In this document: piece after piece, positions 1 to 64,000 of the stretch
Layout: every line of letters starts with the position of its first letter
How positions within the stretch are numbered: position 1 is the first letter of the stretch
DNA from: a virus
Length of the DNA stretch: 64,000 bases
IMG/VR virus record: IMGVR_UViG_3300042291_000666
Location: 1-64,000 of that record
Reading direction: 5' to 3' (one strand)
Translations under genes and position numbers: made by a program
Notes under the pieces: generated by a model
Told to the model about the DNA's origin: nothing
Seen by the model: only the letters and a program-made list of their open reading frames with translations
The model's database searches: none

Positions 1-860
1 AATAATGTGTAAGTTTCAATAGCGTCTGTGTTTTTCATCTCTTCCCAGTGCAGCAGGTTGATAGATCCTAAGCAACAAACAAATGAATTAAATGAATCTG
101 TTGGCAACTGAATCTCAGAACATAAATTGCTAGCAGTAATTTCAAGACCCAATTCTTTATAAGGAGTATTGTTATTTGAATTGTCCTTGAACATGATGTA
201 TGGAAAACCAAACTCATTACGTCTTTGGATTACTTTGGCCCATATTTTACGTTTGTCTCCATCACCAGCTTTCATTTCTTCAAGCCACTTGTCAGTTACT
301 GTAACACCATATTGTAGATTTTGTATTGGGTTTCCCTCAGTGCCAATATCTAAGAACTCTAAAGCATCTGCATGCTCTAATGGTAACCATACCGCGCATG
401 CTCCTCTTCTTGCTTCTGATTGTTTACATACATCTACTGTGGTATCATATAGTTTAGCATAATGTATTGGTCCATCTGCATGGCCCCCGGTTGAAATAAC
501 AGCACCTCTTGGTCTGATGTTACCCAAATAGACACTTGTCCCTCCGCCATACTTTGACATTAAACCAATCTCACGACCACCATTCAGGATACTATCTAAT
601 GAATCATCTACATTAGAACCATAACAACTAATAGGCAAACCTTTTTGTTTACCAAAGTTAATCCATACAGGAGTAGACAAACTATAAAATCCTCTGGCCA
701 TATAGTCTTCAAACTTCTGAGCAAACCCATCAATCTTTAAATACTTTTCAGCAATTGTTGCAATGTCTTTAATTCTTTGCTCCGGGGTTTCTGTTATATA
801 ACCTCTTGATAAAAAGGTGCGGCTATCTTCATTAAGCCAATAATATTTTTTATACTCCAT
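1..860 (-). CDS. nrdA: Ribonucleoside-diphosphate reductase, large (catalytic) subunit, 5' part
   Basis: Reading frame open from an ATG at 858-860 to the left window edge, giving about 286 N-terminal residues; the rest lies outside. The protein reduces ribonucleotides to deoxyribonucleotides together with NrdB. A redox-active cysteine is visible at residue 79 (PISCYG), followed by the barrel segment with SNLCSEI and VCCLGSINL near the edge. The catalytic core motif LNEDSRTFL starts at residue 9, so the N-terminal ATP-cone of many class I enzymes is absent. nrdB ends 10 nt upstream, so the two are cotranscribed. Class I is inferred from the adjacent NrdB. Confidence 0.93.
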   Translation of the reverse strand, partial: MEYKKYYWLNEDSRTFLSRGYITETPEQRIKDIATIAEKYLKIDGFAQKFEDYMARGFYSLSTPVWINFGKQKGLPISCYGSNVDDSLDSILNGGREIGLMSKYGGGTSVYLGNIRPRGAVISTGGHADGPIHYAKLYDTTVDVCKQSEARRGACAVWLPLEHADALEFLDIGTEGNPIQNLQYGVTVTDKWLEEMKAGDGDKRKIWAKVIQRRNEFGFPYIMFKDNSNNNTPYKELGLEITASNLCSEIQLPTDSFNSFVCCLGSINLLHWEEMKNTDAIETYTL

Positions 861-870
861 GTTTTTGTTA

Positions 871-1851
871 TTAAAATAAATCATCTTCTGTTATACTTTT
901 TCCTTTTTTGTTGTAATCAATTGATTTTTTATAGAAGAAATCACCCTCTTTGGTTGAAAGAATTTCAATATTAAACCATTGAGTTTTTTCAAGTAGTTCA
1001 TTATCAACCTCAAATAAGGCTTTCATACCTATGTTTTGTAGTGAGTTATTGAATCTGTCTTTAATAAAATGCTGTATTGTTTCTTTAGATAAGAAAGATA
1101 ACTCACCTTTTTCAAAGATCCAGTCTAGTATTTTGCACTCAGCTTCATAGGCTTTCTGACATGCAGAATCTATAAGTTGCTCAAACTCAGCATCAAACCA
1201 TTCAGGATTTTCTTTCTTAATGATATTAATTAGTTCAGCTCCAAAATTACCGTGGATCTCTTCTTCTTTACTTGTTGCCTCAACCACATTTGAGATACCT
1301 TTAAACAGGTTCTTTTCTTTGTTGAAAGACATCATAATTAAGAATTGACTAAACAAACTAACATGCTCAATGAATAAAGAAAATAAAAGTACTGATTTAG
1401 TGTACATCTTATTGTCTTTACTTCTGGTACCATCTAGGTATTTAGTAAGATATGCTATTCTATCTTTGATAGCGGGGATTTCTACTACGTGTTGGAACTC
1501 TTTTTCAAGACCCAAGATTCTAAGTAGTTGTGCATAGGCATCTTTGTGTCTTACTTCAGATTCAGCGAAGGTCATACCTACATCACCAATTTCAGTAATT
1601 GGCATTCTTTTATAAAGATCTGCCCAGAATGTTTTAACATTAACTTCAATTTGAGCAATTGCTAGCATGGACCTTTTGATCACTTCTCTTTCTTTAGAAT
1701 CAATTGTAATCTTAAAATCTTGGATATCTTCAGTAAAATTAAACTCAGTATGTATCCAATATGAGTGTCTGATAGCATCTTTATATGCTAATAATTGCGG
1801 GTATTCATACGGCAATATGTTTACCCGTGGTAAGAAAATGTTTTTGTTCAT
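871..1851 (-). CDS. nrdB: Ribonucleoside-diphosphate reductase, small (radical) subunit
   Basis: 326 residues, normal length for class I NrdB. It houses the di-metal centre that generates the tyrosyl radical used by NrdA. Ligand motifs are visible: E99-x-x-H102 with the candidate radical tyrosine Y106 four residues after the histidine, a helix with FIEH, and the EEEIHG motif. The upstream carboxylate is probably E69. The acidic C-terminus ending EDDLF matches the tail that docks into the large subunit. First gene of the leftward nrdB-nrdA unit; a promoter-like sequence lies 45-69 nt upstream. Confidence 0.95.
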   Translation of the reverse strand: MNKNIFLPRVNILPYEYPQLLAYKDAIRHSYWIHTEFNFTEDIQDFKITIDSKEREVIKRSMLAIAQIEVNVKTFWADLYKRMPITEIGDVGMTFAESEVRHKDAYAQLLRILGLEKEFQHVVEIPAIKDRIAYLTKYLDGTRSKDNKMYTKSVLLFSLFIEHVSLFSQFLIMMSFNKEKNLFKGISNVVEATSKEEEIHGNFGAELINIIKKENPEWFDAEFEQLIDSACQKAYEAECKILDWIFEKGELSFLSKETIQHFIKDRFNNSLQNIGMKALFEVDNELLEKTQWFNIEILSTKEGDFFYKKSIDYNKKGKSITEDDLF

Positions 1852-1895
1852 AAAATTGTATTTTTGAATTTTAAAGTTCTATGGAAGAACTTGAT

Positions 1896-1920
1896 GGTAT
1901 ATATAATTTACTAAAAATAA
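1896..1920 (-). promoter_or_regulatory. Promoter-like motif upstream of nrdB
   Basis: On the minus strand the block reads TTTTTAGTAAATTATATATA, resembling the motif found before plus-strand units (T-run, then an AT alternation). It lies 45-69 nt before the nrdB start. Assignment is by similarity only. Confidence 0.35.
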
Positions 1921-1928
1921 AGGAAATT

Positions 1929-2123
1929 TTACTTACTATTATGCATATTTGCATAGCTAATGGTAAAAAATATAAAGCCTATTTCTAATCCAGTGACAAG
2001 ACGGTATCTGTCATCTTCACATAAAACTTCACAGTTTATAAGTTTAAGGCCAAGTATAGGTTCTGTTGGTAGAAATTCTACATTAAACCTATTTCTAAAA
2101 ATTAAAGGGTTGATTTTATTCAT
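1929..2123 (-). CDS. Small hypothetical protein
   Basis: 64 residues, not recognised. It has the balanced composition of a real small protein (central NVEFLPTEPILGLKL, then CEDDRYRL, then a hydrophobic segment around residues 47-57). It sits just upstream of nrdB on the same strand, and its end at 1929 leaves room for the nrdB promoter. The start is next to the divergent gap at 2124-2227. It could be a chance frame in AT-rich DNA. Confidence 0.45.
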   Translation of the reverse strand: MNKINPLIFRNRFNVEFLPTEPILGLKLINCEVLCEDDRYRLVTGLEIGFIFFTISYANMHNSK

Positions 2124-2161
2124 AATGAATTTTTGGTTTAAAAGATTAATTTATAAAATTA

Positions 2162-2185
2162 TTTTTGTATATTATAAGTGTATAG
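2162..2185 (+). promoter_or_regulatory. Putative late-type promoter
   Basis: TTTTTGTATATTATAAGTGT in the divergent gap, 43 nt before the first plus-strand gene. It shares TTGTATATT plus an AT-rich tail with copies near 2949, 44803 and 63783, and more loosely with 56363 and 62166. Confidence 0.5.
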
Positions 2186-2227
2186 CCAAGGGAATAACCT
2201 GGCAAATATAAGATATATATATTTATA

Positions 2228-2614
2228 ATGAAGAGTAGAATACTTAATATTTTCAGTTATTATGATACTGAACCAATGGAAATTCTCATTGGTATAATCT
2301 GGCTTATCATACTACCAGTTATATGGTGCTTTGAGTTCTCTTGTAACTTATTTATCATAATCCCAAGTATCTTATTGGGTCTAGCTATGATTAAAGCAAC
2401 TTGTTCTCATCCAATTAAAGTAAGAAAAACTTTATCTTACGGATCATTTATCTTTTCCATTTTTGTAATTTTAGCATTTGTATTTAGAGGTTCTATGCTT
2501 AATCCTACACATTGGTTATGGTTTTTACCTGGAATTATATCTTTTTTAAATCTAGTAGCAATGACATCAAAATATTATAGAAAACAAAAACAAGGTAGCA
2601 ATGACATCATATGA
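2228..2614 (+). CDS. Four-helix membrane protein
   Basis: 128 residues with four hydrophobic segments at about 17-36, 38-56, 72-88 and 96-112, and a basic C-terminal tail (YYRKQKQ). Family not recognised. It opens the plus-strand unit and overlaps the next gene by 14 nt, suggesting coupled translation. Being beside spanin-like and holin-like genes, a role at the host membrane during lysis is possible but is inference from context. Confidence 0.7.
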   Translation: MKSRILNIFSYYDTEPMEILIGIIWLIILPVIWCFEFSCNLFIIIPSILLGLAMIKATCSHPIKVRKTLSYGSFIFSIFVILAFVFRGSMLNPTHWLWFLPGIISFLNLVAMTSKYYRKQKQGSNDII

Positions 2615-2915
2615 TAATGTAACAACCGTATTAGTCACAATGATGACTGTTCTGTTCTCCGCAGGAGCATGGAAATTTTATGAAAAAAGAATAAAGTTAA
2701 AAACTGAGTTAGAACGGGAAGATAGAACTGATCAGAATATGTATAGAGATGATTTAAGAGATAGAGTCAGAAGACTTGAGCAATTATTAACAGATAGTGC
2801 GGTTGAAAAAGATTTGATGAGAGATCAGATTCTTTCACTTACTAAAGAAGTAAGTACGCTGCATGTTAAAGTTGAGTATTTAGAGAAAGAAAATCAAAGA
2901 CTTAAGAACATTTAG
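2601..2915 (+). CDS. Membrane-anchored coiled-coil protein
   Basis: 104 residues: one transmembrane segment at about 8-23, then a long charged heptad-like coil (residues 30-104, ending EKENQRLKNI). The topology suits an inner-membrane anchor with a periplasmic or cytoplasmic rod, as in some holin or spanin-like lysis proteins. The start overlaps the preceding gene. Specific function not determined. Confidence 0.65.
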   Translation: MTSYDNVTTVLVTMMTVLFSAGAWKFYEKRIKLKTELEREDRTDQNMYRDDLRDRVRRLEQLLTDSAVEKDLMRDQILSLTKEVSTLHVKVEYLEKENQRLKNI

Positions 2916-2948
2916 TCTAAAATCATAGATTTGCTTATGTAGATAAGA

Positions 2949-2969
2949 ATTTGTATATTATATATAAGT
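2949..2969 (+). promoter_or_regulatory. Putative late-type promoter
   Basis: ATTTGTATATTATATATAAG lies 24 nt before the start at 2993, in a 77-nt gap. It is one of the closest matches to the shared TTGTATATT motif. A TANNTTTG match (TAGATTTG) also occurs at 2926-2933. Confidence 0.5.
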
Positions 2970-2992
2970 AACGTTAACTAAAATTAAAAATC

Positions 2993-3229
2993 ATGTTTAA
3001 AAAATTATTATATGCAATATGGACTTTTTCATTAGAAAAAGGATATAATTGGGTTTTATCCAAGACAACAATTGATGAAAAAGCAATTGAAGTAATTGAA
3101 GAAATTGAAGTAAGAAGTGTACTAGTTAAAAAAGAACTTAAGGATGTTGTTGATGCAGTTAAAGGTGTGCCAGCTAAACCTAAAAAAAAATATTACAAAC
3201 CAAAAGCCAAAGCAGAATCAAAGAAATAA
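2993..3229 (+). CDS. Small basic-tailed hypothetical protein
   Basis: 78 residues. An amphipathic N-terminus is followed by an acidic helix (AIEVIEEIEV) and a lysine-rich tail (KPKKKYYKPKAKAESKK). First gene after a promoter-like motif and 2 nt before the spanin-like gene, so it belongs to the same unit. Family not recognised; the basic tail could bind nucleic acid or an acidic surface. Confidence 0.65.
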   Translation: MFKKLLYAIWTFSLEKGYNWVLSKTTIDEKAIEVIEEIEVRSVLVKKELKDVVDAVKGVPAKPKKKYYKPKAKAESKK

Positions 3230-3231
3230 TT

Positions 3232-3561
3232 ATGGTTGATTTATATAAACTATATAAGTTTTTTAAAGAACAATGGCTAGGCAGTATATTAATTATAGTT
3301 TGGTTAATATCTGTATTTATATACCAGCATAAGAAAGCTGAACTACTTAATAAAGCTTACATTTTAGAAGCTAGAATTAAAGAGTTAGAAAAGAAAGCAA
3401 ATGTTGAATTAAAAAGTGTGGATAGTTTAAAAACCATTGACACAATTATAGTAACTAGAATTAAAATAATCAAACAAAAAGAATATGAAAAAATACGCAT
3501 TATTGATTCCCTTCCTGTTAGTGGGCTTCAAAGCTATTTCACAGAACGTTACCCAAAGTAA
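3232..3561 (+). CDS. Inner-membrane spanin-like protein (Rz-like)
   Basis: 109 residues with one N-terminal transmembrane segment (about 16-32), a coiled-coil periplasmic stretch (about 35-60) and a C-terminus ending LQSYFTERYPK. This topology is that of i-spanins, which join inner and outer membranes in the last step of lysis. The secreted product of the next gene starts inside this gene in another frame (77-nt overlap), the nested layout typical of spanin pairs. Identified from topology and context, not from a clear family match. Confidence 0.55.
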   Translation: MVDLYKLYKFFKEQWLGSILIIVWLISVFIYQHKKAELLNKAYILEARIKELEKKANVELKSVDSLKTIDTIIVTRIKIIKQKEYEKIRIIDSLPVSGLQSYFTERYPK

Positions 3562-3961
3562 AGATTCTGTAGTTATTCTTTCTGAAAGACAGGCTAGAGC
3601 AGTTGCTACTGACCTAGTTAGATATGATTTTTTAAAAAATATTTCAAAAGAACAAGAGAAAAGAATTGTAAATTTTGAAAGAACTATTATAAAATTAGAA
3701 AATACAATAAGCATAAAAGATAGCATTATATTTTACCAAAAGGATTATATTGATGCACAAAATGCCGTTTTAAATATAAAACCTAAACCACAATTCCATG
3801 CTTATCTTGGAGTTCAAAGTTCAGGATTTACTGTTAATACGCCTTTATTTTCTGGAAGAGTACTTTTAGAATGTAGAAAAATGAATTTTGGTGTTCAATA
3901 TATAGGAATACCAACACTCAACAATCAATATGGATTACTTGTAGAATATAAATTATTTTAA
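3485..3961 (+). CDS. Exported protein overlapping the spanin-like gene
   Basis: 158 residues. A signal peptide is evident (MKKYALLIPFLLVGFKAISQ). A helical middle (about 50-80) and a strand-rich C-terminal third ending in aromatic F suggest an outer-membrane or periplasmic protein. There is no lipobox cysteine, so it differs from classical lipoprotein o-spanins. The start nested in the preceding gene makes it the probable partner of that protein; it could equally be an unrelated envelope protein. Confidence 0.6.
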   Translation: MKKYALLIPFLLVGFKAISQNVTQSKDSVVILSERQARAVATDLVRYDFLKNISKEQEKRIVNFERTIIKLENTISIKDSIIFYQKDYIDAQNAVLNIKPKPQFHAYLGVQSSGFTVNTPLFSGRVLLECRKMNFGVQYIGIPTLNNQYGLLVEYKLF

Positions 3962-3965
3962 ACTA

Positions 3966-4109
3966 ATGGCAGCTAAAGCAAAAACACAAACAACAACATT
4001 TAAACCTACTACAAAAGTAAGTAGACCCGGTGTACATGCTAAGACTAAAACGTCTAAGATCAAAACATCAAAATTGTATAAGAAAAAATATAAAGGACAA
4101 GGTAAATAA
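3966..4109 (+). CDS. 47-residue lysine/threonine-rich protein
   Basis: Very basic small protein with the core SRPGVHAKTKTSK and the tail KKKYKGQGK. Similar short proteins are common in Bacteroidota phages, but no function is known to me. It starts 5 nt after the preceding stop and is followed by another small gene 2 nt later. Internal virion or nucleic-acid-binding roles are possible. Confidence 0.65.
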   Translation: MAAKAKTQTTTFKPTTKVSRPGVHAKTKTSKIKTSKLYKKKYKGQGK

Positions 4110-4111
4110 TT

Positions 4112-4258
4112 ATGGAAGACTGGGCATTAAAAATAGAGTTTCATTGGCCTCATCATAGGTTTGCATTAGGTTGGGATTATATTTCTCCTGACGAAGAATA
4201 TGATTATAGTACATCAAAACTATATCTTTTTTTCATTACATTTACATTAGATTATTAA
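4112..4258 (+). CDS. 48-residue hypothetical protein
   Basis: Small protein rich in aromatic residues (HWPHHRFALGWDY) ending LFFITFTLDY. The aromatic, GW-containing style resembles part of the larger protein at 11652-12128, so the two may share a fold. It starts 2 nt after the preceding stop. No function recognised. Confidence 0.55.
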   Translation: MEDWALKIEFHWPHHRFALGWDYISPDEEYDYSTSKLYLFFITFTLDY

Positions 4259-4272
4259 AAAAATTAAAAATT

Positions 4273-4557
4273 ATGAAAGCTCAAGGTTTACAACAAGGTA
4301 AAATATCTAAACAAAAAGTAAAACTTTTGTGTAGAGAAGGTGGGGAATTAGATGATGCTATGCAAGGATCTATGGTTGAAAAAATGAGAAAAGGTGGTGA
4401 TGCAATGAGATATGTATCTACTGCTGATGGTTCAACAAAAAAACAAGCTTATAAAATGGGTGGTTATGTTCAATCAGAATCAAAATCATCTATGAAAAAA
4501 TATAGAGGTGGTGGTGTACCAACAGCGTTTATTTACTCTGGACCATCTAAAAAATAA
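4273..4557 (+). CDS. Small basic protein with K-G-G motifs
   Basis: 94 residues rich in Lys, Gly, Met and Ser, with MRKGGDAMR, KMGGYV and RGGGV repeats. It belongs to a set of short proteins in this window carrying [MK]-[KM]-GG elements (see 8836-9000 and 46238-46411). Their neighbours are virion genes, so an internal or DNA-associated virion role is plausible. Function unknown. Confidence 0.7.
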   Translation: MKAQGLQQGKISKQKVKLLCREGGELDDAMQGSMVEKMRKGGDAMRYVSTADGSTKKQAYKMGGYVQSESKSSMKKYRGGGVPTAFIYSGPSKK

Positions 4558-4562
4558 CAATT

Positions 4563-5162
4563 ATGAATATTTTAACTGACATATTAAGTTTAATTAGACG
4601 CGGGGTTTTCACTAAGGTGGCAAACCCTGAAGATGTTATTGTACTTGGTGTAAATGAACAACCAGAAATGACTGGTGTTGCTTCACCAATACCTTATAAA
4701 TCTGTAAAACTTATTAAAGTTAAAGATCTTAAGATTGCTCCGGCTTTTTGTAATAATGTAAATACTGATTTACCAGACCCAAGAGTGTTGGCAAATGTTT
4801 TTCAAAAACAAGAAATTGATCCTATTACTAATGTTTGTACTAATTATTTTAGAACTTTAAAGTCATTAAGTACTAATCTTTCAATTAGCGAATCACTTGA
4901 TAATGATTATGTTGAGTTTATTACAACAGGAGAACCTAATACTGCAGCCAATTTAGGTACAGGTGCGGGTTTATATGCTAATAAAACTGGTGAGACACTT
5001 AACTTTAAATCATTAAAGGGTACGGGTGTATCAATAACTCAATCAGGAACTGAAGTAACTTTGAATCATGCAACAAAACTTATATTAAATTCACCAGATG
5101 GATCTTTTTGGCAAATTACTGTTAGTAATACCGGAGGGCTTCAGACTGTATTAGTAGGATAA
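4563..5162 (+). CDS. Fibre-type structural protein
   Basis: 199 residues. The N-terminal half is unique. The C-terminal half (from about 120) has the phage fibre signature NLGTGAGLYANKTGETLNF, followed by short strand repeats (SLKGTGVSITQSGTEVTLNH) seen in trimeric tail or head fibres. The N-terminus probably attaches to the virion. It lies 5 nt after the K-G-G gene and 2 nt before a holin-like gene. Confidence 0.65.
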   Translation: MNILTDILSLIRRGVFTKVANPEDVIVLGVNEQPEMTGVASPIPYKSVKLIKVKDLKIAPAFCNNVNTDLPDPRVLANVFQKQEIDPITNVCTNYFRTLKSLSTNLSISESLDNDYVEFITTGEPNTAANLGTGAGLYANKTGETLNFKSLKGTGVSITQSGTEVTLNHATKLILNSPDGSFWQITVSNTGGLQTVLVG

Positions 5163-5164
5163 TT

Positions 5165-5401
5165 ATGGAATCTAAAAGAACAAGATCAAAATATAGAGAT
5201 TTAATGATGCTAATTACTGGTGTAATTGGCCTTGGTTCTTTTGTGTTTACAATTTATGCTGTTGTATATATTCCTACTGTAAAAGATAATGACTTATTTG
5301 TGCAGTTAATGGGTATGATACAAGGTGTTGTTATAAGTAATATATTTGCATATTATTACGGCACAAGTGCTGATAATTCAGATAAAGATAATAACCAATA
5401 A
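5165..5401 (+). CDS. Holin-like two-helix membrane protein
   Basis: 78 residues: basic N-terminus, transmembrane segments at about 14-34 and 45-64, then YYYGTSADNSDKDN. The YY[FY]G[TS]S motif after the last helix is typical of small phage membrane proteins annotated as holins. Holins time lysis by opening the inner membrane to the endolysin. The endolysin here is about 42 kb away (47204-48127), so the assignment rests on topology. Confidence 0.5.
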   Translation: MESKRTRSKYRDLMMLITGVIGLGSFVFTIYAVVYIPTVKDNDLFVQLMGMIQGVVISNIFAYYYGTSADNSDKDNNQ

Positions 5402-5403
5402 AA

Positions 5404-5640
5404 ATGAACATTATGATTAGTAAAGAAGGCAAAGCAGAAGAACGCAAATGGCAAATTCAATCTGCATTAAGCACACTGCAAAGAGCAGAAGAAATTAAAA
5501 ATGATACATCATTAATGAGGGATGTAAAAAAAGCTGCCGGTATGGAAGCTAAAAGATTACAAACTTTAGCTAATGGTGGTAGTGTTATGTCAAGTGCTAA
5601 AAAAGCACCTGTTAAAAAAGTAGTAACTAAAAAAAGATAA
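5404..5640 (+). CDS. Small basic protein
   Basis: 78 residues, helical, with a lysine-rich tail (KKAPVKKVVTKKR) and an internal ANGGSVM element. A second ATG at 5413 is an alternative start. Tightly packed between the holin-like gene and another small basic gene. Not recognised; possible virion or DNA-binding protein. Confidence 0.65.
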   Translation: MNIMISKEGKAEERKWQIQSALSTLQRAEEIKNDTSLMRDVKKAAGMEAKRLQTLANGGSVMSSAKKAPVKKVVTKKR

Positions 5641-5646
5641 GACAAA

Positions 5647-5895
5647 ATGGGAACTCCTAAAAAAGGCATTTCTTTCCCTGAACAAGGGGTGGTATACCAA
5701 AGAGAAACAACAAATGGATATTATGATCCTACATCTATTCCTGCAGCTATTCAACAAAAAAAGAATCAAGCTAAGGTATTGAGAAGTATTAAAAAAGCAA
5801 AAGACGGAATTAATATTCCAAGGTCTTCAACTAGAGCAAAAGAACCTGTGCAATCAGCAGCTTTTAAAAGCGGTTATTGTTCACATAAAAAATAA
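5647..5895 (+). CDS. Small basic hypothetical protein
   Basis: 82 residues, basic, beginning MGTPKKGISFPEQGVVYQRE and ending GYCSHKK. It lies 6 nt before the large fibre gene and is cotranscribed with it. No family recognised. The adjacency suggests a fibre-associated or virion role, but this is inference. Confidence 0.6.
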   Translation: MGTPKKGISFPEQGVVYQRETTNGYYDPTSIPAAIQQKKNQAKVLRSIKKAKDGINIPRSSTRAKEPVQSAAFKSGYCSHKK

Positions 5896-5901
5896 ATCAT
5901 T

Positions 5902-8817
5902 ATGAGTATTTTTATACAAGAAGTATTAGGATTACTAAATAGAAATCAAAAGAAAGTAACTTTAGATAAAGCTAAAGATTGGTTTGAATTTGGTAAACTA
6001 TATCAGAGTAGTAGTTTAAATAATAAATCTGGCTATACTCCTAGAATGGACCCCTTTGTTATCAAATGGGGTGATTTTATTTGTCAAGCTACAGAAGATA
6101 TGACAAGAACTTTACCTGGTCAAGGTAATCTTGGATACATTCCTGTATATACTGATCCGTCAGGTAGTTGTAATTGGGATACTTTAAAAGATTCTATCAT
6201 TACACAAAATGCACTTAACACTATTATCAATATTGCTGGTTCATTACAAGTACTTGGAGATGTTCAAATTTCAGGAGGAGATTTAACTGCAACTACTTCA
6301 ACATTTAATCTTTTAAATACTGCTCCAGTATCTATTATCAACTTTGGAAGTACTACTACTAATATAGAAGTGGGTGGTGTAGCTACTGTTGTTAATATTA
6401 ATGGAACTGCGGAAAGTACAAGCTGTACTACAGGCGCATTAGTAATTGATGGCGGAGTTGGTATAGCAAAAAATTTAAATTTATGTGGAATACTAACTAT
6501 AAATAATACAACTCAAAGCACAAGTTGTACAACGGGTGCTCTAGTAGTAGCGGGTGGTGTTGGTATAGCAAAAGATCTTTTTGTATGTGGCAATGCTACT
6601 ATTACAGGAGATGTTGCAATTAATGGTGGTGACTTAACTTCAACTGCTAGTAGCTTTCAGCTTTTACAACAATCTACAACTATTGGTTTTGGATATAATT
6701 CTACATCTATATTTATAGGTGGTATAAGTGCTGTAAGTGCTGTAGTAATAAATGGTACACAAGATAGTAGTTCATGTATAACTGGTGCATTTAGAGTTAA
6801 TGGTGGTGTTGGAATTGCTAAAAATTTATTTGTTTGCGGTAATACTTATTTAAATGGATATGTTTATTTAGGTGATACACTTGCAGATGAAATTGCTTTA
6901 AATGGAACATTATTAGATAATAACGGAACTCCTGCAGCAGTTAATCAAGCATTGGTTGGAACAGGTACTGGTGCAGCTACTTGGCAAAATGTTGCTCTTG
7001 TTGGTGAAGTATGTGCTGTAAATAGCATTCCTTTATGGACTCCAAATTCAAGTACATTAGGTTGTTCTCTTATTTATCAAAATGGAAATAGTTCAACACC
7101 AGCTACTAAGATATTTCTTAAAGGTGGTTTGGCTAGTGAAGGTTCTGAAGTTAGAACAATTAGTGATGTTGCATTAGGGGTTAGTAATTATGCTGGTGGA
7201 GAAGCTTCTGCAGCATTTAACTTTAGATCTTTAGCTTTAGGTAATGATTCATTTGCTGCTGGTCATAAAGGATTTGCTGGAGGACATGCTTCAATTGCTG
7301 CTGGATATAATACTGGAGCTGGTAACTATGCTTTTGGATATTTTAATAGTACTGTTACTTCTACAACTTTGGATATATTTATTCTTAGTGGAACAATGCT
7401 TGTTGGAGATTTTATAGTAGCTAATGTTGAAAATGATCCGTCAGTTAGACATGAAATTTTAACAATTGTTGGAACTGGTACTATAGGACTAAATACAATT
7501 ACAATAGCAACTGCTATTGCAGTAAATATAGGTGAAGCTGTTGCAATAGAAGAAGCTGTTCCAAATAGAGGAGATAGTCAAGGTGCAATTGCACTTGGAG
7601 TTTCTGCTGCTTCTAAAGGAACTGGTGCATTTGCTATAGGCACAAGAGCTACAACAGATGTACCTAATCAAATAGCTATTGGTAGTCCTTTTACTACAGT
7701 AAAATTAGATGGTACTGCTCAAAATGATACTCAAAATAAACTTCTTGTTATAGATTCAAATAATATTGTTAGATGGAGAGATGCAAGTACAATTACAGCT
7801 AGCATAACTGCTAATAATGGTCTTACAATGAGTACTGCAAGTAACGTTCAGTTAGGTGGTACTTTATTACAAGGAACTATAATTCAAACTCAAGCTTTTG
7901 ATCTTAAACTAGAAGGTACAAGTTCAGCTCCAATATTAACTGTTAATCAATTAGGTACAGGATCGGGTTCTGTTGCAATCAAAGGAGTATCAACTGGCGG
8001 TTTTGCTGGATATTTCCAAGCAAGTACAAGTGCTCTTGGTGCAATATATGCTAATAATACGGGTTCTACACCAACTACAACATTTGAACAATCAAATGGT
8101 CAAGTTGTTTCTAAATTTACACGTTCAGGAAATACTAATACAGGCATTGGTACTGTACTAGATTTATATAATGTATGTAATACTGGCCCAGCTGTTGTTG
8201 GATTAGGTACTGCTATTAACTTTAATATAGAAGATAGCGCATCTACACCTTCTTATGCTGGTGGTATATCTTTTGATTGGACTTCATTTGCTAGTGGTAA
8301 TTCATCAAGATTTGTTGTAGAAACTGTAGCTTTTGGTACTCCAGCAAATCAATTAGAAGTATCTAATGAAGGTCTACTAACATTAAATTCATATGGTTTA
8401 GGTGCATTTTATGATCCATCAAATGTAGTTAACTATACATTGGCAGCTAAAGCAAGTGGTGAAATTGTTGAAGTACCATATCAAGCTCAATCTAAAACAT
8501 TTGCAGCATTAGTTATTCAATCAGGTGTTACAGCACCAACTATGCAAATATTACAAGATTTTCCTGGAAGTATAACATGGACATGGAGTTATGTTAGTCC
8601 TGGTTTATATACTTTACAATCTAGTCAACCAATATTCTTAGCTAATAATACAGCATTGTATATTATACCTGATGTAAGTGCAGGAAAACCTTATTGTGCG
8701 TCTATTGAAAGACAATCTGATACATTATTATTGATTAGTAGTTTTATACCAAATACTGGTGTAAGTGATAATAACTGTTTTGACAGAGCTACATTAAAAA
8801 TTGAAATATATCCATAA
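5902..8817 (+). CDS. Large adhesin-like tail fibre
   Basis: 971 residues. A virion-attachment N-terminus (about 1-95) is followed by a tandem module of roughly 115 residues beginning GGDLT; within it a TGALVV-GGVGIAKNL element appears three times (about 175-200, 208-232, 292-316). This element is common in phage fibres. Residues about 415-600 carry YadA-head-like repeats (ALGNDSFAAG, IAAGYNTGAG, AFAIGT) interrupted by an insert of about 75 residues. The remaining part is beta-rich to a compact C-terminal domain (about 870-971). The likely role is host surface recognition. No reverse transcriptase or chaperone gene lies beside it. Confidence 0.85.
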   Translation: MSIFIQEVLGLLNRNQKKVTLDKAKDWFEFGKLYQSSSLNNKSGYTPRMDPFVIKWGDFICQATEDMTRTLPGQGNLGYIPVYTDPSGSCNWDTLKDSIITQNALNTIINIAGSLQVLGDVQISGGDLTATTSTFNLLNTAPVSIINFGSTTTNIEVGGVATVVNINGTAESTSCTTGALVIDGGVGIAKNLNLCGILTINNTTQSTSCTTGALVVAGGVGIAKDLFVCGNATITGDVAINGGDLTSTASSFQLLQQSTTIGFGYNSTSIFIGGISAVSAVVINGTQDSSSCITGAFRVNGGVGIAKNLFVCGNTYLNGYVYLGDTLADEIALNGTLLDNNGTPAAVNQALVGTGTGAATWQNVALVGEVCAVNSIPLWTPNSSTLGCSLIYQNGNSSTPATKIFLKGGLASEGSEVRTISDVALGVSNYAGGEASAAFNFRSLALGNDSFAAGHKGFAGGHASIAAGYNTGAGNYAFGYFNSTVTSTTLDIFILSGTMLVGDFIVANVENDPSVRHEILTIVGTGTIGLNTITIATAIAVNIGEAVAIEEAVPNRGDSQGAIALGVSAASKGTGAFAIGTRATTDVPNQIAIGSPFTTVKLDGTAQNDTQNKLLVIDSNNIVRWRDASTITASITANNGLTMSTASNVQLGGTLLQGTIIQTQAFDLKLEGTSSAPILTVNQLGTGSGSVAIKGVSTGGFAGYFQASTSALGAIYANNTGSTPTTTFEQSNGQVVSKFTRSGNTNTGIGTVLDLYNVCNTGPAVVGLGTAINFNIEDSASTPSYAGGISFDWTSFASGNSSRFVVETVAFGTPANQLEVSNEGLLTLNSYGLGAFYDPSNVVNYTLAAKASGEIVEVPYQAQSKTFAALVIQSGVTAPTMQILQDFPGSITWTWSYVSPGLYTLQSSQPIFLANNTALYIIPDVSAGKPYCASIERQSDTLLLISSFIPNTGVSDNNCFDRATLKIEIYP

Positions 8818-8835
8818 TTTTAAATTTAAAACAAC

Positions 8836-9000
8836 ATGAAAAAATATCAAATAGGAGGAACTATACAATCACGTACAACAAGTGATGAATTAAATCCCTA
8901 CAAAATTAAAAAACCGGTTGCACCTAATCCCGGTTTTGTACCATCTGGTTCAATGAGTCAGATGAAAAAAGGTGGTCAAATGAAAAAATCAAAATGTTAA
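8836..9000 (+). CDS. 54-residue K-G-G motif protein
   Basis: Small basic protein, MKKYQIGG at the start and QMKKGGQMKKSKC at the end. It resembles 46238-46411 (both end in Lys-Lys-x-Cys or Lys-Lys-Cys after MxxGG repeats). It starts 18 nt after the fibre gene and ends 2 nt before the lipoprotein start. Function unknown. Confidence 0.65.
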   Translation: MKKYQIGGTIQSRTTSDELNPYKIKKPVAPNPGFVPSGSMSQMKKGGQMKKSKC

Positions 9001-9002
9001 TT

Positions 9003-9656
9003 ATGAAAAAACTATTATTATTATTTGTTACAGTTACAATGTTAATTGGCTGTGCAAAACAACAAGATGATCTTGATGAAAGAGAAGCGGGTGTACTAAG
9101 AATCCACAAAGGTAAGTTTGCTTTTTGTGGCGCGTCTGGTGCAGTGCCCACAGGTAAGAAGATTGTTATTCAAGGTGTAACCTATGATGAAGGTTGTGCT
9201 ATTTGTCCTGTATTGGATGGTCCTTCAATTTCTAACTTAGCTATGTATGGTAGCGGTGGAACTTGGGGTGACTTTAATGTAAGAAACAATTTCAAAACTC
9301 CTGATGGAACAGATAGTACTGTTTGGTCTTTGTTTTGGTATTATGATTCAAATGATAGCATTCCTCAATTCAATCCAGAAAGTAAAGAATGGGAATTGTT
9401 ACCTCCAACTAATAGAGCATTTATAGTTAATACTGATTCACCATCTACAAGTGAGAGCAATATGTTTTGTATGCCGGCAGTAGTGTTTGATACAACCTCA
9501 ACGGGTATTGTATTAGCTAGATGCTATGGGCCCTTAAATGAAGCAGCTGTACCATTACGTAAAGCAGTTCCTGTAAAGTCAGGAATGAAATCAATTACAG
9601 CAGCTAAAGTTGGTGCTCCTTATCCTGTAGGAACTCCTATTCCAGTAAAAGAGTAA
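9003..9656 (+). CDS. Exported lipoprotein
   Basis: 217 residues from the ATG at 9003, which follows the previous stop by 2 nt; an in-frame ATG at 8994 is less likely because the signal peptide fits MKKLLLLF. Lipobox LIGC with C17. The mature part has several Cys (FCGAS, CAICPVL, FCMP, RCYG) and Trp-rich strands, ending PYPVGTPIPVKE. A phage-encoded lipoprotein on the infected cell could act in superinfection exclusion, or it could be a virion protein; neither is shown by sequence. Confidence 0.75.
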   Translation: MKKLLLLFVTVTMLIGCAKQQDDLDEREAGVLRIHKGKFAFCGASGAVPTGKKIVIQGVTYDEGCAICPVLDGPSISNLAMYGSGGTWGDFNVRNNFKTPDGTDSTVWSLFWYYDSNDSIPQFNPESKEWELLPPTNRAFIVNTDSPSTSESNMFCMPAVVFDTTSTGIVLARCYGPLNEAAVPLRKAVPVKSGMKSITAAKVGAPYPVGTPIPVKE

Positions 9657-9660
9657 TAAT

Positions 9661-9763
9661 GTCCGTTATAATGCACAAATCATTTGATTTTGTCCGTTAT
9701 ATAACACATTATAAGTAGCCAAAACCACTAAAAAAAGTGAGTTTTGGCTAAGTATAACACATT
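9661..9763. repeat. Short direct repeats in the convergent gap
   Basis: GTCCGTTATA occurs at 9661-9670 and 9692-9701, and ATAACACATT at 9701-9710 and 9754-9763. The gap 9657-9853 lies between convergent gene blocks and has no credible gene. The spaced repeats could be protein-binding sites. Confidence 0.5.
9716..9750. terminator. Strong hairpin between convergent blocks
   Basis: A 10-bp perfect stem TAGCCAAAAC/GTTTTGGCTA encloses a second CACT/AGTG stem with an A-rich loop. It sits between the plus-strand lipoprotein gene and the minus-strand gene ending at 9854, so it can end transcription from both sides. No long U-tract follows directly. Confidence 0.6.
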
Positions 9764-9792
9764 TTGTATTATACAAATTGTATAATTATTTT

Positions 9793-9848
9793 GGGCAAAA
9801 AATACCATTATATTGGGTATAATGACTAATATAATGGTTATTATGCCC
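9793..9848. repeat. Long inverted repeat
   Basis: GGGC at 9793 pairs with GCCC at 9845, and an 11-bp perfect stem ACCATTATATT/AATATAATGGT lies inside (9804-9814 and 9828-9838). It is directly 3' of the minus-strand gene at 9854. Either a second bidirectional terminator or a protein-binding palindrome. A further 16-bp perfect palindrome, GACCAATATATTGGTC, lies at 9865-9880 inside the end of that gene. Confidence 0.6.
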
Positions 9849-9853
9849 ATTTT

Positions 9854-10081
9854 TTATATGTTTTGACCAATATATTGGTCTTTTTTACTTTGATAAACCA
9901 CAAAGCAATCACTCTTTCTATAATCTCTAACAACTACTGTTACACCATCATGAAAGGTAGTCAACCAACAATATTTAGTATCATCTTTGGATATTCTTCC
10001 TTGATGAATAACATTTCCTACATACATTAGTGCTGCTGCAGGATCTATGTCATCTCTGACATCTATGATAATTCTACTCAT
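9854..10081 (-). CDS. Small hypothetical protein
   Basis: 75 residues, not recognised. Begins MSRIIIDVRDDIDPAAALMY and has alternating strand-like segments (CWLTTFHDGVTVVVRD). Last gene of the long leftward block, overlapping the start-side gene by 8 nt. The final codons contain the 16-bp palindrome at 9865-9880. Confidence 0.65.
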   Translation of the reverse strand: MSRIIIDVRDDIDPAAALMYVGNVIHQGRISKDDTKYCWLTTFHDGVTVVVRDYRKSDCFVVYQSKKDQYIGQNI

Positions 10082-10265
10082 TTTTTTTATTTTGTTTCCA
10101 GTCTAACCAAAATCCAAGGGCTACTATAAAGTTCATTCCTAAAGAAGCAATTATCTCTGTAATATCCTCATAGATTGAAGTCATTAGGTGGATATGACCA
10201 ATTGTCCAAAAAGGTATAGCCAAGTTCTGACTAATCCATATTATAGTAAATCTAAGGAATTTCAT
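10074..10265 (-). CDS. Small membrane protein
   Basis: 63 residues with two hydrophobic stretches (about 5-24 and 38-55) and a lysine-rich C-terminus. Overlaps both neighbours by 8 and 14 nt, indicating translational coupling. No function recognised. Confidence 0.6.
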   Translation of the reverse strand: MKFLRFTIIWISQNLAIPFWTIGHIHLMTSIYEDITEIIASLGMNFIVALGFWLDWKQNKKNE

Positions 10266-10437
10266 CTTTAAAAACTTTTATACAATAATCAGGTATATAG
10301 TATCCAACAACATAACCACAGTCAAACTTTTCACGGTATGTACCATATTCAATTGTCTCTTCTATATCCCCATCTCTAATAACTGTATCTCCTGGATACA
10401 AATCATTACCTTCTCTATCTTTTCCTACTGGTTTCAT
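10252..10437 (-). CDS. Small hypothetical protein
   Basis: 61 residues beginning MKPVGKDREGNDLYPGD, a beta-rich SH3-like pattern often seen in small phage proteins. Overlaps the next gene by 14 nt. Not otherwise recognised. Confidence 0.6.
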   Translation of the reverse strand: MKPVGKDREGNDLYPGDTVIRDGDIEETIEYGTYREKFDCGYVVGYYIPDYCIKVFKDEIP

Positions 10438-10441
10438 ACTT

Positions 10442-10606
10442 TTAATTATTTATCCATTCCCATCCTAAGCATAGTTTCATCATTTTTCTATGGAGCCACT
10501 TTGGTTTGCTTACAAAATAAATTTTTAATCCAATATTTCCACCAATACAATAACAACCCACATAATTAGGTGTTTTAAAATTAATATGCATTTCTTCTTT
10601 GTTCAT
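10442..10606 (-). CDS. 54-residue hypothetical protein
   Basis: ATG at 10604-10606 overlaps the stop of the upstream gene (ATGA), a frequent layout in this block. Protein MNKEEMHINFKTPNYVGCYC with a basic Trp-containing C-terminus (KPKWLHRKMMK). Not recognised; accepted because of the coupled start and coding-like composition. Confidence 0.6.
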   Translation of the reverse strand: MNKEEMHINFKTPNYVGCYCIGGNIGLKIYFVSKPKWLHRKMMKLCLGWEWINN

Positions 10607-10860
10607 AATCCTTTTTCTTTTTTATAGAGTTGTAATAACTCTTTGGGTGTATAATCTTTTTCAAAAGTTGAAAATCTTTTATCTTGATTACCATACATAA
10701 TAGCATACTTTGATTTTTCATTTGTAAGCCATTCTAAAAAGTCAATAGTAAATAGATCAATAATCTTTAATACTTTACCAGTATGATTGTATAATTCAGG
10801 TTCATCATTATAACAATCCCAATATTGTGTATGAGGTCTGATTTGTTCTTCTAATGTCAT
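10603..10860 (-). CDS. Hypothetical protein
   Basis: 85 residues, helical and charged, no family recognised. ATG overlaps the upstream stop by 4 nt and its own stop overlaps the next start, so it is a link in a translationally coupled chain of small genes. Confidence 0.65.
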   Translation of the reverse strand: MTLEEQIRPHTQYWDCYNDEPELYNHTGKVLKIIDLFTIDFLEWLTNEKSKYAIMYGNQDKRFSTFEKDYTPKELLQLYKKEKGL

Positions 10861-11063
10861 AGCAACTTAATATTACGTTGTTTCATTTCTTCATCTAAAG
10901 ACTGATCAGGACTATAGATTTTAGCGCATTTGCCACAAATCATTGCTTCACCATCTTCAGTGTATGTATTTACATATTCACCTTCTTTTATGTATTTACT
11001 ACATGTATTACAATTACATGCGTTTGCTGTGCCACAATGTGGACAATGAAAAGCTCCCATCAT
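10857..11063 (-). CDS. Small zinc-ribbon protein
   Basis: 68 residues with CPHC at about 7-10, C-N-C-N-x-C around 17-21 and a CGKC pair near 44-47, consistent with one or two structural zinc sites. Starts and ends overlap neighbours by 4 nt. A nucleic-acid or protein-binding adaptor is likely; target unknown. Confidence 0.65.
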   Translation of the reverse strand: MMGAFHCPHCGTANACNCNTCSKYIKEGEYVNTYTEDGEAMICGKCAKIYSPDQSLDEEMKQRNIKLL

Positions 11064-11383
11064 AATTTTTTTTCTATAAATTCTATTACTTTCTCACACA
11101 TTTTAGATGCTGAGTAATCTCTACGTTCTGTTATTTCTGAATATAGAAAATCTAATATACGTTCTTGTTGCAATTTAGTAGCAAATATACCACCTCTTTT
11201 AAACCATTTAGCATTATATCCTGCACTAGCTTGATTAAAGTTATTTTGAGATGTTCTATACAAACCTTCTTTTGTAATTATATCCACTAGTGATTCTTGT
11301 TTATCAAAATCAATAAACTCATATGCATTAGATCTATTGGCCAATACTTCTTCTTTAGGAAGAACCTTTACTTCATGTTTCAT
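11060..11383 (-). CDS. Hypothetical protein
   Basis: 107 residues, not recognised. Strand-rich N-terminus (HEVKVLPKEEVL) and helical C-terminus (SASKMCEKVIEFIEKKL). Overlaps both neighbours by 4 nt. Confidence 0.65.
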   Translation of the reverse strand: MKHEVKVLPKEEVLANRSNAYEFIDFDKQESLVDIITKEGLYRTSQNNFNQASAGYNAKWFKRGGIFATKLQQERILDFLYSEITERRDYSASKMCEKVIEFIEKKL

Positions 11384-11655
11384 TTCAAAAATATTTTAAG
11401 TGTTTTACCATCATCCTGGTACTGTAGTTCTACATCTTTAGCATTGTAGTTTGTATATGCTCTACCCATATGTGGTGGAGAATGTTGTATTACTTCCACT
11501 CTTGTTACTTTAGGAAGAATAAAAGTTGTTTCTAAACCTTCTGGTTTACATGTATCACAATATAAGTCTTGAGTCAACCCTGTAGATATTATTACACTAC
11601 ATTTATGACAAAGTGTGGCACCACGACCATTGTTAAGTTTATGTATTGGTTTCAT
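11380..11655 (-). CDS. Zinc-finger-like hypothetical protein
   Basis: 91 residues from the ATG at 11653-11655. The frame extends upstream only to a TTG codon inside the previous gene, so the ATG is preferred. LCHKC at about 17-21 and YCDTC near 35-39 form a two-CxxC zinc site. The C-terminal half is beta-rich. Function unknown. Confidence 0.65.
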   Translation of the reverse strand: MKPIHKLNNGRGATLCHKCSVIISTGLTQDLYCDTCKPEGLETTFILPKVTRVEVIQHSPPHMGRAYTNYNAKDVELQYQDDGKTLKIFLK

Positions 11656-12128
11656 AATCTTTTTTTTATTACATAACTGGCATTCCAAGTTGATCTTTTA
11701 GTTTTACTATCTCTCCATGGCCATGTCATTCTTGCTTTATGTATATTTTTATCAGCATAGTTTTTCCACCATAATATCATTTCCCAATATCTATCATCAT
11801 TACCATCTGGTGAATGCCAATGTATTGCAAACTGCAAATTAAAAAAGAATATCATAAATGACGGTGCCCATTCAAATCTAGGTGAGTTATATTTATCTTT
11901 CCATCCAAGATCATTAGAATGAAAAGCAATTGGCCAACCATATGCCACTTCATAACCAAACAGTTTAAAAGACTTACATCTTAAAAATTGAGGTTTTTTC
12001 TTTCTTATTGTTAGAATAGTAGAATTAAAATACCAAGGTGTAAAGTATGGTGTTCCATAAACTATTCTTCCAAAATAATACTTCTTTACTGGAGCTAGAA
12101 ATACTCCTTTAAAATCTTTTATTTTCAT
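11652..12128 (-). CDS. Aromatic-rich hypothetical protein
   Basis: 158 residues unusually rich in Trp, Tyr and Phe (TPYFTPWYF, FEWAPSFMIFFFNLQFAIHW, YWEMILWW). No family recognised. The pattern GW-x-AFHS followed by a hydrophobic FFFNLQFAIHWH stretch resembles the 48-residue product of 4112-4258. Overlaps the next gene by 4 nt. Confidence 0.65.
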   Translation of the reverse strand: MKIKDFKGVFLAPVKKYYFGRIVYGTPYFTPWYFNSTILTIRKKKPQFLRCKSFKLFGYEVAYGWPIAFHSNDLGWKDKYNSPRFEWAPSFMIFFFNLQFAIHWHSPDGNDDRYWEMILWWKNYADKNIHKARMTWPWRDSKTKRSTWNASYVIKKRL

Positions 12129-12261
12129 TGCCTATAATGTTTTTAATCCACCATTTTTTGAATTTAGATGATTCAGGTAGAGTTATTACAAATCTATCCA
12201 TGATTACCATGCACATTGGAATTAATGCTCCAAGAATTAGTAAAATAATAAGTACATTCAT
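12109..12261 (-). CDS. 50-residue single-helix membrane peptide
   Basis: ATG at 12259-12261. A hydrophobic N-terminal helix (MNVLIILLILGALIPMCMVI) is followed by a basic tail with KFKKWW. It overlaps the start of the downstream gene by 20 nt in another frame. Probably a small inner-membrane protein. Confidence 0.55.
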   Translation of the reverse strand: MNVLIILLILGALIPMCMVIMDRFVITLPESSKFKKWWIKNIIGNENKRF

Positions 12262-12263
12262 TT

Positions 12264-12437
12264 TTAGTTTGTTTTTTTAGTTAATATATAAAAAGCAGTT
12301 AAAATTTCATTCCAGTGTTCAGCTAGCTTAAAATCTAAATCTACCAAGTATAAACATTGTAATATATGTTTTTCTCCGTCAGCTTCCCCCAGTTTAATAA
12401 AAATATGTTTTGCTTTTTCTTCTGTTGTTATACTCAT
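12264..12437 (-). CDS. 57-residue hypothetical protein
   Basis: ATG at 12435-12437, directly after a terminator hairpin. Helical protein MSITTEEKAKHIFIKLGEAD, with HILQCLYLVDLDFKLAEHW. No family recognised; real-looking composition and tight spacing to the next gene support it. Confidence 0.6.
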   Translation of the reverse strand: MSITTEEKAKHIFIKLGEADGEKHILQCLYLVDLDFKLAEHWNEILTAFYILTKKTN

Positions 12438-12440
12438 TTT

Positions 12441-12476
12441 TTTAAAAGGTAAAGGGGATAGTTTTACCTATCCCCT
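12441..12476 (-). terminator. Rho-independent terminator
   Basis: On the minus strand a perfect 9-bp stem AGGGGATAG/CTATCCCCT with a 6-nt loop is followed by TTACCTTTT. It ends the transcript carrying the DUF932-like gene and its small companion, just before the next small gene. Confidence 0.75.
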
Positions 12477-12494
12477 GTTGGTTTACCTATATAA

Positions 12495-12566
12495 TTATTT
12501 TGGATCATTTGTTAAGCACAAATAAAAGCATATAAAAGCAAATATAGCTACTAACAAAATCCACAT
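12495..12566 (-). CDS. 23-residue membrane peptide (tentative)
   Basis: ATG 3 nt after the stop of the DUF932-like gene; MWILLVAIFAFICFYLCLTN is a single hydrophobic helix. The following terminator closes the unit. Very short, so it may be a chance frame. Confidence 0.35.
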   Translation of the reverse strand: MWILLVAIFAFICFYLCLTNDPK

Positions 12567-12568
12567 AA

Positions 12569-13477
12569 TTAATCTTTCATTAAATAGACATCTTGTACTA
12601 ATCTAGAACGTGTTACATCTTCATCTATCTCAATGGCATTTTCATTCCATTCTTGCATAGTAATGTTTAAATCTACATCTTGTGTTGTATCAAACTCAGA
12701 TAAATCCAATGCATCATTCATTGTAATATTCATCTTTGATAAAACTCTGGCCGTCATAAAATCATGAAAGTTTTGGCTATCAGATAACCAATCTCTTGGA
12801 TGAGCTTTCTTTAATGCATGTGTAACGTGATTATAGAACGTCCAAGCATTTTCTTGATCACATTGGTAATCATATGATGGCTTTTCTAACTCAGCTTTAA
12901 CACAAGACATTTGTGCAGCATCAAGGATATCTTCATTGATATAAAGTCTACCTGCAATCTCTGCTTGTTCTTGTAATGATAATTCAGTATTTCTCATTGC
13001 ATCTCTATCAGTAAGGATACGTTTGTAATACTTCTCACCATTCTTGATCTGATTAGAAATTTGCATTCTAATATCATGATCAGCAGAACCAGTATGCTTT
13101 CTTCTAAAGTTCATCATGTCACCGGCCACCATACCATTATGGCAAACCATAACATATGCACCTATTGCGCATTGAAAACGTGTGCTCTTGTCATAAGAGT
13201 TTGTCCAGGCAAACATCATCCCTAACTCTTTCTCCTCCATAATAGTAGGATCAACGGTATTAATTGGTAAGATATGATATATGCCTTGTGCTACATTGGC
13301 ATCCATATTTGCTCTATATAATTCCTTTTGAATAACAAAACCACTATCTGCTAGCAGCTGTATTGTGTTATCTATCACCTGTTTATGTGATATAACTGTA
13401 TAACTTTTACCATGATTTGGTAAGGGTGCGTTTTCTAGGTAATTCCTAGTTGTTTCTTTTGGTTTATTATAACCCAT
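12569..13477 (-). CDS. DUF932-family protein
   Basis: 302 residues. The pattern SYTVISHKQVID, FAWTNSYDKSTRFQCAIG and VCHNGMVAGD matches DUF932 proteins of phages and plasmids, which typically carry a N-S-x-D motif and a [LV]-C-x-N-G-M motif. Biochemical function is not established for the family. The gene has its own leader (13478-13537) and is followed by a terminator, so it seems to be an independently expressed unit. Confidence 0.7.
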   Translation of the reverse strand: MGYNKPKETTRNYLENAPLPNHGKSYTVISHKQVIDNTIQLLADSGFVIQKELYRANMDANVAQGIYHILPINTVDPTIMEEKELGMMFAWTNSYDKSTRFQCAIGAYVMVCHNGMVAGDMMNFRRKHTGSADHDIRMQISNQIKNGEKYYKRILTDRDAMRNTELSLQEQAEIAGRLYINEDILDAAQMSCVKAELEKPSYDYQCDQENAWTFYNHVTHALKKAHPRDWLSDSQNFHDFMTARVLSKMNITMNDALDLSEFDTTQDVDLNITMQEWNENAIEIDEDVTRSRLVQDVYLMKD

Positions 13478-13537
13478 AGTATTAAACTTTTAAAGTGTAA
13501 ATGTACAAAAAATGTTTAGATAAACAATAAATAAATC

Positions 13538-13705
13538 TTAATTGTTTATATTTAATGCATTTGTAAGTGAATATGCATTAGAAGTACCACTTGTTAGAAA
13601 GGTATTTGCATTATTTGTACTACGAGTACTAAGTAATCCATTTCCAAAGTTAACTCCGGTGCTACCAGTAGTAATACTAGTATTGGAAAACACAGGAGTA
13701 CTTAA
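13538..13705 (-). other. Open -1 frame behind a slippery heptamer
   Basis: The gene at 13702-13902 ends AGA AAT TTT TAA on the minus strand. A AAT TTT is a canonical X-XXY-YYZ slippery heptamer placed directly before the stop. After a -1 shift translation would continue through 55 more codons without a stop (KFLSTPVFSNTSITTG..., a Ser/Thr/Asn-rich stretch ending NALNINN). No ATG, GTG or TTG start precedes this frame. Alternatives are a chance open frame or a T-run indel. Confidence 0.4.
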
Positions 13706-13902
13706 AAATTTCTGATTACAATTTGTACATTGTCAGGATTTGCAGCATGTTCTTCAGGAATTTCTCTTGTGATTTTAAATACAAGATCTTTTTCTGATTT
13801 AGCTAATACTGTGGTTGGTTCAATTATGATTTTTGAATCAACATAATTACCATCTTTGTCATTTTCATGCAAAATTACTGCATACTGAAATAAATTTTTC
13901 AT
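13702..13902 (-). CDS. Conserved small phage protein
   Basis: 66 residues: strand-rich N-terminus (FQYAVILHENDKDGN), central TTVLAKSEKDLVFKITREIP, and end NVQIVIRNF. I recall comparable phage proteins that end in a similar V-x-I-V-[IV]-R-x-F, so the zero-frame product appears complete. The last codons contain a slippery heptamer (see 13538-13705). Confidence 0.65.
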   Translation of the reverse strand: MKNLFQYAVILHENDKDGNYVDSKIIIEPTTVLAKSEKDLVFKITREIPEEHAANPDNVQIVIRNF

Positions 13903-13919
13903 TGTTACTTGGTTTTAAA

Positions 13920-14189
13920 TTATAATTCTTCTTGAAATTTTTTCTCCCATAACTGTCTTACAGTATAAGGATCTTGAATATAGTTATTCAATGCCGCCAT
14001 TCCTTCAGCTATTGTAGAAAATGGAATAGATTTACATCCTACCTCAATTAGGCATCCAACAGATAAAAATCTAATGTTTATTTGATATTCTCTAAGACAT
14101 TCCATTCTTGATGGTTTGTACTCTTTTACGCAACCAGTCATTTCTCTAAATGCTGGTTCTCTTTGTACTGCTTGATCTTCTTCTTTCAT
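13920..14189 (-). CDS. Hypothetical protein
   Basis: 89 residues, not recognised. It contains three Cys (TGCVKEY, MECLREY, VGCLIEVGC) and ends in a helical QLWEKKFQEEL. Codon use is like its neighbours. The nearest genes on both sides are small and on the same strand. Confidence 0.6.
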   Translation of the reverse strand: MKEEDQAVQREPAFREMTGCVKEYKPSRMECLREYQINIRFLSVGCLIEVGCKSIPFSTIAEGMAALNNYIQDPYTVRQLWEKKFQEEL

Positions 14190-14194
14190 TTTGT

Positions 14195-14365
14195 TTAGTT
14201 TAATTGTTTAATACTATTACTTGCTAACTCATACTGCATTCTATTTGAATTAGTATTTTTCATTTTAGTAATTGTTGAGTGATAGATCTTAGAAATTTCT
14301 TTTTTGCTTTCAAGATTTTCTAAAATACTTTCAGTGCTTGATTTGTAAAATTGTTTTTTATTCAT
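14195..14365 (-). CDS. 56-residue hypothetical protein
   Basis: ATG at 14363-14365 overlaps the end of the MazG-like gene by 8 nt. Highly helical, charged, MNKKQFYKSSTESILENLES. No family recognised. Coupled start and coding-like composition support it. Confidence 0.55.
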   Translation of the reverse strand: MNKKQFYKSSTESILENLESKKEISKIYHSTITKMKNTNSNRMQYELASNSIKQLN

Positions 14366-14660
14366 TTTTTACAAATTGACCATCAACCATTTTACCGGTT
14401 CTCTTACTAATCACATTGTATGCTGACTCAAGGCATTCTTCCAAAGATAATCCTTGCATTTTTGCTTGAATAATCAATGTAACCATAATGTCCCCAATAG
14501 CATCAATGATCTCAGGTCTATCATTTTTGTTGATTGCTGTACATAATTCTGTACATTCTTCTAATGTTTTTAGTGCTTGAGCCATTGGTGTAGCTTTCTC
14601 TAAAATACCTTTGTCTGCAGCCCATTGTTCTACAACGGCTTCTAATTCAAAATAGTCCAT
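14358..14660 (-). CDS. MazG-like nucleotide pyrophosphohydrolase
   Basis: 100 residues. All-alpha NTP pyrophosphatase signature: E34-E35-x-x-E38 (EECTE) and D53-x-x-x-D57 (DAIGD) supply the magnesium-binding carboxylates. MazG-type enzymes hydrolyse (d)NTPs to monophosphates; phage copies are thought to clean up or remodel nucleotide pools. One nt separates it from the HAD phosphatase gene, so the two form a nucleotide-metabolism pair. Confidence 0.85.
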   Translation of the reverse strand: MDYFELEAVVEQWAADKGILEKATPMAQALKTLEECTELCTAINKNDRPEIIDAIGDIMVTLIIQAKMQGLSLEECLESAYNVISKRTGKMVDGQFVKNE

Positions 14661-14661
14661 G

Positions 14662-15012
14662 TTAATTTCTTTTGTTTTGTATTAAGTAATAAATTTCTTC
14701 CCAAGTTTTGGGTAATCCCATTAAACACTTATCATCTATATAGATGTCTGCAGAAATCTTTCTACAGTCTTGTTTATACAGTTTAATAAGTTCAGGGCAA
14801 TTGCTGTTTATATAGTGGTATTTGATACCATGGTAATCTAAGAAGTCTTGTGCTAATCCTTCATACTTACCAGTTCTGCAGGTGTTAATGATTATAGTGT
14901 GTCCTTCATTATAGAGAATGTTAATGTAGGTATCCGCATCTTTTCTTAATGGTCCTACTTCAGGCCAAGATAATTCAGCTATGGTTCCGTCAAAGTCAAT
15001 TGCTAATATCAT
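14662..15012 (-). CDS. HAD-superfamily phosphatase-like protein
   Basis: 116 residues. Motif I DFDGT with nucleophile D6 and acid/base D8, a threonine motif (INTCRTG) and a C-terminal IYIDDK acid motif show a small HAD hydrolase without a large cap, similar to the BT-type HAD proteins frequent in Bacteroidota phages. Substrate is probably a small phosphorylated metabolite or nucleotide. Neighbour of MazG and overlapping the next gene by one base. Confidence 0.8.
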   Translation of the reverse strand: MILAIDFDGTIAELSWPEVGPLRKDADTYINILYNEGHTIIINTCRTGKYEGLAQDFLDYHGIKYHYINSNCPELIKLYKQDCRKISADIYIDDKCLMGLPKTWEEIYYLIQNKRN

Positions 15013-15425
15013 TAATCAGGTACAATTATATTATTAATATCTCTGTATTCCAACTCCTGGACAATTATTTTCTCAAACCACGGTTCTATTCTACCTCCCA
15101 TATCTTTAATAATGTTTGCCAGGTGATCATTAGACATTTCTTCTACTGATTTGTATGATAAAGGTGACCTACCATCTTTACCTCTGTTACCCCAATGTGC
15201 AGCTGATCTGTTCATCATATGATCCTCTGATAGATATATTGTAGAACTTCTGTCAACTAAATCAAGGTCTTTACCTCCATAACGTTGATATGCTGTTCCA
15301 CCATCCACCATTGTTTCATTCTCACAATCACATGTTTTGTAATCATGTCTATTGTAAGATATTAGAACTTCACCACAGTTTTTACATTGTATCCTGTTCA
15401 GTACTATTTGTTCCAGTCCGTTCAT
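15012..15425 (-). CDS. Zinc-ribbon protein (DUF7695-like N-terminus)
   Basis: 137 residues. IQCKNCGEVLISYNRHDYKT, then C-D-C and VDGGTAYQRYGG, resembles a small zinc-binding domain widespread in phages. The C-terminal part (about 60-137) contains DRSSTIYLSEDH and a long helix. Function unknown; possibly binds nucleic acid or a host enzyme. Confidence 0.6.
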   Translation of the reverse strand: MNGLEQIVLNRIQCKNCGEVLISYNRHDYKTCDCENETMVDGGTAYQRYGGKDLDLVDRSSTIYLSEDHMMNRSAAHWGNRGKDGRSPLSYKSVEEMSNDHLANIIKDMGGRIEPWFEKIIVQELEYRDINNIIVPD

Positions 15426-15552
15426 AATTAATTATTTTTTTTAAATGTTTGTACATTCTGTTTCCAAAGCACCATGGGCAGGGACCATTGTTTCTACATT
15501 GATGACTTACGGCTTTGGCCCCGGTTAGTTTCTTTTTAATAGTCCTACTCAT
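15382..15552 (-). CDS. 56-residue CxxC protein
   Basis: ATG at 15550-15552. Core KLTGAKAVSHQCRNNGPCPW with CPWC and GNR is a pattern seen in short phage proteins with two Cys pairs, probably zinc-binding. It overlaps the start of the downstream gene by 44 nt in another frame, so the last 14 residues may be a read-over tail. Confidence 0.6.
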   Translation of the reverse strand: MSRTIKKKLTGAKAVSHQCRNNGPCPWCFGNRMYKHLKKIINYERTGTNSTEQDTM

Positions 15553-15558
15553 AATGAA

Positions 15559-15717
15559 TCAGTTTAATTTAATTCTATAACCCCATTTAGATGCAGCCAT
15601 ATAAGTTTCAAAATAACAATCTTGCCAGTAATATATCATTTTACCAGCTACACGGTCATAAAAACCAACTCTTGTAGTTTTGACCATTGTAAACCTACTT
15701 ATTATATTTTTTATCAT
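15559..15717 (-). CDS. 52-residue hypothetical protein
   Basis: ATG at 15715-15717 overlaps the upstream stop (ATGA). VGFYDRVAGKMIYYWQDCYF and AASKWGYRIK form an aromatic beta-type small protein reminiscent of other short phage proteins. An internal ATG at 15687 could also be used. Confidence 0.6.
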   Translation of the reverse strand: MIKNIISRFTMVKTTRVGFYDRVAGKMIYYWQDCYFETYMAASKWGYRIKLN

Positions 15718-15902
15718 GATTTTTTCTTTTTTTTGTCTTGAAAAACAAGGGGTTTATGTGCAGCTTTTTTATAGGTTCTTTGCCAATTATAAACTTGTGA
15801 ATCTTCATCACAGGTTAAAACTTTTATAGGTTTATTTTTCATGTTATTATCTATCATGTAATTTAACCTTTTTAAATTTCTTTGTGCTTTAGGACTTAAC
15901 AT
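15714..15902 (-). CDS. Small basic protein
   Basis: 62 residues, strongly basic, beginning MLSPKAQRNLKRLNYM and ending FQDKKKKKS. Likely nucleic-acid binding by charge, but no family is recognised. Confidence 0.6.
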   Translation of the reverse strand: MLSPKAQRNLKRLNYMIDNNMKNKPIKVLTCDEDSQVYNWQRTYKKAAHKPLVFQDKKKKKS

Positions 15903-15905
15903 AAC

Positions 15906-16328
15906 TTATCTATCACAGTCAACAAATGATTCTGGGTACTCTTTTAATGCTTCAAGATACTCTTTTATCCAAGGAACAAAATTATGATACATTCCCCAAC
16001 CATTTGGACTATTAAATGTCTCATAATGTTTGGGTCTTGCTAGCATATCTTCTAAACCTTTTTCAATAATAGGAATTATTTCATATGCTCTTACAGGATT
16101 AGCTTCTTCAAACTTATACTCAGCATCATGATCACCTTCAGGAATGTTATATCCTTCTTTTAATTGATAAGGTCTCCACAGTGCTTCATACAATCCTGCT
16201 TCACCGGCCATTTTACCTAGATTATGTGTAATGTTTGCACTATACACATCCTCTTGCTTTTCTTCTAATGTTTTACCTCCATCATAACTTACGTGATAAT
16301 TTCTATACAATGTTACGTCTAAACTCAT
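15906..16328 (-). CDS. Conserved phage protein
   Basis: 140 residues. SLDVTLYRNY, VYSANITHNLGKMAGEAGLY and LWRP form a pattern I associate with widespread phage proteins of unknown function. The conserved H-N-L-x-x-M-A core suggests an enzyme or binding pocket. Start overlaps the upstream stop by 4 nt. Confidence 0.65.
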   Translation of the reverse strand: MSLDVTLYRNYHVSYDGGKTLEEKQEDVYSANITHNLGKMAGEAGLYEALWRPYQLKEGYNIPEGDHDAEYKFEEANPVRAYEIIPIIEKGLEDMLARPKHYETFNSPNGWGMYHNFVPWIKEYLEALKEYPESFVDCDR

Positions 16329-16498
16329 ACTTTTTCTAATTTTAATTTAAATTTGGTTCCATCAGCAGTTTCTATCACACCGTTTGAATCAATGTTTTTA
16401 ACTACTTTATAAATATCCACATGTCTAATCTTTAAAGATTCACATATAGCTGCTCTACAAGTATGGCCAGCTATTCCGTTTAATTTGTATGAGTTCAT
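16325..16498 (-). CDS. 57-residue hypothetical protein
   Basis: ATG at 16496-16498 overlaps the stop of the kinase-like gene, and its own stop overlaps the next start. MNSYKLNGIAGHTCRAAICE begins a small mixed alpha/beta protein ending KFKLKLEKV. Not recognised. Confidence 0.6.
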   Translation of the reverse strand: MNSYKLNGIAGHTCRAAICESLKIRHVDIYKVVKNIDSNGVIETADGTKFKLKLEKV

Positions 16499-17172
16499 AT
16501 CAACTCTTCTAGTACAAGAATTTCTCTTACCTTTTTTACAAGTTCTTCCATAGTACCATCATTGATGATTTCATAATCAAACTTAGCTTTGTCAAGAGAT
16601 GTTTCTGATGGATGTAATCTTGCAGTGTTTTTACCTTTTTCAGCAGGTCTTGTTACTCTAATAGTAATACCATGTCTTTTTTCAACAGCTTCCATTTCAT
16701 TAGGAAATCTCATGTCAGTAATAATCCAATTAGGATATTCTTTTTCAAGAGATACCTCATCTTCTTCAATGGTATTCCCTGTAGGAACCCATTTAGCTTT
16801 ATAATCTGCAAACAAAGCATTTACCCATACATTTGTATGTAAACCTTCACGCATTGCTTCTGTACCAAGTCTTTGAAGAAACTCTCTTACACTCATCATA
16901 ACATTAAACTGCATGTCAGCAAATGGTGGTATTGAATTAAGTGGTACATCTTGTACTGTGCCCCATTCAACATCTAAAAGAGTTGTCTTAAATTCCTGGT
17001 CTTCAAACTTTAGTACAGGAATGCCTGTAAGTATTGAAGCAATTTGTTTTAGTTTGCCTGCAAACTTTTTAATTTCAGAAGATTGATTTTTGTTTGTCAA
17101 AAGCAATCCTTGAATGATTGTGCCAATAGTATCTTTTCCAGATCCCATACGGCCTGATATTCCTATAATCAT
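16495..17172 (-). CDS. Deoxynucleoside monophosphate kinase-like protein
   Basis: 225 residues. P-loop GRMGSGKDT at 7-15, an adenylate-kinase-like fold pattern, REFLQRLGTE in the middle and WIITDMRFPNE (Walker B-like, with the R-F-P-N element of T4 gp1-type dNMP kinases). These enzymes phosphorylate dNMPs for phage DNA synthesis, which suits the MazG/HAD/polymerase neighbourhood. Start overlaps the upstream gene by 4 nt. Confidence 0.8.
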   Translation of the reverse strand: MIIGISGRMGSGKDTIGTIIQGLLLTNKNQSSEIKKFAGKLKQIASILTGIPVLKFEDQEFKTTLLDVEWGTVQDVPLNSIPPFADMQFNVMMSVREFLQRLGTEAMREGLHTNVWVNALFADYKAKWVPTGNTIEEDEVSLEKEYPNWIITDMRFPNEMEAVEKRHGITIRVTRPAEKGKNTARLHPSETSLDKAKFDYEIINDGTMEELVKKVREILVLEELI

Positions 17173-17462
17173 TGTGGTGGTTTTTTAAATTTTGGACTAC
17201 AACCTAATAGTATACCTCTTGACACAGCTTCTCTACGCCATTTAGGTAACTTAGATTCTTTTAGATGTCTCTTGACAATCTCTTCATATATTTCTTGATC
17301 AATTACATAATCATTGTATGGAATAATCTTTTGACCCCGCTCATTTAATTCAGCAGATTCAAGTAAATAATTCCAACTCACAGATGGTTCTGACACAGCA
17401 TACAACTCTGTATATATGCTGGTCATAACATCTTCTATTTTTTTATCTAGTGTTTTAGTCAT
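17169..17462 (-). CDS. Hypothetical protein
   Basis: 97 residues, helical, with a basic C-terminus (LPKWRREAVSRG, PKFKKPP). Located between the polymerase and the kinase-like gene, 4 nt from the first and overlapping the second. A replication accessory role is possible from position only. Confidence 0.6.
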   Translation of the reverse strand: MTKTLDKKIEDVMTSIYTELYAVSEPSVSWNYLLESAELNERGQKIIPYNDYVIDQEIYEEIVKRHLKESKLPKWRREAVSRGILLGCSPKFKKPPQ

Positions 17463-17466
17463 AATC

Positions 17467-19458
17467 TTAAAATAATCTGAGTTGATTTGATGATACAGTT
17501 AGAATATTATTTATTTCATTTTCAATGGCCTGGGTATAATAACCTTTATCAATGTTGTATGTTTCCCATTTGGGTTCCATCTTCATTTTGTTAAAGATTG
17601 CCTGTATCCATTTTCCTGCTTCTAATTGTATTTCTCTTTTGTCAACCCTGTTTACCTTTATAATCTTAACTCCAGTTCTAGATATGTAATATCTATTAAT
17701 TTTTTGAAGCTCATCTTCTACAAAAGTACCTTCTTTAATTGATCTGGCCACACATTTCCAATCACCATTTGATTTACTACCAATACAATAATCAAGTATG
17801 TTTTTGTTTTGTTCTAAATAATCTTCAGGAAGAACATTATGTACAAAATACTGATATATTGCTTTTGGTATAACCAACTTTGATTTGTTTTTATGTAACT
17901 GCAGATCATGAAAATCAAATCTACCTTTTAACTTCACAGGAGCATAGCTAAATTTGTCATTTTCCACTTTAAATAAATAATGCGGATCAGATTGTTTGAT
18001 TGCTCTCCATCTTGTAATGTCAACTTCTTTGTAATCATTAATGCCAATGTAATTGTTTACATCTCCAAGTACCAATTTTTGGTATTGGTCATGTTCCAAA
18101 GACAAATTGGTGGTTTCTTCCCACTCTTTACAGATAAGCATATATTCATCATAGTACTTTCTAGGTATTAATGTCTCAACACCATCTGTATTATGTAATA
18201 ATGCTACTGCACCGGGGATTCTTTCCATGATTTGCTCATAAAGCATCATCAAAGTTAACTGACCATTGATTGTAATCTTCATACATAACTCAGGATCATA
18301 AAAGAAGCTGTTTTCATCATTGCTAAGACCAAAAGTAGAGTTAAGTATAATCTTGTATACATAGTTCATTGGATTGCTCTTAGGGATCTTCTTACGCTCT
18401 TCAAAGAACCATTCATATTGATCACAGAATGCATCAACAGGAAAGTGTCCCGGAGACCATCTATTTCTAATTGCAAGATTAGGATAAAAACTGGTAACAT
18501 CTGAAGACATTATAATCATATCTTCAGTGCTTTCATAAACACCTTTCTTTCTTGCACCATGCACACCGCCTAAACCAAAGTCAGTTTTTACATCTCTGTA
18601 ATTCAGACTATATTTAAAACTACCTTTTAGATTCTTTCCATTTATTTCTAATGCATTGAATCTTTGTAGTAAAGTACTAAATTCACTAGAGCTAAACTTT
18701 ATGTATGGTAGAATGATGTCTTTAATCTTGATGATATCTCTATGTGTCCTCATATCCCTTAATTCTTTTTTAGGAATATTAAGTTTTTCAGATAAATAAT
18801 AGCCAAAAAGCTCTTTACTTATCCTTGGTTCTGAGGCACTGAATAGATTAATACCATATGTTTTAGTCAATTCTTTTCTTAATCCTATCTGTGACTTTGA
18901 TCTGTTGTAGATTTCTTTAGTTGACCTTACATCATTAATACAGTATTCTAATATTGTATCAATCTCTTCTTTTGTAGTTATTGCTGACGTATGATGAATA
19001 GGCATTTCAAGAATGTTATCCCAATCCATACTGTATTGAATCCATTTCAAACTAGAACGTTTGGCCGGGTTGTCCCAGTGATGCATTTTAAAGATATCTA
19101 TTTGACCAACTGACATTTTCCATTGAGGATAATCAGCAAACTCTTTTTTGTTGCTTTTTTCTATTGTTCTTTGCGCATATCTGTAAAGAGTATTTGCAAT
19201 TTCACAACCTGAAAGGTCCCACCAATCATCATGATTATCTAATATAAAATGTGTTATCTGAGCATCAAAAGCTAAACCATTATAAGATATGTGCCATTCT
19301 TTGTTGGCTATATTTGTATTTAAAAAACTTACAAGTTTACCTAAATCATTTTGCAGGTCATGAATAACAAAGATTTCTGTTTCCATAGTCTTATAATCTT
19401 CAAATACACCCGTAAAACAATTAGATAATGTTTCATAATCCATCACCCAGTGCTTCAT
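17467..19458 (-). CDS. Family B DNA polymerase with 3'-5' exonuclease
   Basis: 663 residues. Exonuclease motifs: Exo I D7-Y-E9, Exo II N60-G-x-x-F-D65, Exo III Y172-x-x-x-D176. Polymerase motifs: A at D320-x-x-S-F-Y-P326, B at K369 to NSTFG377, and C at HNTDG (422-426), where the usual D-T-D-S reads N-T-D-G while the key second aspartate D425 is kept. It is compact and lacks a long N-terminal domain, like PolB of several Bacteroidota phages. It is the replicative polymerase of this phage by context (primase, helicase and SSB upstream). Confidence 0.9.
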   Translation of the reverse strand: MKHWVMDYETLSNCFTGVFEDYKTMETEIFVIHDLQNDLGKLVSFLNTNIANKEWHISYNGLAFDAQITHFILDNHDDWWDLSGCEIANTLYRYAQRTIEKSNKKEFADYPQWKMSVGQIDIFKMHHWDNPAKRSSLKWIQYSMDWDNILEMPIHHTSAITTKEEIDTILEYCINDVRSTKEIYNRSKSQIGLRKELTKTYGINLFSASEPRISKELFGYYLSEKLNIPKKELRDMRTHRDIIKIKDIILPYIKFSSSEFSTLLQRFNALEINGKNLKGSFKYSLNYRDVKTDFGLGGVHGARKKGVYESTEDMIIMSSDVTSFYPNLAIRNRWSPGHFPVDAFCDQYEWFFEERKKIPKSNPMNYVYKIILNSTFGLSNDENSFFYDPELCMKITINGQLTLMMLYEQIMERIPGAVALLHNTDGVETLIPRKYYDEYMLICKEWEETTNLSLEHDQYQKLVLGDVNNYIGINDYKEVDITRWRAIKQSDPHYLFKVENDKFSYAPVKLKGRFDFHDLQLHKNKSKLVIPKAIYQYFVHNVLPEDYLEQNKNILDYCIGSKSNGDWKCVARSIKEGTFVEDELQKINRYYISRTGVKIIKVNRVDKREIQLEAGKWIQAIFNKMKMEPKWETYNIDKGYYTQAIENEINNILTVSSNQLRLF

Positions 19459-19529
19459 ATTTTATTTTTTAAGCAAAAAAAAAGACATACGTTAATACAT
19501 CTTCTTTCTTGAATTAATAATTAATTAGA

Positions 19530-19946
19530 TTATGCTTGCAATATGATGTTAGATTTTTTAGTTTCCTTAATTTCTACAAAATATGCTTTGTAATCAAAAG
19601 AAGCTGCATTAATACCAAACAAATTAATGAATGTTTCAATATCTTCTTTTTCAGTTAGATAAAATTCAGAAAAAGTATCAACTAATCTTCTTTCTTCTTT
19701 AACTGTTTTACCAGTCTGTGGATTTGGAGTTTTTAGTTTAATTGGTTGACCATCATCATCTAGTTTTGCAACCATATGGTATGATTGTTTTAATACTTTA
19801 CTGATTACAGCTAAAATGCCTGACGCGGGGTCATACATAGCTTCAACATATGGTGAGTCAATGCTCACAGGAATCATGGTAAAAGATTTGGCATTTCTGA
19901 AACTAGATGTTACCAGCATCATGTTTTGCCCAATTGGTTGTGACAT
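19530..19946 (-). CDS. Hypothetical protein upstream of DNA polymerase
   Basis: 138 residues, beta-rich N-terminal half (MLVTSSFRNAKSFTMIPVSI) with a helical C-terminal half. Not recognised. It sits 71 nt upstream of the polymerase in the replication run, so a replication-associated role is likely but unproven. Confidence 0.65.
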   Translation of the reverse strand: MSQPIGQNMMLVTSSFRNAKSFTMIPVSIDSPYVEAMYDPASGILAVISKVLKQSYHMVAKLDDDGQPIKLKTPNPQTGKTVKEERRLVDTFSEFYLTEKEDIETFINLFGINAASFDYKAYFVEIKETKKSNIILQA

Positions 19947-19956
19947 ATTGTTAATT

Positions 19957-20538
19957 TTAATTTTTCAAAGATATAGAACTATTTTTAATTTTTTCACAAA
20001 ATAGTTCACTTTTTTTAAAGTAAAGAGTTTCTTTCTCTAAATCTGGAATACTGCAAACTTCAAAAACCTCTTCAATTTGTTTTAAAGGAACATCTAAGGC
20101 TTCCGCATAAAGTTTATGTGCTGAATTAGGTGACAAAAATAAACTGACATATTCTGAAATATTACCTTTATTACCAAAAAAATCTAAGATTATGATTTTT
20201 GTATCTAAACTAAATTTAGAATACTGCCCATCAATAAATCTTTTAAAATCTGATTTGTATTGGGTGAAATCAAAGATAAATAAGTGTCTATTTTCATCAA
20301 GTTGTACATATTCATAAAACAACGGGTGCTTTTTAAGATATGAATTGCAAAACAATTCAAACTTTTCTGATGTACCTACATTGTACTCACACAAAAACTT
20401 ATTTTCATCAGTAGTAATCAAGTGCTCCCAGCAGACATAAGTCTGCACGGGAACAAATGATAAACCAGATCTAAACCTTAATAAAGGATAAAGAAATACT
20501 TTACTTTTTTGAAAATATTCAGTGTATACACCCTTCAT
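19957..20538 (-). CDS. Hypothetical protein
   Basis: 193 residues, mixed alpha/beta, with FIFDFTQYKSDFKRFIDG in the middle and LSPNSAHKLYAEALDVPL near the end. No family recognised. Two nt from the PD-(D/E)XK nuclease gene upstream; part of the replication operon. Confidence 0.65.
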   Translation of the reverse strand: MKGVYTEYFQKSKVFLYPLLRFRSGLSFVPVQTYVCWEHLITTDENKFLCEYNVGTSEKFELFCNSYLKKHPLFYEYVQLDENRHLFIFDFTQYKSDFKRFIDGQYSKFSLDTKIIILDFFGNKGNISEYVSLFLSPNSAHKLYAEALDVPLKQIEEVFEVCSIPDLEKETLYFKKSELFCEKIKNSSISLKN

Positions 20539-20540
20539 AT

Positions 20541-21545
20541 TTATAATTTAATATTCCCTAAAAGGAAATCATAAGGTAATGAATAATTTTTTTCTGTGTA
20601 ATGATAAGCAGCTCTTTCAATTACATCTTCTAATGCACTGGCCCAGCCGTTTAATGTTTCATCAGTAACATCAAAAACATATACTTGATTGTACTTGTCT
20701 ACAACAACAAATTTAAACAAAATATTGTATTCTTGTTCAGTTTCAGCCAAATTTGCAAAAACTAATTTGCAATATATAGCTGCTTGCAACCAATAATTAT
20801 AAAAATCAATGGTTTCTTTGAAGTCTGAAATAGTTTTACCTGTTGTTTTAAGGTCACAGATAGTGACTGTTTTTGTAGAGTGATTAATTTTGTAATAATC
20901 CAGGTAACCATGGAGGCCAAAAGGTCTATCTAATAAATCAGATGTCAAGTATCTTTCTGCATGTGTTTCAATAGGGTCTAACTCAAAATCAGTTTGTACA
21001 TCTTCAAACAAAGACATTACATCTTTATTACTTTTAATGTTTTCAGCCTGATCTTTACATTTTGCTAGCGTATCTCCATCAACTGCATCTTTACTACTGT
21101 TTTTTAAATAGTCCCAATAAGATTCATTGTCTGCATTTTGAATCTTTTCTAACCGGGCATCATCTAACTTAAGTGACTGGTACAAGTTCTGATCAATCAA
21201 TACCTGTAATATTTCTTGTTGAAATGTAGGGTCTTGACTTAATAAACTTGATTCACGGTTACTTGTAGTGTTATACAAAGCATTCAATACTTTGATATTA
21301 CTTTCTGCAGGAAGCTTGCCAGGCAGGATGTTAAACTTATCATTAACTTTATCTGCCTCAAATAAGAGACAGTGAATTAACTTACCTTCAACTAAGTGCT
21401 TATCAGTCCGGATTTCACGGTCTTCTAATATATAATCCTTATAAAACAAGGATGGTGAAAACAATAACTTATTCAGTGATGAATAACTAAATTTAAAGTT
21501 TTTATTTGAATAAAACTTTTCTTCTTTTGTTAAATCTGTATACAT
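20541..21545 (-). CDS. PD-(D/E)XK nuclease (RecE/Cas4-type fold)
   Basis: 334 residues. Early G-K-L-I-H motif (54-58), then catalytic D217 in HGYLDYY and D232-x-K234 in CDLKTTGK, matching the RecE/YqaJ-like nuclease superfamily (PDDEXK_1, DUF3799-like). Such exonucleases produce ssDNA for phage recombination. Overlaps the downstream start by 16 nt on the upstream side. Partner candidates are the Sak4-like ATPase and the SSB-like protein in the same run. Confidence 0.8.
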   Translation of the reverse strand: MYTDLTKEEKFYSNKNFKFSYSSLNKLLFSPSLFYKDYILEDREIRTDKHLVEGKLIHCLLFEADKVNDKFNILPGKLPAESNIKVLNALYNTTSNRESSLLSQDPTFQQEILQVLIDQNLYQSLKLDDARLEKIQNADNESYWDYLKNSSKDAVDGDTLAKCKDQAENIKSNKDVMSLFEDVQTDFELDPIETHAERYLTSDLLDRPFGLHGYLDYYKINHSTKTVTICDLKTTGKTISDFKETIDFYNYWLQAAIYCKLVFANLAETEQEYNILFKFVVVDKYNQVYVFDVTDETLNGWASALEDVIERAAYHYTEKNYSLPYDFLLGNIKL

Positions 21546-22684
21546 TCTTTTTTTTCTATTATTGTGTTTTTATATTTGTCTACTAAGTAAATAGATTCTA
21601 GATCTATTGAGAACACATTGTTTTTACAACCAAAAGTGTTTTTAATTACAGAATCATACATCTTTTTAATTGTTTTTTTAACAATAAAGTCTGTTAACTT
21701 ATTTTCTGCTTCTAATAACTGTACATACTGATCATATGCCCACTGACGGTTGTTGTCTTTACTACCTGAAAACTTCTCAAGTCTTTTACGTAATGTTTTT
21801 ACATTGATGTTATTCCAGTTGTTAGTGTCTTTGAACCAATCATAGTACCAAAAGAATAAGTAGCTAACAATATCAAATGACTCTTCAACATTACAATTGG
21901 CTAGCATTTCTACAGCCAAAGTTCTGTTGTCTTTGTCTTGACTTTGAATCATCTTAGATACCTGATCAAATTGATCTTCACTTATTACAGCTAAATCTTC
22001 TGATATAATCTTGTTGATTTCAACATCTTTTACAATCAATGCTGTTGTATTACGCAATTGATCATATAAAGCTACATTACCATCTCTGACAACCATATCT
22101 CTATTACCATCATGATCAAAATCTGATACTTTACTAGCAATATCATCTGCTACAGGTGATGTATATCTGTAATCTTTAACAACATTGATGCGTATGTAAG
22201 CTTCTTTTTCTACTATAGATAAAAACTCTTTGCATTTATCTAATCCTGATTCAGTTAACTGATCATTTTGTTTTAGCATATTAAATACTTCAAACATTTG
22301 AGGATATGTTAATGATTTACCCCAATCAAGTGTTAGCAAATTTAAAACTAATTTATCTGATACAATATGTATATCTGCTAATTCAGAATCTCTAATGATT
22401 TTCACATTAAATTTTGTTTTAAGCAAATCTACTTTTTGTCTAGGTAATTCTAAATTTGGATATCTATATATTTTTTTATCTTGCAAATCAATTGCTTTAT
22501 CTGAAGTAATTATATTTAGTAGATTGAGTTCATCCTGATCAGGATACCAACTTTTTGCTCTACCAAAATAATAACCATCTTCTTTTAAACTAAAAGATCC
22601 AATACCTAATCTTTCCTTTCCGTTTGACCAGATTGAATTTTCAGCTGAAACAGTTATGTCTAATTTATAATGTTTTTTTTCCAT
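21530..22684 (-). CDS. AAA+/VWA module partner A (paralog of 22686-23708)
   Basis: 384 residues from the ATG at 22682-22684, immediately after the upstream stop; an earlier ATG at 22696 lies inside the upstream gene. No known family. It aligns with the next gene over two segments: a strand-helix unit with SELADIHIVSD (against YELADLIITHD) and a helical segment with MIQSQDKDNRTLAVEMLA (against YLQSYNEEDRAIAAKVI). Probably works with the AAA+ ATPase and VWA-metallopeptidase upstream. Confidence 0.75.
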   Translation of the reverse strand: MEKKHYKLDITVSAENSIWSNGKERLGIGSFSLKEDGYYFGRAKSWYPDQDELNLLNIITSDKAIDLQDKKIYRYPNLELPRQKVDLLKTKFNVKIIRDSELADIHIVSDKLVLNLLTLDWGKSLTYPQMFEVFNMLKQNDQLTESGLDKCKEFLSIVEKEAYIRINVVKDYRYTSPVADDIASKVSDFDHDGNRDMVVRDGNVALYDQLRNTTALIVKDVEINKIISEDLAVISEDQFDQVSKMIQSQDKDNRTLAVEMLANCNVEESFDIVSYLFFWYYDWFKDTNNWNNINVKTLRKRLEKFSGSKDNNRQWAYDQYVQLLEAENKLTDFIVKKTIKKMYDSVIKNTFGCKNNVFSIDLESIYLVDKYKNTIIEKKECIQI

Positions 22685-22685
22685 G

Positions 22686-23708
22686 TTATTTTGCATATTT
22701 TAAATATTCTGGTTTTACTTGTACTTTAAATACATACAAGTCTCTATTACTAATGTGAATTTCTTTTCTTACAGTTGGTTCTAAATATTTAAAACTAACT
22801 GAATCAAGCTTGCCTTCTTTTTCTAACCAAATAATCATATCATGCGCGCTTTTTCTAGAGAATTTATTGAAGTCAGATTGTTCTAACCAATACTGAACAT
22901 CTTTGTCTCTATTAAAATGATACATGTAACGTTCTGATTTCTGTGCAAACTCCCATAGTAAATGATAGTTTTGTAAGTAATCAATTGTAGGAATAACTTT
23001 TGCAGCTATAGCTCTATCTTCTTCATTATAAGATTGTAAATACTTTTGTATGTCTTCTAATAATGTTTCATCTAAAACTTGTTTATTAGCTGATTCATAA
23101 ATTACTGTATCTACATTAATTGTTCCTATTAAACCTGAATCAACTTTATGTGCAAGATTTATAGCCATACCTTGGATCATCCATTCATCATATAATGAAT
23201 CTCCTGTAATACAATTATAATATCTTACTTTGCTAGCTAAATTACCATCATAAATTACATCTCCTGCATAAGCATCTACAGCTAAAACTGAACCAGCTGT
23301 ACTTTCAAGTGTTTGATAATTCCATAACTTGGCCATTAATACAGTTGACTTAATATTTTCTCCACTTTCAAATCTTTCATAGATATCATCATGGGTAATA
23401 ATTAAATCAGCTAATTCATAGTCATTGGTTACAGATATACCATGTTCTTTTAGAGCAGATTTGATTCTATCTAATGAAACATTACATTTTGGCAATACAA
23501 ATGCTTTCTTTTTGGTTTTAAAAGTTGTACTATCTTCAGTACTATTTGTTAATATATCACGTATTTTTAAAAATGTTGTTTCATCTTGAGTGACTAATAC
23601 TTGTTCTATCACATTGGATGATAGCACCCCATAATAAGGGGCACTATCTAATCCAAAATGATTTAAAGCAGTAGTATCATATGATTGATAAACTGATTTA
23701 CTTGCCAT
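22686..23708 (-). CDS. AAA+/VWA module partner B (paralog of 21530-22684)
   Basis: 340 residues, start 1 nt after the AAA+ gene stop. LPKCNVSLDRIKSALKEHG then YELADLIITHDD looks like a BRCT-like strand-helix-strand unit; a helical region follows with CITGDSLYDEWMIQGMAINL. It has paralogy to the downstream gene. No catalytic motif is visible. A role as substrate adaptor or target of the AAA+ machine is inference from the operon. Confidence 0.75.
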   Translation of the reverse strand: MASKSVYQSYDTTALNHFGLDSAPYYGVLSSNVIEQVLVTQDETTFLKIRDILTNSTEDSTTFKTKKKAFVLPKCNVSLDRIKSALKEHGISVTNDYELADLIITHDDIYERFESGENIKSTVLMAKLWNYQTLESTAGSVLAVDAYAGDVIYDGNLASKVRYYNCITGDSLYDEWMIQGMAINLAHKVDSGLIGTINVDTVIYESANKQVLDETLLEDIQKYLQSYNEEDRAIAAKVIPTIDYLQNYHLLWEFAQKSERYMYHFNRDKDVQYWLEQSDFNKFSRKSAHDMIIWLEKEGKLDSVSFKYLEPTVRKEIHISNRDLYVFKVQVKPEYLKYAK

Positions 23709-23709
23709 T

Positions 23710-24981
23710 TTATTTCATTGTCATTTTGATGATATCTGGATTCATCATCATTTTGTTAAACTTCTGTTTGTTACCATTGAAGATTGTACGTACAATTAGA
23801 TACTTAAGATCATTAGTGAAATAGTCTTTAGTACAAAGAGAAATCAATCTGTCTGATACTTTTTGGTTTACAGTATTGTCTTTACTGTAAACAACTGAAT
23901 AGTTAGCCAACCTTGTTGCTAATGTAGCAGCAATGTCTGCGCGGTATGTATCATCTTTTCCAATACAACCTCTTAACTCACCAAGGATATATGATTCATT
24001 ATCATGAGTCAACAAATCTTTAGGTGTTACCAGTTTGTCCAGCTTATTGTTAATAAATGTAGTAAACATAGAAGCAAAAGCATCTCCAACAGAACCTTCA
24101 CCAATCATTTGAATTAATGATAAGTTTGATTCAAAGTTCTCAAAGCTAGATATAGCATTAAAGAATGTTGTAATAGATCTTGCATTTGTTTCTAGTGTAA
24201 CTAACTCTGGGTGTAACAACAAAAAGTTGATACATCTTGAGTCAATACCTGCTTCTTCTGCCCATTGTGCCCATACATTAACATCAAACTTAAGGTTTGC
24301 TGTAACGTATCTGGTTTTTTGTGCAGCATCCACTGAGTTTACCATATACTCACCATTGTCTGGGTTTGCTGTTAATATGATATGCCAATCTTTTGGTAAT
24401 ACCCAAGAGATATAAGTTTGTCTATCTATTAACTCCATAACTGCTTGAATAAATCTTGTGTCAGCTCTATTCCAGTCATCTAGTAATAAGATACCGCCAT
24501 CTTTTTTATCAGCAATCCACTCCGGTGGGCAATAAGACATCCTGTTCTTACCTGTCATTTTATATCCTGTTTTAAGATATTCTTGAACTGCAAGTTCATC
24601 AACCCATAAACCAACTTTTTTGGTTACTGCTGTTTGAATATTAGCAAGGTCTGATGACGCAGCTGATCTTTGTGCTGCGGTATAGGATAAATCATCTATT
24701 TTTGGTTCTGAAACTCTTGTTTCTTTATACATTTGAAATTGACGTACTGGGAATCCTACTAAGTCACCCAACTCTTCTATCTGTGCAAGGTTAACCTTAA
24801 CAAAGTTTAAGTTGTTTTCTTTAGCTAGCTCAACAATGGTAGATGTTTTACCAATTCCTGATTCTCCTAATACTTCTACTGATACAGATTGTTTACCTTG
24901 TGCTTGTAAAAATCTATTGTTTGTAATAATGTGATTTACAAACCCTTTTAATTCTGTTACATTTAAATTTACTTGTGCCAT
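23710..24981 (-). CDS. MoxR/CobS-like AAA+ ATPase
   Basis: 423 residues. Walker A GESGIGKTS at 39-47, Walker B ILLLDD at 164-169, sensor 1 in LTANP around 203-207 and a candidate arginine finger R224 (QKTRY). This is the MoxR branch, which includes CobS-like proteins found in several tailed phages. These ATPases usually pair with VWA-domain proteins, and the VWA partner is the gene directly upstream (12 nt). The biochemical role in phages is unsettled. Confidence 0.85.
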   Translation of the reverse strand: MAQVNLNVTELKGFVNHIITNNRFLQAQGKQSVSVEVLGESGIGKTSTIVELAKENNLNFVKVNLAQIEELGDLVGFPVRQFQMYKETRVSEPKIDDLSYTAAQRSAASSDLANIQTAVTKKVGLWVDELAVQEYLKTGYKMTGKNRMSYCPPEWIADKKDGGILLLDDWNRADTRFIQAVMELIDRQTYISWVLPKDWHIILTANPDNGEYMVNSVDAAQKTRYVTANLKFDVNVWAQWAEEAGIDSRCINFLLLHPELVTLETNARSITTFFNAISSFENFESNLSLIQMIGEGSVGDAFASMFTTFINNKLDKLVTPKDLLTHDNESYILGELRGCIGKDDTYRADIAATLATRLANYSVVYSKDNTVNQKVSDRLISLCTKDYFTNDLKYLIVRTIFNGNKQKFNKMMMNPDIIKMTMK

Positions 24982-24992
24982 CTTTGTTTTTA

Positions 24993-26153
24993 TTAATTTA
25001 ATTTTATTACTTTTCCTGGTAATTCTTCATTCATAGTAGATATACTACTCAATACCCATAAGGCATTGTTTGGACATCCTGATGGAGCATATGCTTCACC
25101 ATCTGTTAAATATATTAGTGCTGTATAACACTTCTTTTCATTATAATGGTCAATTACAGGTTGGAAACTTGTTCCACCTCTACCATGTATAGCCCAATCT
25201 TTTTTTGGATTAAACTCTTCTACAGAATTAAGTCTTGTATCACATTGAGCTACTGTAATCTTATGACCAGTTTTACTCATATGATGTAACTCATTGTAAA
25301 ACTCTTTAAGCTCTTCTGTATTTACAGATCCAGATGTGTCAATACCAACAAGAATGTGATTTTTAAATTTAATCTTCAATCCTGGGTTTTCTGCATATCT
25401 TTTATTGTATTTACGTCTCAACTTTTTAGTGTATACTACAGATGAGTTTCCAACAAATCTTCTTAAGTAAGCTTTCCAATCAAATTTAGCTGGCTCAACA
25501 TGAAATAACTTTGCAATTAATTCACTTAACTCACCAGGTACATTTCCTTGTTTCTTTACAGTTTGTTCTGCAGCTTCTTTTAACTGATGGTCTATTTGTT
25601 TTTGAACAAGTTTTTTATCAGCTTCAGGTAACTCATCAAATTCTTTCCACGTACTGTGGCAATACTCTGATTCACCATCCATTTGATCCATTAATGAATC
25701 TAATGAAGGAGATGTTCCATCTTGTTTAGCTTGTTCCAACAAATTGTAATAGACTTTAGTCCCTGCTTTTGTAGGAAGATTTAATTCAGGAAAACTACTT
25801 AGTAATAATCCACCGTCTGGTAGCATGTTTGAACTAATATATTGATTGATCTCTAGATCTGCAGCTATATTAAATAACTTGTGATCAGAATAAAGATCTC
25901 TCATCAATAGATGTCCAAATGCTATATGTAATAATTCATGCTTAATCAATCCAACTCTATGTAATTCACTTAGTTCAGTGAAGAAATTAGGGTTAATTGT
26001 TAACTGCATACCAATTCCGTGTTTACTTACACCTGCTGTAGGTATACGTTCACTGAATTGTTTATTTATACCAATTAAAAAAAGCCCGTAAAAGGGCTCA
26101 TCTAAAATTAAAGTCTTGGTGGTTCTTGCAACACCATCTTGTATATTTATCAT
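24993..26153 (-). CDS. VWA-like metallopeptidase-type protein (DUF2201/CobT-like)
   Basis: 386 residues. N-terminal zincin-like motif H72-E-L-L-H76 with NIAADLEIN downstream (about 95-103), then a VWA domain with MIDAS D272-T-S274-G-S276, T328 (GGTSF) and T350-D-G. This two-part architecture matches DUF2201 proteins that partner MoxR ATPases, and the partner follows at 12 nt. A hairpin with a U-run lies inside codons 19-26 (26076-26098). Start overlaps the upstream gene by 4 nt. Confidence 0.85.
   Translation of the reverse strand: MINIQDGVARTTKTLILDEPFYGLFLIGINKQFSERIPTAGVSKHGIGMQLTINPNFFTELSELHRVGLIKHELLHIAFGHLLMRDLYSDHKLFNIAADLEINQYISSNMLPDGGLLLSSFPELNLPTKAGTKVYYNLLEQAKQDGTSPSLDSLMDQMDGESEYCHSTWKEFDELPEADKKLVQKQIDHQLKEAAEQTVKKQGNVPGELSELIAKLFHVEPAKFDWKAYLRRFVGNSSVVYTKKLRRKYNKRYAENPGLKIKFKNHILVGIDTSGSVNTEELKEFYNELHHMSKTGHKITVAQCDTRLNSVEEFNPKKDWAIHGRGGTSFQPVIDHYNEKKCYTALIYLTDGEAYAPSGCPNNALWVLSSISTMNEELPGKVIKLN
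26076..26098 (-). terminator. Intragenic terminator-like hairpin
   Basis: On the minus strand AGCCC, loop TTTTAC, GGGCT and seven T residues lie within codons 19-26 of the VWA gene. It looks like an intrinsic terminator or attenuator that would limit transcription into the AAA+/VWA module. It may be only a by-product of the codons used. Confidence 0.4.
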
Positions 26154-26452
26154 TTTTGTGGGTATAATATTTTTAATAATATTTTTTTGTAAACAACATA
26201 ATCTCCAAATTCTTTTATTGTAGAGTTAATGTTTTTACTAACTAATTCTTCTGGTAAATAACCTTTATCAATAGCTCTTAAAAAACGTGTTCTTTTATCA
26301 AACAACAATGATTTAGTAAATAATAAATCTAATATATCTCTGTCATCAAAATCTAAGTTTTTGTAGTTTTCAAAAGCTAATTCAAAGTCTTCACCAAGAC
26401 CCATAAACATTTCACGTAATGAAAAAAATTCTTTAATTGTTATCCTTGCCAT
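26150..26452 (-). CDS. Hypothetical protein
   Basis: 100 residues, alpha-helical and acidic in the middle (FELAFENYKNLDFDDRDILD). Overlaps the resolvase-like gene by 20 nt and the VWA gene by 4 nt, so it is translationally coupled to the AAA+/VWA module. Not recognised. Confidence 0.65.
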   Translation of the reverse strand: MARITIKEFFSLREMFMGLGEDFELAFENYKNLDFDDRDILDLLFTKSLLFDKRTRFLRAIDKGYLPEELVSKNINSTIKEFGDYVVYKKILLKILYPQK

Positions 26453-26816
26453 CTGGTAAAATTTCTATAATTACTCCAGGATTAACTTTGTCATATTTGT
26501 ACTCTACAAATACAGGCAATATACAATCTGCATTATCATCTTCAATCCAACCAAATGTAACCATATCATCTTGCACTGTTTGTGCGGGATTAATATAATC
26601 AAACTTGTGTTTGCTGCCTCTGATAAATGTAAACTGGATACTTACGGGTTGTTGATGTTTGGCCAACTCAGCTTTAAACTCTTCTGCATACAATGCATAA
26701 TAATCTTTAGCTACTTTTCTATAATTTACAACAGTTTTACTTGCTATAAAATACTTGCCGGTCCATCTTCTACCATTTTTACTACTTGGGACTGAGCCCG
26801 GTATGAACCATTTCAT
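26433..26816 (-). CDS. RusA-like Holliday junction resolvase
   Basis: 127 residues. The RusA pattern is visible: N-terminal IPGSVPSSKNGRRW, then F-D-Y-I-N-P (acidic pair region), Q-D-D-M and W-I-E-D-D-N-A-D near the C-terminal half. RusA enzymes cut Holliday junctions and branched replication intermediates before packaging. Located between the primase gene and a small gene in the replication run. Confidence 0.75.
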   Translation of the reverse strand: MKWFIPGSVPSSKNGRRWTGKYFIASKTVVNYRKVAKDYYALYAEEFKAELAKHQQPVSIQFTFIRGSKHKFDYINPAQTVQDDMVTFGWIEDDNADCILPVFVEYKYDKVNPGVIIEILPDGKDNN

Positions 26817-26819
26817 TTT

Positions 26820-27794
26820 TTATCTGTTTAAAATTTCTTTAAGTAAAGGTTTTAATGTTTGATGTACTATATCAAAACCATGTTCACGCATAGAGTCACT
26901 AATATCTTTAGATAAAGGTAAAGCAAAGCCATCTAGATTGTATAAGGTTTTATACTTATCAATTGCTAGATTACCTGCAGTATCATTATCAAAGAATGTG
27001 ACTATCTTCTTATATTTCTTTTTTAGGTGCTCAATAACATGGGGTTTTATGATTGTATTCTCACTGTCTGGTGCTAATACTTCAATGTTATAACCAATAC
27101 TTTTAAGGCATAAGGCATCTTTTAATGATGAACAAATTACTAAATAAGGTTGATTGTAAGTTAATTGATCAAATCCCTGAAGGTATGGTTTTACTTTATG
27201 AAATTTGTGTTTACTTGATGGTTGATATATTTTATACAACTCATCATTTTTATCAAAATATCCATATATAGAATGACCTTCAATCTTTAACTTCTTAACT
27301 TCACCATCTTCTTCTTTAATTAAATTGTAATACTCAATAGGTTTTACATTATATTCTTTCAATAAATTTGAACCAATTCTAAAGCTTAACCAATATCTAC
27401 CATCATTTTCAGTCCATTGTCTTGTATTGACAAAATCAATTTCCCATTTTGCTTGAGGTTTAAAAGATACTTGCTCAAAGTCAGTTGTTTTAACATAACT
27501 ATTGTAATCCTCTACTATTTTTCTAACAGCATCTCTGTATTCTAAGTCAAACATAAGTTTAACCAAGTCTATTTTGTTACCATTTTTACCAGTTGAAAAG
27601 TCCTTAAATTTATACATACCTATAGATTTATCTACATATATACAAAAGCTAGGAGTTTTGTCATTTGGATTAAAGATTGATTTAATCTTTACATCCTGAC
27701 CTGTTAAGGGTTCTGATAAGTTTAAATAATATTGAAACACCCAATAGCTTGGAACATCTGTTTCTTCTAGTACTAAATTTTTTGTGTTAAACAT
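26820..27794 (-). CDS. DNA primase (DnaG-type, TOPRIM)
   Basis: 324 residues. N-terminal primase region has NPNDKTPSFCIY and FKDFSTGKNG, a CHC2-like layout without the zinc-binding cysteines. The TOPRIM part has D269-x-D271 (FFDNDTAG). The expected glutamate of the E-G-x-x-D motif is replaced: the segment reads CSSLKDALCL at 221-230. It makes RNA primers for lagging-strand synthesis and lies in the helicase-SSB-primase-polymerase cluster. A terminator hairpin separates it from the SSB-like gene. Confidence 0.8.
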   Translation of the reverse strand: MFNTKNLVLEETDVPSYWVFQYYLNLSEPLTGQDVKIKSIFNPNDKTPSFCIYVDKSIGMYKFKDFSTGKNGNKIDLVKLMFDLEYRDAVRKIVEDYNSYVKTTDFEQVSFKPQAKWEIDFVNTRQWTENDGRYWLSFRIGSNLLKEYNVKPIEYYNLIKEEDGEVKKLKIEGHSIYGYFDKNDELYKIYQPSSKHKFHKVKPYLQGFDQLTYNQPYLVICSSLKDALCLKSIGYNIEVLAPDSENTIIKPHVIEHLKKKYKKIVTFFDNDTAGNLAIDKYKTLYNLDGFALPLSKDISDSMREHGFDIVHQTLKPLLKEILNR

Positions 27795-27804
27795 ATTAAG
27801 AATA

Positions 27805-27841
27805 TAAATAAAAATGGGACTGACATATCTCAGTCAGCCCC
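27805..27841 (-). terminator. Rho-independent terminator after the SSB-like gene
   Basis: On the minus strand GGGGCTGAC pairs with GTCAGTCCC (9 bp, one G-T) over an 8-nt loop, followed by ATTTTTATTT. It lies between the SSB-like gene and the primase gene and may give more SSB-like than primase mRNA. Confidence 0.75.
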
Positions 27842-27857
27842 ATAATTAAGTTAGTTA

Positions 27858-28535
27858 TTATAAATCAAAATCATCACCAGAAGCAGCAGAACTAGGTTCA
27901 AACTGACTTGTTGTAGGTGAATTTTTCTTCTCTATTTTTCTTAAATGATTAGGATTGTTGCTATCAAAAATCAATAATTTAGATTTTTCAACACCTAATG
28001 CTTCAATTGGCACTCCTTCTTTACTGATTTTAGGTAAATATAAATCATTGTTTACATAACCTTCAGTATTTTCCCACTCACGTGCACCAAGACACATATT
28101 TACATATGTTGGACCTGATAATAACTTATCACATTTCAACATCCAATCTTCAATTGTGCTAGCTTGAATAGCATCTAATCCAGCTCTTTTATCTAAAGCT
28201 TCAGCTAAAAATATCATTGCTTTCATAACTTCAGTATCTCTACTGATTTCTTTTCCACTTGGTAATGTAGTGTCTTTATATGGATACGGTGAATATCTAA
28301 CTCTTCCAACTTGGCCTTCATAACGAGCACCATCTGGTTTGTTCATATCCTTTAAAAATCCTTGAAAATCTCCTGTTACAGGTTCTGTTTCTACATGCAA
28401 CATAATGTTGTATGCATTTGCATCATAAGGGGTTTTATCAAAACTAATTGAATTGATTTTTACTTTGTGATTTCCTGTTCCAACTACTGGTTTCTCTTTG
28501 CCTGAAGCGGCTGACATGTCTTTAGTACTTAACAT
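27858..28535 (-). CDS. Single-stranded DNA-binding-like protein
   Basis: 225 residues. Beta-rich N-terminal part (GNHKVKINSISFD, YNIMLHVETEPVTGDFQG) and an acidic C-terminal tip (ASGDDFDL) like the protein-interaction tail of SSBs. Its position between a Sak4-like ATPase and the primase fits, and a private terminator suggests high expression. Family assignment is by architecture, not by a strong motif. Confidence 0.6.
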   Translation of the reverse strand: MLSTKDMSAASGKEKPVVGTGNHKVKINSISFDKTPYDANAYNIMLHVETEPVTGDFQGFLKDMNKPDGARYEGQVGRVRYSPYPYKDTTLPSGKEISRDTEVMKAMIFLAEALDKRAGLDAIQASTIEDWMLKCDKLLSGPTYVNMCLGAREWENTEGYVNNDLYLPKISKEGVPIEALGVEKSKLLIFDSNNPNHLRKIEKKNSPTTSQFEPSSAASGDDFDL

Positions 28536-28568
28536 AATTGCTTTTTTTAATTAATTGATTTTTGTTTA

Positions 28569-29252
28569 TTATTCTTCATATTTCTTGATGCAATCTTTTA
28601 CAAATTGCAGGTTGTTTGGGATGAAGTTTTCCTCAAACATTCCTTGGGGTGATTTACATGTGTTCTCTCCGCTGTTTTGTGTTTCAAAACCATAGATAAG
28701 TTCACCATCATCATTTTTGCTAACTTTGCCAAATAAAACAATTGAAAATAGGCCTTCCAAAGTTAATGCATTATCAATCATTTTACCAATTGTTTTTGCC
28801 TTAATTTTTCTGTTCCCATTAATATCAGTTGCATCTTCTGAGTGAGTCAAAAAGAATACAGTTAGATCATCTCTCAAATCTTTAGGTAGTTTAGCTACCT
28901 GAGCTAAGTTTGCTGCAATTTGAGTAAATTTCTCATAACCTTTTTCATTTGCTCTATCAAAATATTCAAAAGAACTCATATACTGCCAGTCATCTACAAC
29001 CAAAGTCTTGATGTGTGGCATTTTTTCATTAACATGTAAAATAGCTTTAATTACTCCTGCTGCAGAAGATGATGATGCTAAATTACCTTTTGGGTTGTCT
29101 TTTGAAATTGCTGCATACATTCCTTTCCAACCTTTAAAAGGTAGTGGTTTATTTGCAATGTTGATTACAAAAGTTTCATCAGGATTTAGATGTCTAATTG
29201 ATGTTGATTTGCCTGTCCCTGAGTCAGCAATGATTAATACACTTTGTGCCAT
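28569..29252 (-). CDS. Sak4-like RecA-fold ATPase
   Basis: 227 residues. Walker A ADSGTGKST at 9-17, Walker B TLVVDDW (about 104-110), and FFLTHSED as the sensor region. This is the AAA_24/Sak4 family of phage single-strand annealing or recombination ATPases. It directly precedes the SSB-like gene, a typical Sak4-SSB pairing. Confidence 0.8.
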   Translation of the reverse strand: MAQSVLIIADSGTGKSTSIRHLNPDETFVINIANKPLPFKGWKGMYAAISKDNPKGNLASSSSAAGVIKAILHVNEKMPHIKTLVVDDWQYMSSFEYFDRANEKGYEKFTQIAANLAQVAKLPKDLRDDLTVFFLTHSEDATDINGNRKIKAKTIGKMIDNALTLEGLFSIVLFGKVSKNDDGELIYGFETQNSGENTCKSPQGMFEENFIPNNLQFVKDCIKKYEE

Positions 29253-29258
29253 ATTTAT

Positions 29259-29801
29259 TTATTTATTAAGGATACTATTTAATGTTAATTGAATTGACTT
29301 AAGTGTCTTGTTGATTTCAACTAAAGCTTCAACTAAACCTGGTGCTTCTTTCTTATCTGGATCTGGTAGATCTGGATTAGCAAAGTCATGGATTAATTTA
29401 CCTCTACTTGTTACATCATTTATGATCTTTAATTCATTAACCGGGATTATGTGTCTGATAAATCCAGTGCTTGATTCAATTAATTCATATTCTTCTTTCC
29501 AATGAGGATTGTGTTTATGAAGATACAATGTTCTTTTTGGGTCTTCTGTATCATAATTTATACTTACAAATTCAGTATAAATATCTTCATTCTTTTCAAA
29601 TTCACTTGGAAAGAAACTAACATATAATTCATCTTTTCCAGTTGGCCTGTAAGCCATCTTAGGGATATATAATGCATTGATTATTCCATTAGTTTGGAAG
29701 TAATCTTCATGCTCTTCTCTTAAAGCATTTACCTTGGTTTTACGTTCATCCGGTGTTATTGCCATTTCTTTTGTTTTATTTAAATTTTTAGTACTTATCA
29801 T
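29259..29801 (-). CDS. Hypothetical protein
   Basis: 180 residues. The first ATG overlaps the upstream stop (ATGA); a second start at 29763-29765 has a better A-rich leader (AAAAGAAATG). Beta-rich centre (DELYVSFFPSEFEKNEDIYT) and a helical C-terminus (IQLTLNSILNK). Not recognised; in the recombination run. Confidence 0.65.
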   Translation of the reverse strand: MISTKNLNKTKEMAITPDERKTKVNALREEHEDYFQTNGIINALYIPKMAYRPTGKDELYVSFFPSEFEKNEDIYTEFVSINYDTEDPKRTLYLHKHNPHWKEEYELIESSTGFIRHIIPVNELKIINDVTSRGKLIHDFANPDLPDPDKKEAPGLVEALVEINKTLKSIQLTLNSILNK

Positions 29802-30154
29802 TGTTTTCTTAATGGTTTAATGGGTAATTCTATGTTTTCTAAAATCCAATTGTTATTCTCTAAATACTTATCAATTATAAAATCAAGCATTGTTAAATCA
29901 TCAATTTGGCAACTAGAAATTTTTTTAACCAGAGCTTCAAGTCTAGATATTATGTTATGAATTAGTGCTGTATCAGCATTGTATATATTCATAAACTGTT
30001 TATCTATTTGTTTTATTAAAGTTTTTTCAAGTCTTTTTGTATCAACTTTAAGTCTTGTGTCATAAAAAGGTGTTCCTTCTAATTCATCATTGGCCTCAAG
30101 TAATAACTGAGATAAAATAAGACTCCTTACATATATTCTTGCATGATCTTTCAT
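29798..30154 (-). CDS. Hypothetical protein
   Basis: 118 residues from the ATG at 30152-30154, one base after the helicase stop. All-helical (RIYVRSLILSQLLLEAND). No ATG extends the frame; only a TTG inside the helicase gene would. Possibly a helicase accessory by position; not recognised. Confidence 0.65.
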   Translation of the reverse strand: MKDHARIYVRSLILSQLLLEANDELEGTPFYDTRLKVDTKRLEKTLIKQIDKQFMNIYNADTALIHNIISRLEALVKKISSCQIDDLTMLDFIIDKYLENNNWILENIELPIKPLRKQ

Positions 30155-30155
30155 A

Positions 30156-31112
30156 TTATCTTCTTTCTTGAACTCCTGGTGTAGCCATTTCTTCAATTTG
30201 CATTGATTCAAACTTAGCTTTAAAGAAACTCATTCTAGTATCCCCATTTCTTGCTTTAAGAAAATGTAGTACTATAGTTTTGTCATCTTCAATGATATAT
30301 CTATCCGGGCCATAAAATCTAATCTTTTGTTTTGCTGGTCTGTTGATACCAATTAAAGTATCAGCATGCTGCAGCATTGCATCTGAACCAAATATATCTG
30401 ACTCAAGAATATAGTTTCCATACTTACCGTCTATTGCTCTTTCAGGATTATCAATATTTCTGTTAAGTTGTGATAAAGCAATAAATAAACAAGGATAGTC
30501 ACGTTTACATTGAGTAAAAAACTCACCCAATTCAAATAACATATCTAATGTATTGTTTTGGTATGGTGCTCTTTTGACCAACATGGTGTGATCCAAAGTA
30601 ATTATTGTTTTTATTCCTTTATGTTGATTCATGTACATATCAATTTGCTCACGCATTTGATTTACAGTCATAGGAGTACTAACAATATCTACAGGGTGTT
30701 TCACTCTTTCTTTAGCATATTGATGACAAGTATTAAGTGTATCAGCAGTAATTAAACTTCCTGCACTACATAACTCTTTATAAGTTTTGCCAGTGACTGA
30801 TGAAAATTCTCTAATTGCTGAGGTTCTTCCAACCATTTCATACTGAAACTCTAATACTCTAAATGAATCATTAGGATTCAATGCAAAAGATTCTCTTATG
30901 ATCTGATCTTTAATTAATGTTTTACCTGAACCAGGTCTTCCACCAATAACCGTCAATGTATTCCATTCTAAACCATCAGTTGTAGCATCATTGAATTTTG
31001 GCCATGGTGTATATATAGACTTCTCCTCACCGGTTTGTCTTTTGTACATGTATTTTAATGCTTCATTAAAGGCAGCATATTGACCTATCCATGATTCTGT
31101 TGGTTTACTCAT
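30156..31112 (-). CDS. DnaB-like replicative helicase (C-terminal domain only)
   Basis: 318 residues. RecA-like core: Walker A GGRPGSGKT at 57-65, Walker B IITLDHT with D174, then LSQLNRN and an arginine-rich region KARNGDTR near the end. The N-terminal primase-binding domain of bacterial DnaB is missing. It unwinds DNA at the fork ahead of the PolB. Its start overlaps the preceding small gene by 8 nt. Confidence 0.85.
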   Translation of the reverse strand: MSKPTESWIGQYAAFNEALKYMYKRQTGEEKSIYTPWPKFNDATTDGLEWNTLTVIGGRPGSGKTLIKDQIIRESFALNPNDSFRVLEFQYEMVGRTSAIREFSSVTGKTYKELCSAGSLITADTLNTCHQYAKERVKHPVDIVSTPMTVNQMREQIDMYMNQHKGIKTIITLDHTMLVKRAPYQNNTLDMLFELGEFFTQCKRDYPCLFIALSQLNRNIDNPERAIDGKYGNYILESDIFGSDAMLQHADTLIGINRPAKQKIRFYGPDRYIIEDDKTIVLHFLKARNGDTRMSFFKAKFESMQIEEMATPGVQERR

Positions 31113-31263
31113 TTTCTATGATATTTATTACATCTTGAACATTTTGTATACTTGCATTACATGATTTTTCATCAGGTTCCCAAGCACCATCTCTTAACAT
31201 TATAAAATCTTCCATAATAAGATTCAATTTATCAAGAGCTTCATTTACTTTATCTACTGTCAT
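31105..31263 (-). CDS. 52-residue hypothetical protein
   Basis: ATG at 31261-31263 overlaps the upstream stop; its stop overlaps the helicase start. Helical acidic protein MTVDKVNEALDKLNLIMEDF. Being coupled to the helicase gene on one side and a winged-helix-like gene on the other suggests a replication accessory. Confidence 0.6.
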   Translation of the reverse strand: MTVDKVNEALDKLNLIMEDFIMLRDGAWEPDEKSCNASIQNVQDVINIIENE

Positions 31264-31850
31264 ATTACGTTTTCTTTAAAGTGTTTAGATTCTGTTTCTA
31301 TACCATCTCTAATCATGTCACAATAATCTGCTAATGTAGATGATTTTACTTTGTGCTTATCTTGTTTGCATATAAAGTATTGACTGGTTTGCATATACAT
31401 GTATTGTGCATCCCGGTATTCATTTACATACATTCTAGTAGCTTTTATAATCTGTTCCCAAGTATAATCATATGTTTCAAATAACCATCTGAATGATTCA
31501 GATAACATTTTCACATTAACCCTGGCTGGTTTGCCACTGGGAAGTTTTATATTAGGAAAGACTTCTCTATAAATATTTATCTTATCAACAAAGTCTTGAC
31601 CCATTAACTGAGCATCTGTTTTTTTCTTTGCTTTTGTAAAATAATTATCTAAATGTACTATCAAGCTTTTAGCTTCAGCACTCATTGTATATTTACCATT
31701 TTCCAAGACTAAAAAGCCTAATTTTTCTAAGGCTAATTTATCATCATTTGTAACTTGAGGCAAAGATACTCCTTGCTTTATTCCAAATAATAATAGTACT
31801 TGATTTGGTGTTAAATTGTTTTTCAGCATTATCTGAAATAGTTCCCACAT
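31260..31850 (-). CDS. Replication-initiation or helicase-loader-like protein
   Basis: 196 residues. An N-terminal winged-helix-like segment (LTPNQVLLLFGIKQGV, LEKLGFLVLENGKYTMS) and a helical C-terminal part with W-x-x-I-I-x-A and YMQTSQYFICKQ, as in phage replication initiators and loaders. It is the first gene of the helicase run, with a 76-nt leader upstream. Assignment is tentative. Confidence 0.5.
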   Translation of the reverse strand: MWELFQIMLKNNLTPNQVLLLFGIKQGVSLPQVTNDDKLALEKLGFLVLENGKYTMSAEAKSLIVHLDNYFTKAKKKTDAQLMGQDFVDKINIYREVFPNIKLPSGKPARVNVKMLSESFRWLFETYDYTWEQIIKATRMYVNEYRDAQYMYMQTSQYFICKQDKHKVKSSTLADYCDMIRDGIETESKHFKENVI

Positions 31851-31926
31851 ATTCTTTGGTTTTTATTATAAGTGATTGATAATCAGATACGTGATTTAAA
31901 AGTTGGACAACAAAAATAAACAAAAT

Positions 31927-32601
31927 TTACCAATTAATCAAAGATTTATCTTGTTTTTTTAGTTCTAAATTTGCTTTATTAAACACATCATTGTGGTCCC
32001 ATTCTCCACCTTTATATGCAGCTGATGCTGGGTGTGAACATTTAAGTATTTTACAATCAGGTAGTAAGGTTTCCCACTCTTCAGCTTTTTTACCCATCAA
32101 TATAAATACTGTATCTTTTTTGTGTTTGTTGATATTACCAAATATGTAATTTGTAAATGGTTTCCACAAATTATAGTGTGAACCAATCTTATTAACTTCA
32201 ACAGTAAATGCTGTATTAATAAGTAATACTCCTTGATTAGCCCAAAATCTTAGATCTGTATGATCTGTACCTATAGCTTTATTAATATACTGCAAAGACT
32301 TTTCAGCTTTACCTTTTTTTGAGCAACTAAATGCTAAACCATCTGCTGATCCTAATTGAGGATAAGGATCTTGTCCCACTATGACAACTTTAAGGTTATC
32401 ATATGTGCACTCTTTGAATGCATTAAATACATCTTTGAATGGCGGAGTAAATCTTAGACCATTAGTTACAGCTGTTTCTAAAAAGCTGAATACATCATCA
32501 AATGACTTGCTATCTACAAAAGGATTAAGTATTGCATCCCATCCAGATATCTCTGAATCAGATTTTATTTGGTTTTTAAATTTATTTATATTTGGTTCCA
32601 T
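31927..32601 (-). CDS. ung: Uracil-DNA glycosylase
   Basis: 224 residues from the ATG at 32599-32601; upstream in-frame starts run into the divergent gene. Family 1 UDG signatures: water-activating motif G76-QDPYP81 with D78, LLINTAFTV (about 126-134) and the intercalation loop H190-P-A-S-A where most UDGs have H-P-S-P. It removes uracil from DNA. Divergent to 32647-33069 with a 45-nt shared gap. Confidence 0.93.
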   Translation of the reverse strand: MEPNINKFKNQIKSDSEISGWDAILNPFVDSKSFDDVFSFLETAVTNGLRFTPPFKDVFNAFKECTYDNLKVVIVGQDPYPQLGSADGLAFSCSKKGKAEKSLQYINKAIGTDHTDLRFWANQGVLLINTAFTVEVNKIGSHYNLWKPFTNYIFGNINKHKKDTVFILMGKKAEEWETLLPDCKILKCSHPASAAYKGGEWDHNDVFNKANLELKKQDKSLINW

Positions 32602-32619
32602 TTTTATTATTTTATATTG

Positions 32620-32627
32620 TATATTTG
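32620..32627 (+). promoter_or_regulatory. Bacteroidota-type -7 element
   Basis: TATATTTG matches the TANNTTTG consensus and lies 19 nt before the start at 32647. A TTTG at 32591-32594 is a possible -33 element with a somewhat long spacer. Confidence 0.45.
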
Positions 32628-32646
32628 TCAATAAATACATTTTAAT

Positions 32647-33069
32647 ATGAGTGAAGAACAAAAATTACAAACAGTTGATACATACAACCCTAATGATATT
32701 ATTAAAGGTATTGAAGTATCAACAGCCTATATTCAAGGGCTTCAAAGAATGTTAACAGCAATGTTTTTGAATTATTCAGAAGGTACTGAAAAATTACCTG
32801 ATTTGTTTAAAACATTTGAACAAAATCTTGGTAAAAAACAAGAAGATAAAACCAGCTTAAATCTTAATGCAGAACAAGCTGATATCTACACTTTGTTTTC
32901 ACTTCTTCAGTTATTTAAATACCATGCAAATGCGCAAGGTTTAGCTAAAAAAACTCAAACTTCAGCTACTATTGAAGAATTAAAAGAAATTGCAACAATG
33001 ATGTCTAAACAAGAAGATGTAAGTGAAAAGTTAAAAGAACTTCAATCTAAAATGAAAATTATAGATTAA
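32647..33069 (+). CDS. Hypothetical protein, lone plus-strand gene in the replication block
   Basis: 140 residues, alpha-helical and charged, with SLNLNAEQADIYTLFSLLQL and a terminal coiled coil (EKLKELQSKMKIID). It is the only plus-strand gene between 9.85 and 44.8 kb, with its own promoter-like element, and it runs head-on into the gene ending at 33070. Not recognised. Separate orientation suggests separate timing. Confidence 0.75.
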   Translation: MSEEQKLQTVDTYNPNDIIKGIEVSTAYIQGLQRMLTAMFLNYSEGTEKLPDLFKTFEQNLGKKQEDKTSLNLNAEQADIYTLFSLLQLFKYHANAQGLAKKTQTSATIEELKEIATMMSKQEDVSEKLKELQSKMKIID

Positions 33070-33453
33070 TTATCTTAATTGCATTCCACTAAAATCTCCA
33101 ATTTCTATACAGGCTTGAATAGCTAAGTTTAGCTCATCTTTGTCACACTGACCAAAAGACTTGCAGTACTCTTCTTTATTTTTTGTAAAGCAGAGTCCTG
33201 CTTTTCTTTTTACTGCTAGTTTAGCTTCTTCAAATGTGTATCCTATTTCTTGAGCTATTTCTCTAATCATTGCATGTAGTCTGGCCAACTGAGGATTACT
33301 TCCTTTATCACCACTCACGCCAATAAATATTTCTAATTTAGCTCCATCAGGTAAATCATTCAAAAACTTTTGAAACTTATTACCTACAGCTTTGATTGGA
33401 AAATCCAATGCACCATCTTTAATAGTGCACTGGACAAATAAACTATCTTTCAT
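33070..33453 (-). CDS. Conserved phage protein, possibly recombination-related
   Basis: 127 residues. ARLHAMIREIAQEIGYTFEE followed by K-R-K-A-G-L-C resembles a phage family with distant likeness to lambda NinB (Orf); this is tentative. It ends directly at the stop of the convergent plus-strand gene and overlaps the start of its tiny upstream neighbour. Confidence 0.6.
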   Translation of the reverse strand: MKDSLFVQCTIKDGALDFPIKAVGNKFQKFLNDLPDGAKLEIFIGVSGDKGSNPQLARLHAMIREIAQEIGYTFEEAKLAVKRKAGLCFTKNKEEYCKSFGQCDKDELNLAIQACIEIGDFSGMQLR

Positions 33454-33524
33454 CTTAATATCATTGTTAATGAATAACCCTCTTGTTCATCTCCAGGGTC
33501 TGATACTATAATTACTGTTTCCAT
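33450..33524 (-). CDS. 24-residue peptide (tentative)
   Basis: ATG overlapping the stop of the upstream gene (TAATG) and a stop overlapping the downstream start (ATGA). METVIIVSDPGDEQEGYSLT. The double coupling supports translation, but a peptide this short may simply keep ribosomes moving between the two genes. Confidence 0.4.
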   Translation of the reverse strand: METVIIVSDPGDEQEGYSLTMILR

Positions 33525-33757
33525 TACTTAAACCTTAAAGCTGATCCAACATAAATAAACTCTTGTGCGCATGCTTCACAAACAGCTTCTGTTTCATTTC
33601 TGTGAAGTGTTTTGTTAAGACAATTAGGACAAGGTGTATCTTCTAAATAACTAAACTCCTCACATGATTGTTTAGCTAATTCTTGTATATGAGCATCATG
33701 ATCTCCATTGAAATCTTGCTCTATTGTTTCCATATAAACTTCTTTCATTCTTCCCAT
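33524..33757 (-). CDS. Zinc-ribbon protein
   Basis: 77 residues: acidic helical N-terminus, then CPNC at about 43-46 and CEAC near 59-62, a classic four-cysteine ribbon. Probably nucleic-acid or protein binding. A possible second start is the internal Met at residue 4. Confidence 0.65.
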   Translation of the reverse strand: MGRMKEVYMETIEQDFNGDHDAHIQELAKQSCEEFSYLEDTPCPNCLNKTLHRNETEAVCEACAQEFIYVGSALRFK

Positions 33758-33769
33758 AATATTATTTTT

Positions 33770-34015
33770 TTAAACGTACATTTCATGTTCATCATGAACC
33801 TCTATAACTTTTTCATCTAATGGTACAAACCTTTCAGCTCTATAACCAATCCAATGTAAACCAAACTGAGTACGGCCTTCATTAACAACACCTTTAATGA
33901 TATAGACTTTTTGTTCCATACCATTAACGTATTGTTGAATTACTTCATACTCTGTACCTTCTTTAACTGATGCTCCTTGAGGAAGCTTTGTATCATCTAT
34001 GCAAACTACTTTCAT
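33770..34015 (-). CDS. Conserved small phage protein
   Basis: 81 residues beginning MKVVCIDDTKLPQGASVKEG with E-Y-E-V-I-Q and ending with Y-R-A-E-R-F-V-P-L. I recall this V-x-C-I-D-D start with a C-terminal R-F motif as frequent in Bacteroidota phages; the fold is likely a small beta barrel. Function unknown. Confidence 0.65.
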   Translation of the reverse strand: MKVVCIDDTKLPQGASVKEGTEYEVIQQYVNGMEQKVYIIKGVVNEGRTQFGLHWIGYRAERFVPLDEKVIEVHDEHEMYV

Positions 34016-34025
34016 AATAAATTAT

Positions 34026-34211
34026 TTAAAAGCTATTTTCTGTATGTACATCCCAATCCTCATCTTCATCATCTTCTGAATAAACATTGCCGGTGCCCTG
34101 GCAATCATCACACATTATTTCCTTGTAACAACCACCACAACATTCATTGCTATGATCATGACAATTCATTACTGTAATTGTACCGTCTCCATCACAATTT
34201 GAGCATTTCAT
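34026..34211 (-). CDS. DnaJ-type zinc-finger protein
   Basis: 61 residues: CSNCDGDG and CDDCQGTG are two C-x-x-C-x-G-x-G repeats like the DnaJ cysteine-rich domain, with further Cys and His between and an acidic tail. It could act as a chaperone-like adaptor or a plain zinc protein. The start overlaps the SF2 helicase stop by 4 nt. Confidence 0.65.
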   Translation of the reverse strand: MKCSNCDGDGTITVMNCHDHSNECCGGCYKEIMCDDCQGTGNVYSEDDEDEDWDVHTENSF

Positions 34212-35305
34212 TTACTTAAAGGATTATAGTATTTAATTTTTTTAGGATCAAAATCTCTTAAAGCTGTTTGTACCCATAATTCATCTTGAGTATCTTTATA
34301 ACATAAGATATGGCATGTTGCTTTTTCAGTTGGATTAAGACGTAATAGTCTTCCAATTCTTTGAGCACTTTTTCTTTCATTACCATATGCATGCATAATA
34401 ATACCTTGTTTTAAATTAGGTATAGTAACACCTTCACTTAATTGTAATACACATGATAATCTATCAATTCTACCATCTGAGAATAGTTCTAGGTTTTCTT
34501 CATTTTTAGAGTTCCCAGAATGGTAGCTGTGTTTTGATAGTTTATCTGCTTGCTTTTGAGTATTAGCAAAAATAATACATTTAGTTCCCAAATTGGGAAG
34601 TAATGATTTTACATAATCTTCTTTAGTTGTGTATTCCATTAAAGCTCTCATTCTCATGATTGCTGCAAGTTGTTTAGCTTTCATTGATTGAGCTTCTCCA
34701 CATCTTCCAGTAACATAATCATAATCTTTTCTTTCTGAAGTCCACCAAAAACCTCCTTGTTTTTTGGTTTTTTTTAATGTCAATAACTTTGACAGTTCTA
34801 ATTCATGTACTACTATCTGATAATCATTTAGTATTTTTGAGTCAGTTGCTTCATCAATGGTAAAAGTATATTTAATTGGACAGTACTTGCTTACCATTTT
34901 TCCTTTTTCAGAATCATTGTATTTGGGTGGTGTACCAGTTAAACCTAAGATTTTACCTTTAAAGTTTGAAAGAAATTCAGAATGTGTTTCTAATAAATTG
35001 TGACACTCATCTAAGTATACAATATCATAGTCATTAGGATTTTGTTTTCCTATTGAAAGATATGTGGTAAATGATAAATGATCTGCAAGTTTTTCTATAT
35101 CAAGCTTCTTAAGTTCTGCTAACCAAGAATCTTTAATAGATAACTTTGGTATAACTACCAATGCTTTTATAAAAGGGTTGTAATTTTTTTGGAAATGCTG
35201 AATTGCAATTCTGGTTTTACCTACACCCATACTAATGGCCAAGCCACATCTTTTGTGATTTAATGCAATTTTTAATGCATCTTCCTGTACTGACTGTCTA
35301 CTCAT
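34208..35305 (-). CDS. SF2 helicase (DECH-box)
   Basis: 365 residues. Motif I M26-GVGKT31, motif II D99-ECH102, motif III TGTPP (123-127), and motif VI SAQRIGRLLRL near the C-terminus. Compact phage helicase of the type found in many Bacteroidota phages, probably acting in recombination, origin melting or repair. Overlaps neighbours on both sides (4 and 8 nt). Confidence 0.85.
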   Translation of the reverse strand: MSRQSVQEDALKIALNHKRCGLAISMGVGKTRIAIQHFQKNYNPFIKALVVIPKLSIKDSWLAELKKLDIEKLADHLSFTTYLSIGKQNPNDYDIVYLDECHNLLETHSEFLSNFKGKILGLTGTPPKYNDSEKGKMVSKYCPIKYTFTIDEATDSKILNDYQIVVHELELSKLLTLKKTKKQGGFWWTSERKDYDYVTGRCGEAQSMKAKQLAAIMRMRALMEYTTKEDYVKSLLPNLGTKCIIFANTQKQADKLSKHSYHSGNSKNEENLELFSDGRIDRLSCVLQLSEGVTIPNLKQGIIMHAYGNERKSAQRIGRLLRLNPTEKATCHILCYKDTQDELWVQTALRDFDPKKIKYYNPLSK

Positions 35306-35729
35306 TGGATTGTTTTATATCTGATAATATTGTATCCAGTGAATGCTTTACATTACTTAAGATTTCATCTTCAATACTTTTGAATTTCTTGTATAATTTG
35401 GTATCAAAGTTTTTCTTTAAGTTATAAAACTTTTTACCTGATACATTTACATCATAAGCATATACATGATTAACAAGTTGGATTCTATCTTCTGTAATAA
35501 CTATAAAATAGTCATTGTACTTAATATATCTTTTGTCTGTTATTGGACATAAAGATAATTCTGAATTTGAATTTTTAAGTACATATGTTGCTATAGATAA
35601 TGCTTTCAATTGATTTACTGATAGCTCTATATCTTTCATGTCTGTACTAACAAAATTCTTTTTATACCATAAGTATTTCTTTAACAATAAACGTTTAAGT
35701 TTGTGCTTTGCGGATTTAAATAATTTCAT
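35298..35729 (-). CDS. Hypothetical protein
   Basis: 143 residues. Basic N-terminus (KHKLKRLLLKKYLWYKKN), strand-rich middle, helical C-terminus (LSDIKQSNE). Overlaps the helicase start by 8 nt, so probably a helicase-associated gene. Not recognised. Confidence 0.6.
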   Translation of the reverse strand: MKLFKSAKHKLKRLLLKKYLWYKKNFVSTDMKDIELSVNQLKALSIATYVLKNSNSELSLCPITDKRYIKYNDYFIVITEDRIQLVNHVYAYDVNVSGKKFYNLKKNFDTKLYKKFKSIEDEILSNVKHSLDTILSDIKQSNE

Positions 35730-35752
35730 AAGTTTAAATTTTTGTTATTTGT

Positions 35753-36001
35753 TTAAAGTTTTTGAATAAGCTCAATTAACTTATTAATAATTATACCTCT
35801 ATCAATTTCATCTTCTATGATAGGTACACATTTTTGTTCTTCACTGAACATGCCTGCATCTTTATCATATACATAAGCTTCTAAAACAAGCTTAAGAATT
35901 TCAATCTTTGATATAATTATTTCATTGTCAAGTCTCTTATTTTCTTTTTCTAAGGCTTCTTTTTCAATAGTAGCTTTAGTTTTTTCAGAATGTTTTTCCA
36001 T
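35753..36001 (-). CDS. Small coiled-coil protein
   Basis: 82 residues, a charged coil (ATIEKEALEKENKRLDNEII) over the first half. It follows a gap with two near-identical repeats (36041-36093) that may be its promoter or operator. Not recognised. Confidence 0.6.
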   Translation of the reverse strand: MEKHSEKTKATIEKEALEKENKRLDNEIIISKIEILKLVLEAYVYDKDAGMFSEEQKCVPIIEDEIDRGIIINKLIELIQKL

Positions 36002-36040
36002 AATTAAAGTTTTATTGTTGAGGTAAATATACGTGAATCA

Positions 36041-36093
36041 AACCATTTTTCACAAAAAAGTGTGATTTGCACCCATTTTTCACCAAAAAAACC
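36041..36093. repeat. Tandem near-repeats upstream of a small gene
   Basis: AACCATTTTTCACAAAAAAG (36041-36060) and ACCCATTTTTCACCAAAAAA (36071-36090) share most positions and are spaced 30 nt apart. On the minus strand they lie 40-90 nt upstream of the gene starting at 36001, and a TATATTTA (near -7 consensus) lies just downstream at about 36025-36032. Candidate operator pair. Confidence 0.45.
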
Positions 36094-36215
36094 TATTTTT
36101 CCTGAGAATCCTCAATTACTAAGTATTTTGTACCATCTTCTGTTTTTCTAACCTTGCCTACTAGCATAAGTTCTTTTACAGTTTCAGGATCCAATATATC
36201 AAAGGTTTGTTTCAT
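36093..36215 (-). CDS. 40-residue hypothetical protein
   Basis: ATG at 36213-36215, TAG stop. MKQTFDILDPETVKELMLVG followed by KVRKTEDGTKYLVIEDSQEK is a compact alpha/beta design with clear coding character. Not recognised. It ends at the repeats upstream of the next gene. Confidence 0.55.
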   Translation of the reverse strand: MKQTFDILDPETVKELMLVGKVRKTEDGTKYLVIEDSQEK

Positions 36216-36226
36216 ATATATGATTA

Positions 36227-36529
36227 TCATAAATCAAATAGAATTACCAGGCCAGCAGCACCAATACCTGCCAAAAAGTAAACAAAATTGTTTACCCATT
36301 GAGGATACCATACTGTTGTTGGCTCTGTATCAATATGAATAAGAAAGCTAATCTTTTGTTTTACTGTAGGATAAGTTTCAATTAACCATAAAGTTAAAGG
36401 ATCTTGTTCTGAGCTATCAATATGAAACTCAGCATAAGTGTGTAATTTATGACCAACAAATACATCATTCTTTTGTAAGTGTTCAGGTATTTCTGACAAC
36501 TTAATTACTGATCTTGTTATTTTTTTCAT
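36227..36529 (-). CDS. Tail-anchored membrane protein
   Basis: 100 residues: soluble N-terminal part and one C-terminal transmembrane segment (about 80-99, FVYFLAGIGAAGLVILF). Not recognised. Three nt downstream of the metallophosphoesterase gene. Confidence 0.65.
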   Translation of the reverse strand: MKKITRSVIKLSEIPEHLQKNDVFVGHKLHTYAEFHIDSSEQDPLTLWLIETYPTVKQKISFLIHIDTEPTTVWYPQWVNNFVYFLAGIGAAGLVILFDL

Positions 36530-36532
36530 ATC

Positions 36533-37072
36533 TTATTTGTTTTTAAATTGTTCTAAATCTTCTATACTCAATGGTCTGTAACCAATAAGGTGAGCATCTA
36601 CATTAAAATACTTATGTACTGTACGTGCTAGTTTACTGTCTTTATCAAGATAGCTGTCATGTACAATAACTTCTTCAAGTTTATTTTCATGATGTATATG
36701 CGCGTGTATGTTTCCTCTATAGAAATGTACTTCATTAGGATGAATAGGTACGTGGGTTAAAATATAACCTTTGTAATCTACTGCACCAGCTACACCATCT
36801 ACATACAATAACAATTCTTTTATGTCTTGATGTCTGTCATGGTTTCCTAATACAACAATCTTTCTACCATTTAACTGGTCAAACTTAAAGTAATGTAAGG
36901 ATTTCTCCATAGTAACATCACCAATAATATAGGTTGTATCTCTTTTGCTTACAACTTTGTTCCATTCTTGAATAAGAAAAGCATCATGCTCTTCTTCATC
37001 AGTCCATCCTCTATGAATAGCCATATTTTTATGTCCCATATGGAGACAACCAATAAATCTTACTTTGCTCAT
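36533..37072 (-). CDS. Calcineurin-like metallophosphoesterase
   Basis: 179 residues. Metal-site motifs: G-C-L-H11 (the usual Asp of D-x-H is Cys9), G-D52, G-N77-H-D79, T-H-V-P and N-I-H-A-H-I-H. Short phage phosphoesterases of this kind hydrolyse phosphodiesters, cyclic nucleotides or 3' phosphates; the substrate here is unknown. First gene after the tRNA region. Confidence 0.8.
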   Translation of the reverse strand: MSKVRFIGCLHMGHKNMAIHRGWTDEEEHDAFLIQEWNKVVSKRDTTYIIGDVTMEKSLHYFKFDQLNGRKIVVLGNHDRHQDIKELLLYVDGVAGAVDYKGYILTHVPIHPNEVHFYRGNIHAHIHHENKLEEVIVHDSYLDKDSKLARTVHKYFNVDAHLIGYRPLSIEDLEQFKNK

Positions 37073-37144
37073 GTTTTTGTTTTTAAAAGTGTCACATATG
37101 ATAGTTTATTGCATGAATTTTTAGTAAAGTTTCATGCACTTTTG

Positions 37145-37230
37145 TAGCCGGAGAGGGATTTGAACCCACACGGATATTGCTATCCAAAGGATTTTAAGTC
37201 CTTCATGTCTACCAGTTTCATCATCCGGCC
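37145..37230 (-). tRNA. tRNA-Leu (anticodon UAA)
   Basis: 86 nt cloverleaf on the minus strand. The acceptor stem GGCCGGA/TCCGGCT has one G-U pair. The D arm has AACTGGTAGA, the anticodon stem AAGGA/TCCTT holds loop CTTAAAA, a long variable arm GGATA/TATCC is as in type II tRNAs, and the T loop is TTCAAAT with one mismatch in the stem. CCA is not encoded. It reads UUA, a common codon in this genome. Confidence 0.93.
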
Positions 37231-37354
37231 AAGTTGGTGTGGATTTGCTGTTGGCACCACACCATTGCAAGTATTACCTTAGCTTGCGCCACCATTCATG
37301 AACTTCAGACATCCCAATGGTTGTTATTGTACTATCTGAGTCAAATAACAGCTG
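37231..37354 (-). other. Structured spacer between the two tRNAs
   Basis: 124 nt with no gene. It holds three stems in a row: GGTGTGG/CCACACC (37235-37264), GCAAG/CTTGC (about 37268-37290) and CCATT/AATGG (about 37296-37320). It does not fold as a normal tRNA because no T arm with TTCAAAT is present. Either a small RNA, a degenerate tRNA, or processing structure. Confidence 0.4.
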
Positions 37355-37428
37355 TGATTCAATCAGGATTTGAACCTGAAACCTACGTCTTAGAAGGGCG
37401 TTGCTCTATCCAGTTGAGCTATTGAACC
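37355..37428 (-). tRNA. tRNA-Arg (anticodon UCU)
   Basis: 74 nt on the minus strand. Acceptor GGTTCAA/TTGAATC with one G-U, D arm GCTC/GAGC, anticodon loop CTTCTAA, T arm TCAGG-TTCAAAT-CCTGA. The anticodon stem has a C-A mismatch at the fourth pair. CCA is not encoded. It reads AGA, the main arginine codon in these genes. Confidence 0.9.
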
Positions 37429-37454
37429 ATCATGCAAATATAATACTTAAAACT

Positions 37455-38171
37455 TTAAGAGAATATGTTTTTTCTAATATAGTCTTGAGCATACTTTGGG
37501 TCTCCCATTGCTTTTATAGTAGCTAAATGTTTATCTAACTTTAATAAAGCTTTGGCATGGTCATATTTGCCATACTCACTAGTAAATACAGTTAAGAAGT
37601 TAAATTTAACCCATCTATCTGCAGTACCTATCTTAATAAAAAAGTCAGAAAATGCTTTACACATCTCTGATGTTTTAGAATTTGTAATTACAAACTCACC
37701 TTTTTTAATAAGTGTGGAAGTTCCTGATCTGTTTGGTTGATCCATAGCAATCATTGCAATCATTGAAGGCTCTAAATTATATAAGTTTATATACTTTAAA
37801 AGTGTCATATAATCTGTATTTACATATTTCCATGCATTTACATAATTAATTAAGTTCCAAGATTTACTTGTATTGTTTAAAGCAGCCATTTTTTCAACTA
37901 ATTCATCATCAGTGTCAATTTTCACAACTCTGTATACAATAGGTAATCCTTCTCTTTGACAAGCAGTAAACAAATGTTGTCCATCTATGATATAATTGCG
38001 TGTGATACCATCAATTAAATTTGTTTCAGCAACTATTACATCTCTGATACATCCCATATTTCTAATACTAGTAACCATTTTTTCTACATGCAATGACTGA
38101 ATTTCTCTATTCATTGGTAGAAAGTAAAATTTACTGTAATCCGTTGTTGTTTTTTGTTTTATGTGTTTCAT
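37455..38171 (-). CDS. ParB-like nuclease-domain protein
   Basis: 238 residues. N-terminal ParB/sulfiredoxin-like domain: PMNREIQSLHVEKMV, then D-V-I-V-A-E and Y-I-I-D-G-Q-H-L-F-T-A-C. The rest is helical. Phage members may act as DNA-binding or DNA-modifying proteins rather than in partition. Located between the tRNAs and a Fis-like gene, which it overlaps by 41 nt. Confidence 0.7.
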   Translation of the reverse strand: MKHIKQKTTTDYSKFYFLPMNREIQSLHVEKMVTSIRNMGCIRDVIVAETNLIDGITRNYIIDGQHLFTACQREGLPIVYRVVKIDTDDELVEKMAALNNTSKSWNLINYVNAWKYVNTDYMTLLKYINLYNLEPSMIAMIAMDQPNRSGTSTLIKKGEFVITNSKTSEMCKAFSDFFIKIGTADRWVKFNFLTVFTSEYGKYDHAKALLKLDKHLATIKAMGDPKYAQDYIRKNIFS

Positions 38172-38313
38172 CTTTAAACTCTTTTAATTTATTAATAATG
38201 TGTTTCTCTGAGCAACCCAATGCTTCAGCAGCTTCTCTTTGTGTTTTATACTTAAGTAAGGCTTTTTTGATGAGTATGTTTTTGTTCTCCTCTAAATTTA
38301 ATGTTTCACTCAT
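38131..38313 (-). CDS. Fis-type helix-turn-helix protein
   Basis: 60 residues from the ATG at 38311-38313, which follows the HNH gene stop; an ATG at 38361 would lie inside that gene. The HTH_8 pattern ALLKYKTQREAAEALGCSEK followed by HIINKLKEF is a clear DNA-binding domain. Likely a small regulator or architectural protein. Its end overlaps the ParB-like start. Confidence 0.75.
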   Translation of the reverse strand: MSETLNLEENKNILIKKALLKYKTQREAAEALGCSEKHIINKLKEFKDETHKTKNNNGLQ

Positions 38314-38323
38314 TACTTGTGAT

Positions 38324-38593
38324 TTAATGTCTGCTATCTGAAAATCCAAGTTCAATGGCATCAGCAGGATTTGTTTCTATCCAAGTATGACAATTTCTAC
38401 ATACTGGTAACCAGGTAGTTATATCTAAATGATATTTTCCTCTACCTTTTTTGTGATGAACATCTGTTGCATGCAAAGAACACTGATGGATCTTTGCATG
38501 ACAAACTGGATGTTCTGTTAGATAAACTTTGCGTATTTTAGAATACTCAGAGTTAGCCTTTGATAGTTTGGCTGATACTTTTCTGATTGTCAT
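38324..38593 (-). CDS. HNH endonuclease-like protein
   Basis: 89 residues. HNH pattern with zinc Cys: VCHAKIHQC, then DVHHKKGRG, and PVCRNCHTWIE-x-N-P. Small stand-alone HNH proteins of this form are common in phages and may nick DNA during packaging, recombination or as selfish elements. Overlaps the next gene by 41 nt. Confidence 0.8.
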   Translation of the reverse strand: MTIRKVSAKLSKANSEYSKIRKVYLTEHPVCHAKIHQCSLHATDVHHKKGRGKYHLDITTWLPVCRNCHTWIETNPADAIELGFSDSRH

Positions 38594-39182
38594 TTTCTTT
38601 TAATGTAAAGAAATTCTTTGGCAATAGGCCTTTAGACATAAATCTTAAGATTACGTCTTCATAAGTAATACCCAAATCTTTTAAGGATAGAGTGTTGTTG
38701 TAGTCTTCCAATATTTCATCTTCTGGTACTGAGATAATATACTCTGCAGTTGGTCCATGAAATGTTCTACGGAAAAAGTCATTAATTCTTTTGTTACAAA
38801 TAGTTTGTTTCCAAGCATTTATCTCTCTTTGAGATCTTCTCCATACTTTGGATATTCTTCTTTTCTTATCCCAGTGTAGAGTTTCAATTTCTTCTTTGGT
38901 ATACACATTAAGGCCGTGTAATACTCTCTTAAACAAGAAGTGTTGATAGGAATTTAACTTGTTGTAACTTAAATTGTTAATGATTGACGGTGGATGCAAT
39001 TGGTATTCTTCCAATAATCCATAATACTGATACCGTGATTCACGGAGACTGATGAGTCTTATAGATTCATCTGTCTGGAGCTGGTTTAATTGTTCTTGAG
39101 ATAGCATACATGTTTTGTTATGAGGTTTTAAGTGTGTAACGTGATTTATATAAATAGAAAAGGCTAAGGCACATGTAGCCAT
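38553..39182 (-). CDS. Hypothetical basic protein
   Basis: 209 residues; an internal ATG at 39105-39107 (MLSQEQLNQL) is an alternative start and gives a more typical N-terminus. Basic central part (WDKKRRISKVWRRSQREINA) suggests nucleic-acid contact. Not recognised. Directly upstream of the HNH and Fis-like genes. Confidence 0.65.
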   Translation of the reverse strand: MATCALAFSIYINHVTHLKPHNKTCMLSQEQLNQLQTDESIRLISLRESRYQYYGLLEEYQLHPPSIINNLSYNKLNSYQHFLFKRVLHGLNVYTKEEIETLHWDKKRRISKVWRRSQREINAWKQTICNKRINDFFRRTFHGPTAEYIISVPEDEILEDYNNTLSLKDLGITYEDVILRFMSKGLLPKNFFTLKENDNQKSISQTIKG

Positions 39183-39232
39183 TATTTAATTTCCTCTGAT
39201 GGAAAACCTTTTATATTATATTGGGAGTTTAA

Positions 39233-39826
39233 TTAAAGTTCAAAAGTATCTTCTTCTACAAGATCTAACTCTTCAACTTCATTAGTAGTTTCAATGTCAT
39301 CAAATGATGGAGCAACTACTTCTTCTTCTTTAACATTGATACCAAATGCTTCTGCAGATGTTGCTTTATCAACTTTAACTGAAGACTTTGCTAAATTGAA
39401 AGATGATCCTCCATTAGCTTCTTTGATATCTTGACCATTAGTATGAGCAACTAACACATCTTCTGCAGTGATATCACTTACATAGAATGTTTTCCTATAG
39501 ATAGGTTGACCATCTTGACAACATACAATACCAGTTTCACCGGCATATTTGTAATCTCTTTCTGGATCTGTGTTGTTAAAAGGCTCTAATGATTCTTTGA
39601 TTACAATTTTACCAGGTAATGATTTAACATTTTCAAGACCTAAGCTTTGTAAATCTTCTAACTTACCATGTAACAATGTACTTAATACGGATTTCTTAAC
39701 CCAACCTGTGTTACCAAAGGTTACTCTTTCTTGTTGTAATCTTACGTGACCAAATTCTGAGTTTGTGCTTGATTGACGGATAACATTACCCATGTCATCA
39801 GCAATGATGTTTACTTTACTTTGCAT
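39233..39826 (-). CDS. Conserved phage protein with acidic tail (SSB-like?)
   Basis: 197 residues. FGHVRLQQERVTFGNTGWVK, LHGKLEDLQSLGL, LPGKIVIKESLEPFN and AGETGIVC-x-x-D-G-Q-P-I-Y-R-K form a pattern I associate with conserved crAss-like and gut phage proteins. The C-terminal 30 residues are acidic and end EEDTFEL, similar to the tip of SSB proteins. It may bind ssDNA; not proven. Own leader of about 50 nt. Confidence 0.65.
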   Translation of the reverse strand: MQSKVNIIADDMGNVIRQSSTNSEFGHVRLQQERVTFGNTGWVKKSVLSTLLHGKLEDLQSLGLENVKSLPGKIVIKESLEPFNNTDPERDYKYAGETGIVCCQDGQPIYRKTFYVSDITAEDVLVAHTNGQDIKEANGGSSFNLAKSSVKVDKATSAEAFGINVKEEEVVAPSFDDIETTNEVEELDLVEEDTFEL

Positions 39827-39877
39827 TTCTTTTTGATTTTAAATTGTGAATAATAAATGATTTAATGTATCTAAGGA

Positions 39878-40171
39878 TTAGATATCATCTGAGTGGAAAT
39901 CTGAGTCTTCCAATTTTTCATTATCTTCTATCTCATACAATTCCGGTTCATGCTCTATGATTAAATCATCAATTAGTTCTTCTAATGAATCATCATCAAT
40001 GTGTAAGGGAATTGCAACTGGTTTAGAAAATGAATTGTAAAAAGGATCACCCACTTCTTTTGTATAACCTGCACTAAGACCGTTTAAGTCTCTAACCTCA
40101 TCATCTGACAAGGATAGATACTGCTCTACTGAGCATTCAATTATACGACCATTTGGCAACTGTATTATCAT
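39878..40171 (-). CDS. Conserved acidic phage protein
   Basis: 97 residues. MIIQLPNGRIIECSVEQYLS, then LSDDEVRDLNGLSAGYTKE and PFYNSF, reminiscent of short proteins of Bacteroidota phages. The last third is strongly acidic. A perfect -7 element lies 30 nt upstream. Function unknown. Confidence 0.65.
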   Translation of the reverse strand: MIIQLPNGRIIECSVEQYLSLSDDEVRDLNGLSAGYTKEVGDPFYNSFSKPVAIPLHIDDDSLEELIDDLIIEHEPELYEIEDNEKLEDSDFHSDDI

Positions 40172-40200
40172 TTATTGTTCATTTACTTAAAGTAGACCAA

Positions 40201-40208
40201 CAAATGTA
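40201..40208 (-). promoter_or_regulatory. Bacteroidota-type -7 element
   Basis: TACATTTG on the minus strand matches TANNTTTG exactly and lies 30 nt before the start at 40171. No clear -33 TTTG at the standard spacing. Confidence 0.5.
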
Positions 40209-40273
40209 TAATAATATAATTGTTATTAATAGCATAATTTTTCTTATTTTTTCTGAGTGCAAAATATAAAGAG

Positions 40274-40290
40274 CATATATATAGCTAACG
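40274..40290 (-). repeat. Copy of the GTTAGCTATATA motif
   Basis: CGTTAGCTATATATATG on the minus strand, directly behind the gene ending at 40292. Near-identical copies occur at 43565-43586 and 56286-56304 on the plus strand. Confidence 0.5.
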
Positions 40291-40291
40291 T

Positions 40292-40543
40292 TTATTTTAT
40301 TGTTAGCTTTCTACCTACCCGTTTTATGTAATTACATGTTTTAAGTTCCTTAATCAATCTGTTAGTAGATGATTGACTTATATTTAAGTCATCTGATAGT
40401 GTGGAGATTGATGGCCAACATGTTCTTTCTTTGTTTGCATAACAAGCAAGCATTGAATACAGTGCTTTTGCTTGTATAGATAGATTTGGATCTGAAATTA
40501 CTTCATATGCAACTATACCAAATCTAGTTGATTTCTTGGACAT
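40292..40543 (-). CDS. Winged-helix DNA-binding protein
   Basis: 83 residues, HTH_36-like: VISDPNLSIQAKALYSMLAC, CWPSISTLSDDLNISQSSTN and RLIKELKTCNYIKRVGR. This is the DNA-binding domain found at the N-terminus of replication initiators and in small regulators; here it stands alone. Could be a transcription regulator or a truncated initiator. Overlaps the next gene by 20 nt. Confidence 0.75.
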   Translation of the reverse strand: MSKKSTRFGIVAYEVISDPNLSIQAKALYSMLACYANKERTCWPSISTLSDDLNISQSSTNRLIKELKTCNYIKRVGRKLTIK

Positions 40544-40739
40544 GATCTCTCATGATTAATAAGAGTGCTGTGTTATGATCTCCTTCATTAGAAAGAGCTT
40601 CATTTTTAAAAGCATACTTCTCATTCATATATTTACCAAAGTTTTGTATTTTGCCATCTGGTACGGCATCTAATGATTTTTTTAAACCTAACCAAGAATC
40701 TAATTCTATTTTAAGTAAAGGCATTGTGATTTTTGACAT
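40524..40739 (-). CDS. Hypothetical protein
   Basis: 71 residues, helical, coupled to the winged-helix gene by a 20-nt overlap and 2 nt from the next gene. No family recognised. Confidence 0.6.
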   Translation of the reverse strand: MSKITMPLLKIELDSWLGLKKSLDAVPDGKIQNFGKYMNEKYAFKNEALSNEGDHNTALLLIMRDHVQEIN

Positions 40740-40741
40740 AA

Positions 40742-41269
40742 TTAAGAGAGTTCTAAAGTTAATTGATTTACGCTTGGTTGTTCTACAACTGATTTATTAA
40801 AATAAGGGATGTCCATTTTGTTTATTTTGGTTAATTCCAATGGACTAATATCCTGATCATATTCTGTAAGCTCCATACTTGTATTGTGATAATACAATTT
40901 AACTTTAAGATATTTATAAAAAGGATTGTATTCTCTAGAGGATGACCATGATCCATCACTAACTACATAACCAAATATGTTACCTTCTCCATCACATAAA
41001 CCCATATCACATAATATGTCTGTCTCATAATGCTTTGATGCATGGTAACTTATAGGTTTCACTTTAAAGTGATCTCCAATAGCTAATGTTTCATATTGTT
41101 GTTCAGTCAAAATCATATGAATGATAGTTTCTACTGAATGTTCTGGTAAATCTTTTAATAGTATATGGCTAATGCAGTCTTTGTTTGCAGAATTTCTAAT
41201 ACTGTCTGAGTTAATAAGGCCAATAAATATTTTATTGAGCAGGTTTTTTGATATGCTATATGTATCCAT
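40742..41269 (-). CDS. Hypothetical protein
   Basis: 175 residues: helical N-terminus with HILLKDLPEHSVETI, then a beta-rich domain (IGDHFKVKPISYHASK, GNIFGYVVSDGSWSSS). Not recognised. A 161-nt gap upstream (41270-41430) holds no gene and carries AT-rich promoter-like DNA. Confidence 0.6.
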   Translation of the reverse strand: MDTYSISKNLLNKIFIGLINSDSIRNSANKDCISHILLKDLPEHSVETIIHMILTEQQYETLAIGDHFKVKPISYHASKHYETDILCDMGLCDGEGNIFGYVVSDGSWSSSREYNPFYKYLKVKLYYHNTSMELTEYDQDISPLELTKINKMDIPYFNKSVVEQPSVNQLTLELS

Positions 41270-41430
41270 GATTAATTTTTAAGATGAATAAAGCAACCCA
41301 ACATACAAAACAAGGTATGAACAGAAAAATATGCTGAGTCACTATTATTCAATGGTTTTACAAGGCCTAACTACTAGTATAATAATATATAATATTACTG
41401 GTACTGTTAGTGTGTCACCTGTGATAGTTT

Positions 41431-41799
41431 TTAAAATTTGTTTTCTGGTTTAAAGTGATTACCTTTTGGTTTTTCTTTAGAGAATAACCCTTTGTAATTG
41501 AACTCAATACCAATGCAACCAATTAATATTTGGATGTTACTTGTGTTTTCATACGCCACAAAGAAACCAAATGCGGTTACTATACTAACATGGAACCTAC
41601 TTAAAATTGTAGTCTTACTCATATGATAGGAGTAAAACAAAGCATTGTACAATACAAATAGCAAAGCAATATGCCATAGTATTAAATAGCTTATGTCTAA
41701 ACTGAATAGTTCTTGTATGTTATATACATAAAAGAATACGGCTGTTACTGGTGCAGCAACAACAACTAAGAATTTGATTATTTTTTTGAATGTTTTCAT
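41431..41799 (-). CDS. Multi-pass membrane protein
   Basis: 122 residues with hydrophobic segments at about 7-27, 37-53, 66-83 and 88-100 and a basic C-terminal tail. Family not recognised. One of a cluster of small envelope proteins between 41.4 and 43.1 kb expressed leftwards; may alter the host membrane early in infection. Confidence 0.65.
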   Translation of the reverse strand: MKTFKKIIKFLVVVAAPVTAVFFYVYNIQELFSLDISYLILWHIALLFVLYNALFYSYHMSKTTILSRFHVSIVTAFGFFVAYENTSNIQILIGCIGIEFNYKGLFSKEKPKGNHFKPENKF

Positions 41800-41825
41800 G
41801 ATTAAATTTTTTAAAGGATTTTTGA

Positions 41826-41857
41826 TTAAAACCTACCGTAATGTAGATTACGATAGG
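41826..41857 (-). terminator. Rho-independent terminator
   Basis: On the minus strand CCTATCGTAAT pairs with ATTACGGTAGG (10 of 11 bp, loop CTAC) and is followed by TTTTAAT. It ends the transcript of the gene at 41864-42148. Confidence 0.65.
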
Positions 41858-41863
41858 ATTAGA

Positions 41864-42148
41864 TTAGTTAAAGTCAGAGTAATACTCCATGTAGTCTTCA
41901 GCTTCTGTATCATGATGGATTTCTACCAGATTATTATCTTCTGCTAGTTCTCTTAGATGATCATCAGCAAGGATAGCATCTTCAATTTGTTCAATTGACG
42001 GTGTTTCTACTTGATTACGATCTAGTTTGAGATGCTTGTGACCAGTAAAGAAATTCACTTGAGGTGAGTTCTCTTCTGTGTAAAGCATGATTCCAATTTG
42101 TGATTTGTACTGTGTGAATACTTCAGGTTTTAAAATGATTGCGTTCAT
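41864..42148 (-). CDS. Acidic hypothetical protein
   Basis: 94 residues, strongly acidic in the second half (EAEDYMEYYSDFN at the end). Not recognised. Between the membrane-protein genes; a terminator follows, so it closes a unit. An acidic small early protein could be a DNA mimic, which is speculation. Confidence 0.6.
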   Translation of the reverse strand: MNAIILKPEVFTQYKSQIGIMLYTEENSPQVNFFTGHKHLKLDRNQVETPSIEQIEDAILADDHLRELAEDNNLVEIHHDTEAEDYMEYYSDFN

Positions 42149-42149
42149 A

Positions 42150-42401
42150 TTATTTTTTATTAAGGATTTGTTGATCTGAATCTTGATAAGGGTCTGGTAA
42201 ATATAACTTGTCTTGATACCATATACAAAAAGGTTTTCCTAATGTATCAGTAACAACTCTGCAAGTATCTATTCTTACGATGTGATTGTATTCAGGTTGA
42301 CTGACTACAGTTCTGTGATATTGTCCTTTGACCATATCTACAATGATATAGACAAAGAACAATACTACAGCTATTCCGGCTAAGTTAATCCTCATATTCA
42401 T
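42150..42401 (-). CDS. Single-pass membrane protein
   Basis: 83 residues with one N-terminal transmembrane segment (about 6-24) and a soluble part containing two Cys (DTCRVVTDT, FCIWYQDKLY). Overlaps the next membrane gene by 17 nt. Not recognised. Confidence 0.6.
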   Translation of the reverse strand: MNMRINLAGIAVVLFFVYIIVDMVKGQYHRTVVSQPEYNHIVRIDTCRVVTDTLGKPFCIWYQDKLYLPDPYQDSDQQILNKK

Positions 42402-42597
42402 ATTTTTCAGCTAGATCACAACCTACTATAGCAGCAGGTATCCATCCAAAGATCAACATAAACATAAGTGTACCACCATTGGTAGCACAAGTTTTGAAAT
42501 CTGTTACACTAGATAACAGGTAAGCAATTGAGGCTATTAAAAGCCATGTGATTAGGAATGTTGCAATAACTGCAAGCATAATTTTTGTTGTTTTCAT
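42385..42597 (-). CDS. Two-helix membrane protein
   Basis: 70 residues with segments at about 5-28 and 40-60 and a charged C-terminus. Overlaps the preceding and following small genes of the envelope cluster. Not recognised. Confidence 0.6.
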   Translation of the reverse strand: MKTTKIMLAVIATFLITWLLIASIAYLLSSVTDFKTCATNGGTLMFMLIFGWIPAAIVGCDLAEKYEYED

Positions 42598-42615
42598 ACT
42601 GTTTTGATTAAATGA

Positions 42616-42762
42616 TTAATAATGTCTATAATATCTGTTAGCTTTTTTCATTTGTTTTTGATTAAACTTCTGAGCTTTTTGGTAATTACACCCTTTGGAT
42701 GTACCACAAGATGTAAATGATGCTCCAAGAGCAAGAGTAATAATTAAAGCAATTGTTTTCAT
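42616..42762 (-). CDS. Small lipoprotein
   Basis: 48 residues from the ATG at 42760-42762. Signal peptide MKTIALIITLALGASFTSC with lipobox FTSC, then a short basic, Gln-rich mature part. The frame can be extended to 42888, but that part contains a terminator hairpin and is not believed. Confidence 0.6.
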   Translation of the reverse strand: MKTIALIITLALGASFTSCGTSKGCNYQKAQKFNQKQMKKANRYYRHY

Positions 42763-42781
42763 AACTAATTTTGTTTGGTAA

Positions 42782-42808
42782 ATAAAAAAATGCAGGCTTT
42801 GCACCTGC
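42782..42808 (-). terminator. Rho-independent terminator
   Basis: GCAGG, 7-nt loop, CCTGC and ATTTTTTT on the minus strand, just upstream of the small lipoprotein gene at 42616-42762. Confidence 0.75.
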
Positions 42809-42930
42809 TTGGGAGCATCTAACCCTCCAGTCTTTGTTTTTACATCTTTCAATGTACCTGTATGTTTGTAGTTAACATATCCCTGCATTGTTTCATCACC
42901 ACTTATGCTATGGTATTATAAGAAGAGATA

Positions 42931-43053
42931 CTAACGTATTCTTCTTAATGAGTCTGGCTTAGATCTGTATGAACTACATGATCTGGTAGCACAACTTTCT
43001 AAGACAACAGTAACTAATAGCAATGCTATGATTGCAATAACTTTTTTGTTCAT
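42931..43053 (-). CDS. 40-residue lipoprotein
   Basis: ATG at 43051-43053, TAG stop. Signal peptide MNKKVIAIIALLLVTVVLES with lipobox LESC, mature part ATRSCSSYRSKPDSLRRIR. Second tiny lipoprotein in the same cluster as 42616-42762. The region 42809-42930 holds no credible gene. Confidence 0.6.
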   Translation of the reverse strand: MNKKVIAIIALLLVTVVLESCATRSCSSYRSKPDSLRRIR

Positions 43054-43076
43054 GGTTTTAGTATTTAAGATTAATT

Positions 43077-43099
43077 AAAAAGGGCCCAATTAAGAGCCC
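43077..43099 (-). terminator. Rho-independent terminator
   Basis: GGGCTC, loop TTAATT, GGGCCC and TTTTT on the minus strand, 7 nt after the gene at 43106-43438. Confidence 0.75.
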
Positions 43100-43105
43100 A
43101 TTATT

Positions 43106-43438
43106 TTAACAAGTGGTTATTTCTTCTGGATCATTGGTCCAGGCATATCTTTCATTCAGTTTGTTAAGTTGGATATCTTTTAAAGATTTACCCACTGTTC
43201 TAAAGACTACAAAATCTATTTCCCAATTCATACCAGTGTAACTGATTTCTATTAAGGATTGAACTTTGTTGTTTCTGTAACTATGAACGGGTTGTACTCT
43301 AATATCTTTACTTATCATATGTAAAGGAGCTAATACACTTTCATTATAATCTGAGTGACTTACTCTGATCTTAAAAGTGTTGACAGGTGTACCGTTTACT
43401 AATACGGTTTGCATTCCAAATAAATTGATTGATTTCAT
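43106..43438 (-). CDS. Hypothetical protein
   Basis: 110 residues, beta-rich (MQTVLVNGTPVNTFKIRVSH, SLIEISYTGMNWEIDFVV). Not recognised. Single-gene unit with its own terminator and a long leader region. Confidence 0.6.
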   Translation of the reverse strand: MKSINLFGMQTVLVNGTPVNTFKIRVSHSDYNESVLAPLHMISKDIRVQPVHSYRNNKVQSLIEISYTGMNWEIDFVVFRTVGKSLKDIQLNKLNERYAWTNDPEEITTC

Positions 43439-43696
43439 ACTTTCTGTTTAATTAATGATTATTGATTTTTACAAGATTCCGGATGATAATGCTCTTATCC
43501 TATAGAGAGAGATAACAATTCTATAAGGGAAGAAGACTACCATGTGTAACTACTACTAATACTTTTGTTAGCTATATATATAATAGAAGGTGTAAGTATA
43601 ATTATGAGTGTGATTAAGGTATGTATTTGGCAATATAAGATCACCCATATACATTGTAACACACAAATGAATACAAAATTCTTTTAAATAAATAGC
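43439..43696. other. Intergenic region with regulatory features
   Basis: About 260 nt without a credible gene on either strand. It contains the repeated motif TTGTTAGCTATATATATAAT at 43565-43584 (plus orientation) and several AT-rich promoter-like stretches. It lies in front of the leftward gene at 43106-43438 and behind the first paralog unit. Confidence 0.5.
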
Positions 43697-43722
43697 AAAA
43701 GGGAAGATTAGTAACCTTCCCT
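43697..43722 (-). terminator. Rho-independent terminator of paralog A
   Basis: GGGAAG, loop GTTACTAAT, CTTCCC and TTTT on the minus strand, 7 nt after the stop of the 109-residue paralog. Its loop resembles that of the terminator behind paralog B (GTTACTATTG). Confidence 0.75.
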
Positions 43723-43728
43723 CTCCAA

Positions 43729-44058
43729 TTAGATTGCTTCCACCCAATAGAGTGTAGTTTCTTCCCCTGTTACAAGGTCAACTACTCTATTATCAGATAA
43801 TTTAAAGCCTGGCATCTCATCTCCTGCGTTCAACTTTTTCTGAAGTTGTGCAATTGTAGGATGATTGGCTTTCATTACTGAGTTAGTCTCAGGATCAATA
43901 AGGCTCAATACACCAAATGTAATATTACTTTGGGTTCTTGTTCCAACACTGATGCCGGCTAACGTACCTATCTTAGATTGGATAGGTGCAGATGTAACAA
44001 TAATGGTAGCAGTTCCCGTGCTATCATTCACTCTCAATTTTCTAAAAAATACTGACAT
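43729..44058 (-). CDS. 109-residue paralogous protein A
   Basis: Start at the ATG 44056-44058, chosen because it gives exactly the length of paralog B; the frame stays open upstream to 44235 but that part is GC-rich leader. 84 of 109 positions are identical to 44289-44618 without gaps. Core features FFRKLRVNDSTGTATI, VLSLIDPET, VMKANHPTIAQLQKKLNAG and MPGF. Not recognised. Own terminator and GC-rich leader suggest a strongly and independently expressed small protein. Confidence 0.75.
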   Translation of the reverse strand: MSVFFRKLRVNDSTGTATIIVTSAPIQSKIGTLAGISVGTRTQSNITFGVLSLIDPETNSVMKANHPTIAQLQKKLNAGDEMPGFKLSDNRVVDLVTGEETTLYWVEAI

Positions 44059-44220
44059 AACTAATTTAATTAATTGTTTTATTGCAATAGTGCAACAATT
44101 AGCTGGGGAGCAGAGAGAGGCTGCGCGGAGCGCAGCAGCAGGAGAGCAGAAAGGTATGCGTAATGGCTGTTGGGCAGAAAGATTAATAACAGTAAGAAAG
44201 TATGCGTTGTGGCTCTTAAG
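44059..44220 (-). promoter_or_regulatory. GC-rich leader of paralog A
   Basis: It contains a 22-nt block (44092-44113, core AATTAGCTGGGGA) that recurs with 20 of 22 matches upstream of paralog B. A perfect 7-bp hairpin GCTGCGC/GCGCAGC lies at 44120-44136. Two copies of an 18-nt repeat (44151-44168 and 44197-44214, 15 of 18 identical, core GTATGCGT) follow. Base composition is far above the genome average. Probably promoter, operator or structured 5' leader. Confidence 0.55.
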
Positions 44221-44281
44221 TAAAAAAAGGGTCAATAGTAACCCTTTAAAAGAAGAGGAGTGCTTTTACACACTCCTCTGT
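44221..44281 (-). terminator. Double terminator of paralog B
   Basis: Two consecutive hairpins on the minus strand: AGAGGAGTG/CACTCCTCT (9 bp, 44254-44279) followed by TCTTTT, then AAGGGT/ACCCTT (44227-44246) followed by seven T residues. They begin 10 nt after the stop. Confidence 0.85.
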
Positions 44282-44288
44282 TCTGATG

Positions 44289-44618
44289 TTACACAGCCTC
44301 AATCCACATTAGTGTTGTTAGCTCACCAGTTTGAATATCAACCACAGGGTTGCTACTCATTTGGAATCCTGGCATTTCATCTCCAGCATTTAGTTTCTTT
44401 TGCAAAGCTGCAATTGTTGGGTGATTAGCCTTCATCACCTGATTGGTTTCAGGGTCAATAAGACTTAGCACTCCAAATACTACACTACCTTGTGTACGTG
44501 TTCCCACGTTCAGTCCTGCAAGTGTAGTTTGCTTGCTTGTGATTGGTTTGTCTGTAGCAATGATAGTTGCTGTTCCAGTAGACTCATTTACTCTTAATTT
44601 TCTGAAGAAAACACTCAT
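44289..44618 (-). CDS. 109-residue paralogous protein B
   Basis: Gap-free paralog of 43729-44058 (84 of 109 identical). FFRKLRVNESTGTATI, GLNVGTRTQGSVVFGVLSL and KANHPTIAALQKKLNAG are shared. Sequence is hydrophilic, beta-rich at the N-terminus and helical in the middle, with no signal peptide. Not recognised. First gene of the leftward block, next to the divergent promoter region, with a private double terminator, so probably abundant and early. Tandem duplication is recent enough to leave the leader block recognisable. Confidence 0.8.
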   Translation of the reverse strand: MSVFFRKLRVNESTGTATIIATDKPITSKQTTLAGLNVGTRTQGSVVFGVLSLIDPETNQVMKANHPTIAALQKKLNAGDEMPGFQMSSNPVVDIQTGELTTLMWIEAV

Positions 44619-44802
44619 AATATTATATTTTATTTATTTAGGTACCACAGACGCGGGGGTACCCTCACCGCAAAAATTAGCTGGGGATCAGTTTGGTAGT
44701 AGGTACTCACATTGCAATACACACTATTTTTTTTGGGGACAAAAAATTTTTTTGAGTTACCGTGATTAGGTTGTGTCAAAATTATTTTACCTTTACAAAA
44801 GG
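44619..44802. promoter_or_regulatory. Divergent regulatory region with GC-rich leader
   Basis: Gap between the leftward paralog B and the rightward structural genes. It holds the repeated block (44670-44691, core AATTAGCTGGGGA) and two GGTACC palindromes 11 nt apart (44641-44646 and 44658-44663) that can form a hairpin. A run of AT-tract DNA with TTTTTTTTGGGG and AAAAAATTTTTTT lies at about 44727-44754. No gene is seen. Confidence 0.55.
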
Positions 44803-44824
44803 ATTTTGTATATTAATGATATAA
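44803..44824 (+). promoter_or_regulatory. Putative late-type promoter
   Basis: ATTTTGTATATTAATGATAT, 24 nt before the start at 44848. Opens the main structural block. Shares TTTTGTATATT with the copy near 63783 and TTTGTATATT with 2949. Confidence 0.5.
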
Positions 44825-44847
44825 ACATAACTCAAATAAAAAAACTA

Positions 44848-45519
44848 ATGAATAGTACATTGCAAGATATAATGGGAATGATTGCCAAGCGTAAAGTCAA
44901 AGTCCCAACAGATAAAGACTACATAGTGTCAGCAGCATATAGTGATACTCAAGAGGTACTGAAGCCTCAGCCAAAAATGGAAGCCAGCTTAATTAATATT
45001 GGTGCATTAAAGAAATACCTTATATCAAGTATAGCTAAAACTTCATTAGGTGGTTGGGCAAGATATGATGATACTGAATATACTCAGGCAGCTCCTTTTA
45101 ATATAGTGCACAATGCTGCAGCTGTAGTAATACCAAATAATGCAGGGTTTAAGATTGAAACGCAATTGAACTCAACCAGTAGTTTTTATGATGGAGCTAC
45201 ACAAAGAATTACTCCAAATAAATTAAATGACGCGTATAGTATGGTTGTAACGTTTAAAGCTAAAACAACTAATGCTTCACAAAATCACATGGATATAATC
45301 ATGAGTTCGGCAGGTCCTACTCCATATGATAGGTTAGCTAAAACTATGATCTTTACTAAAACGGCTACTTGGGAAAACTTTAATGAGACGTTTTTATTTT
45401 ATGCTGATAGTGATTTTGTTGCTAATGGTAATCAATGGAAGATATCTGCAACAGGTAACACTGATGTTCAAATTGCAGATGTAATTTATTATATTCAAAA
45501 AACTTATACAGGCAGTTAA
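44848..45519 (+). CDS. Probable virion protein with carbohydrate-binding-like fold
   Basis: 223 residues from the ATG at 44848; a GTG at 44773 would place the promoter motif inside the gene and is rejected. Middle and C-terminal parts are beta-rich with YSMVVTFKAKTTNASQNHMD and TATWENFNETFLFYADSDF, resembling jelly-roll or CBM-like modules of phage surface proteins. Function inferred from fold impression and position only. Confidence 0.55.
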   Translation: MNSTLQDIMGMIAKRKVKVPTDKDYIVSAAYSDTQEVLKPQPKMEASLINIGALKKYLISSIAKTSLGGWARYDDTEYTQAAPFNIVHNAAAVVIPNNAGFKIETQLNSTSSFYDGATQRITPNKLNDAYSMVVTFKAKTTNASQNHMDIIMSSAGPTPYDRLAKTMIFTKTATWENFNETFLFYADSDFVANGNQWKISATGNTDVQIADVIYYIQKTYTGS

Positions 45520-45520
45520 T

Positions 45521-45805
45521 ATGGCAACTAAAAAAGATTCTAGATTAGCAAGTGCTGGAGTTGCTGGTTACAATAAACCAAAACGTACTCCGTCACATCC
45601 AACTAAGTCACACGTAGTTGTGGCCAAAGAAGGAGATACAGTAAAGACCATTAGATTTGGTCAACAAGGCGTAAGTGGTGCCGGGGCAAATCCTAGTACA
45701 CCAAAAGAAAAGGCTAGACAAAAATCATTTAAGGCTAGACACGCATCAAATATTAGTAAAGGTAAAATGAGCGCGGCATACTGGGCTGATAAAGTTAAGT
45801 GGTAA
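45521..45805 (+). CDS. Small basic phage protein (DUF6321-like)
   Basis: 94 residues. GYNKPKRTPSHPTKSHVVVA, K-T-I-R-F-G-Q-Q-G-V-x-G and KARHASNISKGKMSAAYWAD form a pattern widespread in phages of several host groups. Very basic; likely an internal virion or DNA-associated protein. Forms a coupled set with the next two genes. Confidence 0.75.
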   Translation: MATKKDSRLASAGVAGYNKPKRTPSHPTKSHVVVAKEGDTVKTIRFGQQGVSGAGANPSTPKEKARQKSFKARHASNISKGKMSAAYWADKVKW

Positions 45806-45984
45806 TGGCAAAAGCAAAATCTAAAGTTAACGCTGCTGGTAACTACACCAAACCGGGAATGCGTAAAACTCTCTTTAATAAGATTAAAGCGGGTACAAAG
45901 GGTGGTGATCCTGGAGAGTGGTCTGCACGTAAAGCACAACTACTTGCTGTTCAATATAAAAAAGCAGGAGGAGGCTATAAGTAA
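45805..45984 (+). CDS. Small basic conserved protein
   Basis: 59 residues, ATG overlapping the upstream stop (TAATG). KSKVNAAGNYTKPGMRKTLF and WSARKAQLLAVQYKKAGGGY are strongly conserved motifs of short proteins next to DUF5872-type genes in phages and some bacteria. Positively charged; role in packaging or DNA condensation is possible. Confidence 0.75.
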   Translation: MAKAKSKVNAAGNYTKPGMRKTLFNKIKAGTKGGDPGEWSARKAQLLAVQYKKAGGGYK

Positions 45985-46220
45985 TGGCACTAGCAAAATC
46001 ACAAGAGTCTTTAAAGAAATGGACCAAAGAGAAATGGAAGACCTCAGACGGAAAACCGTCTAAAGGTAAGAAAAGGTATTTGCCCTCTGCAGCATGGGAT
46101 GCTTTAAGTCCTTCTGAGAAAGCAGCTACTAATAAAGCTAAAGCTGAAGGCAATGCCAAAGGAAAGCAATTTGTTAAACAACCTAAATCCGTAGCTAAGA
46201 AAGCTGCAAAATATAGATAA
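45984..46220 (+). CDS. DUF5872-like small basic protein
   Basis: 78 residues. SQESLKKWTKEKWKTSDGKP, RYLPSAAWDALSPSEKAAT and GKQFVKQPKSVAKK match DUF5872. The three genes 45521-46220 overlap by one base each and probably act together. Function unknown; basic proteins in the virion block. Confidence 0.75.
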   Translation: MALAKSQESLKKWTKEKWKTSDGKPSKGKKRYLPSAAWDALSPSEKAATNKAKAEGNAKGKQFVKQPKSVAKKAAKYR

Positions 46221-46237
46221 CTTTAAAAATTAAAATT

Positions 46238-46411
46238 ATGAAAACTGTAAAAAAAATGTCAAAAGGTGGTGCAATGAAAGACGTACCTGCTAGTAAAAAA
46301 GGATTAGCTAAACTTCCTACAGAAGTAAGAAACAAAATGGGATATAAGAAAAATGGTGGTGCTGTTCCTAAAATGAAAATGGGTGGGGCTATGAAAGGTA
46401 AAAAGTGCTAA
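46238..46411 (+). CDS. 57-residue K-G-G motif protein
   Basis: MKTVKKMSKGGAMKDVPASK at the start and KMKMGGAMKGKKC at the end. Three MxxGG-type elements; resembles 8836-9000. Very basic. It follows the DUF5872-like gene by 17 nt and precedes another tiny basic gene by 2 nt. Confidence 0.65.
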   Translation: MKTVKKMSKGGAMKDVPASKKGLAKLPTEVRNKMGYKKNGGAVPKMKMGGAMKGKKC

Positions 46412-46413
46412 TC

Positions 46414-46521
46414 ATGAAGAAGACAGACAAAAAAAAGGTAGTTATTCCCAAAGGATATCATAAGATGCCAGATGGTAAGATTATGAAAGATAGTGCCCAC
46501 AAGAAGACTAAAAAGAAGTAA
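46414..46521 (+). CDS. 35-residue lysine-rich protein
   Basis: MKKTDKKKVVIPKGYHKMPD, ending KDSAHKKTKKK. Similar short proteins with a K-G-Y-H-x-M-P-D-G motif accompany K-G-G proteins in phages. Likely an internal basic virion peptide or a DNA-neutralising protein; no function is known. Confidence 0.6.
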   Translation: MKKTDKKKVVIPKGYHKMPDGKIMKDSAHKKTKKK

Positions 46522-46552
46522 TATCAATTTTCCTATTGAAGGATTATGATTA

Positions 46553-46810
46553 ATGTGTATGAGAGAAATTGATTTAATTAAACTAGGGTTTCAACGTTTT
46601 GATGAAAGCCCTGAATCCAGCGGAAGCCCACAACCTTGGTACTATTATGCTAAGGATGTTGGAAAGGTTGGCTTCTTATCCTGCGATAGTGATTCAGATG
46701 AAGCTAAAGCTGGTAAGTGGAGTGTTGATGTTTTAGACGGAGATATTGTTTTTACAAAAGCGTCAGAACTGAAAACCGTAATTGCTTTATTAGAAAAAAA
46801 TAAAATCTAA
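46553..46810 (+). CDS. Small acidic hypothetical protein
   Basis: 85 residues. LGFQRFDESPESSGSPQPWY then YYAKDVGKVGFLSC gives an alpha/beta protein with a conserved-looking Trp-Tyr-Tyr core. An internal Met at residue 3 is an alternative start. Not recognised. A promoter-like stretch follows it. Confidence 0.6.
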   Translation: MCMREIDLIKLGFQRFDESPESSGSPQPWYYYAKDVGKVGFLSCDSDSDEAKAGKWSVDVLDGDIVFTKASELKTVIALLEKNKI

Positions 46811-46851
46811 AAAATAAGTCCATTAAACTTTTTTTATTTAAACTATTATTA

Positions 46852-46859
46852 TATATTTG
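46852..46859 (+). promoter_or_regulatory. Bacteroidota-type -7 element
   Basis: TATATTTG matches TANNTTTG and lies 32 nt before the start at 46892. The surrounding ATTATATATTTGTAATATAT is AT-rich like the late-type promoters. Confidence 0.5.
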
Positions 46860-46891
46860 TAATATATTGTTTAACTTAAAAAATAACAAAA

Positions 46892-47200
46892 ATGGCAAAT
46901 GCAAAAACCAACAATCCTTTAGATGAAAAGGAACCAATCCTTACTAAAGAAGAATTGAATGCACGTAGAGAAGAAATCAGTGCATTCTACAAAGACAATA
47001 TTCCACATTTAGAAGTACAAGCAGAGTATGAGATGCTTTTGGCTACTATTGAGAAATCAAGAGCTGAAAGATTGCAGGCTCAAATGTATATGGCACAAGC
47101 CTATGCTTCTCAAAAAGAAGGTGGACAAGTACCTGTTGATTCAGAAGAAGCAAAAGCTTTTAAAGAAGCAATGGAAAATGCTGCATCTCAAATTGACTAA
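46892..47200 (+). CDS. Coiled-coil hypothetical protein
   Basis: 102 residues, mostly helical (LTKEELNARREEISAFYKDN, AEYEMLLATIEKSRAERLQA). Acidic. Not recognised; it precedes the endolysin gene by 3 nt and shares its promoter. May be a small structural or regulatory protein. Confidence 0.65.
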   Translation: MANAKTNNPLDEKEPILTKEELNARREEISAFYKDNIPHLEVQAEYEMLLATIEKSRAERLQAQMYMAQAYASQKEGGQVPVDSEEAKAFKEAMENAASQID

Positions 47201-47203
47201 ACA

Positions 47204-48127
47204 ATGAAGATGCTAAAAAGGGGGGATTCTGGACCAGATGTCCAGACCCTCCAATCCAAACTCTTATTAAAGCAGGATGCACAGTTTGGACCCGCAACAG
47301 AAAAAGCTGTAATCAGATTCCAACTATCTAATAATCTGCCAGTTACAGGAATAGTAGACTCAGATATGTGGACATTGTTATTTAACAAAGTACCTACATT
47401 ACAAGAAGCTATTGATGAAGACTCGGATGTATCTCAACAGTTATTTAAAACTAATTTTGATCAGACAATTCATAAGTATTATTTATCTCCAAAAGAATAT
47501 ATCAAAGGACCAATTAAAAATGAATATATATTCTTACATCACACTGCAGGAAATAACAATCCTTTTGCTTGTGTTGATATGTGGAATAAAGATGACAGAG
47601 GAGCCATTGGAACTGAATTTGTTTTAGGTGGTAAAAACTGCCACAATGGAGATGCTAAATATGATGGTAGAATGGTTCAAGCTTTTCCAACAGGAAATCA
47701 AGGTTGGCATTTAGGTTTAACTAAATCAGGTTGGATGAATAGACACTCTGTAGGTTTAGAAATCTGCTGTATGGGTCAACTTACTAAAGATTATAAAACC
47801 TATGTAGGAACCAAGGCTCATCCAGATGAAGTAACAACTTTAAAGGAAGTATTCAGAGGATTTTTAAATTGGCATTCTTATTCAGAGAAGCAAATTAAAG
47901 AAACTGAAAAGTGGATTAAGTATGTTGCTGAAAGAGACAGTATTGATGTAAGATTAGGATTGAAACAATTAATACAAAAGTACGGTGCAACTAAAGCATT
48001 TGAATATAATGAAGATGCAGCTACTGGAAAAATTAAAGGATTACTAACCCATACCAATGTAAGAAAGGATAAGTTTGATTGTTATCCACATCCTGACTTA
48101 GTTGATATGATAATGAGTTTAAAATAA
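47204..48127 (+). CDS. Endolysin: N-acetylmuramoyl-L-alanine amidase
   Basis: 307 residues. N-terminal peptidoglycan-binding domain (about 4-60: RGDSGPDVQTLQSKL ... FGPATEKAVIRFQ) and a C-terminal Amidase_2/PGRP domain with L-H-H113-T-A-G, W-H-L-G, and H283-T-N-V-R-K followed by C293, the zinc ligands and catalytic lysine area as in T7 lysozyme. It cuts the amide between muramic acid and L-Ala. A Met at residue 3 is an alternative start. No signal peptide, so release needs the holin. Confidence 0.9.
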   Translation: MKMLKRGDSGPDVQTLQSKLLLKQDAQFGPATEKAVIRFQLSNNLPVTGIVDSDMWTLLFNKVPTLQEAIDEDSDVSQQLFKTNFDQTIHKYYLSPKEYIKGPIKNEYIFLHHTAGNNNPFACVDMWNKDDRGAIGTEFVLGGKNCHNGDAKYDGRMVQAFPTGNQGWHLGLTKSGWMNRHSVGLEICCMGQLTKDYKTYVGTKAHPDEVTTLKEVFRGFLNWHSYSEKQIKETEKWIKYVAERDSIDVRLGLKQLIQKYGATKAFEYNEDAATGKIKGLLTHTNVRKDKFDCYPHPDLVDMIMSLK

Positions 48128-48498
48128 TGGCTATAGTAAACAAAGTAGATTTAAAATTACAAGTAGATATTAATGAAACCATTAAGTATCAGATACTTAC
48201 ATATTGTTTTTTTGAAAATATTTTAATTAGTAATTCAGATCTTAAATGTTTAATGGAATTATCCAAGCAACCAAAGGTTGAATTAACTAAGTTTTGTATA
48301 TTCTTAACTGAACAAGAAATATTTAAAAGTCCACAATCAGCTAGAAATGCTTTAGCAAAAGCAGAAAAGAAAAAGTTAATAGTTAAAAATGGTGTAAATA
48401 AAAAAACTATTTCAATCAATAAAACTATTAATGTTCAAATAGATGGTTTGGTATTGTTAGACTATAAGATACTAGGCCGTGAATCCAAAGAAGCATAA
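48127..48498 (+). CDS. Conserved phage protein upstream of the IHF-like gene
   Basis: 123 residues. The C-terminal half reads SPQSARNALAKAEKKKLIVK then NKKTISINKTINVQIDG, a winged-helix-like pattern. Similar genes precede the IHF-like gene in some Bacteroidota phages, as I recall. ATG overlaps the endolysin stop, and its end overlaps the next gene by 20 nt. Possibly a DNA-binding regulator. Confidence 0.65.
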   Translation: MAIVNKVDLKLQVDINETIKYQILTYCFFENILISNSDLKCLMELSKQPKVELTKFCIFLTEQEIFKSPQSARNALAKAEKKKLIVKNGVNKKTISINKTINVQIDGLVLLDYKILGRESKEA

Positions 48499-48832
48499 GG
48501 ACTTTAAAGAGGGTATAGCTGAAGAAGTTGGCGTACACCCACAAGTAGTGGATGATTTTATATCTTTTTATTATGGTAAGCTAAGGAAAAAATTATCTGC
48601 ATTAGAATATCCTAGGATAAACGTGGATGGATTGGGTACTTTTTATTTAAGAAAGACTAAATTAGAAAACTCAATTAAAAAGAATAAAAGCATGTTGGGT
48701 AATTTGACTAAAAGAACGTACAATGGTTATGCTCAAAGTGAAAATATTCAAAGTAATATTGAACAAATGTCTAAGGCGTTAGATCAAATGGAAGCTGACA
48801 TACTTAGAAAGAAAGACTTTAAAGCAAAATAA
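48479..48832 (+). CDS. HU/IHF-like DNA-bending protein
   Basis: 117 residues with a GTG start at 48479. The HU/IHF pattern is visible in F-K-E-G-I-A-E-E-V-G-V-H-P-Q-V-V-D-D-F and N-V-D-G-L-G-T-F-Y-L-R-K-T, but the beta-arm with its DNA-intercalating proline is not obvious. The C-terminal half is a basic helical extension. Known IHF-like proteins of crAss-like phages are virion-associated or packaging-related. Overlaps the upstream gene by 20 nt. Confidence 0.7.
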   Translation: MNPKKHKDFKEGIAEEVGVHPQVVDDFISFYYGKLRKKLSALEYPRINVDGLGTFYLRKTKLENSIKKNKSMLGNLTKRTYNGYAQSENIQSNIEQMSKALDQMEADILRKKDFKAK

Positions 48833-48842
48833 ATTTTACAAT

Positions 48843-49163
48843 ATGGAAGGAAAATGGAAAAAGTATTTAGCAGTATTTAAAAATGCTGACCAAATAGTAG
48901 AGGGCATTAAAAATAACATATTTAAAAAAGAACATATTGAGGCTGTTGCTACAGATAGATTTCAAATATGTGTTAATTGTTCTTTATTTGATGCTACTGG
49001 AGAACATTGTTTAGCTCCAGGTACACAACCTTGTTGTTCAGATTGCGGATGCAGTCTTGCATTTAAGGTAAGATCATTATCAACATCCTGCCCTAAAGGC
49101 TTTTGGGATTCATTAATGACTGAGGAATTAGAAGAGAAAGTAAATCAACAAATTAAAAATTAA
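48843..49163 (+). CDS. Zinc-binding conserved phage protein
   Basis: 106 residues. Helical N-terminus (IVEGIKNNIFKKEHIEAVAT), then RFQICVNC, C-L-A-P-G, PCCSDCGCSLAFKVRSL and SCPKGFW. Seven to nine Cys suggest two zinc sites. I recall related proteins close to phage packaging genes. Function not known. Confidence 0.7.
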   Translation: MEGKWKKYLAVFKNADQIVEGIKNNIFKKEHIEAVATDRFQICVNCSLFDATGEHCLAPGTQPCCSDCGCSLAFKVRSLSTSCPKGFWDSLMTEELEEKVNQQIKN

Positions 49164-49167
49164 CATT

Positions 49168-49431
49168 ATGACAGTATCACAAATAGTAAGAGATCTTTTA
49201 GAACATAATATGATTACTATGGAAGCAGCAACAGTTCTATTAAATGCAGAAATTAAAGCTGATATGTTGGATAAGAGAAATACTAATCAAGTATTTCAAC
49301 CTTACCATGGAGTACCAAATGGAAGTACAACAAATCCTTATTATGTTTCTACAACCACTAATGATCCTATACTTGGAACTAGTACTTCAGGATTAAGTGC
49401 TGGAGCAAATGAACTTTTAAAAGTAAAGTAA
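49168..49431 (+). CDS. Hypothetical protein
   Basis: 87 residues: helical N-terminal half (VSQIVRDLLEHNMITMEAAT) and a Thr/Ser/Asn-rich, probably unstructured C-terminal half. Not recognised. Its last base overlaps the nuclease start. Confidence 0.6.
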   Translation: MTVSQIVRDLLEHNMITMEAATVLLNAEIKADMLDKRNTNQVFQPYHGVPNGSTTNPYYVSTTTNDPILGTSTSGLSAGANELLKVK

Positions 49432-50243
49432 TGGCTATTATATTTAAAGAAGATGGACATACTTATGAAAGTATAGAAGAAGATAACATTGAATGGATAA
49501 GTGTTACTTCACTGGTTGGTAAGTTCAAACCTAAGTTTGATAAAGAAGGGCAAGCTAAAAAATCTGCAAAGAATAAAAATTCTAAGTGGTATGGCATGAC
49601 TGTAGAACAAATACTACAGGCTTGGGATAATGAAACAGAAAGAGCTATTAATCTTGGTAACTTCTATCACAATCAAAGAGAATCTGACATGCTTGATTTT
49701 AAAACCATTGAGCGTAATGGAACTGAAGTACCTATTATCAAACCACTTGTGAATGATGAGGGTATAAAATTAGCACCTGAACAAAAGTTATCTGATGGTG
49801 TTTATCCTGAGCATTTAGTTTATTTAAAGTCTGTTGGTCTTTGTGGCCAAGCTGACGTAGTAGAAATTGTAGATGGTTATATTAACATCAATGATTACAA
49901 GACTAATAAGGAGATTAAAGAAAAAGGATATACCAATTGGGAAGGTATTACAAGTAAAATGTTTAAGCCAGTCAATCATTTAGATGATTGCAATTTAAAC
50001 CATTATTCATTACAGCTCAGTATTTATGCGTATATTATTAAGAAGCACAACCCTTCTTTGAAGATTGGTAAACTTACAATTCAACATGTTAAGTTTAAAC
50101 AGATTGGTGAAGATGAAAATGGTTATCCAATAAATGAACATTATAACGGTGAGCCTATCTTAGATGAAATAAAAATGTATGAAGTCCCATATTTAAAGGA
50201 TGAAGTTAATTCATTAATAATGTGGTTAAAAGATAACAAATAA
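49431..50243 (+). CDS. PD-(D/E)XK nuclease near the terminase
   Basis: 270 residues. Motifs: G76-N-F-Y-H80, a catalytic region GQAD142, D155-x-K157 (NDYKTNK) and YSLQLSIY, consistent with the PD-(D/E)XK/RecB-like superfamily. Second such nuclease in the window (compare 20541-21545). Its position five genes before the terminase suggests a role in DNA processing for packaging. Confidence 0.75.
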   Translation: MAIIFKEDGHTYESIEEDNIEWISVTSLVGKFKPKFDKEGQAKKSAKNKNSKWYGMTVEQILQAWDNETERAINLGNFYHNQRESDMLDFKTIERNGTEVPIIKPLVNDEGIKLAPEQKLSDGVYPEHLVYLKSVGLCGQADVVEIVDGYININDYKTNKEIKEKGYTNWEGITSKMFKPVNHLDDCNLNHYSLQLSIYAYIIKKHNPSLKIGKLTIQHVKFKQIGEDENGYPINEHYNGEPILDEIKMYEVPYLKDEVNSLIMWLKDNK

Positions 50244-50247
50244 AATT

Positions 50248-50514
50248 ATGGCAAGTATAACAATTACGCAAGTACAATTACAAACGGGATATACATCAGG
50301 AGTTCCAACATCTCAATATTGGAGACCAACTACTGAAATAGAAATGAGTATTAATCCAGATAATATTATTGGAGTTGGTCATGTCTATGATATTTTTAAT
50401 AATTCCTATATAGCAGGTATAATACAGGTATATATATTTGGTGTTTTAACACCCATTTATAGTTCAGATTCCTATGAATCAATAGTTGCATATATGAATC
50501 CAACTTTAACTTAA
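50248..50514 (+). CDS. Hypothetical protein
   Basis: 88 residues, beta-rich, hydrophilic (MASITITQVQLQTGYTSGVP). Not recognised. Between the nuclease and a terminase-proximal gene, 2-5 nt from both. Possibly a small structural protein. Confidence 0.6.
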   Translation: MASITITQVQLQTGYTSGVPTSQYWRPTTEIEMSINPDNIIGVGHVYDIFNNSYIAGIIQVYIFGVLTPIYSSDSYESIVAYMNPTLT

Positions 50515-50516
50515 TT

Positions 50517-51035
50517 ATGTTAGTAAGACTATTTGACATTCAGAACAGCAAAGTAATACCATCAGAACATTGCTATGCTTTACCTTTTTTAAGTTCTATT
50601 ATGGAGAATTATCCTGATAGTTATTTAAAAATCTATCAGTATATATTTTATATGAGTTGTCCTAATCCTGATATGAACCCATTCTTCAATTTACCAGAAC
50701 ATGATAAAGAAGATATCATTATTGAAGAAGTTCAGTTAGAAGATTCTCCTGAAGATCCTAAAATAAGATATGCTTTAGATATGTGTTATAAGTTATATGA
50801 AACACCTACCTTTAGAGCATACAAAGGAATCAAATCAATGCTTGATAGATTAGCTAAGTACATGGAAGTAACTGCTATTGAACATGGTAGAGATGGAAAC
50901 ATAAACTCTATGGTAAATGCAGCATCTAAATTTGAACAAATTAGACAATCATACAAAGGAGCCTTTGTTGATATGAAACAAGAACAAGAAAGTTCTGTAC
51001 GTGGTGGTGCAGGATTAGCATATGACCAAATATAA
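50517..51035 (+). CDS. Terminase-proximal conserved protein
   Basis: 172 residues. FDIQNSKVIPSEHCYALPFL, then YIFYMSCPNPDMNPFFNLPE, and a helical C-terminal part with SMLDRLAKYMEVTAIEHGRD and SMVNAASKFEQIRQSY. I associate this layout with phage proteins coded just before the terminase; a small-terminase role is possible but not shown. Followed by the co-chaperonin gene after 21 nt. Confidence 0.65.
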   Translation: MLVRLFDIQNSKVIPSEHCYALPFLSSIMENYPDSYLKIYQYIFYMSCPNPDMNPFFNLPEHDKEDIIIEEVQLEDSPEDPKIRYALDMCYKLYETPTFRAYKGIKSMLDRLAKYMEVTAIEHGRDGNINSMVNAASKFEQIRQSYKGAFVDMKQEQESSVRGGAGLAYDQI

Positions 51036-51056
51036 TAAACCATTAAAATTAAAAAG

Positions 51057-51335
51057 ATGATACAACAAGTAATACCAGTAGGAAAAAAGTTATTGATTAA
51101 ACAAAAGAAAGCTGAAGCATTTTTTAAAAACACAAATATTATTATACCTGAAGCTGCCCAAAAAGTGGAAAACAAAGGTACTGTAGTAGCTGTAGGTGAA
51201 GGTGTTACAGAAATTAAAATAGGAGATGTAGTTCAATATAGTGAGCATTGCTTACCAACATCCATGATGCATGATGAAGAAGAACATTTACTGATTCATG
51301 AGGGTGATGTATTTGCAAAATTTAAGTATGTATAG
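51057..51335 (+). CDS. GroES-like co-chaperonin
   Basis: 92 residues, normal Cpn10 length. IPVGKKLLIKQKKAE, the mobile-loop region (NTNIIIPEAAQKVENKG), V-V-A-V-G-E-G and G-D-V-V-Q-Y-S-E-H match GroES. No GroEL gene is in the window, so it probably works with the host GroEL to fold the capsid protein, like T4 gp31. Its TAG stop overlaps the terminase start by 8 nt. Confidence 0.85.
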   Translation: MIQQVIPVGKKLLIKQKKAEAFFKNTNIIIPEAAQKVENKGTVVAVGEGVTEIKIGDVVQYSEHCLPTSMMHDEEEHLLIHEGDVFAKFKYV

Positions 51336-53514
51336 ATCCATACCTACATATAAAAATGGGTCTTGGACAACCACAGAATTTGAAACTAGACAGGATTTTA
51401 TAGATTATGTTTTAAGTATATTTAATGTCCCTGGTCATTATGAGTTTAATGAACTTTCTTTTAAGTTTAATGAACAAGCTCAGATATTTAATGAACAGGG
51501 ATTTTATTGTAATAAACCATTTAGATCTAAAGATTTTACTGATTACTGGGAAGATCAAAAAAACAAATGTAGAGAAGGAGTTATTTACAGTGATGGAGAC
51601 AAAAGCTGGTACTTAACTAGAGATTATTACATGTGGTTAAACTTTCTTCCAATCTTTGACAAAGAAGAGAAGAAATATGGTTTTGCTAAAGTACGTGATG
51701 CTCAGTATCATATGGCTTTATATGAGCAACTTGCAGAACTACATTACAAGCATTCTGCTATATTAAAGAAACGTCAGATAGCATCTTCATACTTTCACAT
51801 GGGTAAAATTATTAATACCTATTGGTTTGAAGAAGGTAGTATCTGTAAGATTGGTGCATCACTTAAAGATTTTATAAATGATAAAGGATCATGGAAGTTT
51901 TTAGATGAATACAAAACATTCTTAAATGAGCATACTGCTTGGTATAGACCTAGTAATCCAGAAAAGGTTTTATTATGGCAACAACAGATTGAAGTTAAAG
52001 TTGGTAATAGAAAAACAGCAAGAGGTTTAAAATCAAAAATACAAGGGGGTTCATTTGAAAAGAATGCAACTACTGGAGTAGGGGGACCATGTACTATTTT
52101 CTTTCATGAAGAAGCTGGTATTGCTCCAAAGATGTCTGAGACATATGAGTACTTACGTCCTGCAATGTCTTCAGGTATGATTACTACAGGTATGTTTATT
52201 GCTGCCGGATCAGTGGGAGATTTAGAACAATGTAATCCTTTGAAAGAAATGATTACTAATCCAGCAGCAAATGATATCTATGCTGTAGAAACTGATCTTA
52301 TTGATGCAGATGGTACAATAGGTATGGCAGGTTTGTTTATTCCAGAACAATGGTCAATGCCTCCATACATTGATGATTATGGAAACTCATTAGTAAAAGA
52401 AGCTGAAGCAGCAATACATGAGGAAAGAGAAAGATGGAAGAATGAATTAAATGGTGAACAGTTTCAATTAAGGATATCTCAGAAACCTTTAAATATTGCA
52501 GAAGCATTTGCATATAGAAAAGCATCTGTATTTCCACAAGGTATTCTTAGCAGACAACAAAAAAGAATTGAAGAAAAAGAATATCCTTATGAACTCATTG
52601 AACTAGATAGAGATGAGAAAGGTATCTTTGCTAAAAGAACAAACAAACTTCCAATAAGTAGATTCCCTGTAGACAAGAAACAAGTGGATAAGACGGGAAG
52701 TATTGTTGTTTGGGAACGTCCAGTCAAGAGTCCTGAGTTTGGGGCTTATTACGCTTCTATTGACCCCGTATCAGAAGGTAAGACAACTACTTCTGATTCC
52801 TTATGTAGTATCTTTGTTTATAAGAATGCAACAGAGGTTACAAGGACTATGATATCTGGAGATGTAGAACAGTTTTTAGAAAAAGATAAAATTGTTGCAT
52901 CATGGTGTGGTAGATTTGATGATATTAATAAGACGCATGAAAGATTAGAATTAATTATAGAATGGTATAATGCCTGGACTATAGTTGAAAATAACATATC
53001 TTTGTTTATACAACATATGATTTCTAGAAAGAAACAAAGATACTTAGTACCTAAACAACAAATATTATTTCTAAAAGATCTTGGTTCAAACAATACTGTT
53101 TATCAAGAATATGGATGGAAAAATACTGGTACATTATTTAAAAGTCATTTGATATCATATGCAATTGAATTTTTAAGAGAGGTTATAGATGAAGAAACTG
53201 ATGTTGGTGGAATTGTTACAAATCAAACATTAGGTGTTGAAAGAATACCTGATGGAATGCTTATTAAAGAAATGCTTGCATATTATCCGGGACTTAACGT
53301 GGATAGATTGGTAGCATTTGGAGCTTTAGTTGCTTTTGTAAAGATACAGCAATCTAACAGGGGTTTTTCAAAAAGACGTGAATCAGAAGAAAAATCTTTG
53401 GTAAATTCAGAAAATTTGTATAAATTAAAGTATAGTCCGTTTAAAAATATTGGACGTAGTGGAAACAATACTGGAAATACAATTAAAAGATCAGGCTTCA
53501 AAAATTATAAATAA
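51328..53514 (+). CDS. Terminase large subunit
   Basis: 728 residues from the ATG at 51328; an in-frame ATG at 51298 lies inside the co-chaperonin gene. ATPase domain: the P-loop position is KKRQIASSYFHMGK (147-160), without a classical GKS/T but with the R-Q-x-A-S-S-Y form of deviant terminases; Walker B is TIFFHEE (about 256-262). The nuclease domain opens with Y-A-S-I-D479-P and continues with T-T-S-D-S-L. It translocates DNA into the prohead. Overlaps GroES-like gene; portal follows 21 nt later. Confidence 0.88.
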   Translation: MYRSIPTYKNGSWTTTEFETRQDFIDYVLSIFNVPGHYEFNELSFKFNEQAQIFNEQGFYCNKPFRSKDFTDYWEDQKNKCREGVIYSDGDKSWYLTRDYYMWLNFLPIFDKEEKKYGFAKVRDAQYHMALYEQLAELHYKHSAILKKRQIASSYFHMGKIINTYWFEEGSICKIGASLKDFINDKGSWKFLDEYKTFLNEHTAWYRPSNPEKVLLWQQQIEVKVGNRKTARGLKSKIQGGSFEKNATTGVGGPCTIFFHEEAGIAPKMSETYEYLRPAMSSGMITTGMFIAAGSVGDLEQCNPLKEMITNPAANDIYAVETDLIDADGTIGMAGLFIPEQWSMPPYIDDYGNSLVKEAEAAIHEERERWKNELNGEQFQLRISQKPLNIAEAFAYRKASVFPQGILSRQQKRIEEKEYPYELIELDRDEKGIFAKRTNKLPISRFPVDKKQVDKTGSIVVWERPVKSPEFGAYYASIDPVSEGKTTTSDSLCSIFVYKNATEVTRTMISGDVEQFLEKDKIVASWCGRFDDINKTHERLELIIEWYNAWTIVENNISLFIQHMISRKKQRYLVPKQQILFLKDLGSNNTVYQEYGWKNTGTLFKSHLISYAIEFLREVIDEETDVGGIVTNQTLGVERIPDGMLIKEMLAYYPGLNVDRLVAFGALVAFVKIQQSNRGFSKRRESEEKSLVNSENLYKLKYSPFKNIGRSGNNTGNTIKRSGFKNYK

Positions 53515-53535
53515 ATTAACTAAATTAAATTTAGA

Positions 53536-56283
53536 ATGAAAGTACTTAATGCAATGCAGTTGAAGGCCGGTGCAAAAAAAACAGAAGGGCCTACCTTTTC
53601 TAGTCTAACGCAACCTATTCAGTTTTTACCTTATTCTGAAAAAACAGATGATTGGGCAGCTTGGAATTTAGATTGGTTAGAACTCCAAGGTATTCAATTT
53701 TTAAAACTTAATGCCAGAAGACTTTTAAAAAATTATAAATTAGCTAAAGGAATCATAGATAAAACAGACTATATAGTTGAACCTGATAATGACTATAAAG
53801 ATTTAATGGATGTTTTAACTAAAGAAAATGATTCAGCTTTAGAACTTAAATTTTATCCTATCATTCCAAATGTAATTAATGTATTGAGTGGAGAGTTTTC
53901 CAAAAGATACAATAAAGTACAGTTCAGAGCAGTTGATGATAGATCTTACAATGAAATGCTTGAGCAAAAGAGAATGCAAGTTGAAGAAGCTTTACTTGCA
54001 GATGCTGAAAGAAAGTTAGTAGAAAAGATGATTCAAATGGGAATGGACCCAGCATCTGATGAAGCTAAACAACAACTTGCTCCAGAAAATATTAAGACAT
54101 TACCTGAAATTGAAGACTATTTCAGTAAATCATATAGAAGTTCTGTTGAAGAGTGGGCAACTCATCAATTAAATGTTGATGAAGAAAGATTCAAAATGCA
54201 AGAACTTGAAGAAAGAGGTTTTAGAGATATGCTTATTGCTGATAGAGAGTTCTGGCATTTCCGTATGTTAGAAGATGATTATGACATTGAATTATGGAAT
54301 CCTGTTTTAACATTCTACCAGAAGTCTCCAGATCAAAGATATATTTCTGATTCAGCATATGTTGGTAAAGTAGATTTGATGACAGTATCTGATGTTGTAG
54401 ATAAATACGGATATTTGATGAGCCAAGAACAATTGGAATCATTACAAAGAATTTATCCGGCAAGATCTGCTCAATATCAAGTTAATGGATATCAAAATGA
54501 TGGTTCTTATTATGATGCAACAAGATCACACGCTTGGAATACTAATGCCCCAGGTTTAGCATATAGACAATATACAAGTAACTACATGGCAGATCCTGCT
54601 AGAGGTGGTGATATATTAAATCAAATTTTAGGAGAGAGTGAAGACTTAGCTTACTTTGGTGATGGTAATTTAATGAGAGTATCTACAATTTATTGGAAGA
54701 CTCAAAGAAAAATTGGACATCTTACTAAAATAGAATTTGATGGTGAAGTAACTCAAGAAATAGTTGATGAAACATTTAAAGTAACAGAAAAACCTGTTTA
54801 TGATACATCAATCTTTAAAAATAAAACAAAAGATACTCTACTACAAGGAGAACATCTTGATTGGATTTGGATTAATGAGATTTGGGGTGGTGTAAAAGTT
54901 GGACCAAATGTACCTGCTATGTGGAAGAGTTCTACAAGTAGTGAAATAAATCCAATATACTTGGGTATTAATAGAACTAAACCAGGTAGATTACCATTCC
55001 AATTTAAAGGAAACAATTCTTTATATGGTTGTAAGTTACCTGTAGAAGGTAGAGTGTTCTCTGATAGAAATACAAGATCTACTTCTTTAGTAGATTTAAT
55101 GAAAGCATATCAGGTTGGATATAACATGGTTAATAACCAGATTGCTGATATCTTAATTGATGAATTAGGTACAGTAATTATGTTTGACCAGAATGCATTA
55201 CCACGTCACTCTATGGGAGAAGATTGGGGTAAAAACAATTATGCTAAAGCATACGTAGCAATGAAGGATTTCCAAATGCTTCCTCTTGATACTTCAATTA
55301 CTAATACAGAAAATGCTGTAAACTTCCAACACTACCAGACTCTAAACATGGAGCAAACTAGCAGGTTAATGAGTAGAATACAATTAGCAAATTACTTTAA
55401 ACAACAATGTTTTGATGCAATTGGAATTAATCCTCAGAGATTAGGTGGTCCGGTAGCAGCAGAAACAGCTACAGGAGTAATGAACGCAATGCAACAATCA
55501 TATGCTCAAACAGAAATTTATTTTGTACAGCACTCTGATCAGTTAATGCCAAGAGTACACCAAATGAGAACAGACTTAGCTCAGTTCTATTATAGTACTA
55601 ATCCAAGTGTAAGATTGAGTTATATATCTACTGAAGCAGAAAAGGTAAACTTTACAATCAATGGTACAGATCTTTTACTAAGAGACTTCAACGTATTTGC
55701 TACAACTAAGACAAATCATAGAGCTATTCTTGAACAGTTAAAGCAAATGGCATTAACTAATAATACAACAGGTGCTAGTATATATGAACTTGGAAACATT
55801 GTTAAAGCAGATTCTATTGGTGAAGTAACAGATATCTTAAAAGATTCTGAAGCAAGAGTAAATGCTCAAAGACAAGAGGAAATGCAACAACAACGTCAAA
55901 TGCAAGAACAACAGTTACAAGCACAGGCGCAAGAGGCTCAAATGAAAGTTCAGATGGAGCAAGAAGAAGCAGAGAAAAACAGACAGAAAGATATTACAGT
56001 GGCTGAAATTAGAGCTGCTGGATATGGAGCTGGTGTAGATGTAAATGAAAATAAAATAAATGATTACCAGGATGCACTAAAAGATATTCAACAAACAACT
56101 CAATATAGAGAGCAAATGAATATGAAACGTGAAGAGATGGTAAGTAAGTCATCTACAGAATCTCAGAAACTTCAAGTTGAAAGAGAAAGAATTGCAGCAC
56201 AAACACAGATAGCAAAGACGCAGTTAGATATAGCAATACAGAATAAAAACAAGTATGATAGCAAAAAACCAAAAGATAAATAA
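53536..56283 (+). CDS. Portal protein
   Basis: 915 residues, long for a portal but usual in crAss-like and related phages. N-terminal wing FLKLNARRLLKNYKLAKGII, a region YPIIPNVINVLSGEFSKRYN, and a central TYWK/DWIWINEIWGGVKVGP segment. A C-terminal Gln/Glu-rich coiled coil covers about 775-835 (EEMQQQRQMQEQQLQAQAQE). The dodecameric portal forms the DNA entry vertex and docks the terminase. Position between terminase and capsid genes supports this. Confidence 0.85.
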   Translation: MKVLNAMQLKAGAKKTEGPTFSSLTQPIQFLPYSEKTDDWAAWNLDWLELQGIQFLKLNARRLLKNYKLAKGIIDKTDYIVEPDNDYKDLMDVLTKENDSALELKFYPIIPNVINVLSGEFSKRYNKVQFRAVDDRSYNEMLEQKRMQVEEALLADAERKLVEKMIQMGMDPASDEAKQQLAPENIKTLPEIEDYFSKSYRSSVEEWATHQLNVDEERFKMQELEERGFRDMLIADREFWHFRMLEDDYDIELWNPVLTFYQKSPDQRYISDSAYVGKVDLMTVSDVVDKYGYLMSQEQLESLQRIYPARSAQYQVNGYQNDGSYYDATRSHAWNTNAPGLAYRQYTSNYMADPARGGDILNQILGESEDLAYFGDGNLMRVSTIYWKTQRKIGHLTKIEFDGEVTQEIVDETFKVTEKPVYDTSIFKNKTKDTLLQGEHLDWIWINEIWGGVKVGPNVPAMWKSSTSSEINPIYLGINRTKPGRLPFQFKGNNSLYGCKLPVEGRVFSDRNTRSTSLVDLMKAYQVGYNMVNNQIADILIDELGTVIMFDQNALPRHSMGEDWGKNNYAKAYVAMKDFQMLPLDTSITNTENAVNFQHYQTLNMEQTSRLMSRIQLANYFKQQCFDAIGINPQRLGGPVAAETATGVMNAMQQSYAQTEIYFVQHSDQLMPRVHQMRTDLAQFYYSTNPSVRLSYISTEAEKVNFTINGTDLLLRDFNVFATTKTNHRAILEQLKQMALTNNTTGASIYELGNIVKADSIGEVTDILKDSEARVNAQRQEEMQQQRQMQEQQLQAQAQEAQMKVQMEQEEAEKNRQKDITVAEIRAAGYGAGVDVNENKINDYQDALKDIQQTTQYREQMNMKREEMVSKSSTESQKLQVERERIAAQTQIAKTQLDIAIQNKNKYDSKKPKDK

Positions 56284-56285
56284 TT

Positions 56286-56304
56286 AGCGTTAGCTATATA
56301 CTGC
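56286..56304 (+). repeat. Copy of the GTTAGCTATATA motif
   Basis: AGCGTTAGCTATATACTGC directly behind the portal stop, plus orientation; compare 40274-40290 and 43565-43586. A small hairpin TGCAAA/TTTGCA follows (about 56302-56317). Confidence 0.5.
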
Positions 56305-56362
56305 AAAAAACTTTGCAATATTATCAAATATAATAAGTTTAGGATAGTGTAAACTAAATAAA

Positions 56363-56387
56363 GAATTGTTATATTATATATATAAAG
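56363..56387 (+). promoter_or_regulatory. Putative late-type promoter
   Basis: GAATTGTTATATTATATATA, 26 nt before the start at 56413. Would give a capsid-cluster transcript independent of the terminase-portal unit. Confidence 0.45.
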
Positions 56388-56412
56388 TATTAATTATTAA
56401 ACCAACAATAAG

Positions 56413-57714
56413 ATGAGTACCAAAAACAACACAATGAGTAGTAACGTAGAGACTTTAGATATTGACTTAGATACAATATTCAATGCAGCACCAAGCGGTG
56501 ATGACATGACTTTGCCATCTGGAAAGGATACTAAATCTACAAACAACATTTTTTCAGGAATAAATAAGAAAGCAGATTTTTCATTTGCTGATCCAGATGC
56601 AGATGATGCAGATGATTTAACTGATAAAGGTAAAACTCCAACATCAAGTGCAGATCTTCTTGCAGATGATGATAATGAGATTACACCTAAAGCAACTAAA
56701 GAAGATGGTAAAAGCATCCTTGATAGTTTAGGTGATGATGAAGATGAAGAAGAAAGAAAAGAAACTAGAGGTAGAAAACCTATTTCTGGAATTTCTGATG
56801 TCTTCTCTAAAATGATTAAAGAAGATAAATTAGTACCTTTTGATGATGAAAAGTCTTTTGATGAATATACAGCAAAAGATTGGGAAGAATTAATTGAAGC
56901 TAATTTGGAAGAAAAAGCTAATCAAGTAAGACGTGAAACACCTAAACAGTTTTTTGCTAGCTTACCTGAAGAGTTACAAATTGCAGCAAGATATGTGGCA
57001 GATGGTGGTACTGACTTAAAAGGTTTGTTTTCCACTTTAGGTCAAGTAGAAGAAACTAAGGATTTAGATATTAAATCTGAAAGAGATCAGGAGATTATTA
57101 TTAAAGAATATTTAAATGCTACTGGTTACGGTACTTCTGATGAGATTGCTGAGGAAATTGAAATTTGGAAAGATTTAGGAAAGCTTGAACAACAAGCTGC
57201 TAAGTTCAAACCAAAGTTGGATAAGATGGCAGAACAAATTGTTATCAAAAAAGTGCAAGAGCAACAACTAAAACAAAAACAACAAGAGCAAGCTTCTAAA
57301 GCTTATATGCAAAATGTATATGATACTTTAAAAGATGGTAACTTGGGAGATATTAAAGTTGATAGAAAAACTCAAGCAATGTTGTATAATGGTTTAGTTC
57401 AACCTAGTTATCCTTCAGTAAGTGGAAGAAATACTAATTTATTAGGACACCTATTAGAAAAGTATCAGTTTGTAGAACCAAATTATAAATTAATATCAGA
57501 AGCATTATGGTTATTGCAAGATCCGGAAGGATATAAAGCAAAGATCATGGATAAGGGAGCTCAACAAAGTATTGAGCAAACAGTAAGAAAACTAAAAACA
57601 GAACAGGGTAACCATAGTTCAAGTTCTCTTGGGATTCAAGATAAAGATGAAGAAACAAGAAGACAACCAACTAAAAAATTACCTAGAACCAACAACATTT
57701 TCAAACGGATTTAA
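56413..57714 (+). CDS. Scaffold-like acidic protein
   Basis: 433 residues. N-terminal 130 residues are strongly acidic and low-complexity (FADPDADDADDLTDKG, DDEDEEERKE). A central GRKPISGISDVFSKMI and a helical part follow, with a Gln/Lys coil (about 276-298), and the C-terminus is basic. It lies between portal and capsid genes, the usual place of a scaffold or core protein, and is highly charged as such proteins are. Assignment is from composition and position. Confidence 0.65.
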   Translation: MSTKNNTMSSNVETLDIDLDTIFNAAPSGDDMTLPSGKDTKSTNNIFSGINKKADFSFADPDADDADDLTDKGKTPTSSADLLADDDNEITPKATKEDGKSILDSLGDDEDEEERKETRGRKPISGISDVFSKMIKEDKLVPFDDEKSFDEYTAKDWEELIEANLEEKANQVRRETPKQFFASLPEELQIAARYVADGGTDLKGLFSTLGQVEETKDLDIKSERDQEIIIKEYLNATGYGTSDEIAEEIEIWKDLGKLEQQAAKFKPKLDKMAEQIVIKKVQEQQLKQKQQEQASKAYMQNVYDTLKDGNLGDIKVDRKTQAMLYNGLVQPSYPSVSGRNTNLLGHLLEKYQFVEPNYKLISEALWLLQDPEGYKAKIMDKGAQQSIEQTVRKLKTEQGNHSSSSLGIQDKDEETRRQPTKKLPRTNNIFKRI

Positions 57715-57759
57715 CAATCAAATATATAAACAATTAATAACTAAAAACAAGTAAAAATT

Positions 57760-59376
57760 ATGGCAACTCCAGTATTAAATAATGGGATTTTCCTAAGAGA
57801 CACTAGCTACAAAGCAAGTTCTCATGTTGATTCTTATCACTTGACTCAGATGCTAGGTTCAGCAGAACCTATGGATATGGGACCAATTGATTTATGGGCA
57901 ATGACTCAAAAAGTTGAAATGCCTCTTTATCAAATGGCATCATTTGGTGGAAAGAATACTATCATGGTAGACAATGCTCGTGGTGAGTACAAATGGCAAA
58001 CTCCTATTGCACAAGATCTTCCATACATTGTGGCAGACATTGAACCAGCTAATGCCGCTAAAGGTGTAGATGGAACAACATTCAAAATTAAAATTTCTAA
58101 AAGAACATTTGGACATGGTGATATCATCACTTATGACAAATACAATGGATTAGAACTTTACATCACAGCTGATGATATCATCCCTGCTGGTGACGGTTTT
58201 ATCTATACTGTTCAATTAGTAAACAACAACAACGTAGCTAGCTTAGACAATAAGTATTTAGCTAAAGGTACTAAGTTCTTCAGAAAAGGTTCTGCAAGAG
58301 GTGAGTACGGAGAAAGATTCTCTGACATTGAAACAGGTTCTGGTTTCCGTGAGTTCTACAACTTTGTAGGAGGAGCTGAAGCACACGTACACTATTCTAT
58401 TTCTAGCCGTGCTGATCTTATGATTAAAGGTGGTTTGAATGCAGATGGTACTGTACCTGTAACTGAAATCTGGAGAAACTTTGGTGCAAACAATGATCCT
58501 GCTGTACCTAGTATTGAAGGATTAATTGCTAACATGGGTAAAGCTGGTGCAAGAGAAGCATTTGAAAATGGTTCATTGACTAGAACATTTATCACTAACA
58601 TGGAAGCTGCGCATTTATCAAAAATTGCTTCTGACATTGAAACTTACTTAATGTGGGGTAAAGGTGGTAGAATCAAACAAGATGGTCCAGATGATATTAG
58701 ATTATCTGTGGGATTATGGGCACAGTTGGATAACTCATTCAAAAGAGTTTACAACAAGTCTTCTTTCACACTTGATATGTTTAAATCTGAATTGTATAAC
58801 TTCTACCAAGGTAAAGTTGAGTTCAAAGGTCCAGATCCACAAAGATCACTTGTTGTTCAAACAGGTATTGGTGGTATGCAATTGATCAACAAAGCTATTG
58901 CTGATGAAGTATATGGTTCTGGTTTAGTACAAAATGCTAGTGATATTGGAGCTGTTAAAGGTTCTGGAATGGATCTAGATTATGGATTTGCTTACACTTC
59001 ATTTACTATTCCTTTCTTAGCTAACGTTAAGTTTGTATTGAACCCTGCGTTTGATAACTTGAATACTAATGATATTGAGAATCCATTAATTGATGGCCGT
59101 CCATTAAGTTCTTATAGCTTCATTATCTTTGACGTAACAGATGAAGGAAATGATAACATCCATTTATTGAAATTATCTTGGGATAATCAATTGAAATGGT
59201 TCTACCAAAATGGAACTATGGATTATATGGGAAGAACTCAAGGTTTTGCATCTACTGGTAACTTCAACGGATACCGTGTAATGATGTCACAAACTATGCC
59301 TGCTATTTGGGTTAAGGATCCAACTAAAGTTTTAAAAATTGTTATGAGAAACCCTATTACTGGTGGTTCATTCTAA
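57760..59376 (+). CDS. Major capsid protein
   Basis: 538 residues. Long, well-balanced sequence with codon use favouring preferred codons, and no signal or coil. The segment PFLANVKFVLNPAFDNL and other parts look like HK97-fold capsid proteins of crAss-like phages. Position after portal and scaffold-like genes and isolation in its own unit fit the most abundant virion protein. A structured RNA element starts directly after its stop. Confidence 0.85.
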   Translation: MATPVLNNGIFLRDTSYKASSHVDSYHLTQMLGSAEPMDMGPIDLWAMTQKVEMPLYQMASFGGKNTIMVDNARGEYKWQTPIAQDLPYIVADIEPANAAKGVDGTTFKIKISKRTFGHGDIITYDKYNGLELYITADDIIPAGDGFIYTVQLVNNNNVASLDNKYLAKGTKFFRKGSARGEYGERFSDIETGSGFREFYNFVGGAEAHVHYSISSRADLMIKGGLNADGTVPVTEIWRNFGANNDPAVPSIEGLIANMGKAGAREAFENGSLTRTFITNMEAAHLSKIASDIETYLMWGKGGRIKQDGPDDIRLSVGLWAQLDNSFKRVYNKSSFTLDMFKSELYNFYQGKVEFKGPDPQRSLVVQTGIGGMQLINKAIADEVYGSGLVQNASDIGAVKGSGMDLDYGFAYTSFTIPFLANVKFVLNPAFDNLNTNDIENPLIDGRPLSSYSFIIFDVTDEGNDNIHLLKLSWDNQLKWFYQNGTMDYMGRTQGFASTGNFNGYRVMMSQTMPAIWVKDPTKVLKIVMRNPITGGSF

Positions 59377-59380
59377 CAAA

Positions 59381-59538
59381 AGAAATTGTTAAGCTCCGCA
59401 CCTCAGCTCTGGCCCTTCGGGGTCATCTGGGGGGCGTCTTAGCAATACTGTGATAGGTTGGCCCATATCTCTATTCTGTGTGCATTGACAAGGGATGTCT
59501 AGCATGCTGGGGCCAGCTGATTCACTTTATTTTTTTTA
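59381..59538 (+). ncRNA. GC-rich structured RNA element behind the capsid gene
   Basis: A gap of 184 nt with no gene. A long hairpin (59386-59445) has three stacked helices: TTGTTAAG/CTTAGCAA, CGCACCTCAG/CTGGGGGGCG (9 of 10 pairs) and TGGCCC/GGGTCA closed by a TTCG tetraloop. A second domain is closed by GTTGGCCC/GGGCCAGC (59457-59464 with 59510-59517) with inner pairs GCAT/ATGC and GACA/TGTC. A run of T residues (59531-59537) follows. Contrast with the AT-rich surroundings is strong. Could be an abundant small RNA, a terminator-stabiliser of capsid mRNA, or a packaging-related RNA. Confidence 0.65.
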
Positions 59539-59560
59539 ACAAACTTAATTATAAAATATT

Positions 59561-59761
59561 ATGGCACTAGATATAAAAAAAGCAAACAAAACATATGAGT
59601 TTTCAAACTCAAATGTTTCTCAAATTATTGCTTCAAAAGCTGTAGGTAAAGATATATTAGATAGAAATTATGCTGATAATGTTGCAGCAAAAGCAGCAGG
59701 ATTAGGTAATGGAGATTTATATCATACGGCAGGAGTATTAAAAATTGTTTACGCGGCTTAA
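59561..59761 (+). CDS. Small capsid-associated protein
   Basis: 66 residues. ALDIKKANKTYEFSNSNVSQ and AAGLGNGDLYHTAGVLKIVY; the G-D-L-Y-x-T-x-x-x-L-K-[IV]-V end is frequent in small phage proteins next to capsid genes. Possibly a decoration or cementing protein. A weak terminator follows. Confidence 0.65.
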   Translation: MALDIKKANKTYEFSNSNVSQIIASKAVGKDILDRNYADNVAAKAAGLGNGDLYHTAGVLKIVYAA

Positions 59762-59775
59762 GTCAAATAAACTGG

Positions 59776-59799
59776 AGTAAGAATAAAAACCTTACTTTA
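59776..59799 (+). terminator. Weak terminator
   Basis: AGTAAG, 9-nt loop, CTTACT followed by TTAG, 15 nt after the stop of the small capsid-associated gene. The short U-run makes it weak. Confidence 0.4.
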
Positions 59800-59821
59800 G
59801 AAATATTAATAATAATAAATT

Positions 59822-59842
59822 GTACATAATTATGTACTTTTG
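59822..59842 (+). promoter_or_regulatory. Palindrome overlapping a -7 element
   Basis: Perfect 16-bp palindrome GTACATAATTATGTAC (59822-59837) overlapping TACTTTTG (59835-59842), a match to the TANNTTTG consensus, 45 nt before the start at 59887. Candidate operator-promoter. Confidence 0.45.
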
Positions 59843-59886
59843 ACAATGAGAAAACAATTATTAAATTTTAACACAAAAACCAAATT

Positions 59887-60903
59887 ATGAATGATTACAC
59901 AATTGTAGAAAAGTATCAGCAAACAAAGAATCAAACTATTGCTATACGCCCTTATTTTAACTCTTCAAAAGAGAACATGGGTTTAGAGCATTACGGATTA
60001 GCTTTGCATGATGGAGTATTTCATGAAGAAACATTAGCTTGTTTAGAAATGAATGGGGTTAAACGTTATGTTACAGGATTAAATGAATTTGCTCCTGATG
60101 TAAAAATGTTAGCTCCAAAAGAAAAAGAAGCAAAGATCAAAGAAATTAGAAAAGTTGTTTCTCAATTAGAAGCTGAATTAGCTGCTAATGTTGTTGCTGT
60201 TGATGATAAAGATTTTTGGAACAAGCTTACAGTAATGAAGCCTGATAATTCAAAATTTTGGGATAAGATTAGTTTAAGATGTGGTAATGATCCTGTGTTT
60301 TTAGATCCAGATAAAGATCCTTATGACTTAATTAAATTACATGCTATTCATGCAGGAGGTTTTTCTATTGTAGCAAAATCATTAAGAGAAGCAAGAGAAT
60401 CAGGTAATCCACCTAAATTCTATCTTGATACAATGGAAGAAACATTAAGTACTAGAACAGAACTTAGTAAATTAAAAAATAAAGCATTGGTTGAACTACA
60501 AAAAATGTATGATTCAAATGCTTCAAAATTAATGTATGTTGCTAAAATCTGTGATGCTGATAGTGTACAGTATGTTAAAAATACACCTAATGATATTCTT
60601 TATGAAAACATGGATGAATATATTCATGGTAATGGTGCTGAGTCTTCTAAGAAAAGAGCAGCTTCACAATTTATAGAAGTGTCAGGGTTATCAATGGAAG
60701 AATTAAAAATTAGAGCTTTAATTAAAGACTCTTTATATTATAGATTTATTACTACTAAAGCTGGAGGTTGGATTGAACCAATTGACAGTGGAATTAGATT
60801 GGGTAAGTCACCATCTGAATGTCTGGAATTTTTAAAGAATCCAGAGAATGAAGAAACATTGATGTCATTACTTAATAAAGTAGAGCCATACTGGAACTCC
60901 TAA
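59887..60903 (+). CDS. Virion-cluster hypothetical protein
   Basis: 338 residues, mostly helical, with KEAKIKEIRKVVSQLEAELA, DVKMLAPKEKE and KFYLDTMEETLSTRTELSKL. Located between capsid and connector genes, the region of head completion and connector proteins. Not recognised. Codon use like its neighbours. Confidence 0.65.
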   Translation: MNDYTIVEKYQQTKNQTIAIRPYFNSSKENMGLEHYGLALHDGVFHEETLACLEMNGVKRYVTGLNEFAPDVKMLAPKEKEAKIKEIRKVVSQLEAELAANVVAVDDKDFWNKLTVMKPDNSKFWDKISLRCGNDPVFLDPDKDPYDLIKLHAIHAGGFSIVAKSLREARESGNPPKFYLDTMEETLSTRTELSKLKNKALVELQKMYDSNASKLMYVAKICDADSVQYVKNTPNDILYENMDEYIHGNGAESSKKRAASQFIEVSGLSMEELKIRALIKDSLYYRFITTKAGGWIEPIDSGIRLGKSPSECLEFLKNPENEETLMSLLNKVEPYWNS

Positions 60904-60913
60904 AATTTAAAAA

Positions 60914-61621
60914 ATGGATAATAACACACTTTTAATTAAATTAAAACAAAGACTAAACAAACTAGATAGCCAAGACTATGATAACATAGAGTGTTGGCAG
61001 TTTGTTGAAGCTTTTAATAAAGTACAGGTAGACTGGTGTAGAAGAAATTTGCACGGGGGTAATATGTACAAAGAAGGTGATGAATTATCTAAAAGAAGAA
61101 TTGATGATTTACAACCCCTGTTAAGAGAGTTATCTTTAACAGGAGTTGTAACTGATCAGTACTTTGAAACAAATAACTTTCCTATAAATACTTATTTAGA
61201 ATACAAAAGAGTAAGTACGGATGCTACAAGTGAATGTTGTCCAGATCCTAGATCAATGACAGTATATTTAGCTGAAGAGGCTAATGTATCTTTATTACTA
61301 AGAGATCCATTAAAGGATCCAAACTTTGAATGGGGTGAAACATTTTGTACAATGTTGGGTAACAAAATTAGAATATATAGAAAACCAGATTTTAATATTG
61401 TAAACCCTGTATTGACTTACTATCAAAAGCCTGTTTATATACAAATACAAGGTTGTGTTGATCCATATACAGGTGTTGTTAGTACAACTAATATACCTTG
61501 TCAATTTAAAGATGATGTTGTTGAAGTATTATTAGATGATACGGCTTCACTTATTGCAGGAGATATAGAGAACATTTATCAACAACAAAGGGGCCAAGGT
61601 TCTGCTGAAAGAAATAATTAA
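60914..61621 (+). CDS. Head-tail connector-like protein
   Basis: 235 residues. A helical start (LLIKLKQRLNKLDSQDYDNI with WQFVEAFNKVQVDW), then beta segments (YLEYKRVSTDATSECCPDP, MTVYLAEEANVSLLLRD) and a helical end, similar in layout to ring or adaptor proteins that extend the portal in crAss-like phages. The second half of the motif YYQKP is conserved-looking. Position supports a connector role; tentative. Confidence 0.55.
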   Translation: MDNNTLLIKLKQRLNKLDSQDYDNIECWQFVEAFNKVQVDWCRRNLHGGNMYKEGDELSKRRIDDLQPLLRELSLTGVVTDQYFETNNFPINTYLEYKRVSTDATSECCPDPRSMTVYLAEEANVSLLLRDPLKDPNFEWGETFCTMLGNKIRIYRKPDFNIVNPVLTYYQKPVYIQIQGCVDPYTGVVSTTNIPCQFKDDVVEVLLDDTASLIAGDIENIYQQQRGQGSAERNN

Positions 61622-61623
61622 TC

Positions 61624-62151
61624 ATGGAAAATAAAATGAGATCTTTAAAGATAAATACTCAAGTAACTAAAACAATTAGCAGACCATCTGCAAAAGTTGA
61701 AGAAAAAGAAGAAAAAGAAGAAGAATCTGTTATAGCTAAACCTGTACCAGATACTGGTGTTGGTGGAAGTTCTTTAGATACTATGACTGCTAATTTAGCA
61801 ACTGAAATGATGAATGCTGCAATCAGTTTTCATAGACTTCATTTAAAAGTTAATGGAGAAGGTTCTTATTCAGCACATATAGCTTTAGGTGGTTTTTATG
61901 AAGGTCTACATGATCACGCTGATACTTTAGTAGAAGGATATCAAGGTGTGTCTGAAAAACTTTTATCATACAAAGATTCACCAATTAGAACATTAGATAC
62001 TGTAGCGGATGCTGTTGGATATTTAAGAGATTTATACAATACTGTTAACAAATTACAGGGTATGATGCCTTATTCAGAAATTGTAAATAATCTTGATCTT
62101 GTAAAAGATTCAATTAATTCAACAAAATATAAATTAATTTTTCTATCATAA
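61624..62151 (+). CDS. Helical DUF5856-like (ferritin-fold-like) protein
   Basis: 175 residues; an internal Met at residue 5 is a possible start. After a charged linker (EEKEEKEEES) the C-terminal 120 residues are a four-helix type domain: MNAAISFHRLHLKVNGEGSY, SAHIALGGFYEGLHDHADTL and EGYQGVSEKLL. The same pattern is found in DUF5856 proteins of crAss-like phages, distantly like Dps. A second helix bundle ends the protein. Virion or DNA-protection role unknown. Confidence 0.65.
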   Translation: MENKMRSLKINTQVTKTISRPSAKVEEKEEKEEESVIAKPVPDTGVGGSSLDTMTANLATEMMNAAISFHRLHLKVNGEGSYSAHIALGGFYEGLHDHADTLVEGYQGVSEKLLSYKDSPIRTLDTVADAVGYLRDLYNTVNKLQGMMPYSEIVNNLDLVKDSINSTKYKLIFLS

Positions 62152-62165
62152 TTGGAAATTAAAAA

Positions 62166-62188
62166 CTTTTGCTTATATTATATGTGTA
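62166..62188 (+). promoter_or_regulatory. Putative late-type promoter
   Basis: CTTTTGCTTATATTATATGT, 48 nt before the start at 62236. Matches the shared motif in T-run, TATATT and GTGTA parts, allowing one base extra. Confidence 0.45.
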
Positions 62189-62235
62189 CACGTAGTACAA
62201 ATTTATATATTTATTAATAACAAAAAACAAAAATT

Positions 62236-63699
62236 ATGGCTTATTTTAATCATGCGTTTTACAAAACGTTTGTTGCTACATCAACCCAAGCGTCAGCTGG
62301 AGTAGCAACCTCAGCATTAACTGCTGGTCAGCTTGGTTTAGTTACTGATGCATCATGGCAAACAATTGCTATTGCTGGTGGTACTTTACCTGCTAACTCA
62401 TTAGCTTATCTTGTACAAGGTAGCTACTACACTAAAGATACTATTGGAAACAATCCAGGTAACGGTGGTTACAAGGAATCTGTTAAATCAAAAGGTATCA
62501 ATCCTAAATTCATCTCAAGAGCATGGGTTACTAACTGTTTATTGGCTCAACAATCTACTGCGTCTTTATCATTAGGACCTGATTGTGCTCCATGTGGAAA
62601 AACTCAGTTCATGAGAATTGATGTTAAAGGTTCTCCAACATTACGTTTCTTAAATCACAATGCTTATTCTATTGGTGATAGTGCAAACATTTGTTGTGTA
62701 GGTGATCAAGAATTTTTAGATCCAGCATTAGTTTCGGCTACTATGGCTCAAATGGTTCTTGCTAATCCTTTAATTACTCCATTTGTTGCTGAAGGTGACG
62801 TTGATGGTGTTGCTACTGCTACATTAGCTGGTGGTTCTGGATATTCTGTTGCTTCTGGTGTTGCTACTACTGGTGGTTCTGGATCAGGTTTTAAAGTTAA
62901 TATTTTAACTGTATCTTCTGGTGCTATTGCTACTTATAGTGTTGCTGCACGTGGTGCTGGATATGTTGTAGGTGATGTATTAACAGTTGCTGGTGGTACT
63001 GGTGGAACTTTCACAGTTACTGCTCTTACTGCAGGTGGTGTTGTAATTACTGCAACTACTGGTGCTGTAAGTGTACAGTCTGTTTACACTATTGCTCAAA
63101 CTTTAGGTACAGCTGCTTCTGGAAACTATGTTCCTTCACTTGATCCTAATGGTACAACTAAAGTTAGTGCTACAGTTAATTTTGTAGGAGCTTATGTTGA
63201 TACTAAATTTGGTAACTGTTCATTTGATACTAGAGATCATTTTAACGCTGAACCTGTAGTTATCATTGCTTCTATCCTTGATGAAACTGGAAATCCATGT
63301 AATGATTGTGGTGTTGCTACAAGCACTCCTGGTCAAATGCAACAAACTCAAGGTGAAAATGTAGTTAGAGATTTAATCTTATCTGAAAGATACAGACAAT
63401 CTCCTTTCAATCAAGGAAATGCAGATAGTGCAAGAATTAGAGAGATTGAGATGTCAGATGAAATCTTAGCTGCTGTTGATAGATCTGCTACTTATAAAGC
63501 ATATTATATCCAACATACTGTTCCAAGATTCAACAACCCAAGTGGTGTGTTTGACAATGATCAATATGTTTACCAAGTATATGTTAAATGTTCTGACACT
63601 GCTGCTAACACTGCTGTATTAGCATTGGTTAACAAAGTGGTTGCTTTAGCAAATGCTGCTGGTAATAACATTGCATTAGAAACTAACTCTTACTGGTAA
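62236..63699 (+). CDS. Major structural protein (tail or surface)
   Basis: 487 residues, monocistronic with strong promoter-like and terminator signals. The N-terminal and C-terminal parts are a mixed fold with several Cys (CAPCGK, ICCVGD, CNDCG) and C-terminal helices. Residues about 180-285 are a glycine/alanine/threonine-rich beta insert (LAGGSGYSVASGVATTGGSG). Expression signals suggest an abundant virion protein such as tail tube, sheath or surface protein; family not recognised. Confidence 0.65.
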   Translation: MAYFNHAFYKTFVATSTQASAGVATSALTAGQLGLVTDASWQTIAIAGGTLPANSLAYLVQGSYYTKDTIGNNPGNGGYKESVKSKGINPKFISRAWVTNCLLAQQSTASLSLGPDCAPCGKTQFMRIDVKGSPTLRFLNHNAYSIGDSANICCVGDQEFLDPALVSATMAQMVLANPLITPFVAEGDVDGVATATLAGGSGYSVASGVATTGGSGSGFKVNILTVSSGAIATYSVAARGAGYVVGDVLTVAGGTGGTFTVTALTAGGVVITATTGAVSVQSVYTIAQTLGTAASGNYVPSLDPNGTTKVSATVNFVGAYVDTKFGNCSFDTRDHFNAEPVVIIASILDETGNPCNDCGVATSTPGQMQQTQGENVVRDLILSERYRQSPFNQGNADSARIREIEMSDEILAAVDRSATYKAYYIQHTVPRFNNPSGVFDNDQYVYQVYVKCSDTAANTAVLALVNKVVALANAAGNNIALETNSYW

Positions 63700-63734
63700 T
63701 CAATATACCTTAAGAGGTTGATTTTTTAAAAATT

Positions 63735-63770
63735 AAGAGTAGGAGTCAAAAACTCCTGCTCTTTTTTTTT
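63735..63770 (+). terminator. Strong rho-independent terminator
   Basis: 12-bp stem AAGAGTAGGAGT/ACTCCTGCTCTT with loop CAAAA and eight T residues. Ends the transcript of the major structural protein gene. Confidence 0.9.
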
Positions 63771-63782
63771 TCTTTATTCTAA

Positions 63783-63810
63783 TTTTTTTGTATATTGTAT
63801 ATATAGTGTA
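63783..63810 (+). promoter_or_regulatory. Putative late-type promoter
   Basis: TTTTTTTGTATATTGTATAT, then ATAGTGTA; 18 nt before the start at 63828 and directly after the terminator, so it must drive the next unit. Best preserved copy of the motif. Confidence 0.55.
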
Positions 63811-63827
63811 TCAAAATAAATATCAAA

Positions 63828-64000
63828 ATGGCTGACAAACATATATTAAGCTTAGAAATACCAACAGTATCTAACTGTAATCTTTTATGTATTAAAGATA
63901 CTAGTCAGTATTCTTCAGAACTTGCTGTTGATTGTGAAGAATTATTAATCACACTTCCTGGCTTTACCGTACCTGTGTTACTTAAAGTAACAAAAGGTTT
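63828..64000 (+). CDS. Structural protein, N-terminal part
   Basis: 57 residues before the window edge: MADKHILSLEIPTVSNCNLL, then DTSQYSSELAVDCEELLITL and PGFTVPVLLKV. Beta-rich, reminiscent of conserved virion proteins of gut phages. The gene continues beyond the window. Confidence 0.7.
   Translation, partial: MADKHILSLEIPTVSNCNLLCIKDTSQYSSELAVDCEELLITLPGFTVPVLLKVTKG

Follow-up and report, generated by a model that had tools for sequence, protein, structure and literature searches.

MoxR-type ATPases act as hexamers together with VWA partners, the target providing a ligand to the MIDAS metal, and in NorQD the C-terminus of the VWA protein NorD contacts its ATPase (PMC13036017). Phages carry comparable pairs: gp24 and gp25 are core genes of the N4-like phages, gp25 having a VWA domain, and in N4 both are middle genes. 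For the pair found in jumbo phages, a role as a virion assembly chaperone with structural-protein peptide processing has been proposed (Iyer et al., 2021; PMC7824862). The vWA-MoxR-VMAP ternary conflict systems combine MoxR and VWA with a third dedicated protein (PMC7159879).

The window analyzed here is a 64,000-nt stretch (positions 1 to 64,000) of IMG/VR record IMGVR_UViG_3300042291_000666, which is 118,325 bases long. Judging by its genes, the phage is crAss-like and marine, related to the crAss phages of the gut: 24-26% identity links its TerL to Crassvirales and to related Flavobacterium and Bacteroides phages, and its portal and capsid genes have PHROG matches. The minus strand carries a replication operon that runs through primase, RusA, o100, VWA protein, ATPase, P1, P2, exonuclease, two small proteins and DNA polymerase, with terminase, portal and capsid encoded by the complementary strand. 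The operon genes overlap or almost touch, and their content is that of replication and recombination. The isolate Cellulophaga phage phi14:2, also crAss-like, has the same Sak4-unknown-primase order, and neither the VWA family nor P1/P2 was found in it. The minus strand also has tRNA genes of the phage for Leu(TAA) and Arg(TCT), at 37144-37230 and 37354-37428. The operon genes referred to below are:

26433..26816, minus strand: RusA-like Holliday junction resolvase, operon context (phrog_1682, 1.8e-19)
26150..26452, minus strand: o100, 100 aa, directly upstream of the VWA gene with a 4-nt overlap, carrying a helical motif common to P1 and P2
24993..26153, minus strand: VWA protein, 386 aa, predicted N-terminal zincin-like metallopeptidase and C-terminal VWA/MIDAS domain, N4 gp25/phrog_1314 type
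23710..24981, minus strand: predicted MoxR-like AAA+ ATPase, 423 aa, N4 gp24/phrog_1297 type (2.2e-35)
22686..23708, minus strand: P1, 340 aa, distant paralog of P2, no Pfam or PHROG family
21530..22696, minus strand: P2, 388 aa (first ATG) or 384 aa (second ATG), distant paralog of P1 and the faster evolving of the two
20541..21545, minus strand: PD-(D/E)XK exonuclease, operon context (PF12705, 2.7e-7; phrog_412, 3.8e-17)
17467..19458, minus strand: DNA polymerase, operon context (phrog_1252, 1.6e-130)

An earlier note on this DNA had described a four-gene module at 21530-26153, and all four minus-strand ORFs are present, among them an intact AAA+ ATPase and its VWA-metallopeptidase partner, whose catalytic motifs are conserved in relatives. 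The VWA and ATPase genes are separated by 11 nt, and the ATPase and P1 genes by 1 nt. P1 and P2 overlap by 11 nt if P2 has 388 residues and not at all with the 384-residue start, which the note had chosen and which the homologues favor. The count of four was too low, since o100 shares its helical motif with P1 and P2 and the module thus comprises at least five genes, embedded in the replication operon.

The predicted VWA protein matches DUF2201_N (E = 1.8e-18) and DUF2201 (2.6e-15) above the Pfam cut-offs as well as phrog_1314 (E = 2.8e-62), and at E<=1e-5 no fewer than 363 phage records contain a member of its family. With an HExxH motif and two candidates for the third metal ligand, H81 and D99, both conserved in 71 relatives, it would qualify as a zincin metallopeptidase, and the remaining MIDAS elements of the VWA domain, GGT and TDGE, are likewise kept in the 71 relatives. 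The ATPase has Midasin as its best PDB sequence match (5e-5) and matches Pfam AAA_5 at 0.0014, under the cut-off; its Walker B sequence ILLLDDWNRaD is preserved across 53 ATPases. The sites concerned are:

25911..25940, minus strand: zincin motif H72-E73-L-L-H76-x4-H81 of the VWA protein, His and Glu invariant in 71 relatives
25326..25340, minus strand: MIDAS core D272-T-S-G-S276 of the VWA domain, invariant in 71 relatives
24844..24867, minus strand: Walker A GESGIGKT, ATPase residues 39-46, invariant in 53 relatives
24460..24498, minus strand: Walker B region GGILLLDDWNRAD, ATPase residues 162-174, conserved in relatives

By these family assignments the pair is the already known N4 gp24/gp25 pair, also present in jumbo phages, and the records of other phages name its homologues N4 gp24-like and gp25-like. 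It shares with N4 the two families (phrog_1297 and phrog_1314) and the fusion of a metallopeptidase domain N-terminal to VWA, whereas here VWA precedes the ATPase and P1, P2 and o100 are attached. The combination of an AAA+ ATPase with a VWA-MIDAS partner is that of NorQ/NorD, RavA/ViaA, CbbQ/CbbO and CobS/CobT, and the conserved C-terminus of the phage VWA protein recalls the NorD-ATPase contact; unlike the MoxR/VWA chaperone pairs, however, this one has an extra zincin domain, is located in a viral replication operon and has no metalloenzyme client in sight. The name CobS/CobT-like, used in the earlier note, applies only in a loose sense: the ATPase is weakly similar to the CobS type (phrog_249, 5e-6), but its partner is a DUF2201 protein for which the Pfam search gave no CobT family match, so that a CobS/CobT cobaltochelatase is not indicated. 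The vWA-MoxR-VMAP systems resemble the locus in adding further dedicated components to MoxR and VWA, but those added here, P1, P2 and o100, are without recognized effector domains, and no VMAP third component with effector domains appeared among their matches.

Several observations concern the pair in other genomes. The DUF2201 VWA-metallopeptidase (N4 gp25) is annotated as 'HNH endonuclease' in phrog_1314 and in many RefSeq/GenBank phage records, an annotation unsupported by the Pfam search, which found no HNH domain in the VWA protein. In some relatives the ATPase gene is broken slightly downstream of the Walker B region. In one of them, locus L032, the gene (3594-5903) holds a group I intron (Rfam Intron_gpI, 4874-5107) with an ORF of about 251 aa; it is also split near this intron site in L003, L015, L030 and L053, and those of these four that were tested have no match to Rfam at the gathering threshold. 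Split VWA genes occur in L006-L008 and L033-L035, with an adjoining ORF of about 278 aa that may belong to another mobile element. A DUF2201 VWA-ATPase pair (L303, 2175-5147) is also present in a human-faecal 'phage' scaffold, which looks like a bacterial chromosome fragment because its neighbors are sortase-, sirtuin-, rpsF- and SSB-like genes.

P1 and P2, which the earlier note had taken for paralogs, are not significantly similar by BLASTP (E = 0.2), and their relationship emerges from comparison of profiles: profile-profile alignment gave E = 1e-4 with a bridging sequence included and 8.7e-4 without it, against 0.019 or more for decoy families, and 200 column-shuffled profiles all scored lower. 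Single-family motif models rank the sibling first among the remaining ORFs of the window (P2 by the P1 model, 6.7e-4; P1 by the P2 model, 3.3e-3), and a P2 relative in L032 (ORF 6986-8005) matches the P1 profile at about 1e-6 and so matches both families. The two proteins are thus distant paralogs, as proposed. By the same approach o100 is a third sibling (hhalign to P2, E = 3.6e-5; to P1, 1.6e-3; none of 200 shuffles as good for either), and several P2 proteins match the o100 model directly, the best at 3e-5. The common element is a helical motif of about 50 residues:

26303..26452, minus strand: shared helical motif, o100 residues 1-50, acidic residue E21
22935..23093, minus strand: shared helical motif, P1 residues 206-258, acidic residue E230
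21848..22006, minus strand: shared helical motif, P2 residues 231-283, acidic residue D256

Its signature runs from a helix closed by [SG] through a short loop, in which an acidic residue sits, to x-x-[LIM]-A in a second helix; at the acidic position 96%, 97% and 92% of the sequences in the three families have D or E. For each pair among the three proteins the motif similarity exceeds that of all 200 shuffled profiles, and among the ORFs of the window and the loci searched only o100, P1 and P2 carry it. The suggestion that P1 and P2 are substrates or adaptors of the pair is plausible and is better grounded by this motif shared with o100. The metal-dependent targets that the earlier note had envisaged lack support, there being no Cys/His cluster common to P1 and P2 at their near-invariant positions.

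AlphaFold2 models of P1 (pLDDT 89.9, pTM 0.80) and P2 (pLDDT 84.7, pTM 0.60) matched no PDB structure at E<=0.001 in Foldseek, and PDB sequence searches with both profiles returned chance-level or odd matches only. Both models offer a weak and tentative hint, at the level of fold, of a BRCT-like region:

23379..23519, minus strand: tentative BRCT-like region of P1, residues 64-110 (Foldseek to BRCT domains, probability 0.77-0.80, E 0.4-1.1)
22262..22492, minus strand: tentative BRCT-like region of P2, residues 69-145 (many BRCT structures in the Foldseek list, probability <=0.54, E about 0.2-0.6)

Pfam BRCT matches were found in 10 of 38 P1 members, all weak, the best at E = 0.0083. We do not count BRCT among the proven domains of P1 or P2, the BRCT profile of bacterial LigA being not significant against either and no better than shuffles. 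A LAGLIDADG identity for P2 (E = 0.0054) was rejected, as structure comparison gave it no support. In BFVD, P1 has full-length fold relatives in A0A8S5QMV2 (crAss-like ctYsL76), A0A6J5LXR8, A0A8S5TL70 and A0A8S5TKB2, the last two both encoded by Podoviridae ctz6O13; they align at Foldseek probability 1.00 (E 2e-7 to 6e-6, 315-372 columns) but differ from P1 in sequence (8-11% identity) with TM-scores of 0.31-0.40.

The survey of co-occurrence called for by the earlier note gave a strict result. ATPase and VWA genes accompany P1 or P2 in all 197 loci that extend far enough upstream, and P1 and P2 accompany VWA in all 163 that extend far enough downstream, these loci representing fewer independent genomes because many are overlapping extracts of the same contigs. 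Gene order is fixed across them, and the P1/P2 linkage extends to the most divergent relatives; the co-occurrence lies within one clade, so the fixed order could reflect shared descent alone. Carriers of P1/P2 without the pair, which if widespread would have refuted the reading of the earlier note by its own criterion, were not found in these searches. A P1 profile scan of one genome from each of 84,980 prokaryote species returned three contigs on which the operon stands whole or in part; we read them as phage contigs binned with bacteria. Whole-genome searches of eight other phages with the VWA family gave no P1/P2, and neither did three crAss-like isolates without the pair, nor do P1/P2 relatives adjoin the pair in other phages or bacterial-type pairs, and neither blastn nor tblastn matched the module, P1, P2 or the ATPase to any of 50,697 phage records. 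The surveys rely on short patterns that for the most part recover close kin, so that more remote P1/P2 relatives may have been missed, as the four BFVD fold relatives of P1 in other viruses indeed indicate. Since other phages use the pair without a P1/P2 relative, P1 and P2 are not needed for its core activity.

The genes evolve at different rates. Mean pairwise identity among representatives is 0.87 for the ATPase, 0.82 for the VWA protein, 0.63 for P1, 0.43 for P2 and 0.41 for o100, compared with 0.66 for the exonuclease and 54% for the small operon protein o193. Within P2 the helical motif with the next segment (0.56-0.59) and the BRCT-like region (0.48) are conserved, the rest standing at 0.23-0.36. 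L032 has, beside its resident diverged P2, a second P2 (7985-9255) that is 86% identical to that of the window and gives it three tandem P-family genes; the DNA segment is 88% identical and its flanks 67-75%, which marks it as an import by recombination from the lineage of the window.

Taking together the genes with their intact catalytic motifs, the paralogy, the shared motif, the strict co-occurrence and the replication-operon setting, we tentatively propose, at somewhat less than an even chance, that the module encodes a phage AAA+ remodeling machine of the MoxR/VWA kind, with a zincin and an accessory family of its own, that acts in DNA metabolism; complex formation, docking, proteolysis and DNA-related targets are what we infer. 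By analogy with other MoxR/VWA pairs, the ATPase would act as a hexamer, either on the VWA protein itself or by way of it, and the target would be held at the MIDAS metal site of that protein. The motif with its near-invariant acidic residue may dock o100, P1 and P2 on one common surface, possibly the MIDAS, and the rest of P1 and P2, including the BRCT-like region, would select the target. Given the operon setting, the likeliest targets are DNA-bound proteins or members of replication/recombination complexes, which would be pulled apart, or cut by the zincin, during phage DNA synthesis; several other phages likewise have the pair near DNA-metabolism genes. Counting against the docking step, helix capping commonly puts an acidic residue at the start of a helix as well, and counting against the machine as such, the ATPase scores below the Pfam AAA cut-offs. 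A more specific version, a segregase-protease whose MIDAS is loaded by three sibling adaptors through the shared acidic motif and which BRCT-like regions steer to proteins on replicating DNA, as a viral counterpart of p97/SPRTN-type removal of proteins from DNA, is decidedly unlikely.

Somewhat unlikely, in our estimate, is that P1, P2 and o100 are instead clients of the pair, to be folded, assembled or proteolytically matured, for example into a replication/recombination complex. Well-studied MoxR/VWA pairs (NorQD, RavA-ViaA) do act on dedicated clients, and the fixed operon and strict co-occurrence would be expected of clients too; one motif in three proteins fits a docking element better, although a shared client recognition tag would look identical, and P1 and P2 have no conserved metal-ligand cluster. 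P1 and P2 may also serve replication or recombination on their own, with the operon in common with the pair but no physical link to it, which agrees with the DNA enzymes on both sides and with the synteny of the whole run rather than of the module alone. We consider this unlikely, because the genes for the three motif-bearing proteins flank precisely those of the VWA protein and the ATPase and because P1/P2 are absent from the three crAss-like phages without the pair.

The virion assembly chaperone with structural-protein peptide processing, extended to this phage from the jumbo-phage proposal, has a precedent in the Acidianus two-tailed virus (PMC7824862), and a roseophage structural module lies near gp24/gp25 homologues (PMC4193335). 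In this phage, however, the module belongs to a replication operon and does not share a strand with terminase, portal and capsid; this argues against virion assembly, as does the middle-gene status of N4 gp24/gp25, and we regard such a role as very unlikely. A role in host takeover or counter-defence, with P2 and o100 diverging fast against changing host or rival-phage targets, would accord with their low identity (43% and 41%) beside the 87% of the ATPase and with the imported P2 of L032. However, o193 and the exonuclease likewise evolve faster than the pair, the module occurs in every genome of the clade and is not patchy, and a PADLOC search gave no match of note; this anti-defence reading, highly improbable, was rejected.

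As far as the literature searched shows, the sibling family attached to the pair is undescribed. Under the remodeling-machine reading, partners that share a motif and are locked to the pair would be candidate binding partners and would narrow mutagenesis to one residue, so that the question can be put to the test. Named partners are of value as gp24/gp25 are core genes of a whole phage family without a known function, and, for this phage group if for no other, the locus would speak for a part in DNA metabolism and not in building the virion.

Follow-up and report, generated by a model that had tools for sequence, protein, structure and literature searches.

In the crAss-like phage DNA analyzed here, the short terminator hairpin that follows the major capsid gene in near relatives has been replaced by a larger RNA element that folds on the + strand, with the T-run kept in place. 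The window, which comprises positions 1 to 64,000 of the 118,325-base IMG/VR virus record IMGVR_UViG_3300042291_000666, carries this two-domain element at 59385–59525, its first base 8 nt past the capsid stop. We give an even chance to the interpretation that the element is a lineage-specific composite terminator and 3'-UTR structure of the capsid transcript, which would protect the mRNA and set the level of read-through. Judged from sequence comparison, the same junction in wider relatives holds two unrelated pseudoknot families, A and B, which are supported by covariation and absent from Rfam 15 as tested.

A folded element behind the capsid gene

The earlier note on this DNA had described a GC-rich, structured, gene-free RNA behind a capsid gene, and its coordinates and letters for 59381–59538 agree with ours. 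The features of the junction are as follows.

57760–59376, + strand: major capsid protein gene, 538 aa, crAss-like (Pfam PF23898, PHROG 11589)
59385–59446, + strand: hairpin 1, stacked helices with a UUCG loop (MFE structure; shuffles)
59450–59525, + strand: domain 2, with outer stem GUGA/UCAC, stem GGUUGGCCC/GGGGCCAGC-U side and inner hairpin (MFE structure; shuffles of 59447–59530)
59526–59537, + strand: T-run after the domain 2 outer stem (sequence; at the place of the T-run of relatives)
59561–59761, + strand: 66-aa ORF, no family match, present in near relatives
59835–59842, + strand: TAnnTTTG motif before the 338-aa gene (Bacteroidota -7 consensus in the available text of PMC7366714)
59887–60903, + strand: 338-aa gene that follows the junction in relatives, no family match, homologue in 195 junctions

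The upstream gene is a capsid gene, as had been claimed: it scores 104.5 bits against Pfam PF23898 (Crass_capsid; cut-off 27), matches PHROG 11589 (major head protein) and is preceded in the window by terminase and portal genes. The GC content of 120-nt windows reaches its maximum, 0.55, at 59401, compared to a window mean of 0.315, and the two lowest MFE values of the window are found on the + strand at starts 59401 and 59361 (120-nt windows, step 40, both strands). Folding gave an MFE of -61.6 kcal/mol for the 158 nt of 59381–59538 (z -4.12), matched by none of 200 shuffles. Hairpin 1 alone (59385–59446) has a z of -4.71 (0/200 shuffles as good) and domain 2 (59447–59530) a z of -2.45 (2/200). 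The reverse strand of 59381–59538 is unremarkable (z -0.6, 49/200 shuffles as good), and the structuring of the element is confined to the + strand. The UUCG-capped hairpin, the second stem-loop domain and the T-run that had been recognized by eye are all present, with hairpin 1 built of stacked helices in the MFE structure and the T-run directly 3' of the domain 2 outer stem. The claim that the element contains no gene also holds, as the ORF list of the window has no ORF of at least 60 aa over it.

Two further observations concern the window more broadly. A 7-nt direct repeat, TAACAAA, flanks the element at 59374–59380 and 59537–59543 and may be due to chance in AT-rich DNA. The sliding scan also identified low-folding-energy stretches at 44201–44520, 46041–46160, 47161–47280, 20361–20520 and 23561–23720, mostly best on the minus strand.

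A plain terminator at the same position in near relatives

A capsid protein search of IMG/VR gave 598 loci, of which the best 80 were taken. Among the matches listed, the capsid proteins of L001–L006 are 98–100% identical to that of the window, and all seven near relatives (L001–L006 and L153) have one 22–25-nt hairpin and a T-run in the gap. The window and L001 are 95.3% identical in the upstream piece and 93.1% in the downstream piece, and the alignment breaks over the hairpin. Across L001–L006, the pieces adjoining the gap are 91.5–95.3% identical to the window and those further down 79–84%. Because the near relatives have the plain hairpin between aligned flanks, this comparison of sequences indicates that the element is not conserved and that the terminator was replaced in the lineage of the window. 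A scan for standard terminators found the L001 hairpin (one found, serving as the positive control) and none in window 59300–59900, because its loop ahead of the T-run far exceeds 8 nt.

This replacement bears directly on the suggestion that the element could be a packaging-related RNA broadly comparable to phi29 pRNA. The element does lie among head and packaging genes. However, an RNA of that kind would be kept together with the packaging machinery, and this one is missing from seven of seven near relatives (among the matches listed), including L001–L006, in which the DNA adjoining the gap is about 91.5–95.3% identical, and has no match in Rfam. With a terminator having been replaced in a single lineage, we consider a packaging function like that of phi29 pRNA very unlikely, and that part of the earlier proposal is contradicted.

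Among the roles that had been offered, that of a 3' stabilizer or terminator of the capsid mRNA fits best, as the element occupies the place of a terminator and ends in a T-run. The composite terminator is favored because hairpin and T-run are found there in all seven near relatives (among the matches listed). The polymerase would stop, in part, at the T-run behind domain 2, and hairpin 1 and domain 2, given their stability, could shield the capsid mRNA from 3'-to-5' decay. The 66-aa gene, whose gap lacks a promoter motif, would be expressed from read-through transcripts, and the 338-aa gene would be started anew from its own promoter. Two findings count against this explanation, namely that no standard terminator was scored and that the element is present in one record only.

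The arrangement of motifs around the element is compatible with such a division. TAnnTTTG, described as the Bacteroidota -7 promoter consensus in the available text of PMC7366714, does not occur in the window gap between the capsid stop and the 66-aa ORF, which starts 23 nt past the T-run. In gaps shorter than 100 nt from all clades (n=115), a run of at least 5 T is present in 87 and TAnnTTTG in 6, and the distance from the end of the T-run to the next ATG has a median of 21 nt (11–43). The position of the T-run 11–43 nt before the next ATG and the scarcity of TAnnTTTG in short gaps suggest that the next ORF probably depends on read-through. At window 59762–59846 and in near relatives, a common hairpin with variable stem letters (CAAG/CTTG, CCGG/CCGG, CCAGG/CCTGG) stands before the 338-aa gene and is followed by TTAGAAATATTAATAATAA and then by a TGTACATAATTATGTAC-like palindrome running into TACTTTTG. 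By its sequence, this stretch resembles a late promoter with an operator.

Alternatively, the element could be a small RNA that is processed from the capsid mRNA's 3' end and acts on phage or host mRNAs. The stable + strand fold ending in a T-run would suit such an RNA, and 3'-UTR and intra-operonic small RNAs are reported to occur in Bacteroides in the available text of PMC7366714. We nevertheless regard this possibility as rather unlikely, given that the gap has no promoter motif and that the element is not conserved in near relatives.

Searches for kin of the element

Neither Rfam nor the phage, plasmid and E. coli collections gave a credible match to the element, which, as far as sequence searches tell, has no known homologue. 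In the Rfam 15 search that had been proposed, nothing reached the gathering score at the element, in agreement with the earlier statement that no known RNA family matches. With the threshold raised to E 10, the only match at the element was a 14-nt piece of PhotoRC-I (10.7 bits versus 45 needed). Neither ARAGORN nor Rfam identified a tRNA or tmRNA at the element; the matches within the window are confined to 37144–37428, where two tRNA genes, Leu(taa) and Arg(tct), lie on the minus strand. An integron attC site was considered and rejected by eye, as the core order is reversed.

Exact 17–24-base pieces of the element had no matches in IMG/VR viral contigs, and one exact 22-base piece had none in GTDB contigs. 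Comparison by blastn with plasmids and E. coli gave no match. The phage matches were limited to 28 AT-rich nt shared with Twort records, outside the stems (E 0.05), and 27 nt shared with Dulem virus 39 (E 6). An IMG/VR pattern search for a 130–190-nt gap between a window-like capsid end and a gene start resembling the one of the 66-aa ORF gave no further case; the pattern recovers the window itself, and its short-gap form recovers 26 of 84 loci.

R1, a model built from the element as a single sequence, found the element itself as the sole match in its own record and in 84 sources. It had no match in 34 whole records of relatives, in 7 loci, 99 further loci and 5 genomes, or, with stricter filters, in 395 genomes from the phylum of a Chitinophagaceae metagenome-assembled genome (MAG). 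A one-sequence model may miss distant kin, and these results may leave room for them. The models of the two families described below also gave no match to the element: R2 (family B) had none in the window or in L082–L084 at E 1 and none in G000 at 0.1, and R3 (family A) had none in the window at E 1 and none in G000 at 0.1.

Because the element is known from one record only, an assembly error is possible, and the element might be a chimera or a recently acquired foreign stretch without a role in the phage. Its restriction to a single record, its GC content (0.55 in the best 120 nt versus 0.315) and the flanking TAACAAA repeat are in line with this reading, which we consider less probable still than a small RNA. 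The flanks continue at 93–95% identity to L001 with the T-run in place, high GC is common among the gaps of clades A and B, and no donor was found in IMG/VR, GTDB, phage, plasmid or E. coli searches.

Two pseudoknot families at the capsid junction of wider relatives

Capsid searches (including the best 80 of 598), a genome search and three public phages provided 223 starting loci, of which 3 were cut off at the capsid end; removal of duplicates left 165 distinct gaps. The 338-aa gene has a homologue in 195 downstream stretches, giving 143 distinct intervals. Many junctions contain 140–290 nt of GC-rich structured DNA. Every interval of at most 300 nt in family A (22/22, median z -4.12) and family B (15/15, median z -4.58) had a z below -2 (60 shuffles each). 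The same was true of 71 of 81 plain gaps, for which the first 70 nt were compared with 30 shuffles; the z of the window gap is -3.71. In named phages, the next gene lies 17–83 nt behind the capsid gene in 8 of 9 stubs and outside the stub in the ninth. The ORF right behind the capsid gene is very variable, from about 47 to more than 370 aa among the matches listed, which suggests that this spot also exchanges genes often.

Twenty loci with A, B or other junction RNAs had nothing at the Rfam gathering score, and for L120 and L192 the sole match up to E 1 was to a microRNA model, located outside the gap and scoring well under the threshold. A different junction element at L099 3118–3260 has a T-arm-like GGGTTCGAATCC; ARAGORN called no tRNA there. 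The earlier note had proposed covariation in the gaps behind capsid genes of related phages as a check. This check succeeded for families A and B, which are different RNAs; the element itself had no homologue to compare.

The core of family A is an H-type pseudoknot. Across 18 distinct sequences, pairing in the pseudoknot stem is kept through changes among G-C, A-U and C-G. In a tidier alignment of 15 sequences, from which L174, L175, L210 and identical sequences were left out, 94.2% of 225 cells are paired, covariation is 0.265 compared to 0.128 in shuffles (0/500 as high), and 7 of 15 pairs, including all five of the pseudoknot, change on both sides. The number of further pair types, 9, was reached by 489 of 500 shuffles, a result against the base-pair pattern. 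L179, L184 and L215 have a longer downstream loop and are out of register at the pseudoknot, which lowers its count. At 0.1, R3 has matches in 28 of 38 records, including 26 at 1.1e-4 or below with one strong copy each; the record of the window is not matched. In locus L192 (3212–3219) and most other A loci, a conserved CCACCTCC that contains CACCTCC stands ahead of the A core and may be structural only. CACCTCC is as at the 3' end of 16S rRNA.

Family A is not restricted to the junction. When 13 named phage records were searched whole, a strong A match was found only in the gut crAssphage ctcc615 (MH552500, Wotdevirus murinus; E 3.9e-9 and 2.8e-9), with one more record at E 0.098; family B had none at 0.1. 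The ctcc615 copy is on the minus strand at 42354–42408, away from the capsid gene (55071–56546). A noncoding stretch of 461 nt (L260 2600–3060, MH552500.1, minus strand), with a z of -6.1 and no credible Rfam match, has this copy at its 3' end, and an unannotated small ORF follows the copy after 36 nt.

Family B has three helices, and its linker pairs with the third hairpin's loop to form a pseudoknot of 3 bp. Its alignment, A3, has 24 distinct cores in 63 columns; left out were L108 (core identical to L116), the deviant L198, L143, L207, L221 and L224, and cores missed by the motif, for example L138. In this alignment 93.8% of 449 cells are paired, covariation is 0.436 compared to 0.207 in shuffles (0/500 as high), and both partners change in 12 of 19 pairs. 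Pairing in the pseudoknot is intact in all 24 cores, two of its pairs being invariant and the third A-U, G-C or C-G. Of 46 whole records, 31 have an R2 match at E 0.1; 28 of these are at 4e-6 or below with one copy each, and the remaining three are weak. In 34 further records and genomes there are 5 matches at 0.1, the record of the window not among them, and in 296 genomes from the phylum of the Chitinophagaceae MAG there are none at 1e-4. A tRNA-like reading of family B was rejected, as ARAGORN found no gene in 31 loci.

Distribution and placement of the junction RNAs

In a midpoint-rooted FastTree tree of 142 capsid proteins plus that of the window, family A is a single clade of 27 members (support 0.71), and the 33 members of family B fall inside one clade of 35 leaves (support 0.99). 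The other two leaves of the B clade, L155 and L207, have B-like cores by eye, that of L207 scoring only 16.4 bits (E 0.48). The window is placed among leaves without A or B, beside L001 and L003. Runs of at least 5 T in the first 100 nt of the gap occur in 74 of 81 loci without A or B, compared to 7 of 27 with A and 6 of 35 in the B clade. Within 170 nt before the 338-aa gene, TAnnTTTG occurs in 48 of 83 loci without A or B, a class that here includes L155 and L207, versus 7.2 expected from base-composition shuffles; the counts are 2 of 27 for A (0.9 expected) and 4 of 33 for B (1.4 expected). This distribution suggests two arrangements: a terminator together with a new promoter in one set of phages, and a pseudoknot RNA, mostly without either of these, in the others.

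Distances from the cores to the next ATG, based on mechanically found ORFs of 50 aa, suggest how families A and B are used. For the 27 A cores the median from core end to ATG is 41 nt and the range 23–64 nt, leaving out two edge ATGs (-8 and -7; in these two cases the 338-aa gene starts at 43 and 53 nt). For the 24 of 26 B cores with a next ORF, which is often other than the 338-aa gene, the median is 35.5 nt and the range 14–58 nt, except for L122 (4 nt; the 338-aa start is 52 nt away) and L219 (119 nt). Distances to the capsid stop are 74 to 517 nt for A and 66–428 nt for B. The cores thus keep a short distance to the next start codon and not to the capsid gene, which points to 5' leaders, and families A and B look like 5' leaders from this spacing.

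The element could by analogy be a 5' leader module of the 66-aa gene that controls its translation or makes a protected 5' end. It shares the junction with A and B, is likewise GC-rich and multi-domain, and its last stem base (59525) is 35 nt before the ATG at 59561, within the range of the A and B cores. This distance does not discriminate, however, because the plain hairpin is similarly spaced in near relatives, and a T-run separates the element from the ATG. In addition, neither R2 nor R3 matches the element, and a linker-loop pseudoknot in domain 2 does not exceed chance expectation (157 of 2000 shuffles as good) and hence is not claimed. We therefore consider a leader unlikely and retain the composite terminator as the preferred explanation.

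Implications and comparison with known systems

We speculate that unrelated structured RNAs arose or were swapped at the capsid junction on three or more occasions (giving A, B and the window type) to serve one task, namely the uncoupling of very high capsid output from the following genes. This tentative model would have pseudoknot RNAs perform the task in clades A and B, and a terminator plus new promoter in the clade of the window, where the structure is enlarged in this record. The element illustrates that a junction RNA can change while the adjoining DNA stays about 91.5–95% identical. Families A and B, each found in one clade and mostly 14–64 nt before a start codon, could provide a handle on the tuning of capsid and late-gene dosage. 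Among the papers listed in literature searches, none dealt with structured RNAs of crAss-like phages, including A and B, and the available text of PMC7886860 has no occurrence of terminator, noncoding, non-coding, intergenic or RNA structure.

Among known systems, phi29 pRNA is a structured phage RNA near packaging genes, and the element resembles it in this respect, but differs in having no Rfam match and in being missing from near relatives. The element shares with families A and B the place and a rough layout only. Family A (A4, A5, R3) also has several GC-rich hairpins at the junction, but is an H-type pseudoknot with CCUUGACGUGG in most members. Family B (A3, R2) has an outer stem, a linker and a hairpin near the 3' strand of the outer stem, as does the element, but the pseudoknot of family B (GCN/NGC) covaries, and in the first 100 nt a T-run is missing from 29 of the 35 B-clade gaps, whereas the element has one. 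The Rho-independent terminator of near relatives agrees with the element in position, place of the T-run and neighboring genes. It is one 22–25-nt hairpin, whereas the element consists of two domains that together span ~140 nt, and its loop is too long for the standard definition of a GC-rich, short-looped stem with a T-run directly behind it. While the element itself is without a known homologue, structured leaders and terminators are of a known kind.
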